Notes under the pieces: model-generated
Database searches by the model: none
Seen by the model: only the letters and a program-made list of their open reading frames with translations
What the model was told of the DNA's origin: nothing
Translations under genes and position numbers: made by a program
Shown here: piece after piece, positions 1 through 55,565 of the stretch
How positions within the stretch are numbered: position 1 is the stretch's first letter
Layout of the letters: each line of letters opens with the position of its first letter
NCBI RefSeq assembly: GCF_002868845.1
Contig: NZ_PKUB01000013.1
Location: 43,537-99,101 of the forward strand
Direction of reading: 5' to 3'
Source of the DNA: Desulfuromonas sp.
GTDB lineage: Bacteria; Desulfobacterota; Desulfuromonadia; Desulfuromonadales; BM501
Length of the DNA: 55,565 nucleotides

Positions 1-1
1 G

Positions 2-1342
2 ACCACCGTCGGCTCCCAGGACACCACCGGCCCCATGACCGCCGACGAGATCAAGGAGCTGGCCTGCCTGCGCTTCAAGTCGCCGATGTTCATGCAGTCC
101 TTCTGCCACACCGCGGCCTACCCCAAGCCGGCTGACGTGAAGATGCACGCCAACCTGCCCAAGTTCATCGCCGATCGCGCCGGCGTGCCCCTGCGTCCCG
201 GCGACGGCGTCATCCACAGCTGGCTGAACCGCCTGCTCGTGCCCGACACCGTCGGCACCGGCGGCGACAGCCACACCCGCTTCCCCATCGGCATCAGCTT
301 CCCCGCCGGCTCCGGCCTCGTGGCTTTCGGCGGCGCCCTCGGCTTCATGCCCCTCGACATGCCCGAGTCGGTGCTGGTCCGCTTCAAGGGCGAGCTCAAC
401 GAAGGGATCACCCTGCGTGACGCCGTCAACGCCATCCCCTACTGGGCCATCAAGCAGGGCCTGCTGACCGTTCCGAAGAAGAACAAGGTCAACATCTTCA
501 ACGGCCGCATCCTGGAGATGGAAGGGCTTCCCGACCTCTCCGTCGAGCAGGCCTTCGAGCTGACCGACGCCGCCGCCGAGCGCTCCGCCGCCGCAGGCTG
601 CATCAAGCTCAGCGAAGAGAGCGTCTGCACCTACCTGCGCTCCAACGTCGCCCTGATGAAGAAGATGATCGAAGAGGGCTACCAGGATCCCCAGACCCTG
701 CAGAACCGCATCGACGCCGTCAACGAGTGGCTGAAAGATCCCAAGCTGCTCGAGGCCGACGCCAACGCCGAGTACGCCGCGGTCATCGAGATCGACCTGG
801 CCGAGATCACCGAGCCGATCCTCGCCTGCCCCAACGATCCCGACGACGTCAAGCTCCTCAGCGACGTGCAGGGAACCCCGATCCAGGACATCTTCCTCGG
901 CTCCTGCATGACCAACATCGGTCACTTCCGCGCCGCCGCCGAGATCTGGCGCGGCCAGAAGTTCAACCCGGCCGTCCGCACCTGGATCTGCCCCCCGACC
1001 CGCATGGACCAGGTCAAGCTCAAGGAAGAGGCCCTCTTCTCGGTCTACAGCGCCATGGGCGCCCGCATCGAGATGGCCGGCTGCTCCCTCTGCATGGGCA
1101 ACCAGGCCCGCGTGCCCGACGCGGTGAACATGTTCTCCACCTCGACCCGTAACTTCGACGACCGCATCGGCAACGGCGCCAAGGTCTACCTCGGCTCCGC
1201 CGAGCTCGGCGCGGTGACCAGCAACATGGGCAAGCTCCCCACCCCGGCCGAGTACCTCGCCGTGTACAAGGAGAAGGTCGCGCCGAAGAAGGACGAGATC
1301 TACCAGTACCTGCAGTTCGACGAGATGGACGGCTACAAGTAG
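2..1342 (+). CDS. acnB: Aconitate hydratase B, C-terminal part (5' end outside window)
   Basis: This is the C-terminal half of a bifunctional aconitase / 2-methylisocitrate dehydratase, a cytoplasmic TCA-cycle [4Fe-4S] enzyme that interconverts citrate and isocitrate. The reading frame is open from base 2, where it encodes [13 protein letters not shown], a hallmark AcnB stretch, so the gene starts upstream; the ATG at 35 is internal. About 446 residues are visible, against about 865 in E. coli AcnB. The cluster cysteines are recognisable in the SCMTN segment (near 904) and the CSLCMGN segment (near 1083-1100), and the [16 protein letters not shown] segment is typical of the B family rather than AcnA. 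The gene ends in TAG and is followed 28 bases later by a strong terminator, so it is probably the last gene of its transcript. I see no frame damage. Confidence 0.95.
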
Positions 1343-1370
1343 GACGGATTGCAGTGGAATGAAAATACAT

Positions 1371-1400
1371 GGCCGCTTCTTCGGAAGCGGCCTTTTTTTT
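1371..1400 (+). terminator. Rho-independent terminator of acnB
   Basis: A 9-bp perfect stem (GGCCGCTTC / GAAGCGGCC) closes a TTCG tetraloop and is followed by eight T. It lies 28 bases after the acnB stop. Confidence 0.9.
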
Positions 1401-1476
1401 CAACCACCCTGCCCGAGAGGACGTTTGCCCTTTGAGGCGGGACGGTTAGTATTGAGAATGTTTCAGGGAGAAACGC

Positions 1477-2106
1477 ATGACCATCCACGAGCCGATGACC
1501 CTTGCCACCGATCTCCTTCTCGCCGCGCTGGTTCTCTGGTTCGCCGCACGCCTCTTCCGGGAGGCCCGCGATGGCGGGCAGCGCTCCGTCCTTCTGTGGG
1601 GCGCGGCCTTCGTCGCCTCGGCGCTGGCCGCCGCCGCCGGAGGAGTCGTGCACGGCTTCACCGATCAGCTGGGGCCTCTGCAGGGAGGGCTCTGGAAGGT
1701 CACCGTCTATTCGGTGGGGCTGGCGAGCCTGCTCCTCGTCAGCGCCTCCTCCTATGCGGCGGCGCGCGGGGCGGGGCGGGCGCTGCTGATCGCCCTGGCT
1801 CTTGCCAAGTTCGTCTTTTACGCGGTCTGGATGGCCGGGCACGACGCCTTTCGCTACGTCATTTACGACTACGCCCCGGCGCTCCTCCTGGTGCTGATCC
1901 TGATGGGGTGGGGGGCGGCGCGCAGGAGTGTGCCGGGGGCGCTGTGGGTGGTCGGCGGGATCCTGGTTTCATTCGGCGCGGCCGCCATCCAGATGAAAGG
2001 GCCGGACCTGCATCTGCATTTCAACCACAACGACCTGTACCACGTGGTGCAGATGGGCGGCTTCTGGCTTTGGTACCGGGGAGGCCTGCTGCTTCGGGAT
2101 CGGTAA
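1477..2106 (+). CDS. Multi-pass membrane protein, unknown function
   Basis: The product is a 209-residue protein made almost entirely of hydrophobic segments, about six or seven predicted membrane passes, with short polar loops. A His/Asp-rich stretch near the C-terminus (residues about 173-189, containing HLHFNHNDLYH) is the only obvious cluster of potential metal ligands. It loosely recalls the histidine patterns of the CREST hydrolase superfamily, but I cannot establish that relation. The ATG at 1477 is preceded by an AGGGAG ribosome site. The next gene, an MscS-type channel, begins 57 bases downstream on the same strand, so the two may be co-transcribed. No family name is certain. Confidence 0.75.
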   Translation: MTIHEPMTLATDLLLAALVLWFAARLFREARDGGQRSVLLWGAAFVASALAAAAGGVVHGFTDQLGPLQGGLWKVTVYSVGLASLLLVSASSYAAARGAGRALLIALALAKFVFYAVWMAGHDAFRYVIYDYAPALLLVLILMGWGAARRSVPGALWVVGGILVSFGAAAIQMKGPDLHLHFNHNDLYHVVQMGGFWLWYRGGLLLRDR

Positions 2107-2163
2107 AACCGGGGGGGGGCGGATGCGTTTGCCGCCGAGCGTAAACAATCAGGGAGGTGAGCC

Positions 2164-3249
2164 ATGGCAGTGCAGTCGGCGTTGGGCGGGGGCGGTTGGG
2201 GTGCGCTGCTGGAGTCCTTCGGGTTGATCTTTGCGGCAGTCGCGGCGGGGTGGGTCCTATACTACTTTCTCTTCCGGGTTCTCGGGCGCTTCGCGGCCCG
2301 CTCCGACACCGCCCTCGACAACACCCTGGTGCGGCGCTGGCAGGGTCCGGCCAGCCTGCTGCTGCCCCTGCTCGGGATTCTCCTCGTCGCCCCCGCCCTG
2401 AGACTGCCCCCCGGTTTCCTCGGTATTTTCCGCAATCTCTTCAGCATCGCCCTGATCGGGGGCATCGCCTGGCTGCTGGCCGGGACCGTCTTCGCCCTGC
2501 GGGACCTGGTGCTGATCCGTTTCGACATGAAGGTCCGGGACAACCTCAAGGCCCGGGCGGTGCACACCCAGGTCAACGTGCTGGTCAAGGTCGCCCTGGT
2601 GGTCATTTTCATCGTCGCCGGCGCGTCGATGCTGATGACCTTCGAGAAGGTGCGCCAGGTCGGTTTCAGCATCCTCGCCTCTGCGGGAATCGCCGGGATC
2701 ATCGTCGGCTTCGCCGCCCAGCGCAGCATCGCCACCCTGCTGGCGGGCATCCAGATCGCCGCGACCCAGCCGATCCGGCTCGACGACGTGGTCATCGTCG
2801 AGGGGGAGTGGGGGCGCATCGAGGAGATCACCCTCACCTACGTCGTGGTGCGTGTCTGGGACCTGCGCCGCCTGGTCCTGCCCATCACCTATTTCCTCGA
2901 AAAACCCTTCCAGAACTGGACCCGGGTCTCGGCCGACATCCTCGGGACGGTCTTTCTCTACACCGATTACACCGTCCCGGTCGATGCCGTCCGGGAGGAG
3001 CTTCGCCGGATAGTCGAGGAGTCCGACGCCTGGGACGGCAAGGTCTGCGGGCTGCAGGTGACGAACGCCTCCGAGCGCTCCATGGAGCTGCGCTGCCTGG
3101 TGAGCGCGGTCGACGCCTCGCTGGCCTGGGACCTGCGCTGCGAGGTTCGGGAGAAGATGCTCGCCTTTTTGCAGCGGGAGTACCCGGAGAGCCTGCCCCG
3201 GGTGCGTGCGGAGCTGGCGGGAGCGGAGCCCATGCAGTCCCCGGCCTGA
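2164..3249 (+). CDS. MscS-family mechanosensitive ion channel
   Basis: This 361-residue inner-membrane protein should form a tension-gated channel that releases solutes on hypo-osmotic shock. Residues about 10-165 hold four hydrophobic helices. The pore helix and start of the MscS domain are clear at about residues 175-200 (AGIIVGFAAQRSIATLLAG, the Gly/Ala-rich TM3 pattern). The beta domain follows (RLDDVVIVEGEWGRIEEI, then VVRVWDLRRLVLPITYFLE) and then the cytoplasmic alpha/beta cage. It is longer than E. coli MscS (286 residues) because of an extra membrane helix at the N-terminus. A strong GGGAGGTGA ribosome site sits just before the ATG. Which MscS subfamily it belongs to, and whether it conducts, cannot be read from the sequence. 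Confidence 0.9.
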   Translation: MAVQSALGGGGWGALLESFGLIFAAVAAGWVLYYFLFRVLGRFAARSDTALDNTLVRRWQGPASLLLPLLGILLVAPALRLPPGFLGIFRNLFSIALIGGIAWLLAGTVFALRDLVLIRFDMKVRDNLKARAVHTQVNVLVKVALVVIFIVAGASMLMTFEKVRQVGFSILASAGIAGIIVGFAAQRSIATLLAGIQIAATQPIRLDDVVIVEGEWGRIEEITLTYVVVRVWDLRRLVLPITYFLEKPFQNWTRVSADILGTVFLYTDYTVPVDAVREELRRIVEESDAWDGKVCGLQVTNASERSMELRCLVSAVDASLAWDLRCEVREKMLAFLQREYPESLPRVRAELAGAEPMQSPA

Positions 3250-3332
3250 GGACGGCATTTGGTTCTGTCGCCACGGGCGGAAACGTGCTAGGCTTCCAAT
3301 GAATCCAAGCTCTATCCTGTTCGAGGCCGTCC

Positions 3333-4511
3333 ATGTCCAAAAAGCCCCTCTCCACACGATTCGCACCCGCCGAACGCGCGCCCGAGGCCTTGCTGAAGCG
3401 GCAGAGCGACCACTTCTCTCAGGACACCATCACCGCGCAACTCCTCGATTCCGTGCCGAACATCCTGATGGTTCTCAATGCCCAGCGGCAGGTCGTTTTC
3501 GCCAATCGGCACCTGCTGAAACTGGTCGGTATGGATGAGGAGGCCCTGGTGCTCGGACTGCGCCCCGGCGAGGTGCTCGGCTGCGAGCTTGTCGAGGAGG
3601 CGGTGGACGGCTGCGGCACCGGCGAGGGGTGCCGGACCTGCGGCGCGGTGCTGGCTATCCTGGCCAGCCTGGAAGGCGAGGGCCAGGTTCGGGAGTGCAG
3701 CATCCTTCGCACTTCGGGCCTGAAGACCGAGGCGCTCAGCCTTCTCGTCTCGGCGACACCCCTCGAGTTCGGCGGCGAGCGCTTCACCATCTTCGCCGCA
3801 AGCGACATCAGCCAGCAGAAGCGTCGGCAGGCTCTGGAACGGATTTTTTATCATGACGTTCTCAACGTGGTGGGGAGCATTCGGGGGTTTGCCGAAATCC
3901 TGCGTGATTATGAACCCGAGGATCGGCAGGAGATTTATGGCCTGATCCACGCGGCCGCCCAGCAGACCATCGGTGAGATCGAGGGGCAGCGGGTGCTCTC
4001 GGCCGTCGAGAGCCGGGACCTGGAGGTGCGGCCGGAGCCTCTGGAGGCCGGGCGCTTTCTCCAACAGATCGTAGATATCTATCGCAGGCACGATGCGGCA
4101 AAAGGGAGGCAACTGGTCCTGGAGGCGGGGGGGGAAGAGGTCGTGCTGCACAGCGACCCGACCCTGCTGGGACGGGTCCTCGGCAACATGCTCAAGAACG
4201 CCCTCGAGGCAAGCGGGGAGGGCGAGACGGTGCGGGCCGGCTGGTCGGAGGAGGGGGACGGAGTCAGCTTCCGGGTGGCCAATCCAGGCGTCATCCCCAT
4301 GGCAGACCAGGTCCAGATTTTTCGGCGCAACTTCTCCACAAAGGGGCGGGATCGCGGCCTTGGGACCTACGGCATGCGGCTGCTGAGCGAGTACCTCGGG
4401 GGAAAGGTCTCCTTCTCCAGCTCAGCCTCGGGGGGGACAACCTTCGTCGCCTCCTTTCCACGAAGTTTCCAGCCGGCGAAGGATTCTAGCGCGTCAAAAG
4501 AAGAACCGTAA
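3333..4511 (+). CDS. Soluble PAS-domain sensor histidine kinase with cysteine cluster
   Basis: The 392-residue protein has no membrane segment, so it should sense a cytoplasmic signal. Residues about 35-165 form a PAS fold (LLDSVPNILMVLNAQRQVVFANRH at its start). Next comes an H-box around His174 (IFYHDVLNVVGSIRGFAEIL), and residues about 260-385 form an ATP-binding HATPase domain with an N-box (GNMLKNALEAS) and a GLGTYGMRLL G-box. The H-box has Asp-Val rather than the usual Glu-Ile after His, a variant seen in some soluble kinases. Inside the PAS domain Cys84, Cys94, Cys100 and Cys103 could bind a metal or Fe-S cluster or act as a redox switch. No response regulator is fused or immediately adjacent; the nearest is the CheY-like gene at 4989. 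Its last 26 bases overlap the end of the convergent cytochrome b5-like gene. Confidence 0.88.
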   Translation: MSKKPLSTRFAPAERAPEALLKRQSDHFSQDTITAQLLDSVPNILMVLNAQRQVVFANRHLLKLVGMDEEALVLGLRPGEVLGCELVEEAVDGCGTGEGCRTCGAVLAILASLEGEGQVRECSILRTSGLKTEALSLLVSATPLEFGGERFTIFAASDISQQKRRQALERIFYHDVLNVVGSIRGFAEILRDYEPEDRQEIYGLIHAAAQQTIGEIEGQRVLSAVESRDLEVRPEPLEAGRFLQQIVDIYRRHDAAKGRQLVLEAGGEEVVLHSDPTLLGRVLGNMLKNALEASGEGETVRAGWSEEGDGVSFRVANPGVIPMADQVQIFRRNFSTKGRDRGLGTYGMRLLSEYLGGKVSFSSSASGGTTFVASFPRSFQPAKDSSASKEEP

Positions 4512-4806
4512 CGACCAGGATGATTGCCAGCGCGGCCAGGGCCAGCTTGACGGTGCCGCTCCCGCCCCGGGCCGGTGCGGGTTCCTGCTCCAGCTTTCCG
4601 ACGACCGGGTAGCGCTCCACCACCGACCGCACGTGAGGGGCTTTCCACAGGGCTTCGCTCAGGTCGCAGCCGGCCCGGTGCTCCCCCTGGTGGCTTCCCG
4701 CCTGCCACAGGGGGCTGTCGGTGAAGTCGTAGACCTTGCCGTTGACCGCTACATAGGCTTTGCGCCCATCCCTGCCGTCGTGCCGGGCCAGTTCTTTGAG
4801 GGTCAT
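4486..4806 (-). CDS. Tail-anchored cytochrome b5-like haem-binding domain protein
   Basis: Residues 1-75 of this 106-residue protein match the cytochrome b5-like haem/steroid-binding fold (TLKELARHDGRDGRKAYVAV, then GKVYDFTDSPLW). His residues in SHQGEH and in APHVRSV are candidates for haem ligation. The classic HPGG motif is absent, which is usual for the short bacterial versions. Residues about 83-105 are a single hydrophobic helix ending in Arg, so the domain is probably anchored in the inner membrane with the haem domain on the cytoplasmic side. The likely role is electron transfer or ligand binding; no partner oxidoreductase is nearby. The 3' end overlaps the convergent kinase gene by 26 bases. 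Confidence 0.8.
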   Translation of the reverse strand: MTLKELARHDGRDGRKAYVAVNGKVYDFTDSPLWQAGSHQGEHRAGCDLSEALWKAPHVRSVVERYPVVGKLEQEPAPARGGSGTVKLALAALAIILVVTVLLLTR

Positions 4807-4870
4807 TCGTCCCCTGTCTTTTGTCCGTCCCGCCTTTGGTGGAGCCGGAGCACGGGATGGTCGTTTTAGT

Positions 4871-4899
4871 TAAAGTTTTTGCCGGAAATATCCGATTAA
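4871..4899 (+). promoter_or_regulatory. Possible sigma-28 (FliA-type) promoter of the cheY-like gene
   Basis: TAAAGTTT at 4871-4878 is an exact match to the sigma-28 -35 element. It is followed after 12 bases by TCCGATTAA, close to the -10 consensus GCCGATAA. The spacer is one base longer than the usual 11. It lies about 90 bases before a chemotaxis-type CheY gene, which fits a motility regulon. Confidence 0.45.
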
Positions 4900-4988
4900 G
4901 TGACAATACTAGCAGTCTCGACGCCCGGCGCAAGCCAATGGCCCTTCGGCCCGGTTCGTCGGCGTTTAAAATCGAGGAGGATGTATCT

Positions 4989-5348
4989 ATGAAAAAGGTG
5001 CTGATCGTTGACGACAGCATCACCGTCGCCCGCCAGCTGGAAAAGATCGTTAGCAGCACGGGGGAGTTCGAGGTGATCGCCCAGGCCCGCAACGGGGCCG
5101 AGGCTCTCAAGCTACACCGCAGTGAAAAACCTGACATTATCTGCATGGACATGAACATGCCGGTGATGTGCGGCCTGACCGCGTTGCGTACCATGGTCGC
5201 CGTGGACAAGGAGGTCAAGGTGATCATGGTGACCTCCCTCGGCGGGGTCGGCGACAAGTTCACCGAGGCTCTCAAATTCGGAGCGCGCAACGTCGTCTCC
5301 AAGCCTTTTGACAAGGACGTAGTTCTGGAGGCTCTGCGCGCCGCCTAG
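4989..5348 (+). CDS. CheY-like single-domain response regulator
   Basis: The 119-residue product is a lone receiver domain. The acidic pair is in LIVDDS, the phospho-acceptor Asp is in MDMNMP, the switch Thr in VTSLGG, and the conserved Lys in SKPFD. There is no output domain, so it would act by protein-protein contact, as CheY does at the flagellar motor or on a kinase. The start was placed at the ATG at 4989 because a GAGGAGG ribosome site lies just upstream; the frame is open further upstream but without a ribosome site. The next gene, 48 bases on, carries a CheX-type phosphatase domain, so the two probably form a phosphorylation/dephosphorylation pair. Confidence 0.92.
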   Translation: MKKVLIVDDSITVARQLEKIVSSTGEFEVIAQARNGAEALKLHRSEKPDIICMDMNMPVMCGLTALRTMVAVDKEVKVIMVTSLGGVGDKFTEALKFGARNVVSKPFDKDVVLEALRAA

Positions 5349-5396
5349 CCCGTTGCCGGCACGGAGCGCTGTATCGATTTATTCAGGGGAGGGACA

Positions 5397-6263
5397 ATGG
5401 CAGTCAAGTTTTTCGGGCAGTTCCTGGTCGAGCGGGGAACCGTCGGCAGGGAGCAGATCCTGCAGGCCATCGAACTGCAGGAGAAGACCAATCTGCGCTT
5501 CGGAGAGATGGCCCTTTCGATGAAGCTGATGACCGATTCCGACGTGGAGCGGGTCCATCTGGCTCAGCGCAGCGAGGACCTGCGTTTCGGCGACATGGCG
5601 GTCAAGCTGGGAATCATCACTCCGGAGCAGCTCCAGCAGGTGCTGACCCGGCAGAAGAACAGCCATCTTTACATCGGCGAGGCGCTGGTCAAGATCGGCG
5701 CTCTGGCGCGGCACGACCTGATCCGCTACCTGGACGAGTTCCGCAAGGACCAGGCGCCCTTCCTGGAGCGGCGGACCATCGTCCCAGAGGGGCTGGCGAA
5801 CGCCGAAACTTGGGCCATGGTGGCCGACCTGACCTACAAGATGCTGACCCGGGTCGTCAACCTCGAGCACCGCCCCGGCCCGTGTTCGGTGACCTCGTCG
5901 CTTCAGTCCCACGGGGTGGTGGTCGCCATGGACTTCACCGGGGCGCTGCAGGCCCGCTACCTCCTTTCGATCTCCTCCGGGGTCCAGGCCCAGATCGCTC
6001 GGGCCATTCTGCAGGAGGCGGACGTTTCGGCAGAGCCGCAGGAGGTGCTCGACGACACGGTGATGGAGTTCGTCAACATCGTCTGCGGCAACGCCGTGGC
6101 CAAGGCCGCCCAGATGGGTTTTCAGATGGATATCCGGCCTCCCGAGCTGATCGAGGCAAAGGGCGGACCCGTCACCGCCAAACCCGGCCAGTCCGGGCTG
6201 CTCTTCCATATCCATGTGGCCGAAGGGGAGCGGGCCGAAATGGCTCTCTTCATTCGCGGCTAG
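5397..6263 (+). CDS. CheX-type CheY-phosphatase domain with N-terminal helical repeats
   Basis: This is a 288-residue soluble protein. Residues 1-120 contain three related helical units, each with an [F/I]G-x2-[L/A]-V pattern followed by a segment resembling EQL..V...Q. They resemble the N-terminal (MshEN/GspE-N-like) domains of type II secretion and pilus ATPases, which in some cases bind cyclic di-GMP. Residues about 130-288 match the CheC/CheX phosphatase fold. The catalytic E-x-x-N is seen as Glu224 and Asn227 (MEFVNIVCGN), and this single active site fits CheX. The likely role is dephosphorylation of the CheY-like protein encoded just upstream. A terminator follows, so the two genes look like a complete small operon. 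Cyclic di-GMP binding is only a possibility. Confidence 0.82.
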   Translation: MAVKFFGQFLVERGTVGREQILQAIELQEKTNLRFGEMALSMKLMTDSDVERVHLAQRSEDLRFGDMAVKLGIITPEQLQQVLTRQKNSHLYIGEALVKIGALARHDLIRYLDEFRKDQAPFLERRTIVPEGLANAETWAMVADLTYKMLTRVVNLEHRPGPCSVTSSLQSHGVVVAMDFTGALQARYLLSISSGVQAQIARAILQEADVSAEPQEVLDDTVMEFVNIVCGNAVAKAAQMGFQMDIRPPELIEAKGGPVTAKPGQSGLLFHIHVAEGERAEMALFIRG

Positions 6264-6290
6264 ACAGAGGCGGGAAATCACAGACGACAA

Positions 6291-6321
6291 AGCGGGGCCC
6301 CACAGCGGGCCCCGCTTTTTT
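6291..6321. terminator. Terminator after the CheX-like gene
   Basis: A 10-bp perfect stem (AGCGGGGCCC / GGGCCCCGCT) with a CACAGC loop is followed by TTTTTATT. It serves the plus-strand cheY/cheX pair and may also end the convergent nitroreductase transcript, although the U-run on that side is short. Confidence 0.88.
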
Positions 6322-6358
6322 ATTGGTGCGGCCCGGCAGCGGGGCCGGCCAAGGGAGT

Positions 6359-6949
6359 CTAGTCCCCGGGCCGGAACTCCGCGGCCACTTCGGAGAGGGG
6401 TTTGCGGTCGTTGGGGCTCTCCATCTCCCGCAGGTCTTTGGGGAGGGTCGTCGGGTCGGCTCTCCGGCCCACCGCGACGGCGGCCATGATCTCGTAATCC
6501 TGCTCGGCCACGCCGAGGACCTGGAAGGCCTTCGGCACAGAGAACCCGGCCATGGCGTGGGCGTAAAGGCCGAGGCGCCGGGCCTGGATGGCCAGCGACA
6601 TCCAGGCCGCCCCCGCGTCGAAGGGGGCGTGCCGGTTCGGCTTGCCTCCCCGGGCGAAGGTGCGCCGGGCGAGGATGAACATCAGCAGCGGCGCCTGCAG
6701 GGCCCACTGCCGGTTCTTCTCCACAAGGGCCTCGCCGAGGTGCGCCCGGCCCTCCGCCGAGGTGGCGTAGACGAAGTGCCAGGGCTGTTCGTTGTAGCAG
6801 GATGGCGCCCAGCGGGCCGCCTCGAACAGCATGCGCAACTGTTCTTCGGGGATCGGGGCGGGGCTCAGGGCCCGGGGCGACCACCGATCGGGGAAGATGC
6901 TGTCCACCTCGGACTCGGTTCTGCGGGTGTTCTGAATAGGGGCGCTCAT
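6359..6949 (-). CDS. Nitroreductase-family FMN oxidoreductase
   Basis: The product is a 196-residue NAD(P)H-dependent flavoprotein of the nitroreductase superfamily. Recognisable features are the FMN-binding RWSPRALS segment near the start, the AARWAPSCYNEQPWHFVYA block (residues about 45-65), the AAWMSLAIQARRLGLYAHAM helix and the C-terminal VAVGRRA strand. The start was placed at the ATG at 6949 because GGAGAG lies seven bases upstream; the frame runs further upstream without a ribosome site. The gene is monocistronic and converges on the cheX-like gene. The substrate is unknown: family members reduce nitroaromatics, quinones or enoates, and the sequence does not separate these. Confidence 0.88.
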   Translation of the reverse strand: MSAPIQNTRRTESEVDSIFPDRWSPRALSPAPIPEEQLRMLFEAARWAPSCYNEQPWHFVYATSAEGRAHLGEALVEKNRQWALQAPLLMFILARRTFARGGKPNRHAPFDAGAAWMSLAIQARRLGLYAHAMAGFSVPKAFQVLGVAEQDYEIMAAVAVGRRADPTTLPKDLREMESPNDRKPLSEVAAEFRPGD

Positions 6950-7199
6950 GCGATCTCTCCGAACTGCGGGCTGTCGGGCCACCGAAGCGCCAAGGGGTGA
7001 GACAGGATTGCCGGGGCGCACCGGTGCGGGGGTTCGTCACCCTGTTTCTTAATTACCTCATGAACGGAGAGGTGTCCAACAAAAAAATCAAAGGCGTTCT
7101 GGGGGAAGAATCAGGGCAGGCAGGGGACCGGAAAGGAAGACTGCGGGATGGCCTGAAGGGTCGCTTGTGCGGGCAGGAGGGACGAGAGGGGGGGGCTTG

Positions 7200-7442
7200 T
7201 CAGCTCTGAGTCGTCGATGGCTTCTCGTCGAAGGTCTTCATGTCTTGGGGTTTGTACAGGGAAAAGATGTCGTTCAGGGTCTCGATGATAATCTCATAAA
7301 TGGCCAGGAATATCACCGCCAGCGACGGCAGGATGCAGAGGTATCCCACAACCAGGATCGTTTTCGACTCGGACAGGGCGCCAATGAAACTGAGCACGAT
7401 GCCGCAGCCGAGCGAGAACATGAATCGTTTTTCCGTGTCCAT
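7200..7442 (-). CDS. Small two-helix membrane protein, unknown
   Basis: An 80-residue protein beginning MDTEKRF, with two hydrophobic helices (residues about 7-28 and 32-56) and a polar C-terminal tail. I do not recognise a family. The ATG at 7442 has no convincing ribosome site; the frame is also open back to 7538, which would add 32 basic residues. Codon use is less GC-rich than in the neighbours. It stands alone between the nitroreductase and the pabB-pabC gene. It is plausible as a gene because of the clean helix/loop pattern, but it is not certain. Confidence 0.45.
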   Translation of the reverse strand: MDTEKRFMFSLGCGIVLSFIGALSESKTILVVGYLCILPSLAVIFLAIYEIIIETLNDIFSLYKPQDMKTFDEKPSTTQS

Positions 7443-7597
7443 TTTCAAACCGTTATTCCCGAATTTTCTATGGGGTGCGGGATTTCCGGGGCCGGCGGCC
7501 TTCTTTCCGCGTAACGGGAGACGGACTTTCTCCCCCAACCGGCTGTATGAAGCGCAGTTTAAACCCCTTCGCCTCCCCGGTCAATGGCAATTAGCTT

Positions 7598-9340
7598 TCA
7601 TGAAACTGGCTCGTCTGCCAGGACGGCTTTCCGCCACTTGCGAACAGAATTGATCAGCCAGATCTGTTCGCACTCGCGAAGCATCTCCACGGTCACTGTT
7701 TCCTCCCGGAGCGTACCCTTTCTCAGCAACCAGCACCGGTAGGTGCCCGGAAGGAGGCCGCTGTCGACCGGCGGGGTCAGCAATCGTCACCGGTATCTCA
7801 CCACGAGGTTGAAGTTGCACCCCTCGGTGACCTCCCCCCGAGTGTTCCAGAGCAAGACCTCGTCCTCCTCGGGGCGTGCGGTCCGGGCCGCTTCGTAGAG
7901 TTGCCGACGGGTGGTCTTGTGGTACAGGAGGGGCTCGTTCGGATCGACCGGTTCGGCAGCGAGGGCGAGGCGCAGCGGATGCTTTTCGGCGGGTTCCAGG
8001 GGGGCGTGCTCTATCGTGAGGCCGCCGCGCCGTTCGGTCCGCAGGCGCACTTTGTGAGGGACGGGGGGGAGGGCTTCGGCCGTTTTCCGAAGCCGGGCAG
8101 AGGCCTCCCCCGGGTCGAAGGGGAAGCCGAAGTAAAGGGCCGAATCTGCAAGCCTCTTCATATGTTCGTTCAGAAGGAAGAACCCCTTCGCCGGGTCCCA
8201 GAGGAGGGTTTCGAGCAGTTCGAAATCGACCGGTTTGCCGCCGAGCAGGCGGGCCTTGACCAGGCACTCGGCATACTCCCCGGCGCTGTCGGAGCTCCAG
8301 GTGACGCCCCCCCCGACGCCGAACTCGGCCTGTTTCGCGGCGCGGTCGACGAGGACGGTGCGGATCGCGACGTTGAACTGGGCCCGGCGGCCCGGGGCGA
8401 AGTAGCCGAGGGTGCCGGTATAGGCCTGGCGGGGAAAGCGCTCGAGCTCGGCGATGATCTCCATGGTGCGGGCCTTGGGCGCCCCGGTGATGGAGGCGCA
8501 GGGAAAGAGGGCGGCCATGATCTCGCAGAGGGAAGCGTCGCTGCGGGCGGTGACGGTGGAGGTCAGTTGCCACACCGTCGGGTAGCGTTCGGCGCGGAAC
8601 AGTTCGGGGACGACCACGCTGCCGGTCGCGGCGACCCGGCCCAGGTCGTTGCGCAGCATGTCGACGATCATCAGGTTTTCGGCCCGGTCCTTGGCCGAGG
8701 CGAGGAGGCGCTCGCGGACCTGCTCGTCCTCGGTCGGGGTGCGGCCGCGGGGGGCGGTCCCCTTCATCGGCCGGCAGGTCATCTCCCGGCCTTCGAGGCG
8801 GAAGAAGAGCTCCGGCGAGGCGGAGCAGACGGCGAAGGGCCCTGTGTCCAGGAAGGCGGCGTAGGGAGCCTGTGCAGAGAGGGCCAAGTGCCAGAAGAGG
8901 GCCTCGGCCTCTCCGCGGAAGGGGGCCCTCAGAGGGAAGGTGAAGTTGACCTGGTAGGTGTCGCCGTCGGCGATGAGCTGACGGATGCGGGCTATGGCCC
9001 GGTCGTAGGCGGGACGGTCCAGAGCCGGGCTCCAGGAAAGCTGTTCCCGGAGTTGCGGGGTGCTCGGCGGGGACACCTCCTCGGGCGGATCGAAGAGCCC
9101 GAACCAGAGCAGGGGCGCCGGACCGGCGGGGCGGACCCGCAGGGCACGGTCGAAGGCCGGGGCGGCCTCGTAGGCCAGAAACCCGGCGGCCCATAGACCC
9201 TCTTCGTCAACGGCGGCCTCGACCCTGCGCAGGGCCGGAAGGACATCTACGGTGCGCTCTGCGACAAGAATCTGGCGGGGCCGGGAGAAACGCAGCCACT
9301 TCCCGGTGGCGGCATCTCGGATAATGGCGGTGTGCTGCAT
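7598..9340 (-). pseudogene. pabB: Fused aminodeoxychorismate synthase I / aminodeoxychorismate lyase, in-frame TGA
   Basis: The gene encodes a folate-pathway fusion. The N-terminal PabB domain (residues about 1-375) converts chorismate with ammonia to aminodeoxychorismate. The C-terminal PabC domain (about 390-580) is a PLP lyase giving 4-aminobenzoate. PabB signatures include YQVNFTFPLRA, FFRLEGREMTCRPMKGTAPRG, and the FPCASITGAPK active-site block. PabC signatures include LLWNTRGEVTEGCNFNLV and, after the break, LTPPVDSGLLPGTYR and INSVRKW. An in-frame TGA at 7787-7789 stops translation after 517 codons. The homologous sequence resumes in the same frame immediately and runs to 7598, giving 581 codons in all. 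A GGA (Gly) to TGA change would explain it. If the stop is real, PabB could survive but PabC loses its last 64 residues. GGAG precedes the ATG at 9340. Confidence 0.88.
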
Positions 9341-9378
9341 GGGCTCCAGGGGCGAAAGGCCGGCAAGGGGTTCGCGGG

Positions 9379-9407
9379 ATTCTAGTCCGGTTCCAGGTGG
9401 CCGTCAA
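9379..9407 (-). promoter_or_regulatory. Sigma-70-type promoter of the pabB-pabC gene
   Basis: Read on the minus strand, TTGACG (9407-9402), 17 bases, then TAGAAT (9384-9379), about 39 bases before the ATG at 9340. Confidence 0.6.
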
Positions 9408-9454
9408 CAGATCCGGCATCCTTAACAAGTTTTTCCGGTTGAACGGGAGCGGCT

Positions 9455-9483
9455 TTGACGCTAGACTCGGAATAATTTAATTT
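9455..9483 (+). promoter_or_regulatory. Sigma-70-type promoter of the fadL-like gene
   Basis: TTGACG at 9455-9460, a 17-base spacer, then TAATTT at 9478-9483, about 50 bases before the ATG at 9535. It is divergent from the pabB-pabC promoter across a roughly 190-base gap. Confidence 0.5.
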
Positions 9484-9534
9484 GGCTGGCCTCAACGGCC
9501 GGCGCTTTTTCTATTCGGAGACAGGAGACTTTTC

Positions 9535-10938
9535 ATGGTGACACGAATTGTTGCGGTAACGGCCCTGGCGCTTCTGGTCTGGACGGGGTCTGCTTTCGGT
9601 GCTGGGTTTGCCCTTATCGAGCAGGGGGTGAAAGGGCTCGGCAACGCCTTTGCCGGCGGCGCCGCGGTGGCCGACGACCCGAGTACGGTATTTTTCAACC
9701 CTGCCGGCATGACCCGGCTGGAGGGCCAGCAGGCCCTGGGCGCGGTCCACATCATCGCTCCCAAGGCCAAGTTCGACAAGGACTCGGCGACCAACGCCCT
9801 CGGCGCTCCCTTGTCCGGGAACGAGGGAGGGGGCGCCGGCGTGACCGGTGTCGCTCCCAACCTCTACTACACCTTCAACCCGGCCAACGGTTGGGTCTTC
9901 GGTGTCGGGGTCAACGCCCCCTTCGGTCTGGCCACCGAGTACAATAAAGGCTGGGTGGGGCGCTATCACGCCGTGGAGTCAGACGTCAAGACCGTCAACA
10001 TCAATCCCTCGGTCGCCTACAAGGCGACCGATCAATTGAGCCTCGGTTTCGGTGTCAGCGCCCAGTACATCGACGCCAAACTATCCCAGATGGTCGACTA
10101 CGGCCTCTTCGCCGCAGGGGCCGCCTCCGACCCATCCCACCCCCTCTTCTCGACCCTCAACCCCATCGCCGGCTCGATCCTGCCGACGGTGTCCAACCGC
10201 GAGGCGGACATCTTCTCGGACATCGAGGCCGATGACTGGAGCTACGGCTTCAACCTGGGGGCTCTCTACGAGGTCTGCGACCACTCCCGGATCGGCCTGG
10301 CCTATCGCTCCCAGGTCTCCCATGAACTGGAGGGGGAAGCCGATTTCGATATCCCGAGCGCCTATCTCGCTTCCCAGGATCCGATCCTGGCCGGGGTGGC
10401 CGCCAGCGTCTTCCAGGACCAGGGCGCGGGGGGGGAGATCGACCTTCCGGCCAGCGCTTCGCTGAGCTACTACCACCGGTTCAATGCCGAGTGGGCCGCA
10501 ATGGCCGACGTCACCTGGACCGAGTGGAGTTCTTTCGAGAAGCTCGTCATCGAGTTCGACGGTTCCCTGGCCAGCCAGCCGAGCGTGACGACTGAAAATT
10601 GGGACGACAATTTCCGCTACTCGGTCGGCACCACCTTCAATCCCGATGAGCAGCTCGAACTTCGCGCCGGCCTCGCCTATGACGAGACCCCGATCCCCGA
10701 CGCCGAGCACCGCACCCCGCGCATCCCGGGCGAGGACCGTCTCTGGATCGCCGTCGGCGCAGGCTACAAAATCGACAACTTCGGCTTTGACTTCGGCTAT
10801 GCCCACCTCTTCGTCGACAATTCCAGGATCAACAAGACCGCGACTCCCGGCACCGAGGACGAGGGGCGGGGGACTCTGGTCGGCGAATTCGAGAATTCCG
10901 TCGACATCGCCAGCATCGAGGTCAGCTACCGGTTCTAA
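9535..10938 (+). CDS. FadL/OmpP1/TodX-family outer-membrane transporter
   Basis: The 467-residue protein is predicted to be a beta-barrel channel for long-chain fatty acids or other hydrophobic compounds. A Sec signal peptide covers residues 1-22 (cleavage after SAFG or SAFGA). The mature start, GFALIEQGVKGLGNAFAGGAAVADDPSTVFFNPAGMTRL, is the FadL hatch region (residues about 25-63). The rest shows alternating beta strands and ends in Phe after VSYR, as expected for an outer-membrane barrel. The length is close to E. coli FadL (446). GGAGACAGGAGA precedes the ATG. The convergent neighbour is a long-chain acyl-CoA synthetase, the partner enzyme in fatty-acid uptake. Hydrocarbon substrates are also possible in this family. 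Confidence 0.93.
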   Translation: MVTRIVAVTALALLVWTGSAFGAGFALIEQGVKGLGNAFAGGAAVADDPSTVFFNPAGMTRLEGQQALGAVHIIAPKAKFDKDSATNALGAPLSGNEGGGAGVTGVAPNLYYTFNPANGWVFGVGVNAPFGLATEYNKGWVGRYHAVESDVKTVNINPSVAYKATDQLSLGFGVSAQYIDAKLSQMVDYGLFAAGAASDPSHPLFSTLNPIAGSILPTVSNREADIFSDIEADDWSYGFNLGALYEVCDHSRIGLAYRSQVSHELEGEADFDIPSAYLASQDPILAGVAASVFQDQGAGGEIDLPASASLSYYHRFNAEWAAMADVTWTEWSSFEKLVIEFDGSLASQPSVTTENWDDNFRYSVGTTFNPDEQLELRAGLAYDETPIPDAEHRTPRIPGEDRLWIAVGAGYKIDNFGFDFGYAHLFVDNSRINKTATPGTEDEGRGTLVGEFENSVDIASIEVSYRF

Positions 10939-10960
10939 GAGATTTTCTGTCCGGTACAAT

Positions 10961-10992
10961 CCAAAGCCCCGGCCGATCGGCCGGGGCTTTGG
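10961..10992. terminator. Perfect hairpin between fadL-like and acyl-CoA synthetase genes
   Basis: A 14-bp perfect stem (CCAAAGCCCCGGCC / GGCCGGGGCTTTGG) with a GATC loop lies 22 bases after the fadL-like stop and 35 bases beyond the acyl-CoA synthetase stop. No long T-run follows on either side. It probably serves both convergent genes. Confidence 0.7.
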
Positions 10993-11027
10993 CGTTTCCA
11001 GGGGGGCAGGGGTGGAACCGGACCCGG

Positions 11028-12893
11028 TCAGGCGGCCGGGATGTCCGCCTCCACAACGAAGCGCTTGATCTTGCGGGTGGTGGTCTTGGGGAATTCGTCC
11101 TCGCGCAGGGTGAAACGCCGGATCCGCTTGTAATCGGCGAGGTTCCGGCCGCAGGTCAGCACCTCGGCCCGGATGAGGGCCTCCACGTCCTGCTGGGACA
11201 GGCGGGCCAGCCTCTTCTGCCGGGCGTGATCGTCGAGGGCCTCCTGGTCGGGGTAGATGATGGCGTGGACTTCCTCGGCGACTCAGTCCACTTTGTGCCC
11301 GTAGACCATCGCCTCGGCGACGAAAGGGCTCTTGAGCAGTTCGTTCTCCACCTCTTCGGGATAGACGTTCTTGCCGTTGGCGGTAACGATGAGGTTCTTG
11401 ACCCGGCCGCAGATGGAGAGGACGCCGTCGGGGTCGATGCGGCCCAGGTCGCCGGTGCGGTACCAGCCGTTCTGGAGAACCTCCTCGGTGGCCTGGGGAT
11501 TCTTGTAGTACCCCTGCATGACGCCGGGGCCGCGCACCACGATTTCCCCTTCGCCGGCCTCGTTCGGGGCCTCGATCTTTACCTCCACACCCTCCAGGGC
11601 CCTTCCGACGCTGCCCAGGCGTGTGCGCCCCGGGGATTCGGCGGTGATCACCGGCGAGGTTTCGGTGATGCCGTACCCCTGGTAGATGGCGATCCCCAAT
11701 GCCTGGAGACCCTTTGCGATTTCCGGGTCGAGGGCCGCCCCGCCGCTGATGAAAATGGTCCCCTCTCCGAGGGCCCTTCGGACCTTTCGGGCAATGACCG
11801 GGCGGGTCAGGGGGAGGGAAAAGAGTGTCCTGGCGAGGGGTTTCTCGCCGATCCCCCTCATGATGCGGCCGAGCAGGAGACGGTAGACCGCCGGCACCCC
11901 GAGGAGAAAAGTCGGCTTGACCTCGGCGAGGTTGTCCCCGAGTTTCTTCAGCGACTCGGCGAAGGAGACGGTGCCGCCGAGGTAGAGGGGGAGGTGGATG
12001 CCGAGCACCAGTTCGAAGACATGGTTGATGGGAAGAAAAGAGAGGGTGTGGATGGAACTGTCGAGGCCGAAGTGGCCCACCGAGGCCCGCACGTTGGAGA
12101 CGATGTTGTGGTGGCTGAGCATGGCCCCCTTGGAGCGCCCGGTCGTTCCCGAGGTGTAAAGGATGACGGCGGTGTCGTCCCTTTTGCGGGGGGCGGGGGA
12201 GGGGGGTTCGTCCTGCCGGAGTTCCTGCAGGCTGATCAGTTCCCCGGTCTGGAACAGGCGGCGGTGCAGGGCGGCAAGGGGCGAAAACATCTCTTTGAAG
12301 CCGCGCTGTCCCTTTTTCTTCTCTTCGGGAGCGCCGGTCAGAAGGCGGTGGGCCTCGTTGGCCAGTTTCTCCAGGCGGGCGGTTTCGTCCGGGGGCAGTT
12401 CAAGACTTTCCACCATGGCCCGCCACTCGGTGACGAGCAGGTCGATGGCCCGGGCGACATCGGGGGAGACCCCGTGCCGGGTGACCTGCCGGTCGAGAAG
12501 GACGATCTTCTCCAGCCTGGGCAGGTCCTCCTTGATCTCCAGCAGGGTGTCGAGGAACGCGTCCTCGGTGAACAGAACCCTGGCCTCACAGTCGACCAGT
12601 ACGTGGCGCAGTTCCGCCGCCTTGAGTTCCTTGTCGATGGGGATGACGACCCCCCCGGCTTTCTGGATGCCGAAGAAGGCGGCCACCCAGCGCGGGGAGG
12701 CGAGGGCGAGGATGGCCGCATGGGAGCCTGGCTTGAATCCGGCCTTTTGCAGCCCCGAGGCGACCCCGTCGGAGTCGCGCCCGAGGGTTTCATAGGTGGT
12801 GTCCTGCCAGACTCCCTTGGCCTTGTGGCGGAAGGCGGCCTTGGAGGCGTAGGCGGCGCAGCTTTTCTCAATGAGTTCGACGACGTTGTTCAT
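11028..12893 (-). pseudogene. Long-chain acyl-CoA synthetase (AMP-forming), in-frame TGA
   Basis: This ANL-superfamily ligase activates fatty acids to acyl-AMP and then acyl-CoA. The P-loop motif ILYTSGTTGRSKGAMLSH, the IYQGYGITETSPV motif and the GWYRTGDLGRID hinge region are intact. The family insertion between the N-terminal subdomains is long (roughly residues 160-245). An in-frame TGA at 11283-11285 stops translation after 536 residues. The frame continues without another stop for 84 codons (VAEEVHAIIYPD onward) to the natural TGA at 11028, and includes the PKTTTRKIKRF block that carries the catalytic lysine. A truncated enzyme would therefore lack the residue needed for adenylation. GGA (Gly) to TGA is the simplest origin. 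The ATG at 12893 follows TGGAGA. Its partner is the convergent FadL-like channel. Confidence 0.9.
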
Positions 12894-12938
12894 CGTGGAG
12901 ATTCTCCAAACGACACAGGGAAGGGACAGGAATGTTAA

Positions 12939-12967
12939 ATCCTAATGACTGTTGTTGGGGGGCGCAA
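12939..12967 (-). promoter_or_regulatory. Candidate promoter of the acyl-CoA synthetase gene
   Basis: On the minus strand, TTGCGC (12967-12962), a 17-base spacer, then TAGGAT (12944-12939), about 45 bases before the ATG. Confidence 0.4.
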
Positions 12968-13176
12968 GGGAAAATTTGCATCTTGGAACAGGGCGGCCTG
13001 AGTGTGGCCCGCCGGACCTTTTGGGAGACGGGAAGGTTTACCGGAGAATGCTCTGAAACCTGCTCTTGACCTGCCTTGGGTTTACATGTGTCGGTGGGAT
13101 GCCCCCCCATTGATGGGATCAGGGAGGGATTGCGAAAATCTATTTTTGGCAACGCCTCCAGCTCTTCGAAAACAAT
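12968..13176. other. Intergenic stretch with no gene seen
   Basis: Between the acyl-CoA synthetase promoter and the terminator of the large secreted-protein gene I find no open frame with a ribosome site, and no repeat or RNA-like fold. Confidence 0.5.
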
Positions 13177-13208
13177 AAAAAAGGGCCGCTTCCAGAGGGA
13201 AGCGGCCC
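13177..13208 (-). terminator. Terminator of the large secreted-protein gene
   Basis: Read on the minus strand: an 11-bp perfect stem (GGGCCGCTTCC / GGAAGCGGCCC), a CTCT loop, then six T. It starts 26 bases after the stop codon at 13234. Confidence 0.9.
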
Positions 13209-13233
13209 GGCATGGTCGGTTGGTATGGATAAC

Positions 13234-16200
13234 TTACTTTACGACTGTGATGACCGCGCTGTTCTGTGCCTGTTCATTGGCATCGTCGGTCACCGTCAAG
13301 GTGAGGGTGTACGTGCCGGTTTTTTTGTACTTGTGAACGACCGTCGCGCCCGTATCGGCGGCGCCGTCACCGAAATCCCACTGAAAGCTGACCAGGGTGC
13401 CGTCGGGGTCGTACGATGCGGATCCGTCAAAGGTTGTCTCCTGTCTAACCAGCACGGTCCGGTCCGATCCTGCATCGGCGACCGGCGGGACGTTGACGCT
13501 GCCCTCATCGATGGTGACAGAGGTGGTGTCAGCGGCCGATGCCCCAGTCGGGTCGGTGACGGTCAGAACCACGGTGTAGACTCCTGCCGCCGTGTAGCTG
13601 TGACTGGGGTCCTGTTCCGTCGCCGTGGCGCCGTCGCCGAAGTCCCAAAGGTAGGTCAGTGGGTCCCCGTTCACATCGTAGCTGCCCGCACCGGAAAGAA
13701 ACACCGGGGCCTGGATGGACCCCGTGTAGGGACCGTTGGCCATGGCAACCGGCGGCGTGTTGACCGGGGGCGGGGGTTGGTACTCGGCGGCCAGGGTCGT
13801 TGCGGCGTTGAACCGGTCACTTGCTTCGCACACGATCGATATCGGGGCTTGCTCATCTCCCTGAAGGGTGATGAGCGCCTCGGCGGTGCCGCTGAACAGG
13901 GTATCCCAAATTCCGTCCGCGTCGAAGTCCCAGCGGTATTCAAGAGTTCCATCCCAGGTGGTGAACTGGTCCGGGTCGTTTACGTAGGCTGTTGCGGTCA
14001 ACTCGATTCCGGGGCGGGAAATAACCGACAAAAGGCCGACTTCGTCATTGGCGACATAGACGCTCTGGCCATTGGCCCGGGCATTCCTGGCGTAATTGGG
14101 CAAGAAAAGACTGCCTTTAAGGACCGGGTTGCCCGGATCGGTTACATCGATGATCTGCAGGCCCTGACCGTAGTCCGCCACATAAGCGAAGCCATCAGCG
14201 ACATCGACCCCTATGGCCGCACCGAGGGTGTCGAAGCTGCCGAGCGAAACAGGTTGAAGGGGGTCGGAGAGGTCCAGAATTTCAAGACCGTCGTAACGCT
14301 CGGCCACGTAGGCGAGCCCATCGGAAATAACCAGTTCGTCGGCGTAGCTTGGGGTGGCGTAGTTGGCGGCTATGAACGGGGCTGCCGGATCCGTCACGTC
14401 GACGATCTGAATGCCGCCGCCGAAATCGGAGACATAGGCATAAGTGCCCGAGACGAAGACGCTCAGGGTATAGGCCGGGGTGTCGACGCCGCCGACCAGA
14501 ACCGGGGAGAAGGGGTCGGAGATGTCGATGATCTGCAGTCCCTCCATGGCATCTGCCACGTAGGCGAAGTTGCCGACAACGTGAATCCCTTCGGCGGAAC
14601 CGGGGGTGTCTGCGAAGGCGACCTGGGCGGGTTGGGTCGGATCAGATACGTCCATGACGAGGAGGCCGCCGGCATCGGCGGCGAGATAGGCCAGGGATCC
14701 GGAGACCTGGACGTCGTGGGCGGGGGTCGAGGTCGGAATCTGGCCCACCAGGGCAAGTTGGGAGGGATTGGAGGTGTCCAGAATCTGCAGACCGCCGGTG
14801 CCGTCGGCCACGTAAGCGAGGTTCCCCGACAGGTCGACCCCGTAGGCTGTCCCGGGGGTATTGTAAGTGCCCGCCAGTTCGGTGAACATGACCTCTTTCT
14901 CGGAGACGTCCAGCAGGTCGTTTTGTGGCGGGTTGTTGTAGGAAACGGCCCAGATGTCTCGGGTCGCCTGGGCCGTCTGCCCGGCGCTGTCGCGCACCTC
15001 CATGCGAACCGTGTGGGAAAAGGTCCGGTCCAGGGATGTCAGGGGGAGAGGAAGTGTCAGGTCGGCGAGGCGGACGCCGTCCTGATAGTCGGCTAAGAAA
15101 AGGGTGCTGCCGTCCACGGCGACATGTATGGCCAGGCCCGAATTTTGGTAGGTGCCGATCGTAGTCGGCTGGGCGGGGTCGCTCAGATCGACCGCGAGGA
15201 CGCCCCAATCGGACGCGGCGAGGTAGCCGTAATCCCCGGAAATTGCCAGACTGCGAATCGTTTCTGTCGTGTCGAGTGCTCCGAAGGGGGCCGGGTTGGC
15301 CGGGTCGGTGATGTCGAGAATCTGGAGGCCGGCATCGTAGGCGCTCACATAGAGAAGGTTGTTGACGACCTTTACCTCTAGGGCGGTCCCGCCGGTGGCG
15401 TAGGAGGCGACGAGGAGGGGTTGGGCAGGGTTGGTGACATTGAAAACCTGCACTCCACCGAAGTTGTCGGCGACATAGGCGAAATTGCCGGAGACGGCAA
15501 CCCCGCTGGCATAACCGGGGGTGGCGGCGGCGCCGATCAGAACCGGGCTGGAGGGGGTGCTGACGTCCACCACCTGGAGGCCGGAGCTGCCTGCTGCCAG
15601 GTAGGCATAGTTGCCAGCCACGTTAAGGGAGAGGGGCGAGCTTGGCGGGGAGAGGACGTTCACCAGGGTCGGCGTCGCGGGGAAGGTGATGTCAATGATC
15701 TGAAACCCTCCTCCGGAGCTGGCAACGAAAAGATGATTGCCGACTGCCTGGAGGTCATAGGCGGATCCTGTCAGGGCCAGGCTGCCCACCACGGACGGGT
15801 TGGCTCGATCTTCGATGTGGAGGACCTGAAGGCCTCCGGAACCGCCGGCCACGTAGGCATAGCTGCCGACCACCTCGATCTTTCGCGCCTCCCCCGGGGT
15901 GTCGACAATGCTGTCCGGCAGGGCGAGCCCTTTGGGCAGGGCATAGGCATGGGCCAGGGCCTTTTCGGCGGCATAAGGGGTGTCCCAGGTTCCGTCGTCG
16001 TCGAAGTCCCAGCGGACCTGCAACTCGCCCGCCAGGTCTTCGGCATCGGAGACGGTGCCTGCGTCGAGTTGGATGACGAGGGTTTCCGAGGGGCCGTGCT
16101 GGTTTTCCGGGGTGACGGTGAAACGGGCCTGCGGCGGCAGATTCGATGCTGAAACAGAATAGTCTCTTGCAGTGCTTTGAATGGCGCCCAGCCTGTCGCG

Positions 16201-18048
16201 CAGTTCGACCCGGACGGTGTAGCTGCCCGGGGCGAGACCTGAGCGGGTGGTTTCCAGCGAGGGGGCGAAAGGGGTGTCCCAGGTTCCGTCGTCTTCGAAA
16301 TCCCAGCGGGCCTCGAGTGAAGAGGCGCCGTCCTCGATGTCGAGGCTGGAGGAGGCGTCGAAGGTGAAAAGGCTTTCGGAACTTCCTTCCGTTGGGGACA
16401 CGGTCAGTCCCGGCAAGGGCGGAGCGTCGGGCACCGTGCTGTCCGTTACGACGAGATCGGTGGGATTCAGCGCCTCTTCCCGGTTGCCGACCGAGTTGGT
16501 CCCCCGGGTCTCGATGGCGTAGAGGCCGTTCGGCAGGGGAGGGGTGGTGAAGGTGAACTCTTCCTCCCCCCAGTCGAAAATCCCGTCGACCGGTTGGGCA
16601 GGGATCCAGGGGCCGCCGTTGATGCGGTATTCCACTGCGGTGATGGTGTTGAGGGTGACGTCCGATATGAAGAGATTTCTGCTGGCCAGGGCCCGGTCGG
16701 TGGCCACGCCGGTAAAGGTGAAGGTCTCCGTCCCGGTGTACCCAAGAACGGCCGTCTCCGGAACGGTGTCGAGGGGGTCGAGAATCCCGTCCCCGTCGCT
16801 GTCCCGCCAGCCGATCTGACCGCCACTGTAGGGACCGATCGTTTCGTAAGTGGAGATCATGATGTCCGGAAGCCCTTCGCCGGCTCCCCAGAAATAACCG
16901 TTGCCATCATTGGTCTGGGCGTTGGCATTGATCACGTTCAGGTACCCTTCGCGTTCGATAGGGCTTCGGCATGCGTCGGGGCAGTACTGGTCGAGGGCGT
17001 TGAAAATGTGCATGGTTTCATGGCGCAGGGCGGCGCCGCCCCTGAAATCCGCGTTGAAGATCGTGGTCGAAGGGCCGCCCAGAGTCGCATACGCTCTCCC
17101 CGGACCGTTTCTGACGAGGACCGCATAGGCCCAGTCGGTTTGGTAAAGGTTGCGCAGGTCGTTGACGTAGGCATTGAGGTCGGCAGGCGCGGCGTTGGGC
17201 TTGCCGGATTTGCTGACTTCTTTGACGAAGGTGAAGGAGAGGCCTGCGTTCGGCTGGTCTTCTATGAATTGCTCGAGGGCCGCGGTGTTCAGGTCGAATG
17301 CGGGATCGATGGCGGCCTTGTCCCAGTCCCCGTCGTCGCCGGGAACGAAGAAGAAGCCGACGGCCACGTCCCCTGCCATGAAGAGGCTTGTGTCCGCGTA
17401 ACCGGCCCCCAGGGCGGTGCCGAAGTCGAGGGCCGGTTCATCGCCCGGCGCCATGCTGAGGCTCGAATCCGGAGATAGGGTTTCGATTACGGCGTCTGTT
17501 GGGCTGCCCTCCGCAGCATCCCCGGCAGGTTTCTGACTTTTACTGCGGCGATTTTCCAGGTAGTCGTGGTCGAGTTGCTTTCTTTGGGCCTTGGAAAGAC
17601 CCTCTCGAGAGGGGGGATGAACGGTGTCACGGAAGGGGGGAAGCTCATCAAAGGGGCCGGTCCATGGTTTGCGGCCCGGTTGGGCCTTGCGTTGATTCCA
17701 GGAGCGGACCGCGTCCCTGACCGAGTCGTCACGGTGGAGAAACGACCCGGGTTCCAGGGGGCCAATGGAGACCACTTCTACAAAAGGCAGCTCTGCAAGC
17801 CCTGGTATGATCTGGGACGATGTGCTGCCGATAAGGACACTCGGCGGATAGGTGCTGCGGATGCGTACTCCCGCCTTCTGGAGGGCTTTCCGGGCTACTG
17901 CCATCTGCCCGGGAGATTCGCTTTTGAGAACAATGAGAATGTGATCGGCCCCTGCAGAATGGGACTTGGCATCATTCGCACCGGCAGGTGGCGACAGGCA
18001 GACAAGGAAAACGAAAATGGATACCAGCAGGTAGAGTTTGCCTTTCAT
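13234..18048 (-). CDS. Giant secreted HExxH protein with PKD domains and two LVIVD propellers
   Basis: The product is a 1604-residue exported protein. Residues 1-24 are a Sec signal peptide (cleavage after PPAGA). Residues about 34-100 resemble an inhibitor-type propeptide. Residues about 200-410 look like a zinc metallopeptidase domain, with His343-Glu344-Thr-Met-His347 and Asp353 (HETMHIFNALD) fitting HExxHxxxxxD. Then come an Ig-like segment (about 425-525) and a PKD domain (about 545-635). A second PKD (about 640-1035) is split by seven 42-residue LVIVD repeats (720-1003). A third PKD region (about 1036-1425) is likewise interrupted by seven more repeats (1070-1345). Two final PKD domains end the protein. 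I infer a cell-surface or released protease or adhesin; the substrate is unknown. It has its own strong promoter, an AAGGAGGG ribosome site and its own terminator. Confidence 0.85.
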   Translation of the reverse strand: MKGKLYLLVSIFVFLVCLSPPAGANDAKSHSAGADHILIVLKSESPGQMAVARKALQKAGVRIRSTYPPSVLIGSTSSQIIPGLAELPFVEVVSIGPLEPGSFLHRDDSVRDAVRSWNQRKAQPGRKPWTGPFDELPPFRDTVHPPSREGLSKAQRKQLDHDYLENRRSKSQKPAGDAAEGSPTDAVIETLSPDSSLSMAPGDEPALDFGTALGAGYADTSLFMAGDVAVGFFFVPGDDGDWDKAAIDPAFDLNTAALEQFIEDQPNAGLSFTFVKEVSKSGKPNAAPADLNAYVNDLRNLYQTDWAYAVLVRNGPGRAYATLGGPSTTIFNADFRGGAALRHETMHIFNALDQYCPDACRSPIEREGYLNVINANAQTNDGNGYFWGAGEGLPDIMISTYETIGPYSGGQIGWRDSDGDGILDPLDTVPETAVLGYTGTETFTFTGVATDRALASRNLFISDVTLNTITAVEYRINGGPWIPAQPVDGIFDWGEEEFTFTTPPLPNGLYAIETRGTNSVGNREEALNPTDLVVTDSTVPDAPPLPGLTVSPTEGSSESLFTFDASSSLDIEDGASSLEARWDFEDDGTWDTPFAPSLETTRSGLAPGSYTVRVELRDRLGAIQSTARDYSVSASNLPPQARFTVTPENQHGPSETLVIQLDAGTVSDAEDLAGELQVRWDFDDDGTWDTPYAAEKALAHAYALPKGLALPDSIVDTPGEARKIEVVGSYAYVAGGSGGLQVLHIEDRANPSVVGSLALTGSAYDLQAVGNHLFVASSGGGFQIIDITFPATPTLVNVLSPPSSPLSLNVAGNYAYLAAGSSGLQVVDVSTPSSPVLIGAAATPGYASGVAVSGNFAYVADNFGGVQVFNVTNPAQPLLVASYATGGTALEVKVVNNLLYVSAYDAGLQILDITDPANPAPFGALDTTETIRSLAISGDYGYLAASDWGVLAVDLSDPAQPTTIGTYQNSGLAIHVAVDGSTLFLADYQDGVRLADLTLPLPLTSLDRTFSHTVRMEVRDSAGQTAQATRDIWAVSYNNPPQNDLLDVSEKEVMFTELAGTYNTPGTAYGVDLSGNLAYVADGTGGLQILDTSNPSQLALVGQIPTSTPAHDVQVSGSLAYLAADAGGLLVMDVSDPTQPAQVAFADTPGSAEGIHVVGNFAYVADAMEGLQIIDISDPFSPVLVGGVDTPAYTLSVFVSGTYAYVSDFGGGIQIVDVTDPAAPFIAANYATPSYADELVISDGLAYVAERYDGLEILDLSDPLQPVSLGSFDTLGAAIGVDVADGFAYVADYGQGLQIIDVTDPGNPVLKGSLFLPNYARNARANGQSVYVANDEVGLLSVISRPGIELTATAYVNDPDQFTTWDGTLEYRWDFDADGIWDTLFSGTAEALITLQGDEQAPISIVCEASDRFNAATTLAAEYQPPPPVNTPPVAMANGPYTGSIQAPVFLSGAGSYDVNGDPLTYLWDFGDGATATEQDPSHSYTAAGVYTVVLTVTDPTGASAADTTSVTIDEGSVNVPPVADAGSDRTVLVRQETTFDGSASYDPDGTLVSFQWDFGDGAADTGATVVHKYKKTGTYTLTLTVTDDANEQAQNSAVITVVK
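14014..14841 (-). repeat. Second LVIVD repeat block (about seven coding repeats)
   Basis: Seven tandem coding repeats of about 42 residues (protein residues about 1070-1345), with the recurring pattern G-x-x-AYVA-x4-GLQI-x-D-x-x-DP-x-x-P. Seven repeats fit one seven-bladed beta-propeller. The DNA copies have diverged and are recognisable mainly as protein. Confidence 0.85.
15040..15888 (-). repeat. First LVIVD repeat block (about seven coding repeats)
   Basis: Seven tandem repeats of about 42 residues (protein residues about 720-1003) with the same pattern as the second block. They lie between the first strands of a PKD domain (RWDFDDDGTWDT) and its last strands (HTVRMEVRDSAG), so the propeller appears inserted into that domain. 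Confidence 0.85.
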
Positions 18049-18130
18049 GATTCCCTCCTTGGCATGTGCAGTGCGCCCGAATTAATTAATTAACAATTCA
18101 GACAAATAGGTCCACGCTATTTCCGGGAGG

Positions 18131-18159
18131 ATTATAGGGAAATATAAAACGAATTTCAA
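18131..18159 (-). promoter_or_regulatory. Strong sigma-70 promoter of the large secreted-protein gene
   Basis: On the minus strand, TTGAAA (18159-18154), 17 bases, then a perfect TATAAT (18136-18131). The gap is markedly AT-rich against its surroundings and includes tandem TTAA runs in the 5' leader (near 18082-18094). Confidence 0.75.
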
Positions 18160-18238
18160 TGTGATAAATATTGAAAGATGATTTTAATGTACGGGGGCGT
18201 GTCGCGGGAGGCTGGAAAGGGGAATCCGGGGGCTGCGT

Positions 18239-18763
18239 TTAAACAGGAAGGAGTTGGCCCCCGCAGGCGGGGTGCAGGTAGCTCCGGCCGCGGGGAAGGC
18301 GCCGGGTCCGGCGGATCTCCGTGCCGCAGCGGCGGCAGACGGCAACGACTTTGAGTCGCTTTCGATGCAGGGCGGCCAGTGCCTCGCTGCGCCCACGGCA
18401 GGAGAAGTCGACTCCGAGAGCCGTGGCCCAGGCCCGCCACCGCGGTCCGTGGGGCCTGCGGTGGCGCCGGCCGGCCGGGTCGGCGAGGTGGTCGCAGGCG
18501 TGGGCCAATTCGTGGAGAAAGGTGTTGAGCAGGATGTCCGGCTCCTGGGTGAACTGGAGGCGGATGCAGACCGCCTCGGCCCCCCGGGAGACGTAGGCCC
18601 CGAGGGTGCGGGTTGCGCGGCTGCGCCGTACCGGGATGCCGGCGAGGCGTTCGAGCAGGACCGCGGCCTCTCCGGTGGGCAGCATCGAGCGAACCCCTAT
18701 CGTTAGCTGGGGCCAGAGGCGGAGTTTTTCGGCGAGGAGTCGGACTGTGGAGTGGTCTGGCAC
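18239..18763 (-). CDS. SprT-like zinc metallopeptidase-fold protein
   Basis: This 174-residue soluble protein has a SprT-like domain. The HELAHACDH motif (residues about 90-98) supplies the HExxH zinc ligands. A C-terminal zinc ribbon follows (CRRCGTEI, then HPACGG). SprT-family proteins are minigluzincins; the eukaryotic relative SPRTN cleaves DNA-protein crosslinks, but the bacterial role is poorly defined. I chose the GTG at 18763 because AAGGAT lies upstream and the product then starts at VPDHSTVRLLAEKL. The frame is open for another 159 codons upstream, but that part is antisense shadow. It lies just downstream of aguB, separated by a perfect 24-base palindrome. Confidence 0.82.
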   Translation of the reverse strand: MPDHSTVRLLAEKLRLWPQLTIGVRSMLPTGEAAVLLERLAGIPVRRSRATRTLGAYVSRGAEAVCIRLQFTQEPDILLNTFLHELAHACDHLADPAGRRHRRPHGPRWRAWATALGVDFSCRGRSEALAALHRKRLKVVAVCRRCGTEIRRTRRLPRGRSYLHPACGGQLLPV

Positions 18764-18798
18764 GTTCGTTGATCCTTGGAGTGGGGCAGGCCTGTCTG

Positions 18799-18822
18799 TG
18801 ATCCCCGGATATCCGGGGATCA
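18799..18822. repeat. Perfect 24-base palindrome between aguB and the SprT-like gene
   Basis: The half-site is TGATCCCCGGAT, repeated exactly as its reverse complement with no central spacer. No T-run follows on either strand. It could be an operator, or an intercistronic hairpin that shields the upstream message. Confidence 0.6.
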
Positions 18823-18825
18823 CCT

Positions 18826-19707
18826 TCAATCCCGGTAGCGCTTTTGCAGGTCGCCGTAGGCGTCGATGCGCCGGTCGCGGAGGAAGGGCCAGATGCGGCG
18901 CACCTGTTCGCATCGCTACAGGTCCACCTCTGTCATCAGGACGCCCTCCTCGGTGCCGGCCCGGGCCAGCCACTCCCCTTGGGGGCCGACGGCGAAGCTG
19001 TGCCCCCAGAACCGGGCCCCCGCTGTCTGTCCGCTCGGGTCGTCCTCGGAGCCGACCCGGTTGACCGCGATCAGGGGCAGGCCGTTGGCCACGGCGTGGC
19101 CTCGCTGCACGGTCTGCCAGGCCTCGAGCTGGCGCCCCTGCTCCTCCGGCTCGTCCAGGGGGTCCCAGCCGATGGCGGTGGGATAGAGGAGGAGGTCCGC
19201 CCCGGCCAGTGCCATGAGCCGGGCCGCCTCGGGGTACCACTGGTCCCAGCAGACCAAGAGGCCGAGCTTGCCGACGGAGGTCTCCACCGGTTCGAAGCCG
19301 AGATCGCCGGGGGTGAAGTAGAACTTCTCGTAATAGCCGGGATCGTCGGGGATGTGCATCTTGCGGTATCGGCCGGCGAGGGAACCGTCCTTCTCGATGA
19401 CGACGGCGGTGTTGTGGTACAGGCCGGCGGCGCGTTTTTCGAAGAGTGAAAGGACCAGGACCACCTCGAGTTCCCGGGCCAGGCTCGCAAAGGCCTCGGT
19501 GGTGGGACCCGGGATCGTCTCGGCCCGGTCGAACTGGGCGGTGTCTTCGCTCTGGCAGAAGTAGGGGCCGGTGTGCAGTTCCGGAAGGACGATCAGCCGG
19601 GCGCCTCCGGCGGCGGCCTTGCGGATGGCGTCATGGCTGCGGGCGATGCTCTCCTGGCGGTCGGCGTGGCAGCTTTGCTGGACCAGTCCGATGGTCAGTC
19701 GGTTCAT
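18826..19707 (-). pseudogene. aguB: N-carbamoylputrescine amidase, in-frame TAG
   Basis: This nitrilase-superfamily enzyme hydrolyses N-carbamoylputrescine to putrescine, CO2 and ammonia. The Glu-Lys-Cys triad is visible: Glu in VLPELHTG (residue about 42), Lys in RYRKMHIPD, and Cys in LLVCWDQWYPE. The full frame is 293 codons, usual for AguB. An in-frame TAG at 18916-18918 stops translation after 263 residues. The conserved C-terminus continues in the same frame (RCEQVRRIWPFLRDRRIDAY, then GDLQKRY) to TGA at 18826. GAG (Glu) to TAG is the simplest origin. The triad lies before the stop, so a truncated enzyme might keep some activity. The ATG overlaps the aguA stop by four bases (ATGA), so the two are translationally coupled. 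Confidence 0.9.
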
Positions 19708-20729
19708 GGCAGAACTCCTCGGGGCAGCTGCATGGTGACGCAGTGCAGCGAACCGTGCTGCAGAATCAGGGGCGAGCAGTCGATGCCGACGATTTCGCGG
19801 CCGGCAAAGGCCAGTCCGATCGTCTTCAGGGCGGCCTCGTCGGCGGGATCGCCGTAGGTCGGGACGAGCACCGCGCCGTTGAGCGCCAAAAAGTTGGCGT
19901 AGGTGGCCGGCAGGCGCTGCCCCTCGTCGTCGAACCGGGGCTTCGGCCAGGGCAGGGGGAGGAGGCGGTAGGGGGCCCCGGCCGGGGTTCGGAAACGCTC
20001 CAACTCCGCGGCCATCCGGCGGAGGGGTTCGAAGTGTTCGTCCTCCGGGTCGTCGCAGGCCATGTGGAGAATGGCGTCGCCGGGGGCGAAGCGGGCGAGG
20101 GTGTCGACGTGGGCGTCGGTGTCGTCGCCGGCCAGGTATCCGTTCTCGAGCCACAGGACGCGGTCGGCCCCGAAGTGCTCCCGCAGGCGCGTCTCGATCA
20201 TGCCGCGGTCGAGGTGGGGGTTGCGGTTGGGCCCGAGCAGACATTCGGAGGTGGTCAGGATCGTTCCTTTCCCGTCGCTGTCGATGCTTCCGCCCTCGAG
20301 GACGAGCCCGGTCGTGCGCAGGGGGGCTGCGCCGAAGGCCCCTGCCGCGTGGAGGCGCCGGCTGATCAGGTTGTCGAGGTCGGCGGGGAACTTCAGGCCC
20401 CAGCCGTTGAAGCCGAAGTCGAGCAGGACGGGACTGCCGTTTTCCAGGATCGTGATCGGCCCGAAGTCCCGCGACCAGGTGTCGTTGTTCGGAATCTCGA
20501 GAATACGGACCCGCTCGTGATCGGCGCCGACGCTGCCGAGTCCGGCACGGACGGCGGAGGCGTCGTGGGCGACGATCAGGACCTTCCCGAAGCGGGCGGC
20601 CTGCCGTGCAATCTCGGTAAAGACCGGTTCCACAAGGTGAAGGATCGGGGTCCAGTCGCTCCCCGGATGAGGCCAGGCGAGCAGGATGCCGTCCTGTTCT
20701 TCCCATTCGGCCGGAAGTCTTTTGATCAT
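19704..20729 (-). CDS. aguA: Agmatine deiminase
   Basis: The 341-residue enzyme converts agmatine to N-carbamoylputrescine and ammonia, the first step of the two-step putrescine route completed by AguB. Family motifs are RLPAEWEEQDGILLAWPHPG at the N-terminus, DNDTWSRDFGP-like segment (NNDTWSRDFGPIT), VLEGGSIDSDGKGT (residues about 150-163) and the C-terminal GSLHCVTMQ, which carries the nucleophilic Cys. The start is the ATG at 20729, with GGGAGAG upstream; the frame extends further but without a ribosome site. It overlaps aguB by four bases. It has its own promoter within the gap after the DedA-PAP2 gene. Confidence 0.95.
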   Translation of the reverse strand: MIKRLPAEWEEQDGILLAWPHPGSDWTPILHLVEPVFTEIARQAARFGKVLIVAHDASAVRAGLGSVGADHERVRILEIPNNDTWSRDFGPITILENGSPVLLDFGFNGWGLKFPADLDNLISRRLHAAGAFGAAPLRTTGLVLEGGSIDSDGKGTILTTSECLLGPNRNPHLDRGMIETRLREHFGADRVLWLENGYLAGDDTDAHVDTLARFAPGDAILHMACDDPEDEHFEPLRRMAAELERFRTPAGAPYRLLPLPWPKPRFDDEGQRLPATYANFLALNGAVLVPTYGDPADEAALKTIGLAFAGREIVGIDCSPLILQHGSLHCVTMQLPRGVLP

Positions 20730-20770
20730 CTGTTCAATGCTCTCCCGAGACGTGAATTGAGCGTCGCCAA

Positions 20771-20799
20771 ATCCTAGAGAAAAACCGATCCTTTTGCAA
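20771..20799 (-). promoter_or_regulatory. Promoter of the aguA-aguB operon
   Basis: On the minus strand, TTGCAA (20799-20794), 17 bases, then TAGGAT (20776-20771), about 42 bases before the aguA ATG. Confidence 0.5.
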
Positions 20800-20829
20800 T
20801 CCCTTCCGGCTCTTCTTCGCGCCTTCGGA

Positions 20830-22347
20830 TCACAGCCCGGCCAGGCGGAAGAGGATGTAGGCGGCGGTCCCTCCAAGGGTTGCGAGGGTGGCCATGCCCA
20901 GCACCAGGGTTCGCCACGGCCGACGAAGGTGGAGCAGTTGCACGCCCGGGCGCCAGGGGAACTCGCCGCCGTAGCGGCGGCGCATTTCAGCGGCGGTGAC
21001 CAGGAAGGTCAACCACAGGGCGGCCAGGGCGAAGCCCCCGAGGACGTCGCTGAACCAGTGGATTCCCAGGTAAAGGCGTGAGAATCCGACCAGCAGAACC
21101 ACGAAGGTGGCGCCGAGGACCAGGTGAAAGCGGCTCTGTCCTTCGCGCGTGGCATCGAGCAGGAAATAGACCAGCAAGCCGTAGAGAATCAGGACCAGGA
21201 AAGCGTGGGCGCTGGGAAAACTGGCCGACAGCGGGTCTATCGCTTCAAAGAAGGGGGTCGGGCGGGGCCGGTCGAAAAGTCTCTTGAGCAGGACCACCAG
21301 CAGGTAGCCCCCCGACATTCCGACCGCCACGATGACCGCTGAAAAATCACGGTTGAAAAGGACCAGCCAGACCACCAGAAGGACCGTGGTCATGAGCAAC
21401 ACCGGCCAGTCGCCGAGGCAGGTGACGGCCGTTATCAGGCGATCGGTTGCAGGATGGTGCAGGTCAAGCATCATCCTGTAGATCGGCAGGTCGAAGGCCG
21501 CCAGCGTTCGTTGCAGGTTGATGGCTCCGACGAGCCAGAAAAATAGGATCGCGAAGAGGGTGCTGAAGCCGAAGCCGACGGTCAGGTAGAGCCCGGAGCC
21601 GCTGCGCAGGGTGAAGCGATCGGCGAGGAAGGCGTAAATGGCCGGGTAATCGTCCCGCAGGGTCGCCAGGGGCCTGCGCCTTTGAAGGCGGGCCCATCTC
21701 AGCCCGGCGCGCCGCCGGGACCGGGTCCAGAGGCGGTAGAGTCGGGGGACGGCGCTTTTCCAAAACCAGATGTAGATGACGAGGAGCAGGGTCAGCACGG
21801 CCACGAACAGGCCGAAGCGCCCGGTCCAGAGCTTGACGAGGTCCCAGCTTGTGCCGAAGAAGTAGCCGAGGCCGGGATAGGCAAGGCCCCAGAGGATCCC
21901 GCTGATCAGGGCGAACAGGGCAAAGACCGGGGGCCGCATCTGGGCCCCCCCGGCGACGAAGGGGATGAAGGGGCGCAGAAAACCGACGAAACGGCCGAGA
22001 AAGACGCTTTTACCGCCGTGCTCAAGAAAAAAAACTTCCGCTTTGTGAAGGGTTTCCTGGCGCTTCTGGATCACCGGCCAGTTTCGCAGCACCCCCCCGA
22101 AACGCGCCCCCAGCCAATAACTGAGGAGGTCTCCTATGATCGCCCCGAAGGCGGCAACGGCTACCAGGGGGGCGTACGCCCCCTTGCCGTGGGCTGCGAG
22201 GAACCCGGCGAAGACGACCAGAACGCTGCCTGGGACGAAGATCCCGGCCACGGCCAGCGATTCGAAAAAGGAGATCAGGCCCACTAGAACGTAGTAGGGT
22301 CCCCCGGAGGGGAGCCAGGCGGTGAGCTGTTGCAACCACGGGTCCAT
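20830..22347 (-). CDS. DedA-family / PAP2 phosphatase fusion membrane protein
   Basis: The protein has 505 residues and two membrane domains. Residues about 1-200 are DedA/SNARE-associated (FESLAVAGIFVPGSVLVVFAG, then FLGRFVGFLRPFIPFVAGG); DedA proteins are implicated in flipping undecaprenyl phosphate and other lipids. Residues about 250-460 are a PAP2 lipid phosphatase with all three motifs: KRLFDRPRP (K-x6-RP), SFPSAHA (PSAH in place of PSGH) and SRLYLGIHWFSD (SR-x5-H-x3-D). The two domains face lipid carriers on the same membrane, so the fusion suggests coupled dephosphorylation and transport of a polyprenyl or phosphatidyl phosphate; this is inference. GAGGA precedes the ATG at 22347. 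Confidence 0.88.
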   Translation of the reverse strand: MDPWLQQLTAWLPSGGPYYVLVGLISFFESLAVAGIFVPGSVLVVFAGFLAAHGKGAYAPLVAVAAFGAIIGDLLSYWLGARFGGVLRNWPVIQKRQETLHKAEVFFLEHGGKSVFLGRFVGFLRPFIPFVAGGAQMRPPVFALFALISGILWGLAYPGLGYFFGTSWDLVKLWTGRFGLFVAVLTLLLVIYIWFWKSAVPRLYRLWTRSRRRAGLRWARLQRRRPLATLRDDYPAIYAFLADRFTLRSGSGLYLTVGFGFSTLFAILFFWLVGAINLQRTLAAFDLPIYRMMLDLHHPATDRLITAVTCLGDWPVLLMTTVLLVVWLVLFNRDFSAVIVAVGMSGGYLLVVLLKRLFDRPRPTPFFEAIDPLSASFPSAHAFLVLILYGLLVYFLLDATREGQSRFHLVLGATFVVLLVGFSRLYLGIHWFSDVLGGFALAALWLTFLVTAAEMRRRYGGEFPWRPGVQLLHLRRPWRTLVLGMATLATLGGTAAYILFRLAGL

Positions 22348-22435
22348 GCAGTCCTCGCGACTGAATGCGCATCTGCCGGGGGCGAAGGGGCGGCGCGGGG
22401 GACGTCTCATGTGAATTGTAGCAAAAAAAGATCGA

Positions 22436-22984
22436 CTAACCGGGGCGGAAGCCGGCGTGCCAGAGCTCGAAGACGGCCACCTTGTCGGGGCCGAAGCGAG
22501 CGAGGGAGGAGCGGACCTGATCCGGGGATCGCTCGCGATGGGAGCGGTCGGGGTGCTTGGAAAAGAAGAGGTCGGCATAAGCCACGATCTGCTCTTCCCG
22601 GGAGACCGGGCGCAGGTCCCGGTGCGGAAGGGGCAGGCCCTGCCGGTAGATGTCCTCGGGGGAGAGTCCGACTCCGATATGGCGGTCGCAGACGAGGGCG
22701 TGACGGGGCAGACCCTCACTTTCGAGGAGTTCGCGGCCCATGTAGCCGTGGGCCAGGTACGGCAGGTCGCCCCGGCATCCCAGCTCGGGTGCATCGGTGA
22801 AATGGATGCCGATATCGTGGAGCAGGGCGGCTTCCTCGACGAAGCGGACCTCTGCATCGGCGAGGCCGATGTGCTTGGCGACGGTCACCGCCTTGCGGGC
22901 CACCCGGGTACTGTGGTCGACCAGGATGCGATACCGCGCAGACCCCGGAGGGTGGTATTTGGCGATCAGCTGGAGAGGGTTCAT
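22436..22984 (-). CDS. HD-domain phosphohydrolase
   Basis: A 182-residue soluble protein with an HD metal-binding core: the first His in VDHSTRVARKAV (residue about 24), the HD pair in ALLHDIGIH (residues about 56-57), a further His pair in HALVCDRHIGVG, and a late Asp in VAYADLFFSK. These fit the HDIG/HD subfamily that hydrolyses phosphoesters of nucleotides, but the substrate cannot be named. It lies 88 bases upstream of the DedA-PAP2 gene on the same strand and may be co-transcribed with it. Confidence 0.85.
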   Translation of the reverse strand: MNPLQLIAKYHPPGSARYRILVDHSTRVARKAVTVAKHIGLADAEVRFVEEAALLHDIGIHFTDAPELGCRGDLPYLAHGYMGRELLESEGLPRHALVCDRHIGVGLSPEDIYRQGLPLPHRDLRPVSREEQIVAYADLFFSKHPDRSHRERSPDQVRSSLARFGPDKVAVFELWHAGFRPG

Positions 22985-23072
22985 GGCTACCCATTATAGG
23001 CAAACGGAGCGCGGGGGAAAACGTCTTTTTTAGCGCAGGCGGGGAGATGCCGGTGGAAACGGGAGCGGTTTT

Positions 23073-23095
23073 AAAAGTCGACCGCGGTCGATAAT
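23073..23095. promoter_or_regulatory. Upstream operator for the TetR-type repressor
   Basis: The core CGACCGCGGTCG (23079-23090) is a perfect palindrome flanked by AAAAGT and ATAAT. Read in reverse complement, the site at 23123-23147 has nearly the same sequence. The two centres are exactly 50 bases apart. Confidence 0.65.
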
Positions 23096-23097
23096 TC

Positions 23098-23127
23098 TTG
23101 ACCCCCGGTCCTCCTGGAACGTAATAT
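23098..23127 (+). promoter_or_regulatory. Promoter of the tetR-efflux operon
   Basis: TTGACC at 23098-23103, an 18-base spacer, then TAATAT at 23122-23127. The two operators flank and overlap it, as expected for a repressor that blocks RNA polymerase. Confidence 0.6.
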
Positions 23128-23147
23128 CCGACCGTAGTCGACTTTTT
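23123..23147. promoter_or_regulatory. Downstream operator, overlapping the -10 box
   Basis: The core CGACCGTAGTCG (23129-23140) has perfect CGAC/GTCG arms. It is the inverted near-copy of the upstream operator (AAAGTCGACNNCGGTCG shared) and lies between the -10 box and the tetR ribosome site. Confidence 0.65.
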
Positions 23148-23157
23148 GGGGAGACAT

Positions 23158-23826
23158 ATGAGCGGCATCCGAGCAGCAAAGAAACGCGAAACCCGCAAGG
23201 CCATCCTTGAGGCGGCCCTCCGGCTCTTTTCCGAAAAGGGGTTCGAAGGGACGAGCATGGAGGAGCTGGCCCGGGCGGCCGGTGTGGGAAAAGGGACCAT
23301 TTACGGCTATTTCAAGGCGAAAGACGATATATTTTTGGCCTACTGCGAGGAAGAGGTCGAATACGCTTTCCAAACCCTCGCTGAAACTCTCGATCCGGAG
23401 GCTCCCCTCCTGGAGCAGTTGATGACGCTGTTCATGAGCCAGTTCGATTTCGTCACCCGAAACCACGAGTTCGGCCGCCTGATGGCGCGGGAGATCGCCT
23501 TTCCCAAGGAGCCCTCCCCGGGGAAATCGAAGCAACTGGAAGACCGTTACCTGCAGGGGATCGGCGAGGTCCTGGAACGGGCCAAAGGGCGCGGGGAATT
23601 GAAAGAGGGCAGTGAAACCTTCTGGGCGACCGGCCATTTTTATGCTCTCTACCTGGTCTCTCTTTCCGGTTGGTACGCGGGATATCTTCAGGATCGCCGG
23701 GAAGTCGAGGCCGGAATGCGGACCCTTTTGATCCAGGCTCTCAACGGCCTCGGGCCACAGGGGAAAGAAACCCGTCCCGAGCAGGATATTCTCGATCAGA
23801 TCAGGATGCGGTTTGATGATGTCTGA
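23158..23826 (+). CDS. TetR/AcrR-family transcriptional repressor
   Basis: The 222-residue protein has an N-terminal helix-turn-helix (residues about 10-55: ILEAALRLFSEKGFEGTSME, then VGKGTIYGYFKAKDDIF), the most conserved part of TetR repressors. The variable helical C-terminal domain would bind a ligand and dimerise. The start is the ATG at 23158, with GGGGAG eight bases upstream; a TTG four codons earlier is less likely. It is the first gene of a tetR-tolC-MFP-RND operon, 41 bases ahead of the tolC-type gene. Two matching palindromes flank its promoter, so it probably represses itself and the pump until an exported compound binds it. Confidence 0.92.
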   Translation: MSGIRAAKKRETRKAILEAALRLFSEKGFEGTSMEELARAAGVGKGTIYGYFKAKDDIFLAYCEEEVEYAFQTLAETLDPEAPLLEQLMTLFMSQFDFVTRNHEFGRLMAREIAFPKEPSPGKSKQLEDRYLQGIGEVLERAKGRGELKEGSETFWATGHFYALYLVSLSGWYAGYLQDRREVEAGMRTLLIQALNGLGPQGKETRPEQDILDQIRMRFDDV

Positions 23827-23867
23827 GGGGCAATCCCCTTCCTGGTCCGGTCCCACTGGAGGATTAT

Positions 23868-25439
23868 TTGATCAATATGAAACGATTTAGTGTTTGGATA
23901 AAGGTCCTGGGGCTGATTCTGGCCCTGTCCCCTCTGACGGCGCCGCCGTCGCTGGCGAAAGACTATATTGAGGGACTCGACGAGTGGCCCGTGATGCCCT
24001 TGCGGACCGCTGTCCAACTCGGCCTGGAACAGAACTTCGACCTGCGGGCCGGGGCGCTGAACCCTGCCATCGCCGATCGCGACCACACGGCAGCAGAGGC
24101 GCGCTTCGATGTCAGCGTCGACGCCGCCGTTTCCGCCCAGGGCAACCGGCAGCCAGAAAGGGTTCCCCTCATCGATCAGGAGGGTAGAAGCCTCGCTGCT
24201 GAGGCCGGTTTGAGCAAGGTTTTCCGAACCGGCCTTGACGGGCGCCTGTCCCTGCAGACCGCGCGCAGCAGCGACAATCTTGCCCAGAGCGGCCGCAGTC
24301 CCGAGTATGCAACCGCCCTGTTGCTCGACCTGACCCAGCCCCTGCTGCGGGATTTTGGATCGTCGGTCAACACCGCCGACCTGCGCATCGCCGACACGCG
24401 GCGCCGGCATGCGACCCTGGGCTATCTCGATCAGGCCCAGAGGGTTGCAGAGGCGATCGAGTCCGGGTACTTCGATCTCGCCCAGGCGATCGAGACCTAC
24501 CGCTACCGCATCGAGTCCAGAGATCTGGCGCAGGAACTGCTGGAGGGCAACCGGGAGAAGCTCGAGGCCGGGATCATCCCCGTCTCCGAAGTCCAGGAAG
24601 CGGAGACCGCCGTCGCCGCGCGAGACGAATTGGTGCTTCTGGCGCGGCAGGAGGTGGAAACCGCCGGGAACCGGCTCAAGGGCCTGCTCGGGATCAAGCA
24701 GGAGTACCCTCTGAGCCGGAATTTCTACCGGACCGAGCCGATGCCCGGACCGGATCAGCCCTTTCCCCAAGTGGAGCAGGCTCTCGAACAGGCGCTCGAC
24801 GACCGGCCCGACCTGGCGAGCCGCCGGCTCGAGGTGGAAAACCGGCAGATCCGCCTCGAGTTCGATCGCAACCAGACCCTTCCCCGGCTCGACCTGCAGG
24901 CGACCCTTGCCGTCAATGGCCTCTCCGGGGAGGACGGGGCAGGAACCTCCTCACGGCGGGACTACATCGACTCCCTCGATGGCATGGCCGGTGCCGACGG
25001 GTACGGCTGGTTTGCCGGGGTCGGTTTCTCTTACCCCCTTGAAAACCGGGCCGCCAAGGCCCTTCACGACCGCTCCAGACTCGAAAAGCGTCAGGCCGTT
25101 TATGACGTCAAGGGTTTGGAGACGACGGTCGAGACCGAGATCATCAACGCTCTGATCCGCGTCAAGCGGGGCTTGGAGCGGGTCCGGGTCGCAGGCCGCT
25201 TCGAGGCTCTTGCCGACCTGACCCTGAAGCAGGAGATGGAGCGGCTCGTCGAGGGACTCTCCGATACCTTTCGCATTCTCGACTTTCAGGACGACGTGAT
25301 CGACGCCCGAATCCGCAACATCACCGCCCAGGCCGATGTCAACCGCGGGCTTGCAAGCCTGCACCGGGCCATGGGGAACAACCTGGAGCGTCTCGGGGTG
25401 ACGGTCAAAACTTTCGACAAGGAGCAATTTCATGAATAG
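23868..25439 (+). CDS. TolC-like outer-membrane efflux protein
   Basis: This 523-residue protein is the outer-membrane channel of a tripartite pump. An N-terminal Sec signal (cleavage after PPSLA) is followed by two outer-membrane-efflux repeats, rich in long amphipathic helices with heptad patterns (residues about 60-260 and 300-510). I used the TTG at 23868 because GGAGG ends five bases upstream. An ATG three codons later is the alternative, but its spacing is 14 bases. The following gene overlaps its end by eight bases, so the pump is translated as a coupled unit. Confidence 0.9.
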   Translation: MINMKRFSVWIKVLGLILALSPLTAPPSLAKDYIEGLDEWPVMPLRTAVQLGLEQNFDLRAGALNPAIADRDHTAAEARFDVSVDAAVSAQGNRQPERVPLIDQEGRSLAAEAGLSKVFRTGLDGRLSLQTARSSDNLAQSGRSPEYATALLLDLTQPLLRDFGSSVNTADLRIADTRRRHATLGYLDQAQRVAEAIESGYFDLAQAIETYRYRIESRDLAQELLEGNREKLEAGIIPVSEVQEAETAVAARDELVLLARQEVETAGNRLKGLLGIKQEYPLSRNFYRTEPMPGPDQPFPQVEQALEQALDDRPDLASRRLEVENRQIRLEFDRNQTLPRLDLQATLAVNGLSGEDGAGTSSRRDYIDSLDGMAGADGYGWFAGVGFSYPLENRAAKALHDRSRLEKRQAVYDVKGLETTVETEIINALIRVKRGLERVRVAGRFEALADLTLKQEMERLVEGLSDTFRILDFQDDVIDARIRNITAQADVNRGLASLHRAMGNNLERLGVTVKTFDKEQFHE

Positions 25440-26493
25440 GACGATGACCCGGGCTCTGGTCCTGGGCTGCCTGGCTTTGGCCGCTCTTTCGGGATGCGGC
25501 AAGGATGCCGAGAGCGGAACGAACGGGGAAGGGACGCCCCGGGAAAAGGTGACCAACGTGACCTTAGCGACCGTCACCGCGGCGGACCACCGAGAGAATT
25601 TCACCCTGCCGGGGACCCTCGAGGCCTGGGAAGATCTGACCCTGGCAGCGGAAATCCCAGGTTCTGTTCGCTGGATAGGGCCGGAAGAGGGGGACCGCCT
25701 GAAGCAGGGGCAGTCGATCCTGCGCCTCGACCTCGATACCCTGGAGGCGAAGGTGGCCCGCGACCAGGCCGAATACGATCGGCTGAAACAGCACCTGCAG
25801 CGGCGCCAGGGACTGGTGGAGAAGAAGCTCGTCAGCCAGCAGGAGTACGAGGACGCAGTTCAGGCCCTGAAGGTGGCCGAAGCCAACCTTCGGGTCTCCC
25901 GGGTCGCCCTGGAGAAGAGTTCCCTCAGGAGCCCCGTCGATGGTGTCCTCGACGAGTTGCTCATCGACCTGGGGGAGTACGTCGGGGTGGGGGACCCGGT
26001 CGCCGTGGTGGTGCAGGTCGATCGCCTCAAGGTCCTGGTGGACGTTCCGGAGAAGGATGTCGCCGACCTCGCGGTCGGAGACGGGGTCGAGGTGGAGGCG
26101 GCCTCGATCGGCCGGGGGGCGCCGCCCCGGCTCTCCGGAAAGGTGATTCACCTGGCCTACAAGGCCGACCCGGTCACCCGGACCTACCGGGCCAAGATCG
26201 CCATCGACAACAGCGCCGGCTCGCTCCGGCCTGGCATGATCGTCAAGGCCGCTTTTGTCCGCCGCGAACTGAAAGGCGTGATCGCGGTTCCTCTTTATGC
26301 CCTGGTGGACCAGGACGGCGTCAAGGTGGTCTACGTCGCCGAAGAGGGGAGAGCCGTGCGTCGCGTGGTGGTGGCGGGGCCGGTGGTCGGCGACCGTGTC
26401 GTGATCGTGGAAGGCCTGGCTTCCGGGGAGAAGCTGATCGTCAAGGGGCAGCAACTGGTGACCGACGGCGCGGCGGTCAGCGAGGGGCACTGA
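25432..26493 (+). CDS. RND periplasmic adaptor (membrane fusion protein), lipoprotein
   Basis: A 353-residue HlyD/AcrA-type adaptor that links the inner-membrane pump to the outer-membrane channel. A lipobox (LAALSGC) places the lipidated Cys at residue 22. A barrel-sandwich/lipoyl half-motif follows (GSVRWIGPEEGDRLKQGQSIL, residues about 74-94), then a short coiled-coil hairpin (about 105-150), the second lipoyl half (LRSPVDGVLDELLIDLGEYV) and the beta-barrel domain. It overlaps the tolC-like gene by eight bases, and its stop is one base from the RND start. Confidence 0.93.
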   Translation: MNRTMTRALVLGCLALAALSGCGKDAESGTNGEGTPREKVTNVTLATVTAADHRENFTLPGTLEAWEDLTLAAEIPGSVRWIGPEEGDRLKQGQSILRLDLDTLEAKVARDQAEYDRLKQHLQRRQGLVEKKLVSQQEYEDAVQALKVAEANLRVSRVALEKSSLRSPVDGVLDELLIDLGEYVGVGDPVAVVVQVDRLKVLVDVPEKDVADLAVGDGVEVEAASIGRGAPPRLSGKVIHLAYKADPVTRTYRAKIAIDNSAGSLRPGMIVKAAFVRRELKGVIAVPLYALVDQDGVKVVYVAEEGRAVRRVVVAGPVVGDRVVIVEGLASGEKLIVKGQQLVTDGAAVSEGH

Positions 26494-26494
26494 A

Positions 26495-29400
26495 ATGCTG
26501 ATCTCCAACGCCGCCATCCATAACCGTCGCACCGTTTTCGTGCTGATGCTGATGTTCATTGTGGTCGGCATTTTCAGCTACGCGACTCTGCCGCGCGAAT
26601 CGACCCCCGACATCACCATCCCCAACGTGCTGGTCGTGACCTCCCACGAGGGAGTGGCGCCGGCCGACATCGAGACCCTCATAACGCTCCCCATCGAACG
26701 CAAGCTGAAGGGGCTAAAGGGGGTCGAGGAGATCCGCTCGGTGAGCGCCGAGGGCTCCTCGATGATCACCGTCGAGTTCACCCCGGACGTGGATATCGAC
26801 GACGCCCTGCAGAAAGTGCGGGACAAGGTCGATCAGGCCAAGGGCGACCTCCCTGACGACCTCGAGAACGACCCCTCGATCATCGAGATCAACCTCTCGG
26901 AGTTCCCTATCCTCATGGTGGCGGTCTCCGGGGATGTCGGCGAGCCGGTCCTGAAGAGGGTCGCCGAAGAACTCGAGGACCGGGTCGAGGAGATCCCCGG
27001 GGTCCTCGAGGTCGACCTCACCGGCGCCCGCGAGCGGGAGATCCGGGTCGAGTTCGATCCCGACCGGATGGCCGCCTATCGCCTCTCCTTCGCCGAGATC
27101 CTCTCCACTATCAGGCGCGAGAACGTCAACATCCCCGGCGGCAGCATCGACATCGGCGAGGGCAAGTACCTGCTGCGCATCCCCGGCGAATTCACCGACC
27201 CGGACCAGGTCGACAACCTGATCCTGGTCACCCGGGACGAGCGCCCCATCTACCTCAAGGACGTGGCCGTCGTGCGCGACACCTTCGAGGACCACACCAG
27301 CTACGCCCGCCTCAATGGCAAGCAGAGCGTCACCCTGGCGATCAAAAAACGCACGGGGGAAAACATCATCGCCATCTCCGACCAGGTCTTCGGCCTGCTC
27401 GAGGGGGCCCGGGACCTGCTGCCGCCAGGGGTGGAACTGTCGGTGACTCTCAACGAGTCGAAGGACATCCGGCGCATGGTTTCGGATCTGGAGAACAACA
27501 TCCTCACCGGGTTGATCCTGGTGGTTGTCGTCCTCTTTCTCTTTCTCGGGCTCAACAATGCTCTCTTCGTCGCCCTGGCGATCCCTTTCTCGATGCTCAT
27601 CTCTTTCAGTGTGCTTCAGGCGATGGGGATCACCCTCAACATGGTCGTCCTCTTCAGCCTTATCCTCGCCCTGGGGATGCTGGTCGACAACGCCATCGTC
27701 GTGGTGGAGAACATCTACCGGCACATGCAGGAGGGGATGGACCGCATCGCCGCGGCCAGAACGGCCGCGGCCGAAGTCGGCTGGCCGGTCATCAGCTCGA
27801 CCCTGACGACCCTCTGCGCTTTTTCTCCGATGATGTTCTGGCCGGGGATCATGGGGGAGTTCATGAAGTACCTTCCCCTGACCCTTATCGTGACCCTCTC
27901 CGCGTCCCTGTTCGTCGCCCTGGTCATCAACCCGGTTCTCTGCGCGGTCTTTATGCGGGTCAAAGAGCCGAAGGGGACGAGTCGGGAGCGCTCCACCCTC
28001 GCGATCCGCCTTTACCGGGGCCTTCTCGAATTCTCCCTCGATCACAGAGGCCTGATCGTCGGCGGCGCATTGGCCCTGCTGGTGGCGATCGTCGCCGCCT
28101 ACGGGGCTCTCGGCCACGGCGTCGAACTCTTCCCCGACACCGAGCCGAACCGCGCCTTCGTCGAGATCAAGGCCCCCGAGGGGACGAGCCTCGATTCCTC
28201 CGACGCCCTCGCCCGCATCGCCGAAGAGGCGGCCGCACAGGAGGGGGACGTGCGCTACGCCATCGCCGAGGTCGGGGTCGGCAGTTCCTCGGAAATGGGC
28301 GGCGGTACCGCCGGCCAGTCACACCAGAGCAAGGTCTCCCTCGACTTCGTCGACCGGCACGACCGCCACGAGGATTCGAACTTGGTCCTGGCCCGGATCC
28401 GGGAGGCCCTTTCCGGCGTCGCGGGGGCCGACATAAAGGCCGAGAAGCAGAAGGAGGGGCCGCCGACCGGGCCGCCGGTCAACATCGAGATCAGCGGGGA
28501 GAAAGTCGAGGTCCTCGATGCCCTCGTACAGCAGGCGAGGATGCTGATCCGCGACGTCCCCGGGCTGGTCGACCTCAAGGATGACCTCTCCAAGGCCAAG
28601 CCGGAGATCAGGGTGCAGGTCGACCGGGAGAAGGCGACCCTCCTTGGCCTCTCCACCGCAGACATCTCGCAGACGGTGAAGGCCGCCATCAGCGGCAGCA
28701 AACTCGGGGTTTACCGGGAAGGAAAGGACGAGTACGACATCGTCGCCCGTCTCCCCGAAGATCGGCGCCAGGGCTTCGGCGATATCGAGAACCTGCTGGT
28801 TCCCACCGCTGGCGGCGACCCGGTCCCCCTCTCCACCGTCGCCCGCCTCGAGATCGGCTCCGGTTTCGGGGCCATCCGTCACATCAACCAGAAGCGGGTG
28901 GTGACCCTCTCTGCGAACACCTACGGCCGGAACAGCAACGAGGTGCTCGCCGAGGTGCAGCGGCGCCTGACCGGTCTCGATATCCCCGGCGGCTACCGCA
29001 TCGACTTCTCCGGCGAGCAGGAGGAGCAGCAGAAGGCGACCGCCTTTCTGAGCAAGGCCTTCGTCGCCGCGGTCTTCATGATCGCCCTGGTGCTCCTCAC
29101 CCAGTTCAACTCGGTCCGGCAGGCGGGGATCGTCATGACCTCGGTGATTTTATCCCTGACCGGGGTCTTTCTCGGCCTGATGCTGACGGCGACCCCCTTC
29201 GGCATCATCATGACCGGCATCGGGGTCATCTCCCTCGCCGGGGTGGTGGTCAACAACGCCATCGTGCTCATCGACTACGTCAACCAGCTGCGGGGGCAGG
29301 GGATGGAACTGCGCGACGCCCTGGTCCGGGCGGGGACCGTCCGGTTCCGGCCGGTGCTGTTGACAGCGGTGACGACCATTCTCGGCCTCTTGCCGATGGC

Positions 29401-29596
29401 GGTAGGAGTCAGCTTCGATTTCCGCTCCTTCAGCTGGGAGATCGGGGGCGAGTCGGCGGCATGGTGGGGGCCGATGGCGATCGCCGTTATCTTCGGGCTG
29501 GCCGTTGCCACCTTGCTGACCCTGGTCGTTGTGCCGGTGTTGTACTCCCTCTCCGAAACGTTCACCCTGCGGCGGCGCCTCAAGAAGTCCGCCTAG
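26495..29596 (+). CDS. RND efflux pump inner-membrane transporter
   Basis: The 1033-residue AcrB-type transporter shows the family's two-fold internal repeat: a helix near residue 15, a large periplasmic loop (about 35-330), TM2-6, an amphipathic linker, TM7 (about 515-535), a second loop and TM8-12. The TM4 signature GMLVDNAIVVVENIYR keeps one of the two AcrB proton-relay aspartates (Asp-Asn rather than Asp-Asp), as in many non-AcrB RND pumps. GVVVNNAIVLIDY is the matching part of the second half. It lies at the end of the tetR operon, and a bidirectional terminator follows about 140 bases later. The substrate is unknown; the sequence does not show the metal-binding methionines of CusA-type pumps clearly. 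Confidence 0.94.
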   Translation: MLISNAAIHNRRTVFVLMLMFIVVGIFSYATLPRESTPDITIPNVLVVTSHEGVAPADIETLITLPIERKLKGLKGVEEIRSVSAEGSSMITVEFTPDVDIDDALQKVRDKVDQAKGDLPDDLENDPSIIEINLSEFPILMVAVSGDVGEPVLKRVAEELEDRVEEIPGVLEVDLTGAREREIRVEFDPDRMAAYRLSFAEILSTIRRENVNIPGGSIDIGEGKYLLRIPGEFTDPDQVDNLILVTRDERPIYLKDVAVVRDTFEDHTSYARLNGKQSVTLAIKKRTGENIIAISDQVFGLLEGARDLLPPGVELSVTLNESKDIRRMVSDLENNILTGLILVVVVLFLFLGLNNALFVALAIPFSMLISFSVLQAMGITLNMVVLFSLILALGMLVDNAIVVVENIYRHMQEGMDRIAAARTAAAEVGWPVISSTLTTLCAFSPMMFWPGIMGEFMKYLPLTLIVTLSASLFVALVINPVLCAVFMRVKEPKGTSRERSTLAIRLYRGLLEFSLDHRGLIVGGALALLVAIVAAYGALGHGVELFPDTEPNRAFVEIKAPEGTSLDSSDALARIAEEAAAQEGDVRYAIAEVGVGSSSEMGGGTAGQSHQSKVSLDFVDRHDRHEDSNLVLARIREALSGVAGADIKAEKQKEGPPTGPPVNIEISGEKVEVLDALVQQARMLIRDVPGLVDLKDDLSKAKPEIRVQVDREKATLLGLSTADISQTVKAAISGSKLGVYREGKDEYDIVARLPEDRRQGFGDIENLLVPTAGGDPVPLSTVARLEIGSGFGAIRHINQKRVVTLSANTYGRNSNEVLAEVQRRLTGLDIPGGYRIDFSGEQEEQQKATAFLSKAFVAAVFMIALVLLTQFNSVRQAGIVMTSVILSLTGVFLGLMLTATPFGIIMTGIGVISLAGVVVNNAIVLIDYVNQLRGQGMELRDALVRAGTVRFRPVLLTAVTTILGLLPMAVGVSFDFRSFSWEIGGESAAWWGPMAIAVIFGLAVATLLTLVVVPVLYSLSETFTLRRRLKKSA

Positions 29597-29732
29597 CCCG
29601 CCGACGCTTCCTGGCCTCGGTGCGGGGCCCTCCGTTGGGTCTCCGTTGCTCGTCCCTGGGCGGCGGAGAGCGCCCGTAGCATCGGACCGTTTCTTTGTCT
29701 CGGAGATTCGCCTGATAGCGTGTCTCGAATAG

Positions 29733-29761
29733 AAAAAGGCCGGGCATGCGCCCGGCCTTTT
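29733..29761. terminator. Bidirectional terminator between the RND pump and the small minus-strand gene
   Basis: A perfect stem (AAAAGGCCGGGC / GCCCGGCCTTTT) with an ATGC loop has A- and T-runs on its two sides, so it can end transcripts from both directions. Confidence 0.88.
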
Positions 29762-29784
29762 GGTTCAGATCGATGGATGGTGCT

Positions 29785-30051
29785 TCAGGAACGGAAGCGG
29801 ATGTTGAACTGGGTCTGGTCCCGTCCCCGGACCACGAAGATGACCTCTACCTCGTGGGGCCGAAGGGACTTCGACGACCCGCCCTTGTCATGGATCCCGG
29901 CAAAGACCATGGTCTTGCCGCCGACCCGCATGCTCTTGACCTGAATGGCGTCCTGGCTTTCGGCCTTGCCGTAAGCCTCCAATATTTCCACCCATTGGCC
30001 AACGTCTACGTGATCGGCGTTCTTGGCAGGGATCTGGTATTTTCGTTCCAT
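29785..30051 (-). CDS. Small conserved-looking protein, unknown
   Basis: An 88-residue soluble, basic protein beginning MERKYQIPAKNADHVDVGQW. It has no signal peptide, membrane segment or cysteine, and it alternates short beta-like strands (VKSMRVGGKTMVFAGIHD; EVEVIFVVRGR), suggesting a small beta fold. I do not recognise a family. The ATG at 30051 follows CGGGGGTTTATCT. A good promoter and a shared terminator frame it tightly, which supports a real gene. It is monocistronic. Confidence 0.7.
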   Translation of the reverse strand: MERKYQIPAKNADHVDVGQWVEILEAYGKAESQDAIQVKSMRVGGKTMVFAGIHDKGGSSKSLRPHEVEVIFVVRGRDQTQFNIRFRS

Positions 30052-30082
30052 AGATAAACCCCCGAATGATTCGTCAAAACAG

Positions 30083-30111
30083 TGTATACGTGAAACCCGA
30101 AATGTTGTAAA
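30083..30111 (-). promoter_or_regulatory. Promoter of the small unknown gene
   Basis: On the minus strand, TTTACA (30111-30106), 17 bases, then TATACA (30088-30083), about 31 bases before the ATG. Confidence 0.55.
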
Positions 30112-30399
30112 GAGAAAATTATTCTCCAACGCAAACGGGGATTGTCAAGTCGTTGGGAGCCTTTCTTGTCGATTTTTGCGAAAGAGAGAGGGCCCAAATA
30201 CGAAGCCGGGAAGCCCGGGCTTTTGAAAAGCCGTTCTGTTGACTCTTGGCCCTCTTTTTCTCGTCAGGCTCTTGTTTCTATTCGTTTCGGATAATTCCCC
30301 TTTAAAGTTTAGATTTAGGACCTGCTAAGGTTGTTGTCATGGTAACCCTGTGGTATCTTTGGGCCGCCTGTCATGGCCCTGGGCAGCATCGGGGAACGC
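30112..30399. other. Intergenic stretch upstream of the pilus-cluster sensor kinase
   Basis: An AT-richer stretch (especially 30230-30330) containing a short GC palindrome (AAGCCCGGGCTT near 30211). I find no gene and no convincing sigma-70 or sigma-54 promoter, although the kinase gene must be transcribed from here. Confidence 0.5.
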
Positions 30400-31944
<1,545 letters not shown>

Positions 31945-31952
31945 AGCCGGTT

Positions 31953-33314
<1,362 letters not shown>

Positions 33315-33492
33315 CCGGCCGCGGGAGCTGTGAAATGTCTGCGCGGCAGGTATGCAAAAGTTGCGCACCTCCGGGGGGGCGAGGCCGTCCTGTTGGCAAA
33401 AACAATCAAAAAAACCAGTAGCTTAAGGCTGGTGTTGGCGTCGGAATGCATTTTGCACTTCTGGTTTTTGAAGATAATTTTTGGAGAATTTT

Positions 33493-34086
33493 ATGGGGGT
33501 CACCCATCAGACCAATTTGAAAAGCCAGAAGGGTTTCACCCTGATGGAGCTGCTGATCGGCATCGCGGTCGCCGGAATTCTCGCGAGCATCGCCTATCTG
33601 GGCAGCGGGTTTCTGGATAAGTACAGGCTCACCGCGGCATCGCGCGAATTACTCGCCGATTTGCAGTGGGTTCGACAGAACGCGGTGACCCGTTCGACTC
33701 CGGACGACCCTTCGGACCCCGATCATGCCAATCACGGTTTTGGCATTCGCTTCGATTCAGCATCGCAATACACCCTCTTTGAGTTCAACGACGATCAAAC
33801 GGGTGCCAAAGAATTTTTCAAGTACGAGGGCGCTGCCGAAGAGAGCGGCCCGAGGGTCAAGGATCTGCCCCAGGGGGCAACGGTGACCAAGGGGGCGGCT
33901 GCCAATCCGACGGGTGAGGTCCTGCTCTATGGCCGAAACGGTATGGCCCGGGACCGGAACTGGTCGACTACGGACGCCACCTTCGTACTGCGGCTTCACG
34001 AGGTTTCACCTCCTCGCTGCGTGGTGATCAGTGCGGTCAGGATCAGGGAGGGGGTCTGGATAGATGGAGCGTGCGATGCCAGATAA
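33493..34086 (+). CDS. FimT/GspH-type minor pseudopilin
   Basis: A 197-residue prepilin-like protein. The class III signal KGFTLMELLIGIAVAGIL (residues about 15-32) has the prepilin-peptidase cleavage site between Gly and Phe and the conserved Glu at +5. The GspH/FimT-type C-terminal sheet ends with RCVVISAVRIREG, a family hallmark. It should act as a minor pilin that primes assembly or contributes to the filament tip or DNA binding. The ATG at 33493 follows TTGGAGAA. Its end overlaps the next minor-pilin gene by 23 bases. Confidence 0.88.
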   Translation: MGVTHQTNLKSQKGFTLMELLIGIAVAGILASIAYLGSGFLDKYRLTAASRELLADLQWVRQNAVTRSTPDDPSDPDHANHGFGIRFDSASQYTLFEFNDDQTGAKEFFKYEGAAEESGPRVKDLPQGATVTKGAAANPTGEVLLYGRNGMARDRNWSTTDATFVLRLHEVSPPRCVVISAVRIREGVWIDGACDAR

Positions 34087-34546
34087 GTTGTGGGGAAAAG
34101 GAAACGGTTCGGGTCGAAAACCCTTCTCGCATGAGATGAAGGGGTTCACTCTGGTGGAGATGATGATCGCCCTGTTCATCCTTTCGGTCTCCATTCTCGG
34201 GCTGACCGCGGCGACCCTCACGGTCATGCGGACGAACCTCGACAACGATGTCCGAAACGCAGCCGTGCGCCTGACCAAGGAATTGGCCGAAGATCTTTTC
34301 GCCGCAGATTTCGAGGCATCCTCCTTGACCGAAACCACCACCACGACAGAAAGCGGAACGGTGACGACCCCGCACTCCGCGACCCGCCTGGTCCGATTGC
34401 GCGGAGCGGAAAAATCCTTCTCCCTTTCCTGGGAGGTCAATGCCAAGACCAACGACCTCAAGGAAGTGGAAATCACCGTTTCTTCCCAACTCGGGGACAA
34501 AACCATCGAAAACAAGTCCGCCATCTACAAGCACCGGGCTCTTTAG
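34064..34546 (+). CDS. PilV-like minor pilin
   Basis: A 160-residue prepilin. The leader is unusually long (25 residues, MERAMPD onward) before KGFTLVEMMIALFILSVSILGL, which has Phe at +1 and Glu at +5. The C-terminal part is short and Thr-rich (TETTTTTESGTVTT). Its gene order and size fit PilV. The start could instead be the ATG at 34076, giving a shorter, more usual leader. It sits between the FimT-like and PilW-like genes, overlapping the former. Confidence 0.82.
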   Translation: MERAMPDKLWGKGNGSGRKPFSHEMKGFTLVEMMIALFILSVSILGLTAATLTVMRTNLDNDVRNAAVRLTKELAEDLFAADFEASSLTETTTTTESGTVTTPHSATRLVRLRGAEKSFSLSWEVNAKTNDLKEVEITVSSQLGDKTIENKSAIYKHRAL

Positions 34547-34558
34547 AGGAAGGTCGTG

Positions 34559-35758
34559 ATGAAGGCTGAATCGATTCAGCGGAGCGCACCGCGAGGGATG
34601 CACGGTTTCCGCAGGCTTTTGGCTATCCTGACTTGCCGTAACGACCAGAGGGGGTTCAGCCTCACCGAGATGCTCATCACGGTGGGGATCTTTTCCGTGA
34701 TTATGGGCGGGGCCTACGGCGCCTTCATTACGCAGATGAAGCATTCGACCCGCGAGTACAACGTGGCCGGAGCCGATATCGAGTTGGGCATCGTTAAAAC
34801 CCTGCTCGAAAGGGATATCAGCTCCACGGGCTACGGCCTTGCCAACGACTACGGCGGGGCCACCGACGGCGACGGCGACGTTCTCAACCCCCGAGCGGTG
34901 AAGGGATCGGAGGGCGACCGTTTCGGCGGGTCGGATTCTTTGACCCTCATGGGAACCGCCCTGGGGGTCAACTCCCGACAGTCTATGGGCTGGACCTACA
35001 TGGATGCTGTCGACCCCACCTTCGCCCAGTGGTCGGACTCCCGGGAGAACATCGAGGCGGGGGATCGGGTGATAATGATGCAGCCCGATACCAAGGCCCT
35101 TTTGACCGAGGGGGGAAAGTGGCTGTTCAAATTCAATTACAATTACGCCGATCCCGCCGCCGTGGCAGTCGACGAGCGCATCACCACGGTTGACGGGGGG
35201 ACGACCTTTTCGGGGGCGGAGATCGGAACCCTGGTATATGGCCTCTATGGCCAGGGAAGTAGCGACGATGATGACCACGCTGACCTGAAACCCTATTACG
35301 TCGTCAAGTATTACCTGCCGGATGACGCCGGGAGCAACGACCCCGGGGTGTGCGCTCCCGGAACCAGGAGCCTGCTGCGGGCCGAGAGCAGAAAGGCCGA
35401 TGACAACGATGATCCCCTGAGCACGCCGAGTCCGCTTCTGGCCTGCGTTCGGGATTTTCAGGTCACCTTCGGCCTGGACAAAGACGAGGACGGCACCATC
35501 GATGACTGGGATGACGGCGGCGCCGATCACGCCAACGGCTATAGTGCGGACAACCTGCGCAAGCGCCTCAAGCAGGTTCGGGTCTATATCCTGGTGCAGT
35601 CCGGCAGCCCCGACCCGGACTATACCTACCCCCTGGCCAGCGTGCGGGTGGGGGAGGCCACAATCGACTCGGGTCGGGACGTCGCTTTGACCGCAGAACA
35701 GAGGAGGTACCGGTGGAAACTACTCACCCTGAACATCGCCCCCAGAAACCTCAAATGA
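34559..35758 (+). CDS. PilW-like minor pilin
   Basis: A 399-residue prepilin. The segment QRGFSLTEMLITVGIFSVIMGG (residues about 32-53) is the processing site and hydrophobic helix. The large C-terminal domain (SSTGYGLAND, a GDRVIMMQP strand and a terminal YRWKLLTLNIAPRN) matches PilW proteins. It has several Asp-rich stretches (TDGDGDVLN; DKDEDGTIDDWDDGG) that look like calcium-binding loops. GAGGAAGG precedes the ATG at 34559 by five bases. The next gene begins 46 bases before its stop. Confidence 0.85.
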   Translation: MKAESIQRSAPRGMHGFRRLLAILTCRNDQRGFSLTEMLITVGIFSVIMGGAYGAFITQMKHSTREYNVAGADIELGIVKTLLERDISSTGYGLANDYGGATDGDGDVLNPRAVKGSEGDRFGGSDSLTLMGTALGVNSRQSMGWTYMDAVDPTFAQWSDSRENIEAGDRVIMMQPDTKALLTEGGKWLFKFNYNYADPAAVAVDERITTVDGGTTFSGAEIGTLVYGLYGQGSSDDDDHADLKPYYVVKYYLPDDAGSNDPGVCAPGTRSLLRAESRKADDNDDPLSTPSPLLACVRDFQVTFGLDKDEDGTIDDWDDGGADHANGYSADNLRKRLKQVRVYILVQSGSPDPDYTYPLASVRVGEATIDSGRDVALTAEQRRYRWKLLTLNIAPRNLK

Positions 35759-36300
35759 GCCCAGGCCGTCTCGGAAACCAGCGGGGCATCGCCCTGATCC
35801 TTGCCTTGCTGATGAGCTTCGCGATCATGGCCATGGTTACCGGGGTGCTTTACGTCGTCAGCCAGTCGACCCAACTCTCTACCGCGGGCAAGGGGTACGC
35901 CACTGCCGAAGAGGCGGCCGACGGGGCGATCAACGTGATGAAGGACGCCGTCAACCTGACCCTCTGGGGAGAGCCGGTGGCCGATGTGTTGCCCGATGTC
36001 AATTGCGTCGATAGCGCCGGCAACGACCTGGGCTACAAGCTCGATACGGCGATCCTCAACCAGAACAGCGAATGCACCACCACCATGAATCTCGGCTCGA
36101 CGGTTCTCGGCGGCAATTTCAGCGCCATGGTGACCATCGAGCGGCTCTTCAGCAAGGCCCTGCCAGGCGGGCGGCTCGAATTCGCCCGCTCGGCGGGGGG
36201 GCTGTCGAGCACGGCCATATTCTTCCGGATCAGCGCCACGGTGACCGGTCCTAACAGAACCCGGGCAGAGAACTCCGCCCTGTACCGCTTCGCCGGGTAA
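35713..36300 (+). CDS. PilX-like minor pilin assembly protein
   Basis: A 195-residue protein whose N-terminal helix NQRGIALILALLMSFAIMAM (residues about 22-41) matches the PilX N-terminus, where the prepilin site lacks the usual Glu at +5. A mixed domain follows with a Cys pair (NCVDS; SECTT) that may form a disulphide. The start is GTG at 35713 with a GAGGAGG ribosome site. It overlaps the PilW-like gene by 46 bases and is followed after 15 bases by the PilY1-like gene. Confidence 0.83.
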   Translation: METTHPEHRPQKPQMSPGRLGNQRGIALILALLMSFAIMAMVTGVLYVVSQSTQLSTAGKGYATAEEAADGAINVMKDAVNLTLWGEPVADVLPDVNCVDSAGNDLGYKLDTAILNQNSECTTTMNLGSTVLGGNFSAMVTIERLFSKALPGGRLEFARSAGGLSSTAIFFRISATVTGPNRTRAENSALYRFAG

Positions 36301-36315
36301 AAGGAGGCTAGAGGC

Positions 36316-39300
36316 ATGAGATACCTGCTGACCCTGTTGCTGACCCTGTTCTTTGCGGCCCCGGGCGTCCTCCACGCCGCCATGGACAGCTACTGCAGCG
36401 CGCCCCCGTATGTGACCCGCACCGTGGCGCCGAACATCATGATTTTGATGGATAATTCCAACGACATGATGGATTCGGCGTACCCGGAAGACTACGACTC
36501 CAGCAAGGACTACATCGGCTATTTCCATCCGACGGGCTGCTACAGTTACTCGAGCAACAAGTTCGAGGAACTGCTCAACACCTCGGGGAGCCCCAGCCGC
36601 TCCTACCTTGCGACGGAAACCTGCCCCGCGGCCGCCCCTTTCCGCGGCAAACTGATGAACTGGGCGACGATGTCCCGGTTCGACGTGCTGCAGAAGGTTC
36701 TGATCGGTGGCAATTCCGCCTCCAAACAGGGAAACGCCCACACCCTGGTCAGCATCAGCGGCGCCAGTTGGCCGGACCGGAGCGATACGACCTCGGGCTG
36801 TGTTTTTCAGGTCAACAACGGCAACCTGACCATTACCGAGACGGTGCCCAATGCGTGTTCGCTTTTGGACAGCCCCCCGGTCCCCATTGCCATGGAGTCG
36901 TCAGACGTCCTGCCCGGGGACGTGGGCGAAGTCGCCCCCCGAAGCCTGGAGCTGCTCCTTTCCGACTATGCCCAAGCCGTCTCGGACGGGGCCAAGGGGG
37001 CCTTTGCTTCGGCTTCGGACTTCTGGGACAATCTGGAGTTGGTTCCGTCGGCCTGGGCGGGGGCCTGTTCCTCCATCACGGTCGGCTCTCTTAATGGAAC
37101 TGTCGGATCCCCCTTTTCCCTGACCCTGACCCTTCCTGAGAACGCGGCGAACAAGACGGCGACCTGGACGACCACCACCATGCCGGCTTGGCTCGGAAGC
37201 CCGACCTACAGCAAGTACAACAACAAACTCACCAACGGCGTCGCCACCTGGACGGGAACACCGACGGCCGCGGGGAGCTTCCCTTTTGAGGTCTCGGTGA
37301 CCTCCACGTCCTGCACCGGAACCAGCACCATCAGCGGCAACGTCGTCATCTCCCCCGAAGACCTGAAGATCAACCATGTCAGCCCCCTCCCCGACGGAAA
37401 CCTCGACAACCCTTACACCCTCGAACTCCACGGGCAGGGAGGGATCGGGGCCTTGAGCTGGATGGCCGCCGGGCTTCCGGCGGGCCTTTCGATCGGCACG
37501 GCCACCGTCGGGTCGGTGACGAACTACTACATCTCCGGGACCCCGACAGTCGCGGGGACCTCCACGGTGACCCTGACCCTCTCGGACAGCAGCGGCGACA
37601 GCCTGACCCAGGATTTCGAGCTCTCCATCGTCGAAGGGCTGACAGTCACGACCAACTCTCTGCCCGGCGGGCAGGAGGGAGAGCCCTATGCCACCACCCT
37701 GTCGGCACAAGGCGGCTCCCCTGCCTATACCTGGTCGATCGTCGCCGGATCCCTCCCCTCCGGGGTGAGCATGAATTCCTCCGGGGTCTTCAGCGGAACG
37801 ATCGCCGCCGGGGCGGCTGGGAGTTACCCGATCACCGTCCAGTTGCAGGACTCGGTCGGAGATGTCACGACGGCCGATTTCACCATCGAAGTCGTTACGG
37901 CCCTCGGCCATGTGGAGATCTTTTCCACATCCCCATTGCCGACCGCCTACAAGGGGGTTTTCTACAGCTACCAGATCGTGGCCACTGGAGGGTGCGAGCC
38001 ATACACCTGGTCGGTCTCCTCAGGAAGCCTGCCGTCCTGGATGAGCCTCTCTGCCACCGGTGTGCTCAGCGGCACTCCGGACAACAACAACGACATCACC
38101 TATGCCGACTTCGATATTTCGGTCGAGGGGTGCGGGGGGTGGGTCGACACGGTGACCTTTTCCATCACGTCGCTGAAAAAAGCGCCCGGCGCCACCAATC
38201 GCTCTGCTTCCTATACCGTCAAGGTCGTACTGGAAGAAGAGGTTTTCCAGGATTCAAACGGCAACGACATCTGGGATCAGGGTGAATTCATAGATGACGA
38301 TAGCGATGGTTTGTTTGAACCTGCGGATGGAGAGGTCAGGTTTGAGGATGATAACGGCAACGGCGTGTGGGACGGCAAGGTAGGGATTTTTCACAAATTC
38401 TGGGATGCGAACAACCCCAGGGCCCGCTGGGGGATGACCAAGTTCAAGAACCAGGGCGTCTCGACGATCGTCGAGGCCAATTCTTGCATCCCGGTGACGA
38501 CTGCGTCCTCGTTCTATACGGCGATTCAGAACGCCACCCCCTCCGATTCGTCTCCCCTGGCCGACGGACTCTACGGGGTCATCAACTACTACGGGTTCGA
38601 CAACCCCTACGGGTTGGGGTACAGCGGCTGCACCAACAGCGACCCCATCGACGAGGTGCCCTGCAGGAAGAACTACGTGCTGGTCATCAGCTCCGGCACC
38701 GACGTAAGCGGCACTGACTTTTCCGCCACCGCCGACTGCACTGCCAGCGATCCCCTGGAGCAGAACGCCTGCTACGGCTACACCACCGACCTGAGAGACC
38801 CCGATTCCGCCGGGACGCAGAACGTGCACACTTTTATCGTCAACACCATGGGGACCAGCAACAACACGGAACTCGAGGCGGCGGCCCTCGCGGGAGGGGG
38901 GGGGTATTACCAGGCGGCGAGCGGTTCCGACCTGGAGACGGCACTGATCCAGGCCCTGGAGGACATCCTCGCCCAGGCCGCCTCGGGGACGGCGGTCTCC
39001 GTTCTCACCACCTCGTCGCGGGGAATCGGCTCCATGATCCAGGCCTACTTTCTGCCGGTCAAGCAGGAGGGGGAGAGGGAGGTCTCCTGGGTCGGGTACA
39101 CGCAGAACCTGTGGATCGACCCCCAGGACAACCTGCGCGAGGACTCCCCCACCGTCGACCACGAACTGGAACTTGACAACGACAAGGTCGTGCGCTTCTT
39201 CTTCGACGAAAGCGTCAACGAATCGAAGGCCGCCCTGTTCGAAACCGACGCCGACGGCACCGGCGGGGACCTGGGAACCTGCTCCGACTATGATCTTGTC

Positions 39301-41427
39301 ACCTTCTCGGACATCAGCTACAACTGGGAGGGGGGGGAGGCCCTCGCCCTTACGGACCCTTCGGACCGCACCATTTTCACCTCGAAGAAGCTCCTCCGGG
39401 TCGACAGTTCCGATGCGACGACGGCAACGACCTTTTCCCCCACGCTATTCACGACGGGCATGGACTCTGATCTGGTCAATGCGCTGAATGCCGGCGCCGG
39501 CGCCTTCACCGCCAACGAGATCATCGGCTATATCCGGGGCGAATGTCTGGAAACCGGGGTGTCGGGGGACAGCGCCTGCGGGGCGACTCCCAACGGCACC
39601 TTCCGTGACCGGCGGATCGGGGTGAGCGGCGGCGACACCAACGGCAACGTCTGGAAACTCGGCGACGTCATCAGTTCGACCCCCAAGGTCCTCTCCGGAA
39701 CGCCGGCCAACACCTACCACATCGACTACGGCGACAACACTTACTATCAGTATGTCTCCAGCGATACCTACAAACATCGCTCCTCCATCGCTTTCGTCGG
39801 CGCCAACGACGGCATGCTCCACGCGTTCCGGGTCGGTTATCTGGTCGACAGTGGTCTGGCTGAGGGGGTCAAGGCCAAGTTCCAGAATGCCTATGGCGTC
39901 ACCGCCGCGGCCACAGCCACCGACAAACTCGGGGAGGAGGTCTGGGGCTATATCCCCTACAATGCCTTGCCCTACCTGCAGTACCTCGCCGACCCCGATT
40001 ACGGCAGTTGCCACATCTACTACAACGATCTCTCGGTGCGCCTGGTCGATGCCAGCCTCGGCTGCGACACCGCAGTCGATGCTTCCTGCGACGACCCTGG
40101 CGAAGCCCGTAAAGCGGGGAGCTGGAAGACGGTCCTGATCGGCGGCATGCGCTTCGGAGGCGCCTGCGACGGGGGCAGTCCCACACCCCCGCTGGCCGGA
40201 ACCGGGTACTCGTCCTATTACGCCATCGACATCACCGATCCGGAGTCCCCGGTGCCGATGTGGGAGTTTTCCCATGCCGACATGGGCTTTGCCACCACCT
40301 TTCCCTCCATCATCCGAACCGGCGGCAAGACGACGAACGGAAACTGGTACCTGGCTATCGGCTCGGGGTCTACGGACCAACCCAAAAGCCGCATCGACCT
40401 CACCCAGGACATCGGTCGCTCCGGTACCGGCTACGTCTTTCTGCTCGACCTCAAAACCGGGGCCCTGGCGAAGAAGATCAGTCTCCACGACGGCAACGCC
40501 GACGTCGACGACAACCACATCGTCGGGGACATCCTCGCCATCGACAAAGACAAGGACTACGTTTCGGAGAAGATCTATTTCGGCACGTCCTACGATGACG
40601 GCTCTGGGACCTGGAAAGGAAAGCTCTTCGCCATCGACATCCCCGACCAGGACCTCACAGCGGCCTGGGCCCCCAACGTCGTGTCGCTGTTCGAAGATGC
40701 CTATCCCTTTACGGCATCTCCCGACGCCACCCGTGACTCCGTAGGAACGACCTGGGTCTATGCCGGCTCCGGCAAGTATTTCAGCGACCTCGACGAGAGT
40801 GACACGTCTGACCAGATCTTCTTTGGTCTGAAGGATCTTTCCACGATTACTTACCCCCTGGTCGCCACGGATCTCGACGACCAGTCGGCGGTGACCACGA
40901 CGGGGACGGTCACCGGAACCACAAGTGTGTGCCTCTACGACTCGGCCGATAACGATTTTTCGATGCAGGACCTTGTGACCTCGGTAAGCGGCACCGAGGC
41001 GGCCGCCTCCGACACCGGCTGGCGGTTGACCCTTTCCGGCGGGGAGCGGATGATCACCCGTCCCCTGGCGGTCGGCGGTCTGGTCGACTTCCTGACCTAC
41101 AAGCCGAGTTCCGATCCCTGCTCCTACGGGGGGAATTCGTACCTGTACGCCGTCGGCTACACGAGCGGCGTCGCACCTCCGAGCGTGGCGATCCGCGCCC
41201 CGGATACGACCAACGGTGCCACCGAAGGGACGGTGACGGTGAATCGCGGCATTCTGCTTGGCCCCGGCGCCCCCCCCACGGGGGAGGCGATCATTATCCC
41301 GCCACCCAAGGAAGGCCAGGAGCAGTTGAAGAAAAAGATCCAGATCGCCACCGGGGTCATTGTCGAGGCGGAGAACACTCCCGTACTGTCGGTTATCTCC
41401 AATGTGATCCACTGGCTGAAGAAATAG
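36316..41427 (+). CDS. PilY1-like pilus tip adhesin with Ig-like insertion
   Basis: A 1703-residue exported protein. Residues 1-21 are a signal peptide (cleavage near VLHAA). A von Willebrand A-like start (NIMILMDNSNDM, residues about 40-51) is followed by about four putative-Ig (He_PIG) repeats at about 250-625, each with the GLPAGLSI or SGTP-type signature. An Asp-rich DSNGNDIWDQGEFIDDDSDG stretch comes next (about 645-690), and then the rest of the A domain (NYVLVISSGTD). The C-terminal PilY1 beta-propeller covers about 1000-1620, with GDVISSTPKVL, FVGANDGMLHAFRVG and a calcium-type loop DKDKDYVSEKIYF near 1411. PilY1 proteins sit at the pilus tip and are needed for assembly, adhesion and surface sensing. 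It is the last gene of the minor-pilin operon, followed by a terminator. Confidence 0.9.
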   Translation: MRYLLTLLLTLFFAAPGVLHAAMDSYCSAPPYVTRTVAPNIMILMDNSNDMMDSAYPEDYDSSKDYIGYFHPTGCYSYSSNKFEELLNTSGSPSRSYLATETCPAAAPFRGKLMNWATMSRFDVLQKVLIGGNSASKQGNAHTLVSISGASWPDRSDTTSGCVFQVNNGNLTITETVPNACSLLDSPPVPIAMESSDVLPGDVGEVAPRSLELLLSDYAQAVSDGAKGAFASASDFWDNLELVPSAWAGACSSITVGSLNGTVGSPFSLTLTLPENAANKTATWTTTTMPAWLGSPTYSKYNNKLTNGVATWTGTPTAAGSFPFEVSVTSTSCTGTSTISGNVVISPEDLKINHVSPLPDGNLDNPYTLELHGQGGIGALSWMAAGLPAGLSIGTATVGSVTNYYISGTPTVAGTSTVTLTLSDSSGDSLTQDFELSIVEGLTVTTNSLPGGQEGEPYATTLSAQGGSPAYTWSIVAGSLPSGVSMNSSGVFSGTIAAGAAGSYPITVQLQDSVGDVTTADFTIEVVTALGHVEIFSTSPLPTAYKGVFYSYQIVATGGCEPYTWSVSSGSLPSWMSLSATGVLSGTPDNNNDITYADFDISVEGCGGWVDTVTFSITSLKKAPGATNRSASYTVKVVLEEEVFQDSNGNDIWDQGEFIDDDSDGLFEPADGEVRFEDDNGNGVWDGKVGIFHKFWDANNPRARWGMTKFKNQGVSTIVEANSCIPVTTASSFYTAIQNATPSDSSPLADGLYGVINYYGFDNPYGLGYSGCTNSDPIDEVPCRKNYVLVISSGTDVSGTDFSATADCTASDPLEQNACYGYTTDLRDPDSAGTQNVHTFIVNTMGTSNNTELEAAALAGGGGYYQAASGSDLETALIQALEDILAQAASGTAVSVLTTSSRGIGSMIQAYFLPVKQEGEREVSWVGYTQNLWIDPQDNLREDSPTVDHELELDNDKVVRFFFDESVNESKAALFETDADGTGGDLGTCSDYDLVTFSDISYNWEGGEALALTDPSDRTIFTSKKLLRVDSSDATTATTFSPTLFTTGMDSDLVNALNAGAGAFTANEIIGYIRGECLETGVSGDSACGATPNGTFRDRRIGVSGGDTNGNVWKLGDVISSTPKVLSGTPANTYHIDYGDNTYYQYVSSDTYKHRSSIAFVGANDGMLHAFRVGYLVDSGLAEGVKAKFQNAYGVTAAATATDKLGEEVWGYIPYNALPYLQYLADPDYGSCHIYYNDLSVRLVDASLGCDTAVDASCDDPGEARKAGSWKTVLIGGMRFGGACDGGSPTPPLAGTGYSSYYAIDITDPESPVPMWEFSHADMGFATTFPSIIRTGGKTTNGNWYLAIGSGSTDQPKSRIDLTQDIGRSGTGYVFLLDLKTGALAKKISLHDGNADVDDNHIVGDILAIDKDKDYVSEKIYFGTSYDDGSGTWKGKLFAIDIPDQDLTAAWAPNVVSLFEDAYPFTASPDATRDSVGTTWVYAGSGKYFSDLDESDTSDQIFFGLKDLSTITYPLVATDLDDQSAVTTTGTVTGTTSVCLYDSADNDFSMQDLVTSVSGTEAAASDTGWRLTLSGGERMITRPLAVGGLVDFLTYKPSSDPCSYGGNSYLYAVGYTSGVAPPSVAIRAPDTTNGATEGTVTVNRGILLGPGAPPTGEAIIIPPPKEGQEQLKKKIQIATGVIVEAENTPVLSVISNVIHWLKK

Positions 41428-41464
41428 GGCCGCCAACTCCATGATGGATCGAACGCTGTTTGCT

Positions 41465-41498
41465 GCCCCGCCAACCGAAACGGTTGGCGGGGCTTTTT
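41465..41498 (+). terminator. Terminator of the minor-pilin/PilY1 operon
   Basis: A 13-bp perfect stem (GCCCCGCCAACCG / CGGTTGGCGGGGC) with an AAA loop and five T, 38 bases after the stop. Confidence 0.92.
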
Positions 41499-41501
41499 CC
41501 C

Positions 41502-41531
41502 TTGCGCCCGCCCCGCCGCTTTTCGTATAGT
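41502..41531 (+). promoter_or_regulatory. Candidate promoter of the DUF1015 gene
   Basis: TTGCGC at 41502-41507, an 18-base spacer, then TATAGT at 41526-41531, 40 bases before the ATG and directly after the upstream terminator. Confidence 0.4.
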
Positions 41532-41570
41532 GAGTGCCTCAATTCACGGAAAAGAGGGGGTTTTTCAGCT

Positions 41571-42920
41571 ATGGCTAAAATTGTTCCGTTTCGCGGGGTG
41601 CGCTACAACCCGGACAGCGTTAAAGACCTGTCTAAGGTGATGGCTCCCCCCTACGACGTGATCTCGCCCGAACTTCAGGATGACCTTTACGCCCGCCACC
41701 CGGCCAACGTGGTCCGCCTCATCCTCGGCAAGACTTCCGAAGAGGACGGCGAGGCCGACAACCGCTACACCCGCGCCGCCGCCGACTTTGAAAAGTGGCA
41801 GGAGGACGGTGCTTTGATGCGCGACGCCGAGCCCTCCGTCTACCTCTATGACCAGGAATACCCCATCGAGGACGGCACCGTCGTCGTACGCAAGGGGTTC
41901 ATGGCCCTGACCCGCATCGAGGATTTCTCCTCCGGGGTGGTCAAGCCCCACGAGAAGACGTTGAGCGGTCCCAAGACCGACCGACTCAACCTCACCAAGG
42001 CCTGTGGCGCCAATTTCAGCCCCATCTTCTCCCTCTACTCCGACCCCTGCTGCGCCCTGGAGTCCCTGACCCGCAAGGATCGGGAGCAGAGCCCGGCCCT
42101 CGAAGTCTCTGACGACGACGGTGTCAAGCACCGGCTCTGGAGGGTGACCGACCCGGCGAGCATCGAGAAGGCTCAGGAACTCCTCTCCAGCAAGCCTCTC
42201 TTCATCGCAGACGGCCACCATCGCTACGAGACGGCCCTCAACTTCCGCAACCTGATGCGGGAGAAGCATCCCGGCTACACCGGCAAGGAGCTCTTTAACT
42301 ACGTCCTCATGTACTTCGCCAACATGGAGGACCAGGGGATGCTGATCTTCCCGACCCACAGGATGATTTTCAACCTGGAGGCCTTTCACCTGAAGAGCCT
42401 TCTGGAGGCCCTTGGGGAGCACTTCCTCATCGACCGCCGGCAGATCGACTCCACCGATCCCGCTGCGCGGGCGCAGGCCCGTGAGGAACTGAAGGAGAGG
42501 GGCCGGGACAAGCACGTCATGGGCCTTTTCGCCGGGGACGAGACCCTCTATTTCCTTACCCTGAAGGACGAGGCGGTGATGGATAGCTTCTTCGACCCCA
42601 GCTCTCCGAAAGTTCTGAGGACCCTCGACGTCTCGATTCTCCACAAGCTGATCCTGGAGGGGCTCCTCGACATTACGCCGGAGGCCCAGGAGAAGCAGGT
42701 CAATCTCAAGTACGTGAAGAATTTCGACGACCCCTTCGATCTTGTTCAGTGCGGCGAGTTTCAGCTGGCCTTCCTCATGAATTCCACCCGCATGAGCGAA
42801 GTTCGCGACGTGGCCAACGCCGGGGAGAAGATGCCGCAGAAATCGACTTACTTCTACCCCAAGCTCCTCACCGGGCTGGTCATCAACAAGATCGCTGCAT
42901 CGGAGACGGTGGAGGGGTAA
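41571..42920 (+). CDS. DUF1015 family protein
   Basis: A 449-residue soluble protein of the widespread DUF1015 family. It is recognised by MAKIVPFRGVRYNPDSV at the start, the APPYDVIS motif (residues about 24-31), HPANVVRLILGK, the central KPHEKTLSGPKTDRL block and the IADGHHRYETALNFR motif (about residues 214-228). The invariant His, Asp and Arg residues suggest an enzyme, but the reaction is not known to me. It is followed after 43 bases by a ParM-like gene on the same strand, with which it may form an operon. A ribosome site (AGAGGGGG) lies about ten bases before the ATG. Confidence 0.9.
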   Translation: MAKIVPFRGVRYNPDSVKDLSKVMAPPYDVISPELQDDLYARHPANVVRLILGKTSEEDGEADNRYTRAAADFEKWQEDGALMRDAEPSVYLYDQEYPIEDGTVVVRKGFMALTRIEDFSSGVVKPHEKTLSGPKTDRLNLTKACGANFSPIFSLYSDPCCALESLTRKDREQSPALEVSDDDGVKHRLWRVTDPASIEKAQELLSSKPLFIADGHHRYETALNFRNLMREKHPGYTGKELFNYVLMYFANMEDQGMLIFPTHRMIFNLEAFHLKSLLEALGEHFLIDRRQIDSTDPAARAQAREELKERGRDKHVMGLFAGDETLYFLTLKDEAVMDSFFDPSSPKVLRTLDVSILHKLILEGLLDITPEAQEKQVNLKYVKNFDDPFDLVQCGEFQLAFLMNSTRMSEVRDVANAGEKMPQKSTYFYPKLLTGLVINKIAASETVEG

Positions 42921-42963
42921 CGAGGGAAGGGTGGAAGAACCCCGGCCCTTCATGGAGGTAAAA

Positions 42964-44004
42964 GTGGAAATTCTCGGGATCGATATCGGTTTCGGTTTCA
43001 CCAAGGCGACCAACGGCAGGGATACCCTGATCTTCAAGTCGGTCCTCGGCGAGGCTACCGACATCCAGTTCAAGGAACCCCTGATCGCCGAAACCGCCGC
43101 GGAGGAGCATCTGCAGGTCGAGGTAGACGGCAAGGCCTATTTTCTCGGGGAGCTGGCCGAGCGGCAGAGCAACGTCCGGTTTTTCACCCTGGACCAGGCC
43201 CAGTTCATCAGCACCTTCGCCAAGAACCTGGCCCTGGCGGCGGCGGCCCGCCTGGTAGGGGGCTTCGTCCCGGTCAACCTGGTGACCGGCCTGCCCATCG
43301 GCTACTACCGCAAGTACAAGGACGAGCTCGCCAGCATCCTGCAGGGCGAACACAAGGTGGTCCTTACCGGCGCCGACGGAAAGAGCCAGGAAAAGGTCGT
43401 CAGCGTCAACAAGGTGCGGGTCATTCCCCAGCCTATCGGCTCTCTGTTTCAGCTTATGCTCAACGACCTGGGCGACCTGGGCGACAAGCGGCTGGTCAAG
43501 GAGAAGATCGGGGTTATCGATGTCGGCTTCCGCACCTCCGACTACACCGTTTCCGACAAGATGCGCTACTCGGAACGGGGCAGCCGCACCACCGACTCGG
43601 GCATCGCACGGGCATTCAGCGTCATCGCCGCCAAGCTCCGGGAAAAGAGCGGGGTCAACGTGGAGCTCTACCGGCTTTACGATGCGGTGGACCGGGGCTC
43701 CATCAAGATCCGCGGCAAGGAGTACGAGCTCAAGAGCCTGACCGAACAGGTCTTCGGTCAGCTGGCCGCCGCGGTCGCCAACGAGGTCGACCGCCTCTGG
43801 GTCGACGATTGGGACATGGATGCCATGGCGATTACCGGCGGCGGAGGGGCGGTCCTCGCCAAGTACCTCGAACCGCTGCTCAACGGTCACATCCTGACCC
43901 TCGACTCCGGTGGCGACGCCCGGTTCAACAACGTCAAGGGCTACTGGCGATTCGGCAAGCATCTCTGGGCCCGCGGGGTCGCCCCTACCGCCCCGGAGAA
44001 GTGA
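42964..44004 (+). CDS. ParM/StbA-like actin-family ATPase, chromosomal
   Basis: A 346-residue protein with the actin/Hsp70 nucleotide fold: phosphate-1 loop LGIDIGFGFTKA near the start, phosphate-2 loop IGVIDVGFRTSDYTV (residues about 182-196), and the adenosine motif AITGGGGAVLAKYL near the C-terminus. ParM-type proteins polymerise to push plasmids apart, usually with a ParR adaptor encoded next door. No ParR-like gene or centromere-like repeat array is visible here, so a chromosomal cytoskeletal or scaffold role is more likely. I chose GTG at 42964 because GGAGG ends five bases before it; GTG at 42931 and ATG at 42952 are in frame but less well placed. A terminator follows. Confidence 0.85.
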   Translation: MEILGIDIGFGFTKATNGRDTLIFKSVLGEATDIQFKEPLIAETAAEEHLQVEVDGKAYFLGELAERQSNVRFFTLDQAQFISTFAKNLALAAAARLVGGFVPVNLVTGLPIGYYRKYKDELASILQGEHKVVLTGADGKSQEKVVSVNKVRVIPQPIGSLFQLMLNDLGDLGDKRLVKEKIGVIDVGFRTSDYTVSDKMRYSERGSRTTDSGIARAFSVIAAKLREKSGVNVELYRLYDAVDRGSIKIRGKEYELKSLTEQVFGQLAAAVANEVDRLWVDDWDMDAMAITGGGGAVLAKYLEPLLNGHILTLDSGGDARFNNVKGYWRFGKHLWARGVAPTAPEK

Positions 44005-44019
44005 TTCCGGCAGATTTGA

Positions 44020-44053
44020 AGCCCCCGCCGGTTCCCGCCGACGGGGGCTTTTT
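44020..44053 (+). terminator. Terminator of the ParM-like gene
   Basis: An 8-bp stem (AGCCCCCG / CGGGGGCT) with a 14-base loop and a T-run, 15 bases after the stop. Confidence 0.8.
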
Positions 44054-44116
44054 CATGCAGAAGGTCCGATCCCCTCGTTTCAGTGCATGCCTTCTCTTTC
44101 GGAAAGGTACTGACCG

Positions 44117-46306
44117 ATGCCCATCTCGCCCGCCGATATTCTCAAAATCCTCGAAAAGGGTGCCCGACGGCCCCTCACCGCCCGGGAAATCCTCGGCCAC
44201 CTCGAACTGCCCCGCGGCGAGCGGCAGGAAGCCGTTCGCCTTTTGGATGAGCTGGCCCGCGAAGGGGTCCTGGTCAGCCTGAAGGGGGGGCGCTTTTCCC
44301 TGCCCCGAAAGGTCAACCTGGTGACCGGTCCGCTTTCGGTCCACCCCGAGGGTTACGGATTCGTCTCCCCCGGCGACACCCGCGAGGGGGACGTCTTTAT
44401 CCCGGGCCGCTTTCTCGGCGAGGCCATGCACGGCGACCGGGTGGTGGCAAGGGTCGAGCCCGGCCGCCTTAAGGGCAAGTCCGAGGGGCGCATCATCCGG
44501 GTCCTGGAGAGAGCCCACCAGACGGTGGTGGGTCGTTTCGAGAGCGGCGACCGCTTCGGATACGTCGTCCCTGCCGACCCCCGCCTGCATCGGGACATTT
44601 TCATCCCCCCGGCCTCCACGGGAGAGGCTCGTCCGGGCCAGGTGGTGGTGGTTCGCCTCGACAGCTTCCCCGGGAAAAACCGCAACCCCGAGGGGACTGT
44701 GGTCGAGGTGCTCGGTGATGCCGGTGACCCTGCGGTCGAGATCCTGACGATCGTCCACAAATTCAGCCTCCCCCACACCTTTCCCTCCGAAGTCGAAGGG
44801 GAACTGCCCGGCGTTCCGAGCCAGGTGAGCCCTTCGGACTACTCGGGGCGGGAGGACCTGCGCGACCTCGTGACGGTGACCATCGACGGGGAGAGCGCCC
44901 GGGATTTTGACGACGCTGTGGCCGTCCGCCGTGAGACGGGCGGGCGGATCCGGCTCTGGGTCTCCATCGCCGACGTGGGGCATTATGTCCCGGAGGGGAG
45001 CGCTATCGACCGGGAGGCCCTTGAACGCGGGACGAGCGTCTACTTTCCCGGCCGCTGCATTCCCATGCTACCCGAGAAGCTCAGCAACGGCATCTGCTCT
45101 TTGAACCCCGGGGTGGAGCGCCTCGCCATGACCGCCGAAATTGTCTTCGACGAGGAGGGGAACCGTCTGGAGAGCCGTTTCTACCCCTCGCTGATCCGCA
45201 GCGATGCCCGCCTGACTTATACCGAGGTACGGGACATGGTGGTCGCGGAGGAGGCCCGGGTCATCGAAGCCTATTCGGGGATTTACCCCCACCTGCTGGT
45301 GATGAAGGATCTGGCGTGGAGGCTGATGGAGATGCGGCGACGGCGAGGCAGTCTCGATTTCGACCTTCCTGCGGCCGAGGTGGTTCTCGACCTGCGCGGC
45401 CGTCTCGAGGACATTATCCGCTCTGAGCGGAACCTCGCCCACCGCATGGTCGAGGAGTTCATGCTGGCGGCCAACGAAGCCGTCGCCACTTTCCTCTTCG
45501 GTCGGGGAGTGCCCCTGTTGTACCGGATTCACGAAGCGCCCGACCTAGAAAAGATGCAGGCCTTTCAGGAGTTCGCCGCTCACTTTAATTACGGCATGGT
45601 CCTTGGCAGGGAGGGGGTGGCCTCGCGGCAGTTGCAGAAGCTCCTCCACGAGGCGGAGGGCCGCCCCGAGGAACGGATGCTCAACCAGGTTTTGCTGCGC
45701 AGCATGAAACAGGCCCGTTACGATCCCGACAACGTGGGGCATTTCGGCCTGGCGGCGGAGCTCTACTGCCACTTCACGTCACCGATTCGCCGTTATCCGG
45801 ACCTTGTGGTGCATCGGGTCCTGCGCGCGGTCCTTCAGCAAGGGGGTATGAAGCCGGGACGGCGGGCACAGCTCCAGAGGAGCCTGCCGGGAACCGGGGA
45901 GGTCACCTCGCAGCGGGAGCGCAGGGCCATGGAGGCGGAGAGGGAGATCGTCGATCTGAAGAAATGCCAGCACATGGCGACCCGGGTCGGGGAGGTTTTC
46001 GACGGCCATATCTCGGGGGTCACGCCCTTCGGCTGTTTTGTCGAACTCGATGACGTTTTCGTGGAAGGGTTGTTGCATGTCTCGAGCCTGGGTGACGACT
46101 TCTACCACTACGAGGAAGAGCTGCACCGCCTGATCGGGGAACACCGGCGGCGGGTGTTTCAGATCGGCGGCGCTGTGCGGGTGCAGGTGGCCAGGGTCGA
46201 CTTGGAGCGTCGACAGATCGATTTCTCCCTCGAAGAAGAAGGGGATCCGCTCAGGCGAAGAAAAAAGATGAAAAACCGCCCAAAGAAGGCCGTAAAGCGG
46301 GTATAA
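44117..46306 (+). CDS. rnr: Ribonuclease R
   Basis: The 729-residue 3'-5' exoribonuclease degrades structured RNA. The domains in order are: a winged-helix N-terminus (residues about 1-65), two cold-shock domains (about 75-235, including HPEGYGFVSPGDTREGDVFIP), the RNB catalytic domain (about 255-585) with the metal-binding ARDFDDAVAV and the IADVGHYV and FTSPIRRYPDL motifs, and an S1 domain (about 630-710: DGHISGVTPFGCFVELDDVFVEGL). A Lys/Arg-rich tail ends the protein (RRRKKMKNRPKKAVKRV). The length is usual for the family. It starts a likely operon with ribF, 50 bases downstream. GGAAAGG precedes the ATG. Confidence 0.96.
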   Translation: MPISPADILKILEKGARRPLTAREILGHLELPRGERQEAVRLLDELAREGVLVSLKGGRFSLPRKVNLVTGPLSVHPEGYGFVSPGDTREGDVFIPGRFLGEAMHGDRVVARVEPGRLKGKSEGRIIRVLERAHQTVVGRFESGDRFGYVVPADPRLHRDIFIPPASTGEARPGQVVVVRLDSFPGKNRNPEGTVVEVLGDAGDPAVEILTIVHKFSLPHTFPSEVEGELPGVPSQVSPSDYSGREDLRDLVTVTIDGESARDFDDAVAVRRETGGRIRLWVSIADVGHYVPEGSAIDREALERGTSVYFPGRCIPMLPEKLSNGICSLNPGVERLAMTAEIVFDEEGNRLESRFYPSLIRSDARLTYTEVRDMVVAEEARVIEAYSGIYPHLLVMKDLAWRLMEMRRRRGSLDFDLPAAEVVLDLRGRLEDIIRSERNLAHRMVEEFMLAANEAVATFLFGRGVPLLYRIHEAPDLEKMQAFQEFAAHFNYGMVLGREGVASRQLQKLLHEAEGRPEERMLNQVLLRSMKQARYDPDNVGHFGLAAELYCHFTSPIRRYPDLVVHRVLRAVLQQGGMKPGRRAQLQRSLPGTGEVTSQRERRAMEAEREIVDLKKCQHMATRVGEVFDGHISGVTPFGCFVELDDVFVEGLLHVSSLGDDFYHYEEELHRLIGEHRRRVFQIGGAVRVQVARVDLERRQIDFSLEEEGDPLRRRKKMKNRPKKAVKRV

Positions 46307-46356
46307 TGAGCCCCGCCATAGCGGACAACGCATTCTTCGACACCAATTGAGTCGCC

Positions 46357-47337
46357 ATGAGAGTTTTCAGGGACCTTGACCAGTTGACCACCCCCCTGCC
46401 GAATGCAGTGGTGACCATCGGCAATTTCGACGGCGTTCATCTCGGGCACCGGGAGATTTTCCGCCTCGTGGTCGATCGGGCCAGGGCCATGGGCGGGGCT
46501 TCGGTGGTGTACACCTTCGTTCCGCACCCTCTCAAGGTCCTTGCTCCGGAACGTGCGCCGCGCCTGATCAACACCCTTGAGGAGAAGGAGCGGCTTATCG
46601 GCGCCTCCTGTATCGATGTGCTGGTCTGCGCTCCTTTTACCCGCGAGGTGGCGGCCCTGACCGCAGACCAGTTCGTCGAGGATGTCCTTTTGCGCAAGCT
46701 CGGCGTCCGGCACCTCATCGTCGGCTCCGATTACGCCTTCGGCCGTGGGCGGGAGGGGGACGTCGATTTTCTGCGCCGCGCCGGAAAGCGCCACGGGTTT
46801 GCCGTGGAAGCCCTGGCGCCCATCGCCAGGAGCGGCGAGGCCCTAAGCTCCACCCGCATTCGGGAGATCATCGCCGCCGGCGACGTCGCCGGGGTCGTCG
46901 GCCCGCTCGGGCGTCACTTCACCCTGGAGGGGGAGGTGGTCCATGGGGCCAGGCGTGGCAAAGGGCTCGGTTTCCCCACTGCCAACCTGCGCACGGACAA
47001 GGAGCTTCTGCCCTGTCCCGGTGTCTACGCCGTCAAGCTCAAGAGGGGGACGCAGGTCCTCGACGGGGTGGTCAACATCGGCTACAACCCCACCTTCGGG
47101 GCGGGCGAGATGTCGATCGAGGTGCATATCTTCGATTTCGGGGCGGAGATCTACGGGGAGAAGCTGCGGATCTATTTCATGGAGCGTTTGCGGGACGAGA
47201 GGCGCTTCCTGTCCCCGGAGGACCTTGTCGCGGCGATCGGGGAGGATGTGCGGCGGGCCCGAAACATCCTGGCCCGGGCGCGCATCGTGGAATTCCGGGA
47301 GTATCTCGACTGCGGAGTGGAGAGCCCGCCCCTGTGA
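46357..47337 (+). CDS. ribF: Bifunctional riboflavin kinase / FAD synthetase
   Basis: The 326-residue enzyme makes FMN and then FAD. The N-terminal FAD synthetase domain (residues about 15-185) has the nucleotidyltransferase motif TIGNFDGVHLGHREI and the SSTRIREII motif. The C-terminal riboflavin kinase domain (about 190-315) has GKGLGFPTANL, PGVYAV and NIGYNPTFG. The length matches standard bacterial RibF. It sits between rnr and the pil operon; a fresh promoter begins beyond its end. Confidence 0.96.
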   Translation: MRVFRDLDQLTTPLPNAVVTIGNFDGVHLGHREIFRLVVDRARAMGGASVVYTFVPHPLKVLAPERAPRLINTLEEKERLIGASCIDVLVCAPFTREVAALTADQFVEDVLLRKLGVRHLIVGSDYAFGRGREGDVDFLRRAGKRHGFAVEALAPIARSGEALSSTRIREIIAAGDVAGVVGPLGRHFTLEGEVVHGARRGKGLGFPTANLRTDKELLPCPGVYAVKLKRGTQVLDGVVNIGYNPTFGAGEMSIEVHIFDFGAEIYGEKLRIYFMERLRDERRFLSPEDLVAAIGEDVRRARNILARARIVEFREYLDCGVESPPL

Positions 47338-47387
47338 AGCGACCCGCACGGCGGGATGGCCGGAGGATGAGGACCGATGCGCCTTGC

Positions 47388-47415
47388 TTGACAGTTTAAT
47401 GATCCTTTATATAAG
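47388..47415 (+). promoter_or_regulatory. Sigma-70 promoter of the pilB operon
   Basis: A perfect TTGACA at 47388-47393, a 16-base spacer and TATAAG at 47410-47415 in an AT-rich patch, about 45 bases before pilB. TATATA two bases earlier is an alternative -10. Confidence 0.65.
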
Positions 47416-47459
47416 ATGCCTCGCATAAATATAAACAGCAACCGGAGTGTGCCCCTTAT

Positions 47460-49160
47460 ATGACCGCCGACCGACTCGGAGAACTGCTCGTTCGCAACAA
47501 CCTGATCAAGGAGGAGCACCTCTCCAAGGCCCTTGCCGAGCAGAAGGCCACCGGCGGACGGCTCGGTGCGAGCCTGATCAAGCTGGGATTCATCGACGAG
47601 GAGGAGCTTGCCACCTTTCTCTCCCGGCAGTATGGCGTCCCGTCCATAAATCTTGCCGAATTCGAGATCGACCCCACCGTTATCCGCCTCGTTCCCGCCG
47701 AGGTGACCCAGAAATACCAGGTCGTCCCCATCAACAGGGCCGGCTCGACCCTCATCGTCGCAATGAGCGACCCCTCCAACATCTTCGCCATCGACGACAT
47801 CAAGTTCATGACGGGGTACAACGTCGAAGTGGTGGTCGCCCCGGAAACGGGCATCAAGCAGACCATCGACAAGTACTACGACCAGAGCGCCAGCCTGGCC
47901 GATGTCATGCACGACCTGGAGGACGTCGACCTCGAAGTGGTCGAGGAAGGGGATGACGTCGATGTTCTCGAACTCGCCAAGGCGAGCGAGGACGCCCCGG
48001 TCGTCAAGCTGGTCAACCTGATCCTCACCGACGCCATCAAGAAGGGCGCATCCGACATTCACATCGAGCCCTACGAGAAGTCGTTCCGGGTCCGCTACCG
48101 CATCGACGGGATGCTCTACGAGGTGATGCAGCCTCCCTTCAAGTTCAAGAACGCCATCACTTCCCGCATCAAGATCATGTCCGAGATGGACATCGCCGAG
48201 AGGCGCCTGCCCCAGGACGGGCGCATCAAGATCAAGCTGCCCGGCGGCAAGGACATGGATTACCGGGTCAACTGCCTGCCGACCCTTTTCGGGGAGAAGG
48301 TCTGCCTGCGGCTTCTGGACAAGGGCAACCTGCAGCTCGACATGACCAAGCTGGGCTACGAGGAGCAGGCCCTGCAGTGGTTCCAGAAGGAGATTCACAA
48401 GCCCTTCGGCATGGTCCTGGTTACCGGCCCCACCGGGTCGGGCAAGACGGTCTCCCTCTACTCGGCCCTGTCCGAGCTGAACAAGGTCTCCGAGAACATC
48501 TCCACGGCCGAGGACCCCGTCGAGTTCAACTTCGCCGGCATCAACCAGGTCCAGATGCACGAGGAGATCGGCCTCAATTTCGCCGCCGCCCTGCGGGCTT
48601 TTCTCCGCCAGGACCCGGACATTATCATGATCGGCGAGATTCGCGACTTCGAAACCGCCGAGATCGGGGTCAAGGCGGCCCTGACCGGGCACATGGTCCT
48701 CTCCACACTGCATACCAACGACGCCCCCAGCACCATAAACCGTCTTCTCAATATGGGGGTCGAGCCCTTCCTGGTCGCTTCGGCGGTCAACCTGATCACC
48801 GCCCAGCGGCTCGCCCGCCGCGTCTGCTCCGAGTGCAAGGTGGTGGATGAGATTCCCCAGCAGGCCCTTATCGACGCAGGCGTTCCCGCCGACGAGGTCG
48901 ACGAGCTCGTCTGTTACAAAGGGGAGGGGTGTTCGATCTGCAGCAATACCGGGCACAAGGGCCGGGTCGGCATCTACCAGGTCATGCCGATGTTCGAGGA
49001 ACTCCGGGAGATGGTCCTGGCCGGGGCCAACACCGCCGAAATCAAGCGGGAGTCGATGCGCCTCGGGGTGAAGACCATGCGCCAGTCGGCGCTGTCCAAA
49101 CTTCGAGAGGGGGTCGTCTCCTTCGAAGAGGTCCTCCGCAGCACGATTGCCGACGAATAG
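47460..49160 (+). CDS. pilB: Type IV pilus extension ATPase PilB
   Basis: The 566-residue hexameric motor powers pilin polymerisation. Residues 1-150 form the MshEN-type N-terminal domain (LGELLVRNNLIKEEHLSKAL). The ATPase core has the Asp box (SDIHIEPYE), Walker A GPTGSGKT at 323-330, Walker B DIIMIGEIRD near 387, and the His box GHMVLSTLHTNDAP. A four-Cys zinc site follows (VCSEC near 456 and CSIC near 493, with Cys in the VCYKGEGC segment). The ATG at 47460 has only a distant GGAG, so translation may be modest. It heads the pilB-pilT-pilC-pilS-pilR run, the Geobacter order. Confidence 0.97.
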   Translation: MTADRLGELLVRNNLIKEEHLSKALAEQKATGGRLGASLIKLGFIDEEELATFLSRQYGVPSINLAEFEIDPTVIRLVPAEVTQKYQVVPINRAGSTLIVAMSDPSNIFAIDDIKFMTGYNVEVVVAPETGIKQTIDKYYDQSASLADVMHDLEDVDLEVVEEGDDVDVLELAKASEDAPVVKLVNLILTDAIKKGASDIHIEPYEKSFRVRYRIDGMLYEVMQPPFKFKNAITSRIKIMSEMDIAERRLPQDGRIKIKLPGGKDMDYRVNCLPTLFGEKVCLRLLDKGNLQLDMTKLGYEEQALQWFQKEIHKPFGMVLVTGPTGSGKTVSLYSALSELNKVSENISTAEDPVEFNFAGINQVQMHEEIGLNFAAALRAFLRQDPDIIMIGEIRDFETAEIGVKAALTGHMVLSTLHTNDAPSTINRLLNMGVEPFLVASAVNLITAQRLARRVCSECKVVDEIPQQALIDAGVPADEVDELVCYKGEGCSICSNTGHKGRVGIYQVMPMFEELREMVLAGANTAEIKRESMRLGVKTMRQSALSKLREGVVSFEEVLRSTIADE

Positions 49161-49226
49161 CAAAGAGCCTCCGACCCTTCACGATCCGAAAACCAGCGGT
49201 TTATTATCATACGGGGATAGACACTC

Positions 49227-50339
49227 ATGACCGGAATGCAGGACTTTCTCAAGGCGATGGTCGACCAGGGGGCTTCGGACCTTCACATTACCAGCGGCAG
49301 CCCTCCCCAGGTGCGCATCGATGGGCAGATGGTCCCCCTGAAACTGCCCCCGTTCAGCCCGACGGACACCAAGAGGCTGTGTTACAGCATCCTCACCGAT
49401 GCCCAGAAGCGCAAATTCGAGGAGGAGAACGAGCTCGATATCTCCTTCGGCGTCAAGGGGATGGCCCGTTTTCGAGGCAACATCTACATGCAGCGTGGGG
49501 CGGTGGCGGGTGCCTTCCGGCTGATTCCCTTTTCCTTCCGCTCCTTCGAAGAGCTCGGTCTGCCCATGACCGTGAGGAACCTCGCCCGCAAGCCCCGCGG
49601 ACTGGTTCTGGTCACCGGCCCCACCGGCAGCGGAAAGTCGACCACCCTGGCCTCGATCATCGACACCATCAACAGCGAGCGCCACTAGCACATCATCACC
49701 ATCGAAGACCCCATCGAATACCTTCATCCCCACAAGAAATGCCTTATCAACCAGCGCGAAGTGGGGGCCGACACCGCGTCTTTCAAGAAAGCCCTCAAAT
49801 ATATCCTGCGCCAGGACCCCGACGTCGTCCTGCTGGGGGAGCTGCGGGACCTGGAGACCATCGAGGCGGCCCTGACCATCGCCGAGACGGGCCACCTCTG
49901 CTTTGCCACCCTGCACACGAACAACTGCGTTCAGACCATCAACCGCATCGTCGACGTCTTTCCCACCAATCAGCAGACCCAGGTGCGCACCCAGCTCTCC
50001 TTCGTTCTCGAAGGGGTCCTCTCCCAGTCCCTCATCCCCCGCCTTCACGGTCGCGGACGGGTCCTGGCCCTTGAGGTCATGGTGCCCACCACGGCAATCC
50101 GGGCCCTGATCAGGGACGACAAGGTTCACCAGATGTACTCGCAGATGCAGATGGGGCAGGAAAAGCACGGCATGCAGACCATGAACCAGAGCCTCTTCAT
50201 GCTCTACCACAAGAAAATGATCACTCTGGAGGACGCCATCGTCCGCTCCTCGGACATTGACGAGCTGAAGCAGATGATCGCCAACCCCGATGCGGTCCTG
50301 CGGCGCCAGGTGCTGACCGCAGCGCCGGGGAGAAGATAG
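49227..50339 (+). pseudogene. pilT: Type IV pilus retraction ATPase PilT, in-frame TAG
   Basis: PilT depolymerises the pilus to drive retraction and twitching. The full frame is 371 codons, normal for PilT: Asp box SDLHITSGSPPQVRIDG, Walker A GPTGSGKS near 131-138, Walker B DVVLLGELRDLETIEAA, His box GHLCFATLHTN, and the PilT-specific C-terminal AIRALIRDDK. An in-frame TAG at 49686-49688 ends translation after 153 codons, just before HIITIEDPIEYLHPHKKC, which continues in the same frame. The first fragment has Walker A but lacks Walker B and the hexamer interface, so it should be inactive. One base change from GAG or CAG explains it. Neighbours pilB and pilC are intact. Either the strain lacks this retraction motor or the base is a sequence error. 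Confidence 0.92.
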
Positions 50340-50414
50340 GCGGACCGGGAGGGGAAGGCGCCGCCGCCGGCGACGCTCCGGGCCGATTGACGCAAAGGGA
50401 AGGGAAGATCGACC

Positions 50415-51632
50415 ATGGCCAAGTATTCGTGGGAAGGCAAGACCCGCTCCGGGGAAGTGCAGAAGGGGGAGGTTGAGGCGCCGAACGAGGCGGTTGTCAC
50501 CGCCACCCTGCGCCGGCAGGGCATCATGCCCTCCAAGATCAAGGAGCGGGGCAAGGGGCTGGACGTTGAAATCAAGATCCCCGGCTTCAAGCCCAAGGTC
50601 TCCACCAAGGACCTGGTGGTCTTCACCCGGCAGTTCGCCACCATGATCGACGCCGGTCTGCCCCTCGTCCAGTGCCTCGATATCCTCGGCCGCCAGCAGG
50701 ACAACAAGACCTTCAAGGACATCCTGATCGACGTCAAGGAGAGCGTCGAGTCGGGCTCCACCTTCGCCGATGCCCTGAAGAAGCACCCCAAGCCCTTCGA
50801 CGAGCTTTACGTCAACCTCGTTGCGGCCGGCGAGGTCGGCGGCATCCTCGACACCATTCTCAACCGCCTTGCCGCCTACATCGAAAAGGCGCTCAAACTG
50901 AGAAAGCAGGTCAAGAGCGCCATGACCTACCCGGGCACCATCGTCGGCATCGCCCTCGTCGTGGTCTCGGTCATTCTGATATTCGTCATCCCCGCCTTCG
51001 AGAAGATGTTCGCCGACTTCGGAGGCAGCCTGCCGGCGCCGACCCAGGTCGTGATCAACATTAGCAACTTCGTTCAGGACTACATCCTGGTCATTATCGG
51101 CAGCATCATGCTCTTCATCTACACCTTCAAGCGGATTTACCGCACCGAGAAGGGGCGGGCGAAAATCGACAACATGGCTCTGAAGCTTCCGATCTTCGGC
51201 GTCCTGATCCGCAAAGTCGCCGTGGCCAAGTTCACCCGGACCCTCGGAACGATGATTTCCAGCGGGGTGCCGATCCTCGACGGCCTCGGCATCGTCGCCA
51301 AAACGGCCGGCAACAAGACCGTGGAAAAGGCCATCTACAACGTCAAGCAGAGCATCAGCGAGGGCAAGACCATCGCCGAACCGCTGGAGAAGTCGGGGGT
51401 CTTTCCGTCCATGGTGTGCCAGATGATCGCCGTTGGCGAACAGTCAGGGGCCATCGACACCATGCTCAACAAGATCGCCGACTTCTACGATGACGAGGTC
51501 GACGACGCCGTGGGCAACCTCACGGCGATGATGGAACCTCTGCTCATGCTCTTTCTCGGGACGACCGTCGGCGGCCTGGTCATTGCCATGTACCTGCCGA
51601 TCTTCAAGCTGGCCGGCACCGTCGGGGGATGA
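50415..51632 (+). CDS. pilC: Type IV pilus inner-membrane platform protein PilC
   Basis: The 405-residue GspF-family protein is the inner-membrane base on which PilB and PilT act. It has two homologous cytoplasmic helical domains (residues about 70-170 and 275-375; FTRQFATMIDAGLPLVQCLDIL and FTRTLGTMISSGVPILDGL are the matching starts), each followed by membrane segments (about 175-200, 210-235 and 380-400). AGGGAAGATC precedes the ATG. Its stop overlaps the pilS start (ATGA). Confidence 0.97.
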   Translation: MAKYSWEGKTRSGEVQKGEVEAPNEAVVTATLRRQGIMPSKIKERGKGLDVEIKIPGFKPKVSTKDLVVFTRQFATMIDAGLPLVQCLDILGRQQDNKTFKDILIDVKESVESGSTFADALKKHPKPFDELYVNLVAAGEVGGILDTILNRLAAYIEKALKLRKQVKSAMTYPGTIVGIALVVVSVILIFVIPAFEKMFADFGGSLPAPTQVVINISNFVQDYILVIIGSIMLFIYTFKRIYRTEKGRAKIDNMALKLPIFGVLIRKVAVAKFTRTLGTMISSGVPILDGLGIVAKTAGNKTVEKAIYNVKQSISEGKTIAEPLEKSGVFPSMVCQMIAVGEQSGAIDTMLNKIADFYDDEVDDAVGNLTAMMEPLLMLFLGTTVGGLVIAMYLPIFKLAGTVGG

Positions 51633-53281
51633 TACGCCGGGCCGTGGCAGGCGAGACGGAAAACCGAAGGGAGGGTGGAGCTTCCCGCAGACAGCTGACC
51701 TGGTACCTTTTCTTCCGGGTTCTCTTCATCATCCTGTTTCTCACCGGGACCATCATCTACCAGCTTCACAGCGGTCTTGACCGGCCGCACCCGGCCCTGC
51801 CTTATCTCTACCTGCTTGCCGGACTCTCCTGCCTGCACGCCCTGATGTCGGCCATCATGTTGCGCGCGGTGCGCGGCCTGAGGGTCTTCACCCAGGCCCA
51901 GATCGCCTGGGACCTTCTCTTCGCTACGGGCCTCATCTACGTCACCGGCGGCATCGACAGCCTCTTCTCCCTGCTCTACCTCATTATTATTATCAGCGGC
52001 GGCATATTCATGACCCGGCGGGAGGTTTTTTTCGCCGCATCCGCTTCGTCCATCCTCTACGGCAGCCTTCTGGACCTTCAATACTACGGCTACCTCCCCC
52101 AGCTCGGGGGCCTGGCTTTTCCTCAACAAGTCAGTGAAAGCGACGTCTTTTACGCCGTTTTCGTCAACGTCCTGGGCTTCTTCTTTACCGCACTGCTGAC
52201 CGGGATGCTGGTCGATCGGCTGCGTCGGAGCGAGCAGGCCCTGGAGAGGCGCACCGTCGACTTCGGGGAACTGGAGGAACTCAACCGGACCATCCTGGCC
52301 AGCATCGGCAGCGGCCTGATGATCGTCAACCCCCGGGGGCGCGTCCGCTCCTTCAACGCAGCGGCGAGCCGGATCACCGGCTACACCCTGCAGGAGGTCT
52401 ACGACCGGAAGGTCCGGGAGCTTTTCCCCGGGATGGGCGTCTACGACGGCGGACTGTTACCGGTCAGCCGGGCCGAGGTGAGGGTGAAGGACAAGCACGG
52501 GGGGCTGCGCACCCTGGGCTACGCCGCCTCGATGGTCAAGGACCCGCAGGAGCAAAACCTCGGGCTCCTCGTCACCTTCCAGGATCTGACCCACCTGAAG
52601 GCGATGGAGGGTCAGCTCAAAAGGGCTGACCGCCTCGCCGCCGTCGGCCAGCTCGCCTCGGGGATGGCCCACGAGATCCGCAACCCCCTGGCCTCCATCA
52701 GCGGTTCGGTTCAGCTCCTGATGGAGGACCGGAACGTCAGCGAGGAGAACCGCCGGCTCATGGAGATTGTGGTACGGGAGGCCGACCGGCTCGGTAACCT
52801 GCTGACAGACTTCCTGGTCTACGCACGCCCCAACCCGCCGGAGCTTGTCGAGGAGGACGTTTCCGCCCTTCTGGACGATCTGGTCGAGATGGTCAATGCC
52901 GACGCCCGGTTCACTTTCGTCGATTTCAGCAGGGAGTACGCCCCCGGGGGGCGGATGCCGGTAGACCGCAGGCTCTTCCGTCAGGCCCTTCTGAACCTGC
53001 TCATCAACGCCGCCGAGGCCATGGGCGGGCGGGGGAAGGTCCTTCTGGGCCTCGACCCCGACGCCGGAGCGGTCTATGTCGAGGACACCGGTCCCGGCAT
53101 CCCCGCGGAGATCCGGGAGAAGATCTTCGACCCTTTCTTCACCACCAAGGACCGGGGGACCGGTCTGGGGCTCGCCACCGTCTATGCCGTCATCGAGGCC
53201 ATGGGGGGAAGCGTCGAGTTGAGCGAAGGCTCAGCCGGCGGGGCCCGGTTCACCCTCCAGATTCCTCGGGGTGAAAGCTGA
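51629..53281 (+). CDS. pilS: Pilin-gene sensor histidine kinase PilS
   Basis: A 550-residue kinase. About six hydrophobic helices (residues 25-195) form the sensor, which in Pseudomonas senses pilin abundance in the membrane. A PAS domain follows (about 215-330; [20 protein letters not shown]), then HisKA with His348 ([20 protein letters not shown]) and HATPase with [19 protein letters not shown] and [12 protein letters not shown]. It overlaps pilC by four bases. Together with PilR 63 bases downstream it should set pilA expression. Confidence 0.95.
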
Positions 53282-53310
53282 AAAACCGGGCGAACGCTGT
53301 AGACTGGCAT

Positions 53311-53331
53311 CTGAAACCTGAAACCTGAAAG
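53311..53331 (+). repeat. Three tandem copies of a 7-base unit
   Basis: CTGAAAC, CTGAAAC and CTGAAAG follow one another in the short pilS-pilR gap. The function is unknown; this is a simple repeat just before the pilR ribosome-binding region. Confidence 0.6.
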
Positions 53332-53344
53332 CTTAAGTGAAGCG

Positions 53345-54739
53345 ATGACGACTGAATCCTGCAACAACGATATTCTTGTGGTGGACGACGAAGAGAGCAT
53401 GAGGGAGTTCCTCACCATCATGCTTCACCGGGAAGGGTACCGCACCGACGCCGTCGCCGACGGGGTTCAGGCCGTGGCGCGGCTCAAGGAACAGGCCTAC
53501 GACCTGATCATCAGCGACATCAAGATGCCCCGCCTGGACGGTTTCGGACTGCTCAAGCACATTCAGGAGCGCTCCCCCGAAACCGCGATGATCATGATCA
53601 CCGCCCACGGCAGCACCGAGCAGGCCGTGGAGGCGATGAAGGAGGGGGCCTACGACTACATCACCAAGCCCTTCAAAAACGAAGAGATCCGCCTCATCGT
53701 CAAGAACGCCCTTGAGCGCAAGACCCTGCGCCAGGAGAACCGCGAGCTCAAAAAAGAGCTCGGCCGCCGCTACTCTTTCGGCAACCTGGTCGGCAAGAGC
53801 AAGGCGATGCAGGATCTCTACGACCTGATCCAGAAAGTCGCCGGAAGCAAGGTCAACATCCTTGTCACCGGCGAAAGCGGCACCGGCAAGGAGCTGGTCG
53901 CCAAGGCGGTGCACTACAACAGCGACCGGGCCGACGGCCCCTTCGTCCCCATCAACTGCGGGGCGATCCCGGAAAACCTTCTCGAGAGCGAGCTCTTCGG
54001 CCACGAAAAGGGGGCCTTCACCGGGGCCCATCAGCAGAAGGCCGGCCTTTTCGAGGTCGCCGCCGGCGGCACCCTCTTTCTCGACGAGATCGGCGAACTG
54101 CCGGCGATGATGCAGGTGAAGCTTCTGCGGGTTCTGCAGGAGCGGGAATTCCGCCGGGTCGGCGGGACCAAGACCATCAAGGCCGACGTGCGCCTGATCG
54201 CCGCGACCAACAAGGACCTCGAGGTCGAGGTCGGCAACGGCGATTTTCGCGAGGACCTCTTCTATCGCCTCAACGTCATCCGCCTTCACCTGCCGCCCCT
54301 GCGGGAGCGCCGCGAGGATATTCCCCTTCTCCTGGAGCACTTTTACCGCGATCTGAGCGGGCAGGAGAGCGTCGCCGTCAGCGAGGGGGCGATGCGCCGG
54401 ATCCTCGACTACCGCTGGCCCGGCAACATCCGGGAACTGGTCAACGTGATCGAGCGCTGCGTCGTCCTCGGCCAGTCCGGGGAGCTGACCGAGGGCGCCC
54501 TGCCTCCCAACCTTCGCGGCCAGGGCGCGCCCTGCCCCGAGGGTCTCGACGCCCTGCCGGAGACCGGGCTCGATCTCGACGACTACCTCGGGAAGATCGA
54601 AAAGGACCTCCTGCTCAAGGCCCTCGACCGGAGCGGCGGGGTGCGCAAGAAGGCCGCCGAGCTGCTCGGGATCTCCTTCCGCTCCATCCGTTACCGCCTG
54701 AGCAAGTTCGGCATCGACCCCGACGGCGAGGAGGAGTGA
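53345..54739 (+). CDS. pilR: Sigma-54 response regulator PilR
   Basis: The 464-residue NtrC-family activator of pilA. Its receiver has Asp58 in SDIKMPRLDG and Lys in TKPFK. The AAA+ domain has Walker A GESGTGKE near 176, GAFTGA near 223, and Walker [10 protein letters not shown]. The C-terminal Fis-type helix-turn-helix contains GGVRKKAAELLGISFRSIRYRL. It lies directly downstream of pilS and upstream of a sigma-54 promoter for pilA, the standard arrangement. Confidence 0.96.
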   Translation: MTTESCNNDILVVDDEESMREFLTIMLHREGYRTDAVADGVQAVARLKEQAYDLIISDIKMPRLDGFGLLKHIQERSPETAMIMITAHGSTEQAVEAMKEGAYDYITKPFKNEEIRLIVKNALERKTLRQENRELKKELGRRYSFGNLVGKSKAMQDLYDLIQKVAGSKVNILVTGESGTGKELVAKAVHYNSDRADGPFVPINCGAIPENLLESELFGHEKGAFTGAHQQKAGLFEVAAGGTLFLDEIGELPAMMQVKLLRVLQEREFRRVGGTKTIKADVRLIAATNKDLEVEVGNGDFREDLFYRLNVIRLHLPPLRERREDIPLLLEHFYRDLSGQESVAVSEGAMRRILDYRWPGNIRELVNVIERCVVLGQSGELTEGALPPNLRGQGAPCPEGLDALPETGLDLDDYLGKIEKDLLLKALDRSGGVRKKAAELLGISFRSIRYRLSKFGIDPDGEEE

Positions 54740-54800
54740 GTCACGGGTCTTTTTCCCGGGAGCCGAAGGGGGCGGGGGTTCCTTTTGCGCAGTGCCCTTA

Positions 54801-54883
54801 TTTGTCACCTTCGCCTGACGCGATTTGTTCGCCCCTGAAGGAATTAGTTGGCCGAAGGAGATCCTTCATCTTTGCTTGTCGCC
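54801..54883 (+). promoter_or_regulatory. Possible PilR-binding region with TTGTC-type repeats
   Basis: Three related motifs lie upstream of the pilA -24/-12 promoter: TTTGTCACC (54801-54809), TTTGTTCGCC (54824-54833) and CTTGTCGCC (54875-54883). Their position, 50-135 bases before the promoter, fits an enhancer. The link to PilR is inference; the Pseudomonas PilR consensus also contains TGTC. Confidence 0.4.
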
Positions 54884-54935
54884 AAAGTCCTTGGAAATTC
54901 GACTTAATTTGATTGGTGGGGAGTGTGGTGTTTTT

Positions 54936-54951
54936 TGGCACGCCCATTGCT
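54936..54951 (+). promoter_or_regulatory. Sigma-54 promoter of pilA
   Basis: TGGCAC-GCCCA-TTGCT matches the sigma-54 consensus TGGCAC-N5-TTGCW at every position and with correct spacing. Transcription should start near 54962. Confidence 0.93.
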
Positions 54952-54961
54952 AACTTATAAA

Positions 54962-55068
54962 GTCAAACCCCAAGGAGGTATCCCCCCAAGAGGGGAATTG
55001 TTTAGAGCGGTTCCGGTTTTTGTTTCGAGAATCGGCACCATCTTTCATCCAGGAAAGGAGAACAAGAC
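54962..55068 (+). other. pilA 5' leader with an orphan Shine-Dalgarno and hairpin
   Basis: The predicted leader is about 107 bases. A perfect AAGGAGGT (54972-54979) has no start codon within usable distance. It is followed at once by a small CCCC-CAAGA-GGGG hairpin (about 54983-54995). The real pilA ribosome site (AAGGAGAA) is near 55056. The orphan site may be a ribosome standby or stability element. Confidence 0.45.
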
Positions 55069-55284
55069 ATGCTCGGAAAGTTCCGCAAGAACCAAAAGGG
55101 TTTCACCCTGATCGAGCTGCTGATCGTCGTGGCGATCATCGGCATCCTGGCGGCCATCGCCATCCCCCAGTTCGCGTCCTACCGCCAGAAGGCCTTTAAC
55201 TCGGCGTCCCAGACCGACCTGCGCAACAGCCGCATCATCATCGAATCGTACTACGCCGAGAACTATCATTATCCCCACGGCTAA
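55069..55284 (+). CDS. pilA: Short type IV pilin PilA (Geobacter-type)
   Basis: A 71-residue prepilin with an 11-residue basic leader ending in Gly, then [20 protein letters not shown], the classic class IV N-terminus with Glu at +5. The mature form is 60 residues and lacks the globular beta domain of ordinary pilins, as in Geobacter PilA (61). It has eight aromatics: Phe1, Phe24, Tyr27, Phe32, Tyr50, Tyr51, Tyr55 and Tyr57, plus His56 and His59. The aromatic share (13%) exceeds that of G. sulfurreducens PilA. Known work links such short aromatic pilins to extracellular electron transfer, either as conductive pili or through export of cytochrome filaments. No upstream in-frame start exists before a TAG near 55000, so the long isoform known from Geobacter is not encoded. 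AAGGAGAA precedes the ATG. Confidence 0.96.
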
Positions 55285-55328
55285 CAGGCAACGTTCTTTC
55301 GTTTGAACAGATAGAAAAGGAGATTTTT

Positions 55329-55565
55329 ATGAAAAGCAAAATGCTTAAAAAAATCCTGATGGCTTTGGTTCTTCTCGGCTTCACCGCGGGACCTGCCTTC
55401 GCTACCGCGATTACCGCCAACAACACCTGGATCGACCCGACAGGGGTAGATGACGATGAGGTTATCATCGCCGACGACGACACCACTTCGGTTCCCGCAG
55501 GTCCCGGGATCTTCGGCAAGGATCTGAAGTTTTCCGTTGGCGTCCGGGTGATCTACACCGGGGAG
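55329..55565 (+). CDS. Exported acidic protein after pilA (3' end outside window)
   Basis: Seventy-nine codons are visible. A Sec signal peptide (KKILMALVLLGFTAGPAFA, residues 7-25) is followed by an acidic stretch (DDDEVIIADDD) and a strand-like LKFSVGVRVIYTGE. AGGAG lies before the ATG, and the gap from pilA is only 44 bases, so it should be co-transcribed with pilA. In G. sulfurreducens this position holds the PilA-C/Spc partner, a short-pilin chaperone. By position and domain style this gene may be its counterpart, but the visible part is too short to prove it. Confidence 0.7.
   Translation, partial: MKSKMLKKILMALVLLGFTAGPAFATAITANNTWIDPTGVDDDEVIIADDDTTSVPAGPGIFGKDLKFSVGVRVIYTGE

Follow-up and report, generated by a model that had tools for sequence, protein, structure and literature searches.

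The window analysed here, a stretch of 55,565 nucleotides from a Desulfuromonas sp. genome, carries between positions 4989 and 6263 of its forward strand a gene for a CheY-like response regulator, followed by a gene for a protein in which MshEN-like repeats are fused to a CheX domain. A first-pass annotation had proposed such a pair from the sequence, and Pfam profiles, NCBIfam profiles and predicted structural models confirmed it. The locus contains the following features, in which rows are those of the protein alignment described below:

4871-4897, forward strand: sigma-28-like site with the sequence TAAA-N16-TCCGATT, placed 118 bases ahead of the CheY start
4974-4980, forward strand: Shine-Dalgarno-like GAGGAGG ahead of cheY, read directly from the sequence
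4989-5348, forward strand: single-domain CheY-like response regulator of 119 amino acids (Pfam Response_reg, 3.7e-25; D8, D9, D54, T82, K105)
5397-6263, forward strand: MshEN-like array fused to CheX, 288 amino acids (Pfam and NCBIfam profiles, predicted models)
5409-5480, forward strand: half-motif 1, residues 5-28 (F5 F6 G7 ... Q28), with an aromatic residue at the Arg position; F5, F6, G7 and Q28 in 78 of 78 rows
5496-5567, forward strand: half-motif 2, residues 34-57 (R34 F35 G36 ... H54, Q57), superposing on MshE motif I
5583-5654, forward strand: half-motif 3, residues 63-86 (R63 F64 G65 ... Q86), superposing on MshE motif II
5670-5741, forward strand: half-motif 4, residues 92-115 (Y92 I93 G94 ... 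F115), in which Phe replaces the ligand Gln
5796-6257, forward strand: CheX phosphatase domain, residues 134-287 (Pfam CheX; predicted model on T. maritima CheX)
6066-6077, forward strand: ExxN catalytic motif E224...N227, both residues in 78 of 78 rows
6289-6318, forward strand: terminator-like hairpin of 12 pairs, 9 of them G-C, followed by a T run, 3' of the fusion gene

The best explanation of this layout is that cheY and the CheX fusion gene form one small transcription unit, and to the reading of the locus as a whole we assign an even chance of being right. No Rfam RNA, riboswitches included, was found between 4400 and 6600 at E values up to 0.1. Upstream on the forward strand, positions 3333-4511 encode a sensor kinase with PAS and HATPase domains and a weak HisKA match (0.11), and between it and cheY lies, on the reverse strand at 4486-4806, a gene for a small cytochrome b5-like protein with a hydrophobic C-terminal stretch. 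The kinase was considered as a member of the unit and rejected: such a gene lies near 2 of the 80 relatives only (L005 and L015; flank and contig ends limit its detection), and the opposite-strand cytochrome b5-like gene separates it from cheY.

A scan of contigs for relatives of the fusion gene yielded 98 related stretches, the best 80 of which, 48-61% identical, were retained; nearly all of these span residues ~1-286. Among these best 80 of 98, a CheY gene lies directly upstream on the same strand in 78. At locus L011 the CheX gene is present and no CheY was found beside it, and at L063, one of the two loci without a CheY call, the contig ends 173 bases upstream of the fusion. Likewise, no adjoining CheY was found next to the CheX gene in genomes G087 and G040, the latter offering just 503 bases of upstream sequence. 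Three incomplete sequences (L025, L066 and L080) were left out of the alignment of the fusion protein, so that residue counts refer to 78 rows. The copy in the window deviates at nearly constant sites, for example with K43 (Gly in 67/78), A140 (Glu in 75/78) and H271 (Pro in 77/78). Recurrent neighbours that look like real genes, named by eye from a clustering that blended real and antisense reading frames, are a PpiC-like gene (41 loci) and a methyltransferase-like gene (38 loci).

An orthologue was detected in 89 of 200 Desulfuromonadia genomes (E up to 1e-20). This count takes in G149 and G174, whose matches are partial or split, and G040, whose copy has diverged (39%). An even sample of the phylum gave matches in 11 of 394 genomes, 10 of them in Desulfuromonadia and the remaining one, G201, at 31% identity outside the class; two of the stretches from the contig scan are labelled Nitrospirae. 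The unit occurs in many Geobacter-like bacteria and is distributed across the class.

The C-terminal part of the fusion protein matches Pfam CheX at residues 174-270 (1e-14; 54.8 bits, cut-off 27) and also Pfam CheC (1.9e-9), and residues 134-287 of the predicted model superpose on T. maritima CheX (1squ_A) with a Z score of 20.5 and an rmsd of 2.1 A over 151 aligned residues. Phosphatases of the CheC/CheX/FliY type act via an Asn and an acidic residue (PMC3035606), and in the alignment with B. burgdorferi CheX (3hzh_B), E224 and N227 of the fusion fall on its Glu and Asn. The domain resembles the CheX proteins of T. maritima (1squ/1xko) and B. burgdorferi (3hzh) over the whole fold (Z 18.5-20.5) and in the ExxN motif, whereas the solved CheX structures are single-domain proteins and an N-terminal array is attached here. 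Profiles, the predicted model and the upstream CheY in 78 of 80 loci accordingly bear out the earlier description of a CheX-type domain fused to repeats with an adjoining CheY.

The combination of the two kinds of domain has been in print since 2016: Wang et al. (PMC5013675, section 12) list an MshEN-CheX association in one sentence, and the main text does not say in which organism it occurs, how many repeats it has, whether a CheY goes with it or what it does. The unit is thus a conserved variant of a known architecture, and the present proteins may be among those in Supplementary Table 4 of that paper. Its distinguishing features are the four half-motifs, the conserved partner CheY, the class-wide distribution and the altered ligand positions. 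Genome surveys of Geobacter and Desulfuromonas have counted cheX genes (PMC2577667, PMC8396549, PMC8235581) that may or may not correspond to the present orthologue, and fused repeats go unmentioned in the available sections of these surveys. A search of the open-access literature found no experimental work on a c-di-GMP-regulated CheX.

The CheY protein has the receiver fold and the complete set of phosphorylation residues (Pfam and alignment). In the 39 of 74 available rows that were aligned, D8, D9, D54 and K105 are kept in all and T82 in 38. Residue 102 is Val in 39/39 rows; we compared it with the position of E. coli Tyr106, at which an aromatic residue is expected in a CheY acting on the flagellar switch, and the equivalent residue is Tyr in P. 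horikoshii CheY and Trp in the CheY encoded on the CheA contig of the host genome. Because Val102 is not aromatic, we do not file this protein as a standard flagellar-switch CheY, and FliM may not be its target.

The N-terminal array consists of four 24-residue half-motifs separated by 5-residue linkers, which gives an exact spacing of 29 residues. Residues 29 positions apart (lag 29) have a mean identity of 0.248 in 78 homologues, compared with 0.034-0.10 at the other lags from 20 to 39; the three N-terminal units counted in the first-pass annotation have to be corrected to four (residues 5-28, 34-57, 63-86 and 92-115). Its likening of the units to PilB-type pilus ATPases holds, in that the sequence of the fusion matches T. 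thermophilus PilF (3.5e-8) and V. cholerae MshE (4.5e-5) in the PDB and the PilB encoded in the window itself at 47460-49160 (BLASTP, 7e-6). The NCBIfam model NF053729, 'cyclic di-GMP-binding domain-containing protein, MshE-related', is matched in two stretches (5.3e-24; 83.8 bits, cut-off 38).

In V. cholerae MshE the Arg of each motif stacks on guanine, the Gly and the residue after it bind guanine via the backbone, the Gln binds ribose and phosphate, and the leucines pack on the bases, Leu29 on guanine; the protein binds cGAMP weakly (KD 3.3e-4 M) (PMC5013675). For GSPII-B of PilF, which binds c-di-GMP with a KD of 6 nM, Lys or Leu at the Arg position has been described as compatible with binding and as improving it, extending the consensus to (R/K/L)LG, and another domain of PilF, GSPII-A, is a non-binder (PMC11731258). 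By structural alignment with the predicted model, MshE residues 7-64 map without gaps on residues 32-89 of the fusion, so that Arg9, Gly11, Leu25, Leu29 and Gln32 correspond to positions 34, 36, 50, 54 and 57, and Arg38, Gly40, Leu54, Leu58 and Gln61 to positions 63, 65, 79, 83 and 86.

The Gly and Gln positions are invariant in repeats 1 to 3 (78/78 rows), among them G36, Q57, G65 and Q86, the ligand Gly/Gln positions of repeats 2 and 3. Position 34 is Lys or Arg in 71 rows and Ser in 7, and position 63 is Lys or Arg in 66 of 78; the residue that follows is Leu in 35 and Phe in 30 rows in repeat 2, and Leu in 46 and Phe in 31 in repeat 3. Position 54, the counterpart of Leu29, is His in 72 rows and Asn in 6. 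Repeats 2 and 3 hence keep the polar ligand positions and have one unusual stacking position. At the Arg site, repeats 1 and 4 have Phe5 and Tyr92, outside the (R/K/L)-L-G consensus. The LxxxLxxQ end of the motif has its Gln in 78/78 rows in repeats 1-3; in repeat 2 its second Leu is His (72/78), and in repeat 4 the Gln is Phe; G94 and F115 of repeat 4 are present in 78/78 rows and Y92 in 76/78. Long invariant stretches, such as the N-terminal MAVKFFGQ and HLYIGEAL, lie outside the ligand positions.

The predicted models (full length: mean pLDDT 87.5, pTM 0.60; N-terminal 125 residues: mean pLDDT 93.7) show in residues 32-89 the four-helix fold of the MshEN N-subdomain. These residues superpose over 58 positions on c-di-GMP-bound MshE (5htl_B) with Z 11.4 and an rmsd of 1.4 A in the full-length model, and with Z 11.6 and 1.3 A in the N-terminal one, values to be read with the aligner's caution that a Z under ~13 can reflect an arrangement common in helical bundles, and with the consideration that a predicted model trained on such structures may echo them. 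The N-terminal model matches the c-di-GMP-bound structures of PilF GSPII-B at Z 9.1-10.9 and the rest, including the non-binding GSPII-A, at 4.8 or less. A Foldseek search with the N-terminal model gave no match below E 0.1 (best 0.11). Structural similarity to MshEN/GspE-N, whose absence the earlier proposal had named as speaking against itself, was thus looked for in predicted models and found.

The array agrees with MshEN (V. cholerae MshE residues 1-62; NF053729) in its 24-residue half-motifs and 5-residue linkers, in the Gly and Gln that repeats 2 and 3 have at the ligand positions, and in the predicted fold, which lies within 1.4 A over 58 residues. It differs from MshE in having four half-motifs instead of two, mixed Lys/Arg at the Arg positions and His54 in place of Leu29, and the fusion carries CheX and no ATPase. 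With GSPII-B of T. thermophilus PilF it shares the Lys with which the first motif begins and the similarity to the c-di-GMP-bound structures, but GSPII-B is one of three separate GSPII domains in a pilus ATPase. The two NCBIfam stretches cover repeats 1+2 and 3+4, while the models place the ligand-like pair on repeats 2+3, and the register of binding is therefore uncertain. The c-di-GMP input that had been suggested for this protein stands as a plausible inference from the predicted superposition of repeats 2 and 3 on c-di-GMP-bound MshE and from their invariant Gly and Gln, qualified by the one deviating stacking residue.

The same data have to be weighed for an array that no longer binds nucleotide and serves as a protein-docking module, bringing a constitutive CheX phosphatase to the chemoreceptor array, to CheA or to the pole, with the invariant residues forming the interface. 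Strong conservation of the very residues that deviate from the ligand motif (F5, Y92, H54 and F115), as an interface would show, and the long invariant stretches outside the ligand positions fit this explanation, and the non-binding GSPII-A of PilF is a precedent for it (PMC11731258). However, the ligand-contact Gly and Gln are invariant in three repeats, and the non-binding XpsE has lost residues of this kind, its changes including L29R, G11V, G40L and Q61V (PMC5013675, section 12). We consider docking rather unlikely.

The output of the unit was approached through promoters and through the distribution of flagella and pili. The consensus spacer of sigma-28 promoters is 15 bases, and the site in the window, with 16, is degenerate if taken alone. 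The earlier observation of a sigma-28-like site by cheY gains weight from its recurrence in relatives: among 72 loci, 13 from varied lineages have the pattern ahead of CheY, where shuffled sequences give a mean of 0.375 and a maximum of 3. A sigma-70-like site occurs in 40 of the 72 upstream regions (shuffle mean 0.78, maximum 4), and none was found in the window between 4500 and 6400. For both counts, a locus was included in the 72 if its CheY match began at residue 1 and at least 150 bases were available upstream. FliA therefore probably controls the unit in some members of the group but not in all. The host genome has one clear FliA, and a scan of its flagellar contigs for sigma-28-like sites, made without a shuffle control, offers weak support. 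As a separate observation, a conserved block, AAAGCCAAACATA-CTTTTGAC, lies ahead of the sigma-70-like promoter upstream of cheY in ~40 loci (for example L048, L054 and L072); it might be bound by a regulator, or it might belong with the divergent PpiC-like gene.

Of the 200 Desulfuromonadia genomes, 150 have a FliG match and 142 a flagellin match. One or the other is present in 85 of the 89 genomes with an orthologue and in 69 of the 111 others (Fisher p 6e-9, relatedness ignored), and by genus FliG is present in 28/30 with an orthologue versus 18/37 without (Fisher p 7e-5, relatedness ignored). Flagella are thus found without the unit in 69 genomes, and four genomes with an orthologue (G064, G087, G149 and G164) gave no FliG or flagellin match at 1e-10. 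In G041, a one-contig genome with neither marker, the fusion gene is a fragment with a stop and no CheY was detected beside it; in its five sampled congeners (G042-G046) the gene, FliG and flagellin are all present. A survey of Desulfuromonas reports cheX in the two flagellated ones of five strains only (PMC8235581). Of the flagellar link that had been proposed, then, the co-occurrence stands, with these four genomes as exceptions.

These exceptions are among the arguments for a phosphatase module, c-di-GMP-sensing or plain, whose CheY acts on another output (polysaccharide, pili or gene control) or as a phosphate sink and not on the flagellar switch. G064 retains both cheY and the CheX fusion, the unit lies outside the che and flagellar clusters of the host genome, and the invariant Val102 stands against the Trp of the CheY on the CheA contig. 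The strong flagellar association by genome and by genus, the loss in the flagella-less G041 and the sigma-28-like sites oppose it, and we judge such an output quite improbable.

That the module ties type IV pilus motors to signalling of the chemotaxis type, which the first-pass annotation had also envisaged, is very improbable: its repeats are related to those of PilB/PilF and pil genes lie in the same window, but these are ~42 kb from the unit, the 22 neighbour families that recur most in related loci include, judged by eye, no pil-, che- or flagellar-like genes, MshEN repeats are found in many non-pilus proteins (PMC5013675, section 12), and with PilT in 199 of 200 Desulfuromonadia genomes and the orthologue in 89, the presence of pili does not predict that of the unit.

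The reading that we put forward, with about equal weight for and against it, is that the locus encodes a CheY together with a CheY~P phosphatase that is gated by c-di-GMP and tied to flagellar chemotaxis. It builds on observations at the level of sequence or predicted structure, namely the domain make-up, the number and spacing of the repeats, the intact catalytic motif, the conserved pairing and the flagellar association. From these we infer nucleotide binding, dephosphorylation of the neighbouring CheY, gating, the direction of its effect and the flagellum as output. The four-repeat array would be a cyclic-dinucleotide sensor, most likely for c-di-GMP, and the CheX domain a dedicated phosphatase for the phosphorylated form of the neighbouring CheY. 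c-di-GMP may bind in an MshE-like way between repeats 2 and 3, with repeats 1 and 4 capping the array, and its binding might alter the access to the CheX domain or its dimerisation. In this way, c-di-GMP would set the lifetime of CheY~P and couple the motile-sessile decision to flagellar chemotaxis. Against a simple version of this scheme are His54 at a base-stacking position, the non-aromatic residue 102 of CheY and the four orthologue genomes without flagellar markers. The conserved His54 and the aromatic half-sites could reflect an altered ligand preference, for example for cGAMP, which Geobacter makes. That the unit acts across the class in this way, with a cyclic dinucleotide directly gating the removal of phosphate from CheY and the messenger thereby setting the decay time of the chemotaxis signal, we propose tentatively and hold to be somewhat less than an even bet.

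Control of motility by c-di-GMP is known at the levels of transcription, motor braking and receptor methylation, and with a phosphatase that carries its own c-di-GMP-type array, signal termination would join these steps. If this is true, a cell's cue to settle might feed straight into its steering. The host bacteria are dominant in communities that reduce metals or live on electrodes, and the change from swimming to biofilm is important there. Since the unit is small and soluble, its binding and activity are directly testable.

In keeping with the c-di-GMP reading, the host genome has 40 GGDEF matches, a few being fragments of a single gene; it also has 20 matches of the MshEN type. Several overlapping matches of the latter type lie at 41567-41899 of the contig that holds the window (G000:C13, partly in L110), ~1.6 kb before the window start, where a minus-strand reading frame of 680 amino acids is another multi-repeat MshEN-type array. 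On contig C25, which also carries FliG and flagellin, two CheA kinases (L106:6160-8637 and L107:17-2134) have MshE-like half-motifs before the dimerisation domain; with 36.5 and 39.9 bits, these fall on either side of the cut-off of 38, and the linker between the halves is ~4 residues shorter than in MshE. If the half-motifs of CheA work, one may speculate that a c-di-GMP-type input could touch both kinase and phosphatase. At the other end of the window, the pilT frame that follows pilB at ~49200-50340 on the forward strand has one in-frame TAG in a conserved stretch, so that pilT is interrupted in the assembly, through a sequencing error, a mutation or recoding; the host genome contains three further PilT-family matches.

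Follow-up and report, generated by a model that had tools for sequence, protein, structure and literature searches.

Repeats of the LVIVD type (Pfam PF08309) have been described previously (PMC2447325). Surface proteins that contain them are secreted or surface-located and are built of 42-aa repeats that form seven-bladed propellers. A propeller and a PKD domain are found within one protein in 1l0q, a Methanosarcina surface-layer protein with a propeller and then a complete PKD domain in series. Among zinc peptidases, clostridial collagenase ColH has a peptidase head with PKD domains at its C-terminus, and snapalysin (M7; 1c7k, 4hx3) is a stand-alone enzyme of ~132 aa with a HExxHxxGxxD-type motif. 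The general metzincin motif is HExxHxxG/NxxH/D; Asp is the last ligand in snapalysins, and Asn at the Gly position is known in the lower pappalysins (PMC12237041). Igalysin (IgA peptidase M64), whose motif is HExxHxxxGxxD, also has Asp as its third ligand, together with a Tyr at Asp+2 and all-beta domains after the catalytic domain (PMC12237041).

The gene of the protein considered here, P0001, lies within a window of 55,565 nucleotides from Desulfuromonas sp. (the whole stretch of DNA that was analyzed), where the open reading frame listing and translation place it at 13234-18048 on the minus strand. The clear Pfam matches of the protein are restricted to LVIVD repeats and PKD domains, and no Pfam family was matched by residues 1-540. 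Its parts, from the N-terminus, are arranged as follows.

13234..18048, minus strand: open reading frame of 1604 aa (P0001), from the translation, with near-full-length homologues L051 and L139
17977..18048, minus strand: Sec signal peptide, approximately residues 1-24, read from the sequence MKGKLYLLVSIFVFLVCLSPPAGA
17749..17949, minus strand: N-terminal beta-alpha-beta-beta-alpha-beta module, residues 34-100, a possible prodomain (weak AlphaFold2 model, pLDDT about 50-66)
16759..17436, minus strand: metzincin-like, putatively catalytic head, residues 205-430 (58-60% identity among the three full-length homologues; seven-head alignment)
16984..17022, minus strand: zinc motif HExxHxxNxxD with Tyr at Asp+2, HETMHIFNALDQY, residues 343-355 (H, E, H, D and Y invariant in 7 heads)
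16855..16866, minus strand: candidate Met-turn DIMI, residues 395-398, with Met397 (Met aligned or nearly so in 7 heads, as DIM/VMRD/CLM)
16777..16803, minus strand: calcium-binding-type loop DSDGDGILD, residues 416-424, by sequence, retained in L051 and L139
16429..16758, minus strand: Ig-like (Big-type) domain, residues 431-540 (weak Big_7/Big_13 matches to the head alignment)
16153..16416, minus strand: PKD1, complete, residues 545-632 (PKD profile positions 7-84, 57 bits)
15940..16137, minus strand: PKD2 5' part (strands A to E), residues 638-703 (PKD profile positions 11-58; z=21 against the PKD1 5' part)
15034..15927, minus strand: LVIVD beta-propeller 1, seven blades, residues 708-1005 (Pfam LVIVD; AlphaFold2)
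14938..15027, minus strand: PKD2 3' part (strands F and G), residues 1008-1037 (PKD profile positions 61-82; z=11.5 against the PKD1 3' part)
14890..14937, minus strand: PKD3 strand A (NNPPQNDLLDVSEKEV), residues 1038-1053, which comes after PKD2 as NLPPQ comes after PKD1 and is too short for a profile match
14014..14889, minus strand: LVIVD beta-propeller 2, seven blades, residues 1054-1345 (Pfam LVIVD; AlphaFold2; Z 36.4 to 7-bladed propellers)
13777..14013, minus strand: PKD3 strands B to G, residues 1346-1424 (z=11.9 against PKD1; profile positions 32-49)
13507..13761, minus strand: PKD4, complete, residues 1430-1514 (PKD_4/PKD match; similarity to the ColH PKD)
13243..13494, minus strand: PKD5, complete, residues 1519-1602 (PKD_4 best stretch)

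No lipobox is seen in the signal peptide as read from its sequence, and the C-terminus of P0001 lacks an evident anchor. The N-terminal module is found in all homologues, head-only ones included; its reading as an I9-like prodomain was rejected, as there is no Pfam match. Assignment of the Big-type domain is aided by homologue L139, in which Big_7 matches with E=0.0035. PKD1, PKD4, and PKD5 each match the PKD profile (PF00801/PF18911) as a single stretch. A 623-aa frame (13225-15096, plus strand) is open antisense to the P0001 gene; long antisense open frames are common in GC-rich DNA, and this one is not counted as a gene. Elsewhere in the window, the reading frame upstream of the P0001 gene (18239-19240, minus strand) matches an SprT-like zinc-peptidase domain, and a 1703-aa reading frame (36316-41427, plus strand), in which He_PIG domains are accompanied by a weak match to the PilY1 propeller, probably encodes a pilus-tip-type adhesin.

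The LVIVD model matches P0001 in 12 stretches (E=5.5e-106, above the Pfam cut-off), and a profile of our own resolves 14 blades. These form two seven-blade blocks, as the initial annotation had proposed, and the period is 42 aa. AlphaFold2 (AF2) was run on residues 540-1430, using a two-row alignment in which one homologue formed the other row. Both blocks are modelled at pLDDT mostly 70-93, each with six complete four-strand blades and a seventh blade of three strands. In block 2 this last blade is closed by a strand at residues 1053-1062, ahead of the first blade; in block 1 the stretch that matches the closing strand falls in a low-confidence part of the model. When block 2 is superposed on 7-bladed propellers, Z is 36.4 and the rmsd is 1.7 over 265-268 residues, and the top Foldseek rows are multi-propeller proteins. 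(The choice-of-anchor B model, TIGR04312, scores 83.3 bits, under its 100-bit cut-off.) The modelling confirms both blocks as predicted closed seven-bladed propellers. Because the seventh blade is short and its outer strand can be supplied by the N-terminal stretch, the entry and exit of each propeller would lie side by side, as insertion into a loop needs. Within P0001, propeller 1 resembles propeller 2 no more than either resembles the propellers of the other proteins (33-37% identity), and so there is no sign of a recent duplication.

Unlike the known LVIVD-repeat surface proteins, P0001 appears to carry each propeller inside a PKD domain, behind the peptidase-like head. The initial annotation had placed each block between the two halves of one PKD domain, a description that fits block 1; block 2 instead has one strand on one side and the rest of the domain on the other. 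That annotation made no mention of PKD1, complete ahead of the nested region, or of the two complete PKDs behind it. Block 1 is bounded by RWDFDDDGTWDT..HAY (residues 638-703) and SHTVRMEVRD..NNPPQ (residues 1010-1042). On a PKD profile of 84 positions, for which the fetched loci supplied several hundred PKDs, the 5' flank of this block covers positions 11-58 (28.8 bits) and the 3' flank covers positions 61-82 (11.7 bits), so that at the sequence level the two flanks are complementary and nearly gapless. In addition, an alignment of the 3' flank with the corresponding part of PKD1 (SYTVRVELRDRLGAIQSTARDYSVSASNLPPQ versus SHTVRMEVRDSAGQTAQATRDIWAVSYNNPPQ) runs up to the NxPPQ that opens the next PKD, at z=11.5 and with none of 5000 shuffles as good. 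The complementary split of the profile and the alignment with PKD1 together argue that propeller 1 is inserted in the E-F turn of PKD2.

For propeller 2, the block is preceded by NNPPQNDLLDVSEKEV (NNPPQ..), at the place expected for strand A of the next PKD, and is followed by GIELTATAYVNDPD..RWDFDADGIWDT..ISIVCEASD, which matches PKD1 strands B to G (z=11.9). This arrangement suggests an insertion in the A-B loop of PKD3, a case that is weaker than that for PKD2 since strand A, with only ~16 poorly conserved residues, is unscorably short. PKD3 itself is diverged, and alone scores 4.7-9.9 bits on the PKD profile. The insertion sites of the two propellers differ, being the E-F loop in PKD2 and the A-B loop in PKD3. 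Since the A-B and E-F loops of an Ig-like sandwich share one end of the domain, the two propellers would point out on the same side. Domain-in-domain insertion occurring twice, as first proposed from the sequence, is supported by the complementary profile coverage, by the similarity of PKD to PKD, and by the retention of both sites in two other genomes. P0001 resembles 1l0q in having propeller and PKD in one protein, but its propellers are nested, and only the PKD part of 1l0q is matched. No report of PKD-nested propellers was found in the open-access literature. Among the loci fetched, LVIVD arrays flanked by partial PKD matches are seen only in P0001, L051, and L139.

On the nested reading, the parts of PKD2 and of PKD3 would each reassemble into a whole PKD domain. 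Alternatively, the parts could be the worn remnants of tandem PKDs, now mere linkers between propellers in a row, and the divergence of PKD3 and the low AF2 confidence of all PKD parts would agree with this. Every PKD part has a pLDDT below 50, and the model, which does build both propellers, neither supports nor refutes reassembly. However, the intact PKD1 is just as low in the same model, which makes the two-row alignment the more likely cause of the low values. The PKD2 parts, unlike linkers, are among the better conserved regions of the protein in the three genomes, and their coverage of the PKD profile is complementary and nearly gapless. We consider it quite unlikely that the parts are linkers, and reassembled PKD domains remain the preferred reading.

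The nested order is also seen outside of this organism. Among 84,980 species genomes there is one near-full-length relative, L051 (2578 aa), encoded by a Nitrospirae MAG; a second relative with the full architecture, L139 (1786 aa, genome G545), was found among 395 genomes of the phylum of L051. In both, the head and the Big-type domain are present and each nested propeller occupies the site that it has in P0001; PKD1 is missing from L139. The split-PKD2 profile pattern is present in L051 as well, and in G545 it is weaker for the short 3' flank. After PKD3 the C-termini of the three proteins are wholly different: P0001 continues with two PKDs, L051 with MopE-type and He_PIG domains, and L139 with He_PIG, Calx-beta, and CARDB domains. 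The finding of a P0001-type gene in just 1 of the 136 genomes of the order might have indicated an artefact of assembly or gene fusion in a single genome. This explanation is refuted by the homologues, which have the same order and insertion sites in two independent genomes of another phylum at 34-40% identity, and the reading frame is open throughout; the chance that it is correct is negligible. No gene neighbourhood is common to the P0001, L051, and L139 loci, and no substrate was found. Searches of plasmids and of viral contigs gave no relative of the head.

Compared in pairs, the three homologues are 58-60% identical in the head and 40-60% in the two parts of PKD2; for PKD3 strands B-G the values are 38-46%, and for the propellers 33-39%. 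PKD3 strand A, at 14-36%, is the exception to the conservation of the PKDs. The higher values of the PKD parts (38-60%) and the head relative to the propellers argue that the shell is under stronger constraint than its inserts. The faster divergence of the propellers fits with changing ligands; it could also mean that constraint on the propellers is looser.

Other LVIVD proteins are present in this genome and in the order. In the third LVIVD giant of the P0001 genome (L144:2402-8410, minus strand; 2002 aa), two propeller blocks are separated by a laminin-G-type domain and TSP3 repeats. A family of LVIVD proteins that are about 700-1060 aa long and begin with a membrane segment (L145:4776-7895, plus strand; L032-L050; L146-L150) occurs in many genomes of the order, and by eye the flanks of their propeller array look like the halves of a single Ig/TIG-like domain. 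No significant Pfam match to TIG was obtained with these flanks, either separate or joined; a TIG domain split by propellers in these membrane proteins is a lead.

The metallopeptidase-like head that was originally recognized in P0001 has HETMH at residues 343-347, conserved in the relatives. The longer segment HETMHIFNALD conforms to the metzincin motif, with Asn at the position of the motif Gly. All seven aligned heads keep the HExxHxFxxxDxY residues and, farther on, a methionine. In the PDB, the head profile matches the Streptomyces zinc protease 1c7k best, which has HExxHxxGxxD; the match is local and marginal (E=0.038), and snapalysin differs in its small size, its stand-alone form, and its Gly in place of the Asn of P0001. 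P0001 does not match the Pfam/NCBIfam models of Peptidase_M7 (snapalysin), and distant heads match Peptidase_M7 and Reprolysin weakly, below the cut-offs. P0001 shares the Asp ligand, the Tyr at Asp+2, and the all-beta domains that follow with igalysin; by the motif criterion it is not a member of M64, since the head motif is without the extra residue of HExxHxxxGxxD. ColH PKDs are matched by PKD4-5 (E=5.5e-33), but the likeness is limited to the PKDs, with no match for the head, and ColH has no nested propellers. An AF2 model of the head from a two-row alignment has a pLDDT of 37. By its motif, the head fits a metzincin-like peptidase with an Asp ligand, similar to the snapalysins.

With a profile made from two heads, shorter relatives (603 and 640 aa) that have no propellers were identified in another family of the same phylum. 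The profile also found distant heads (E about 4e-7 to 5e-8) that are joined to other repeat domains: L140 has hemopexin, L142 has FG-GAP, and L141 has unassigned repeats. The joining of distant heads to hemopexin and FG-GAP propellers fits a recurring pairing of peptidase and propeller. In L140 (2451-4817, plus strand), hemopexin repeats apparently interrupt the catalytic domain, where they separate its N-terminal strands from the HETGHIFGAPDEY helix, and more of them follow that domain. This would be a further nested-propeller arrangement among these peptidases.

The conservation of the active-site motif in seven heads favours an enzyme over an adhesin. The main rival is nevertheless that P0001 is an adhesin or scaffold whose head is catalytically dead or non-proteolytic; PKD domains, like propellers, are a typical component of surface binding proteins, and P0001 has Asn where the motif has Gly. 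We regard this as doubtful, if deserving of weight. The invariance of five active-site residues in 7 of 7 heads argues against it without excluding it, the same Asn is known in lower pappalysins (PMC12237041), and head-only relatives exist that have no propeller at all.

Our favored reading, which we hold to be probable, is that P0001 is a secreted Asp-metzincin endopeptidase in which a PKD spine holds two LVIVD propellers as binding modules. The protein would be a metzincin-type zinc endopeptidase that has no anchor and uses Asp as its third ligand. Behind its head there would be an Ig-like stack of one Big-type domain and then five PKDs, with one seven-bladed propeller sitting in the E-F loop of PKD2 and the other in the A-B loop of PKD3. 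This stack would serve as a spine that displays both propellers on one side, beside the catalytic head. The propellers may bind the substrate or a partner, and the head would then cut the bound target.

Every part of P0001 is of a known domain kind. What is unusual is the double nesting, its two different sites, its retention across phyla, and a peptidase-like head that no family model covers; the head points to an uncharacterised peptidase family that has no Pfam model. If the PKDs reassemble, ring domains of ~290 residues lie in two different loops of an ~85-residue sandwich and have been kept there over a phylum-level distance, which would be useful for the understanding of domain insertion and for protein design. 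More tentatively, and with the odds against it, there may be an undescribed Asp-metzincin family in which ring-closed propellers have been repeatedly inserted into loops of other domains, LVIVD into PKD in P0001 and hemopexin into the catalytic domain in L140. If that is true, beta-sandwich loops would be general docking sites for propellers, yielding modular substrate-capture enzymes.
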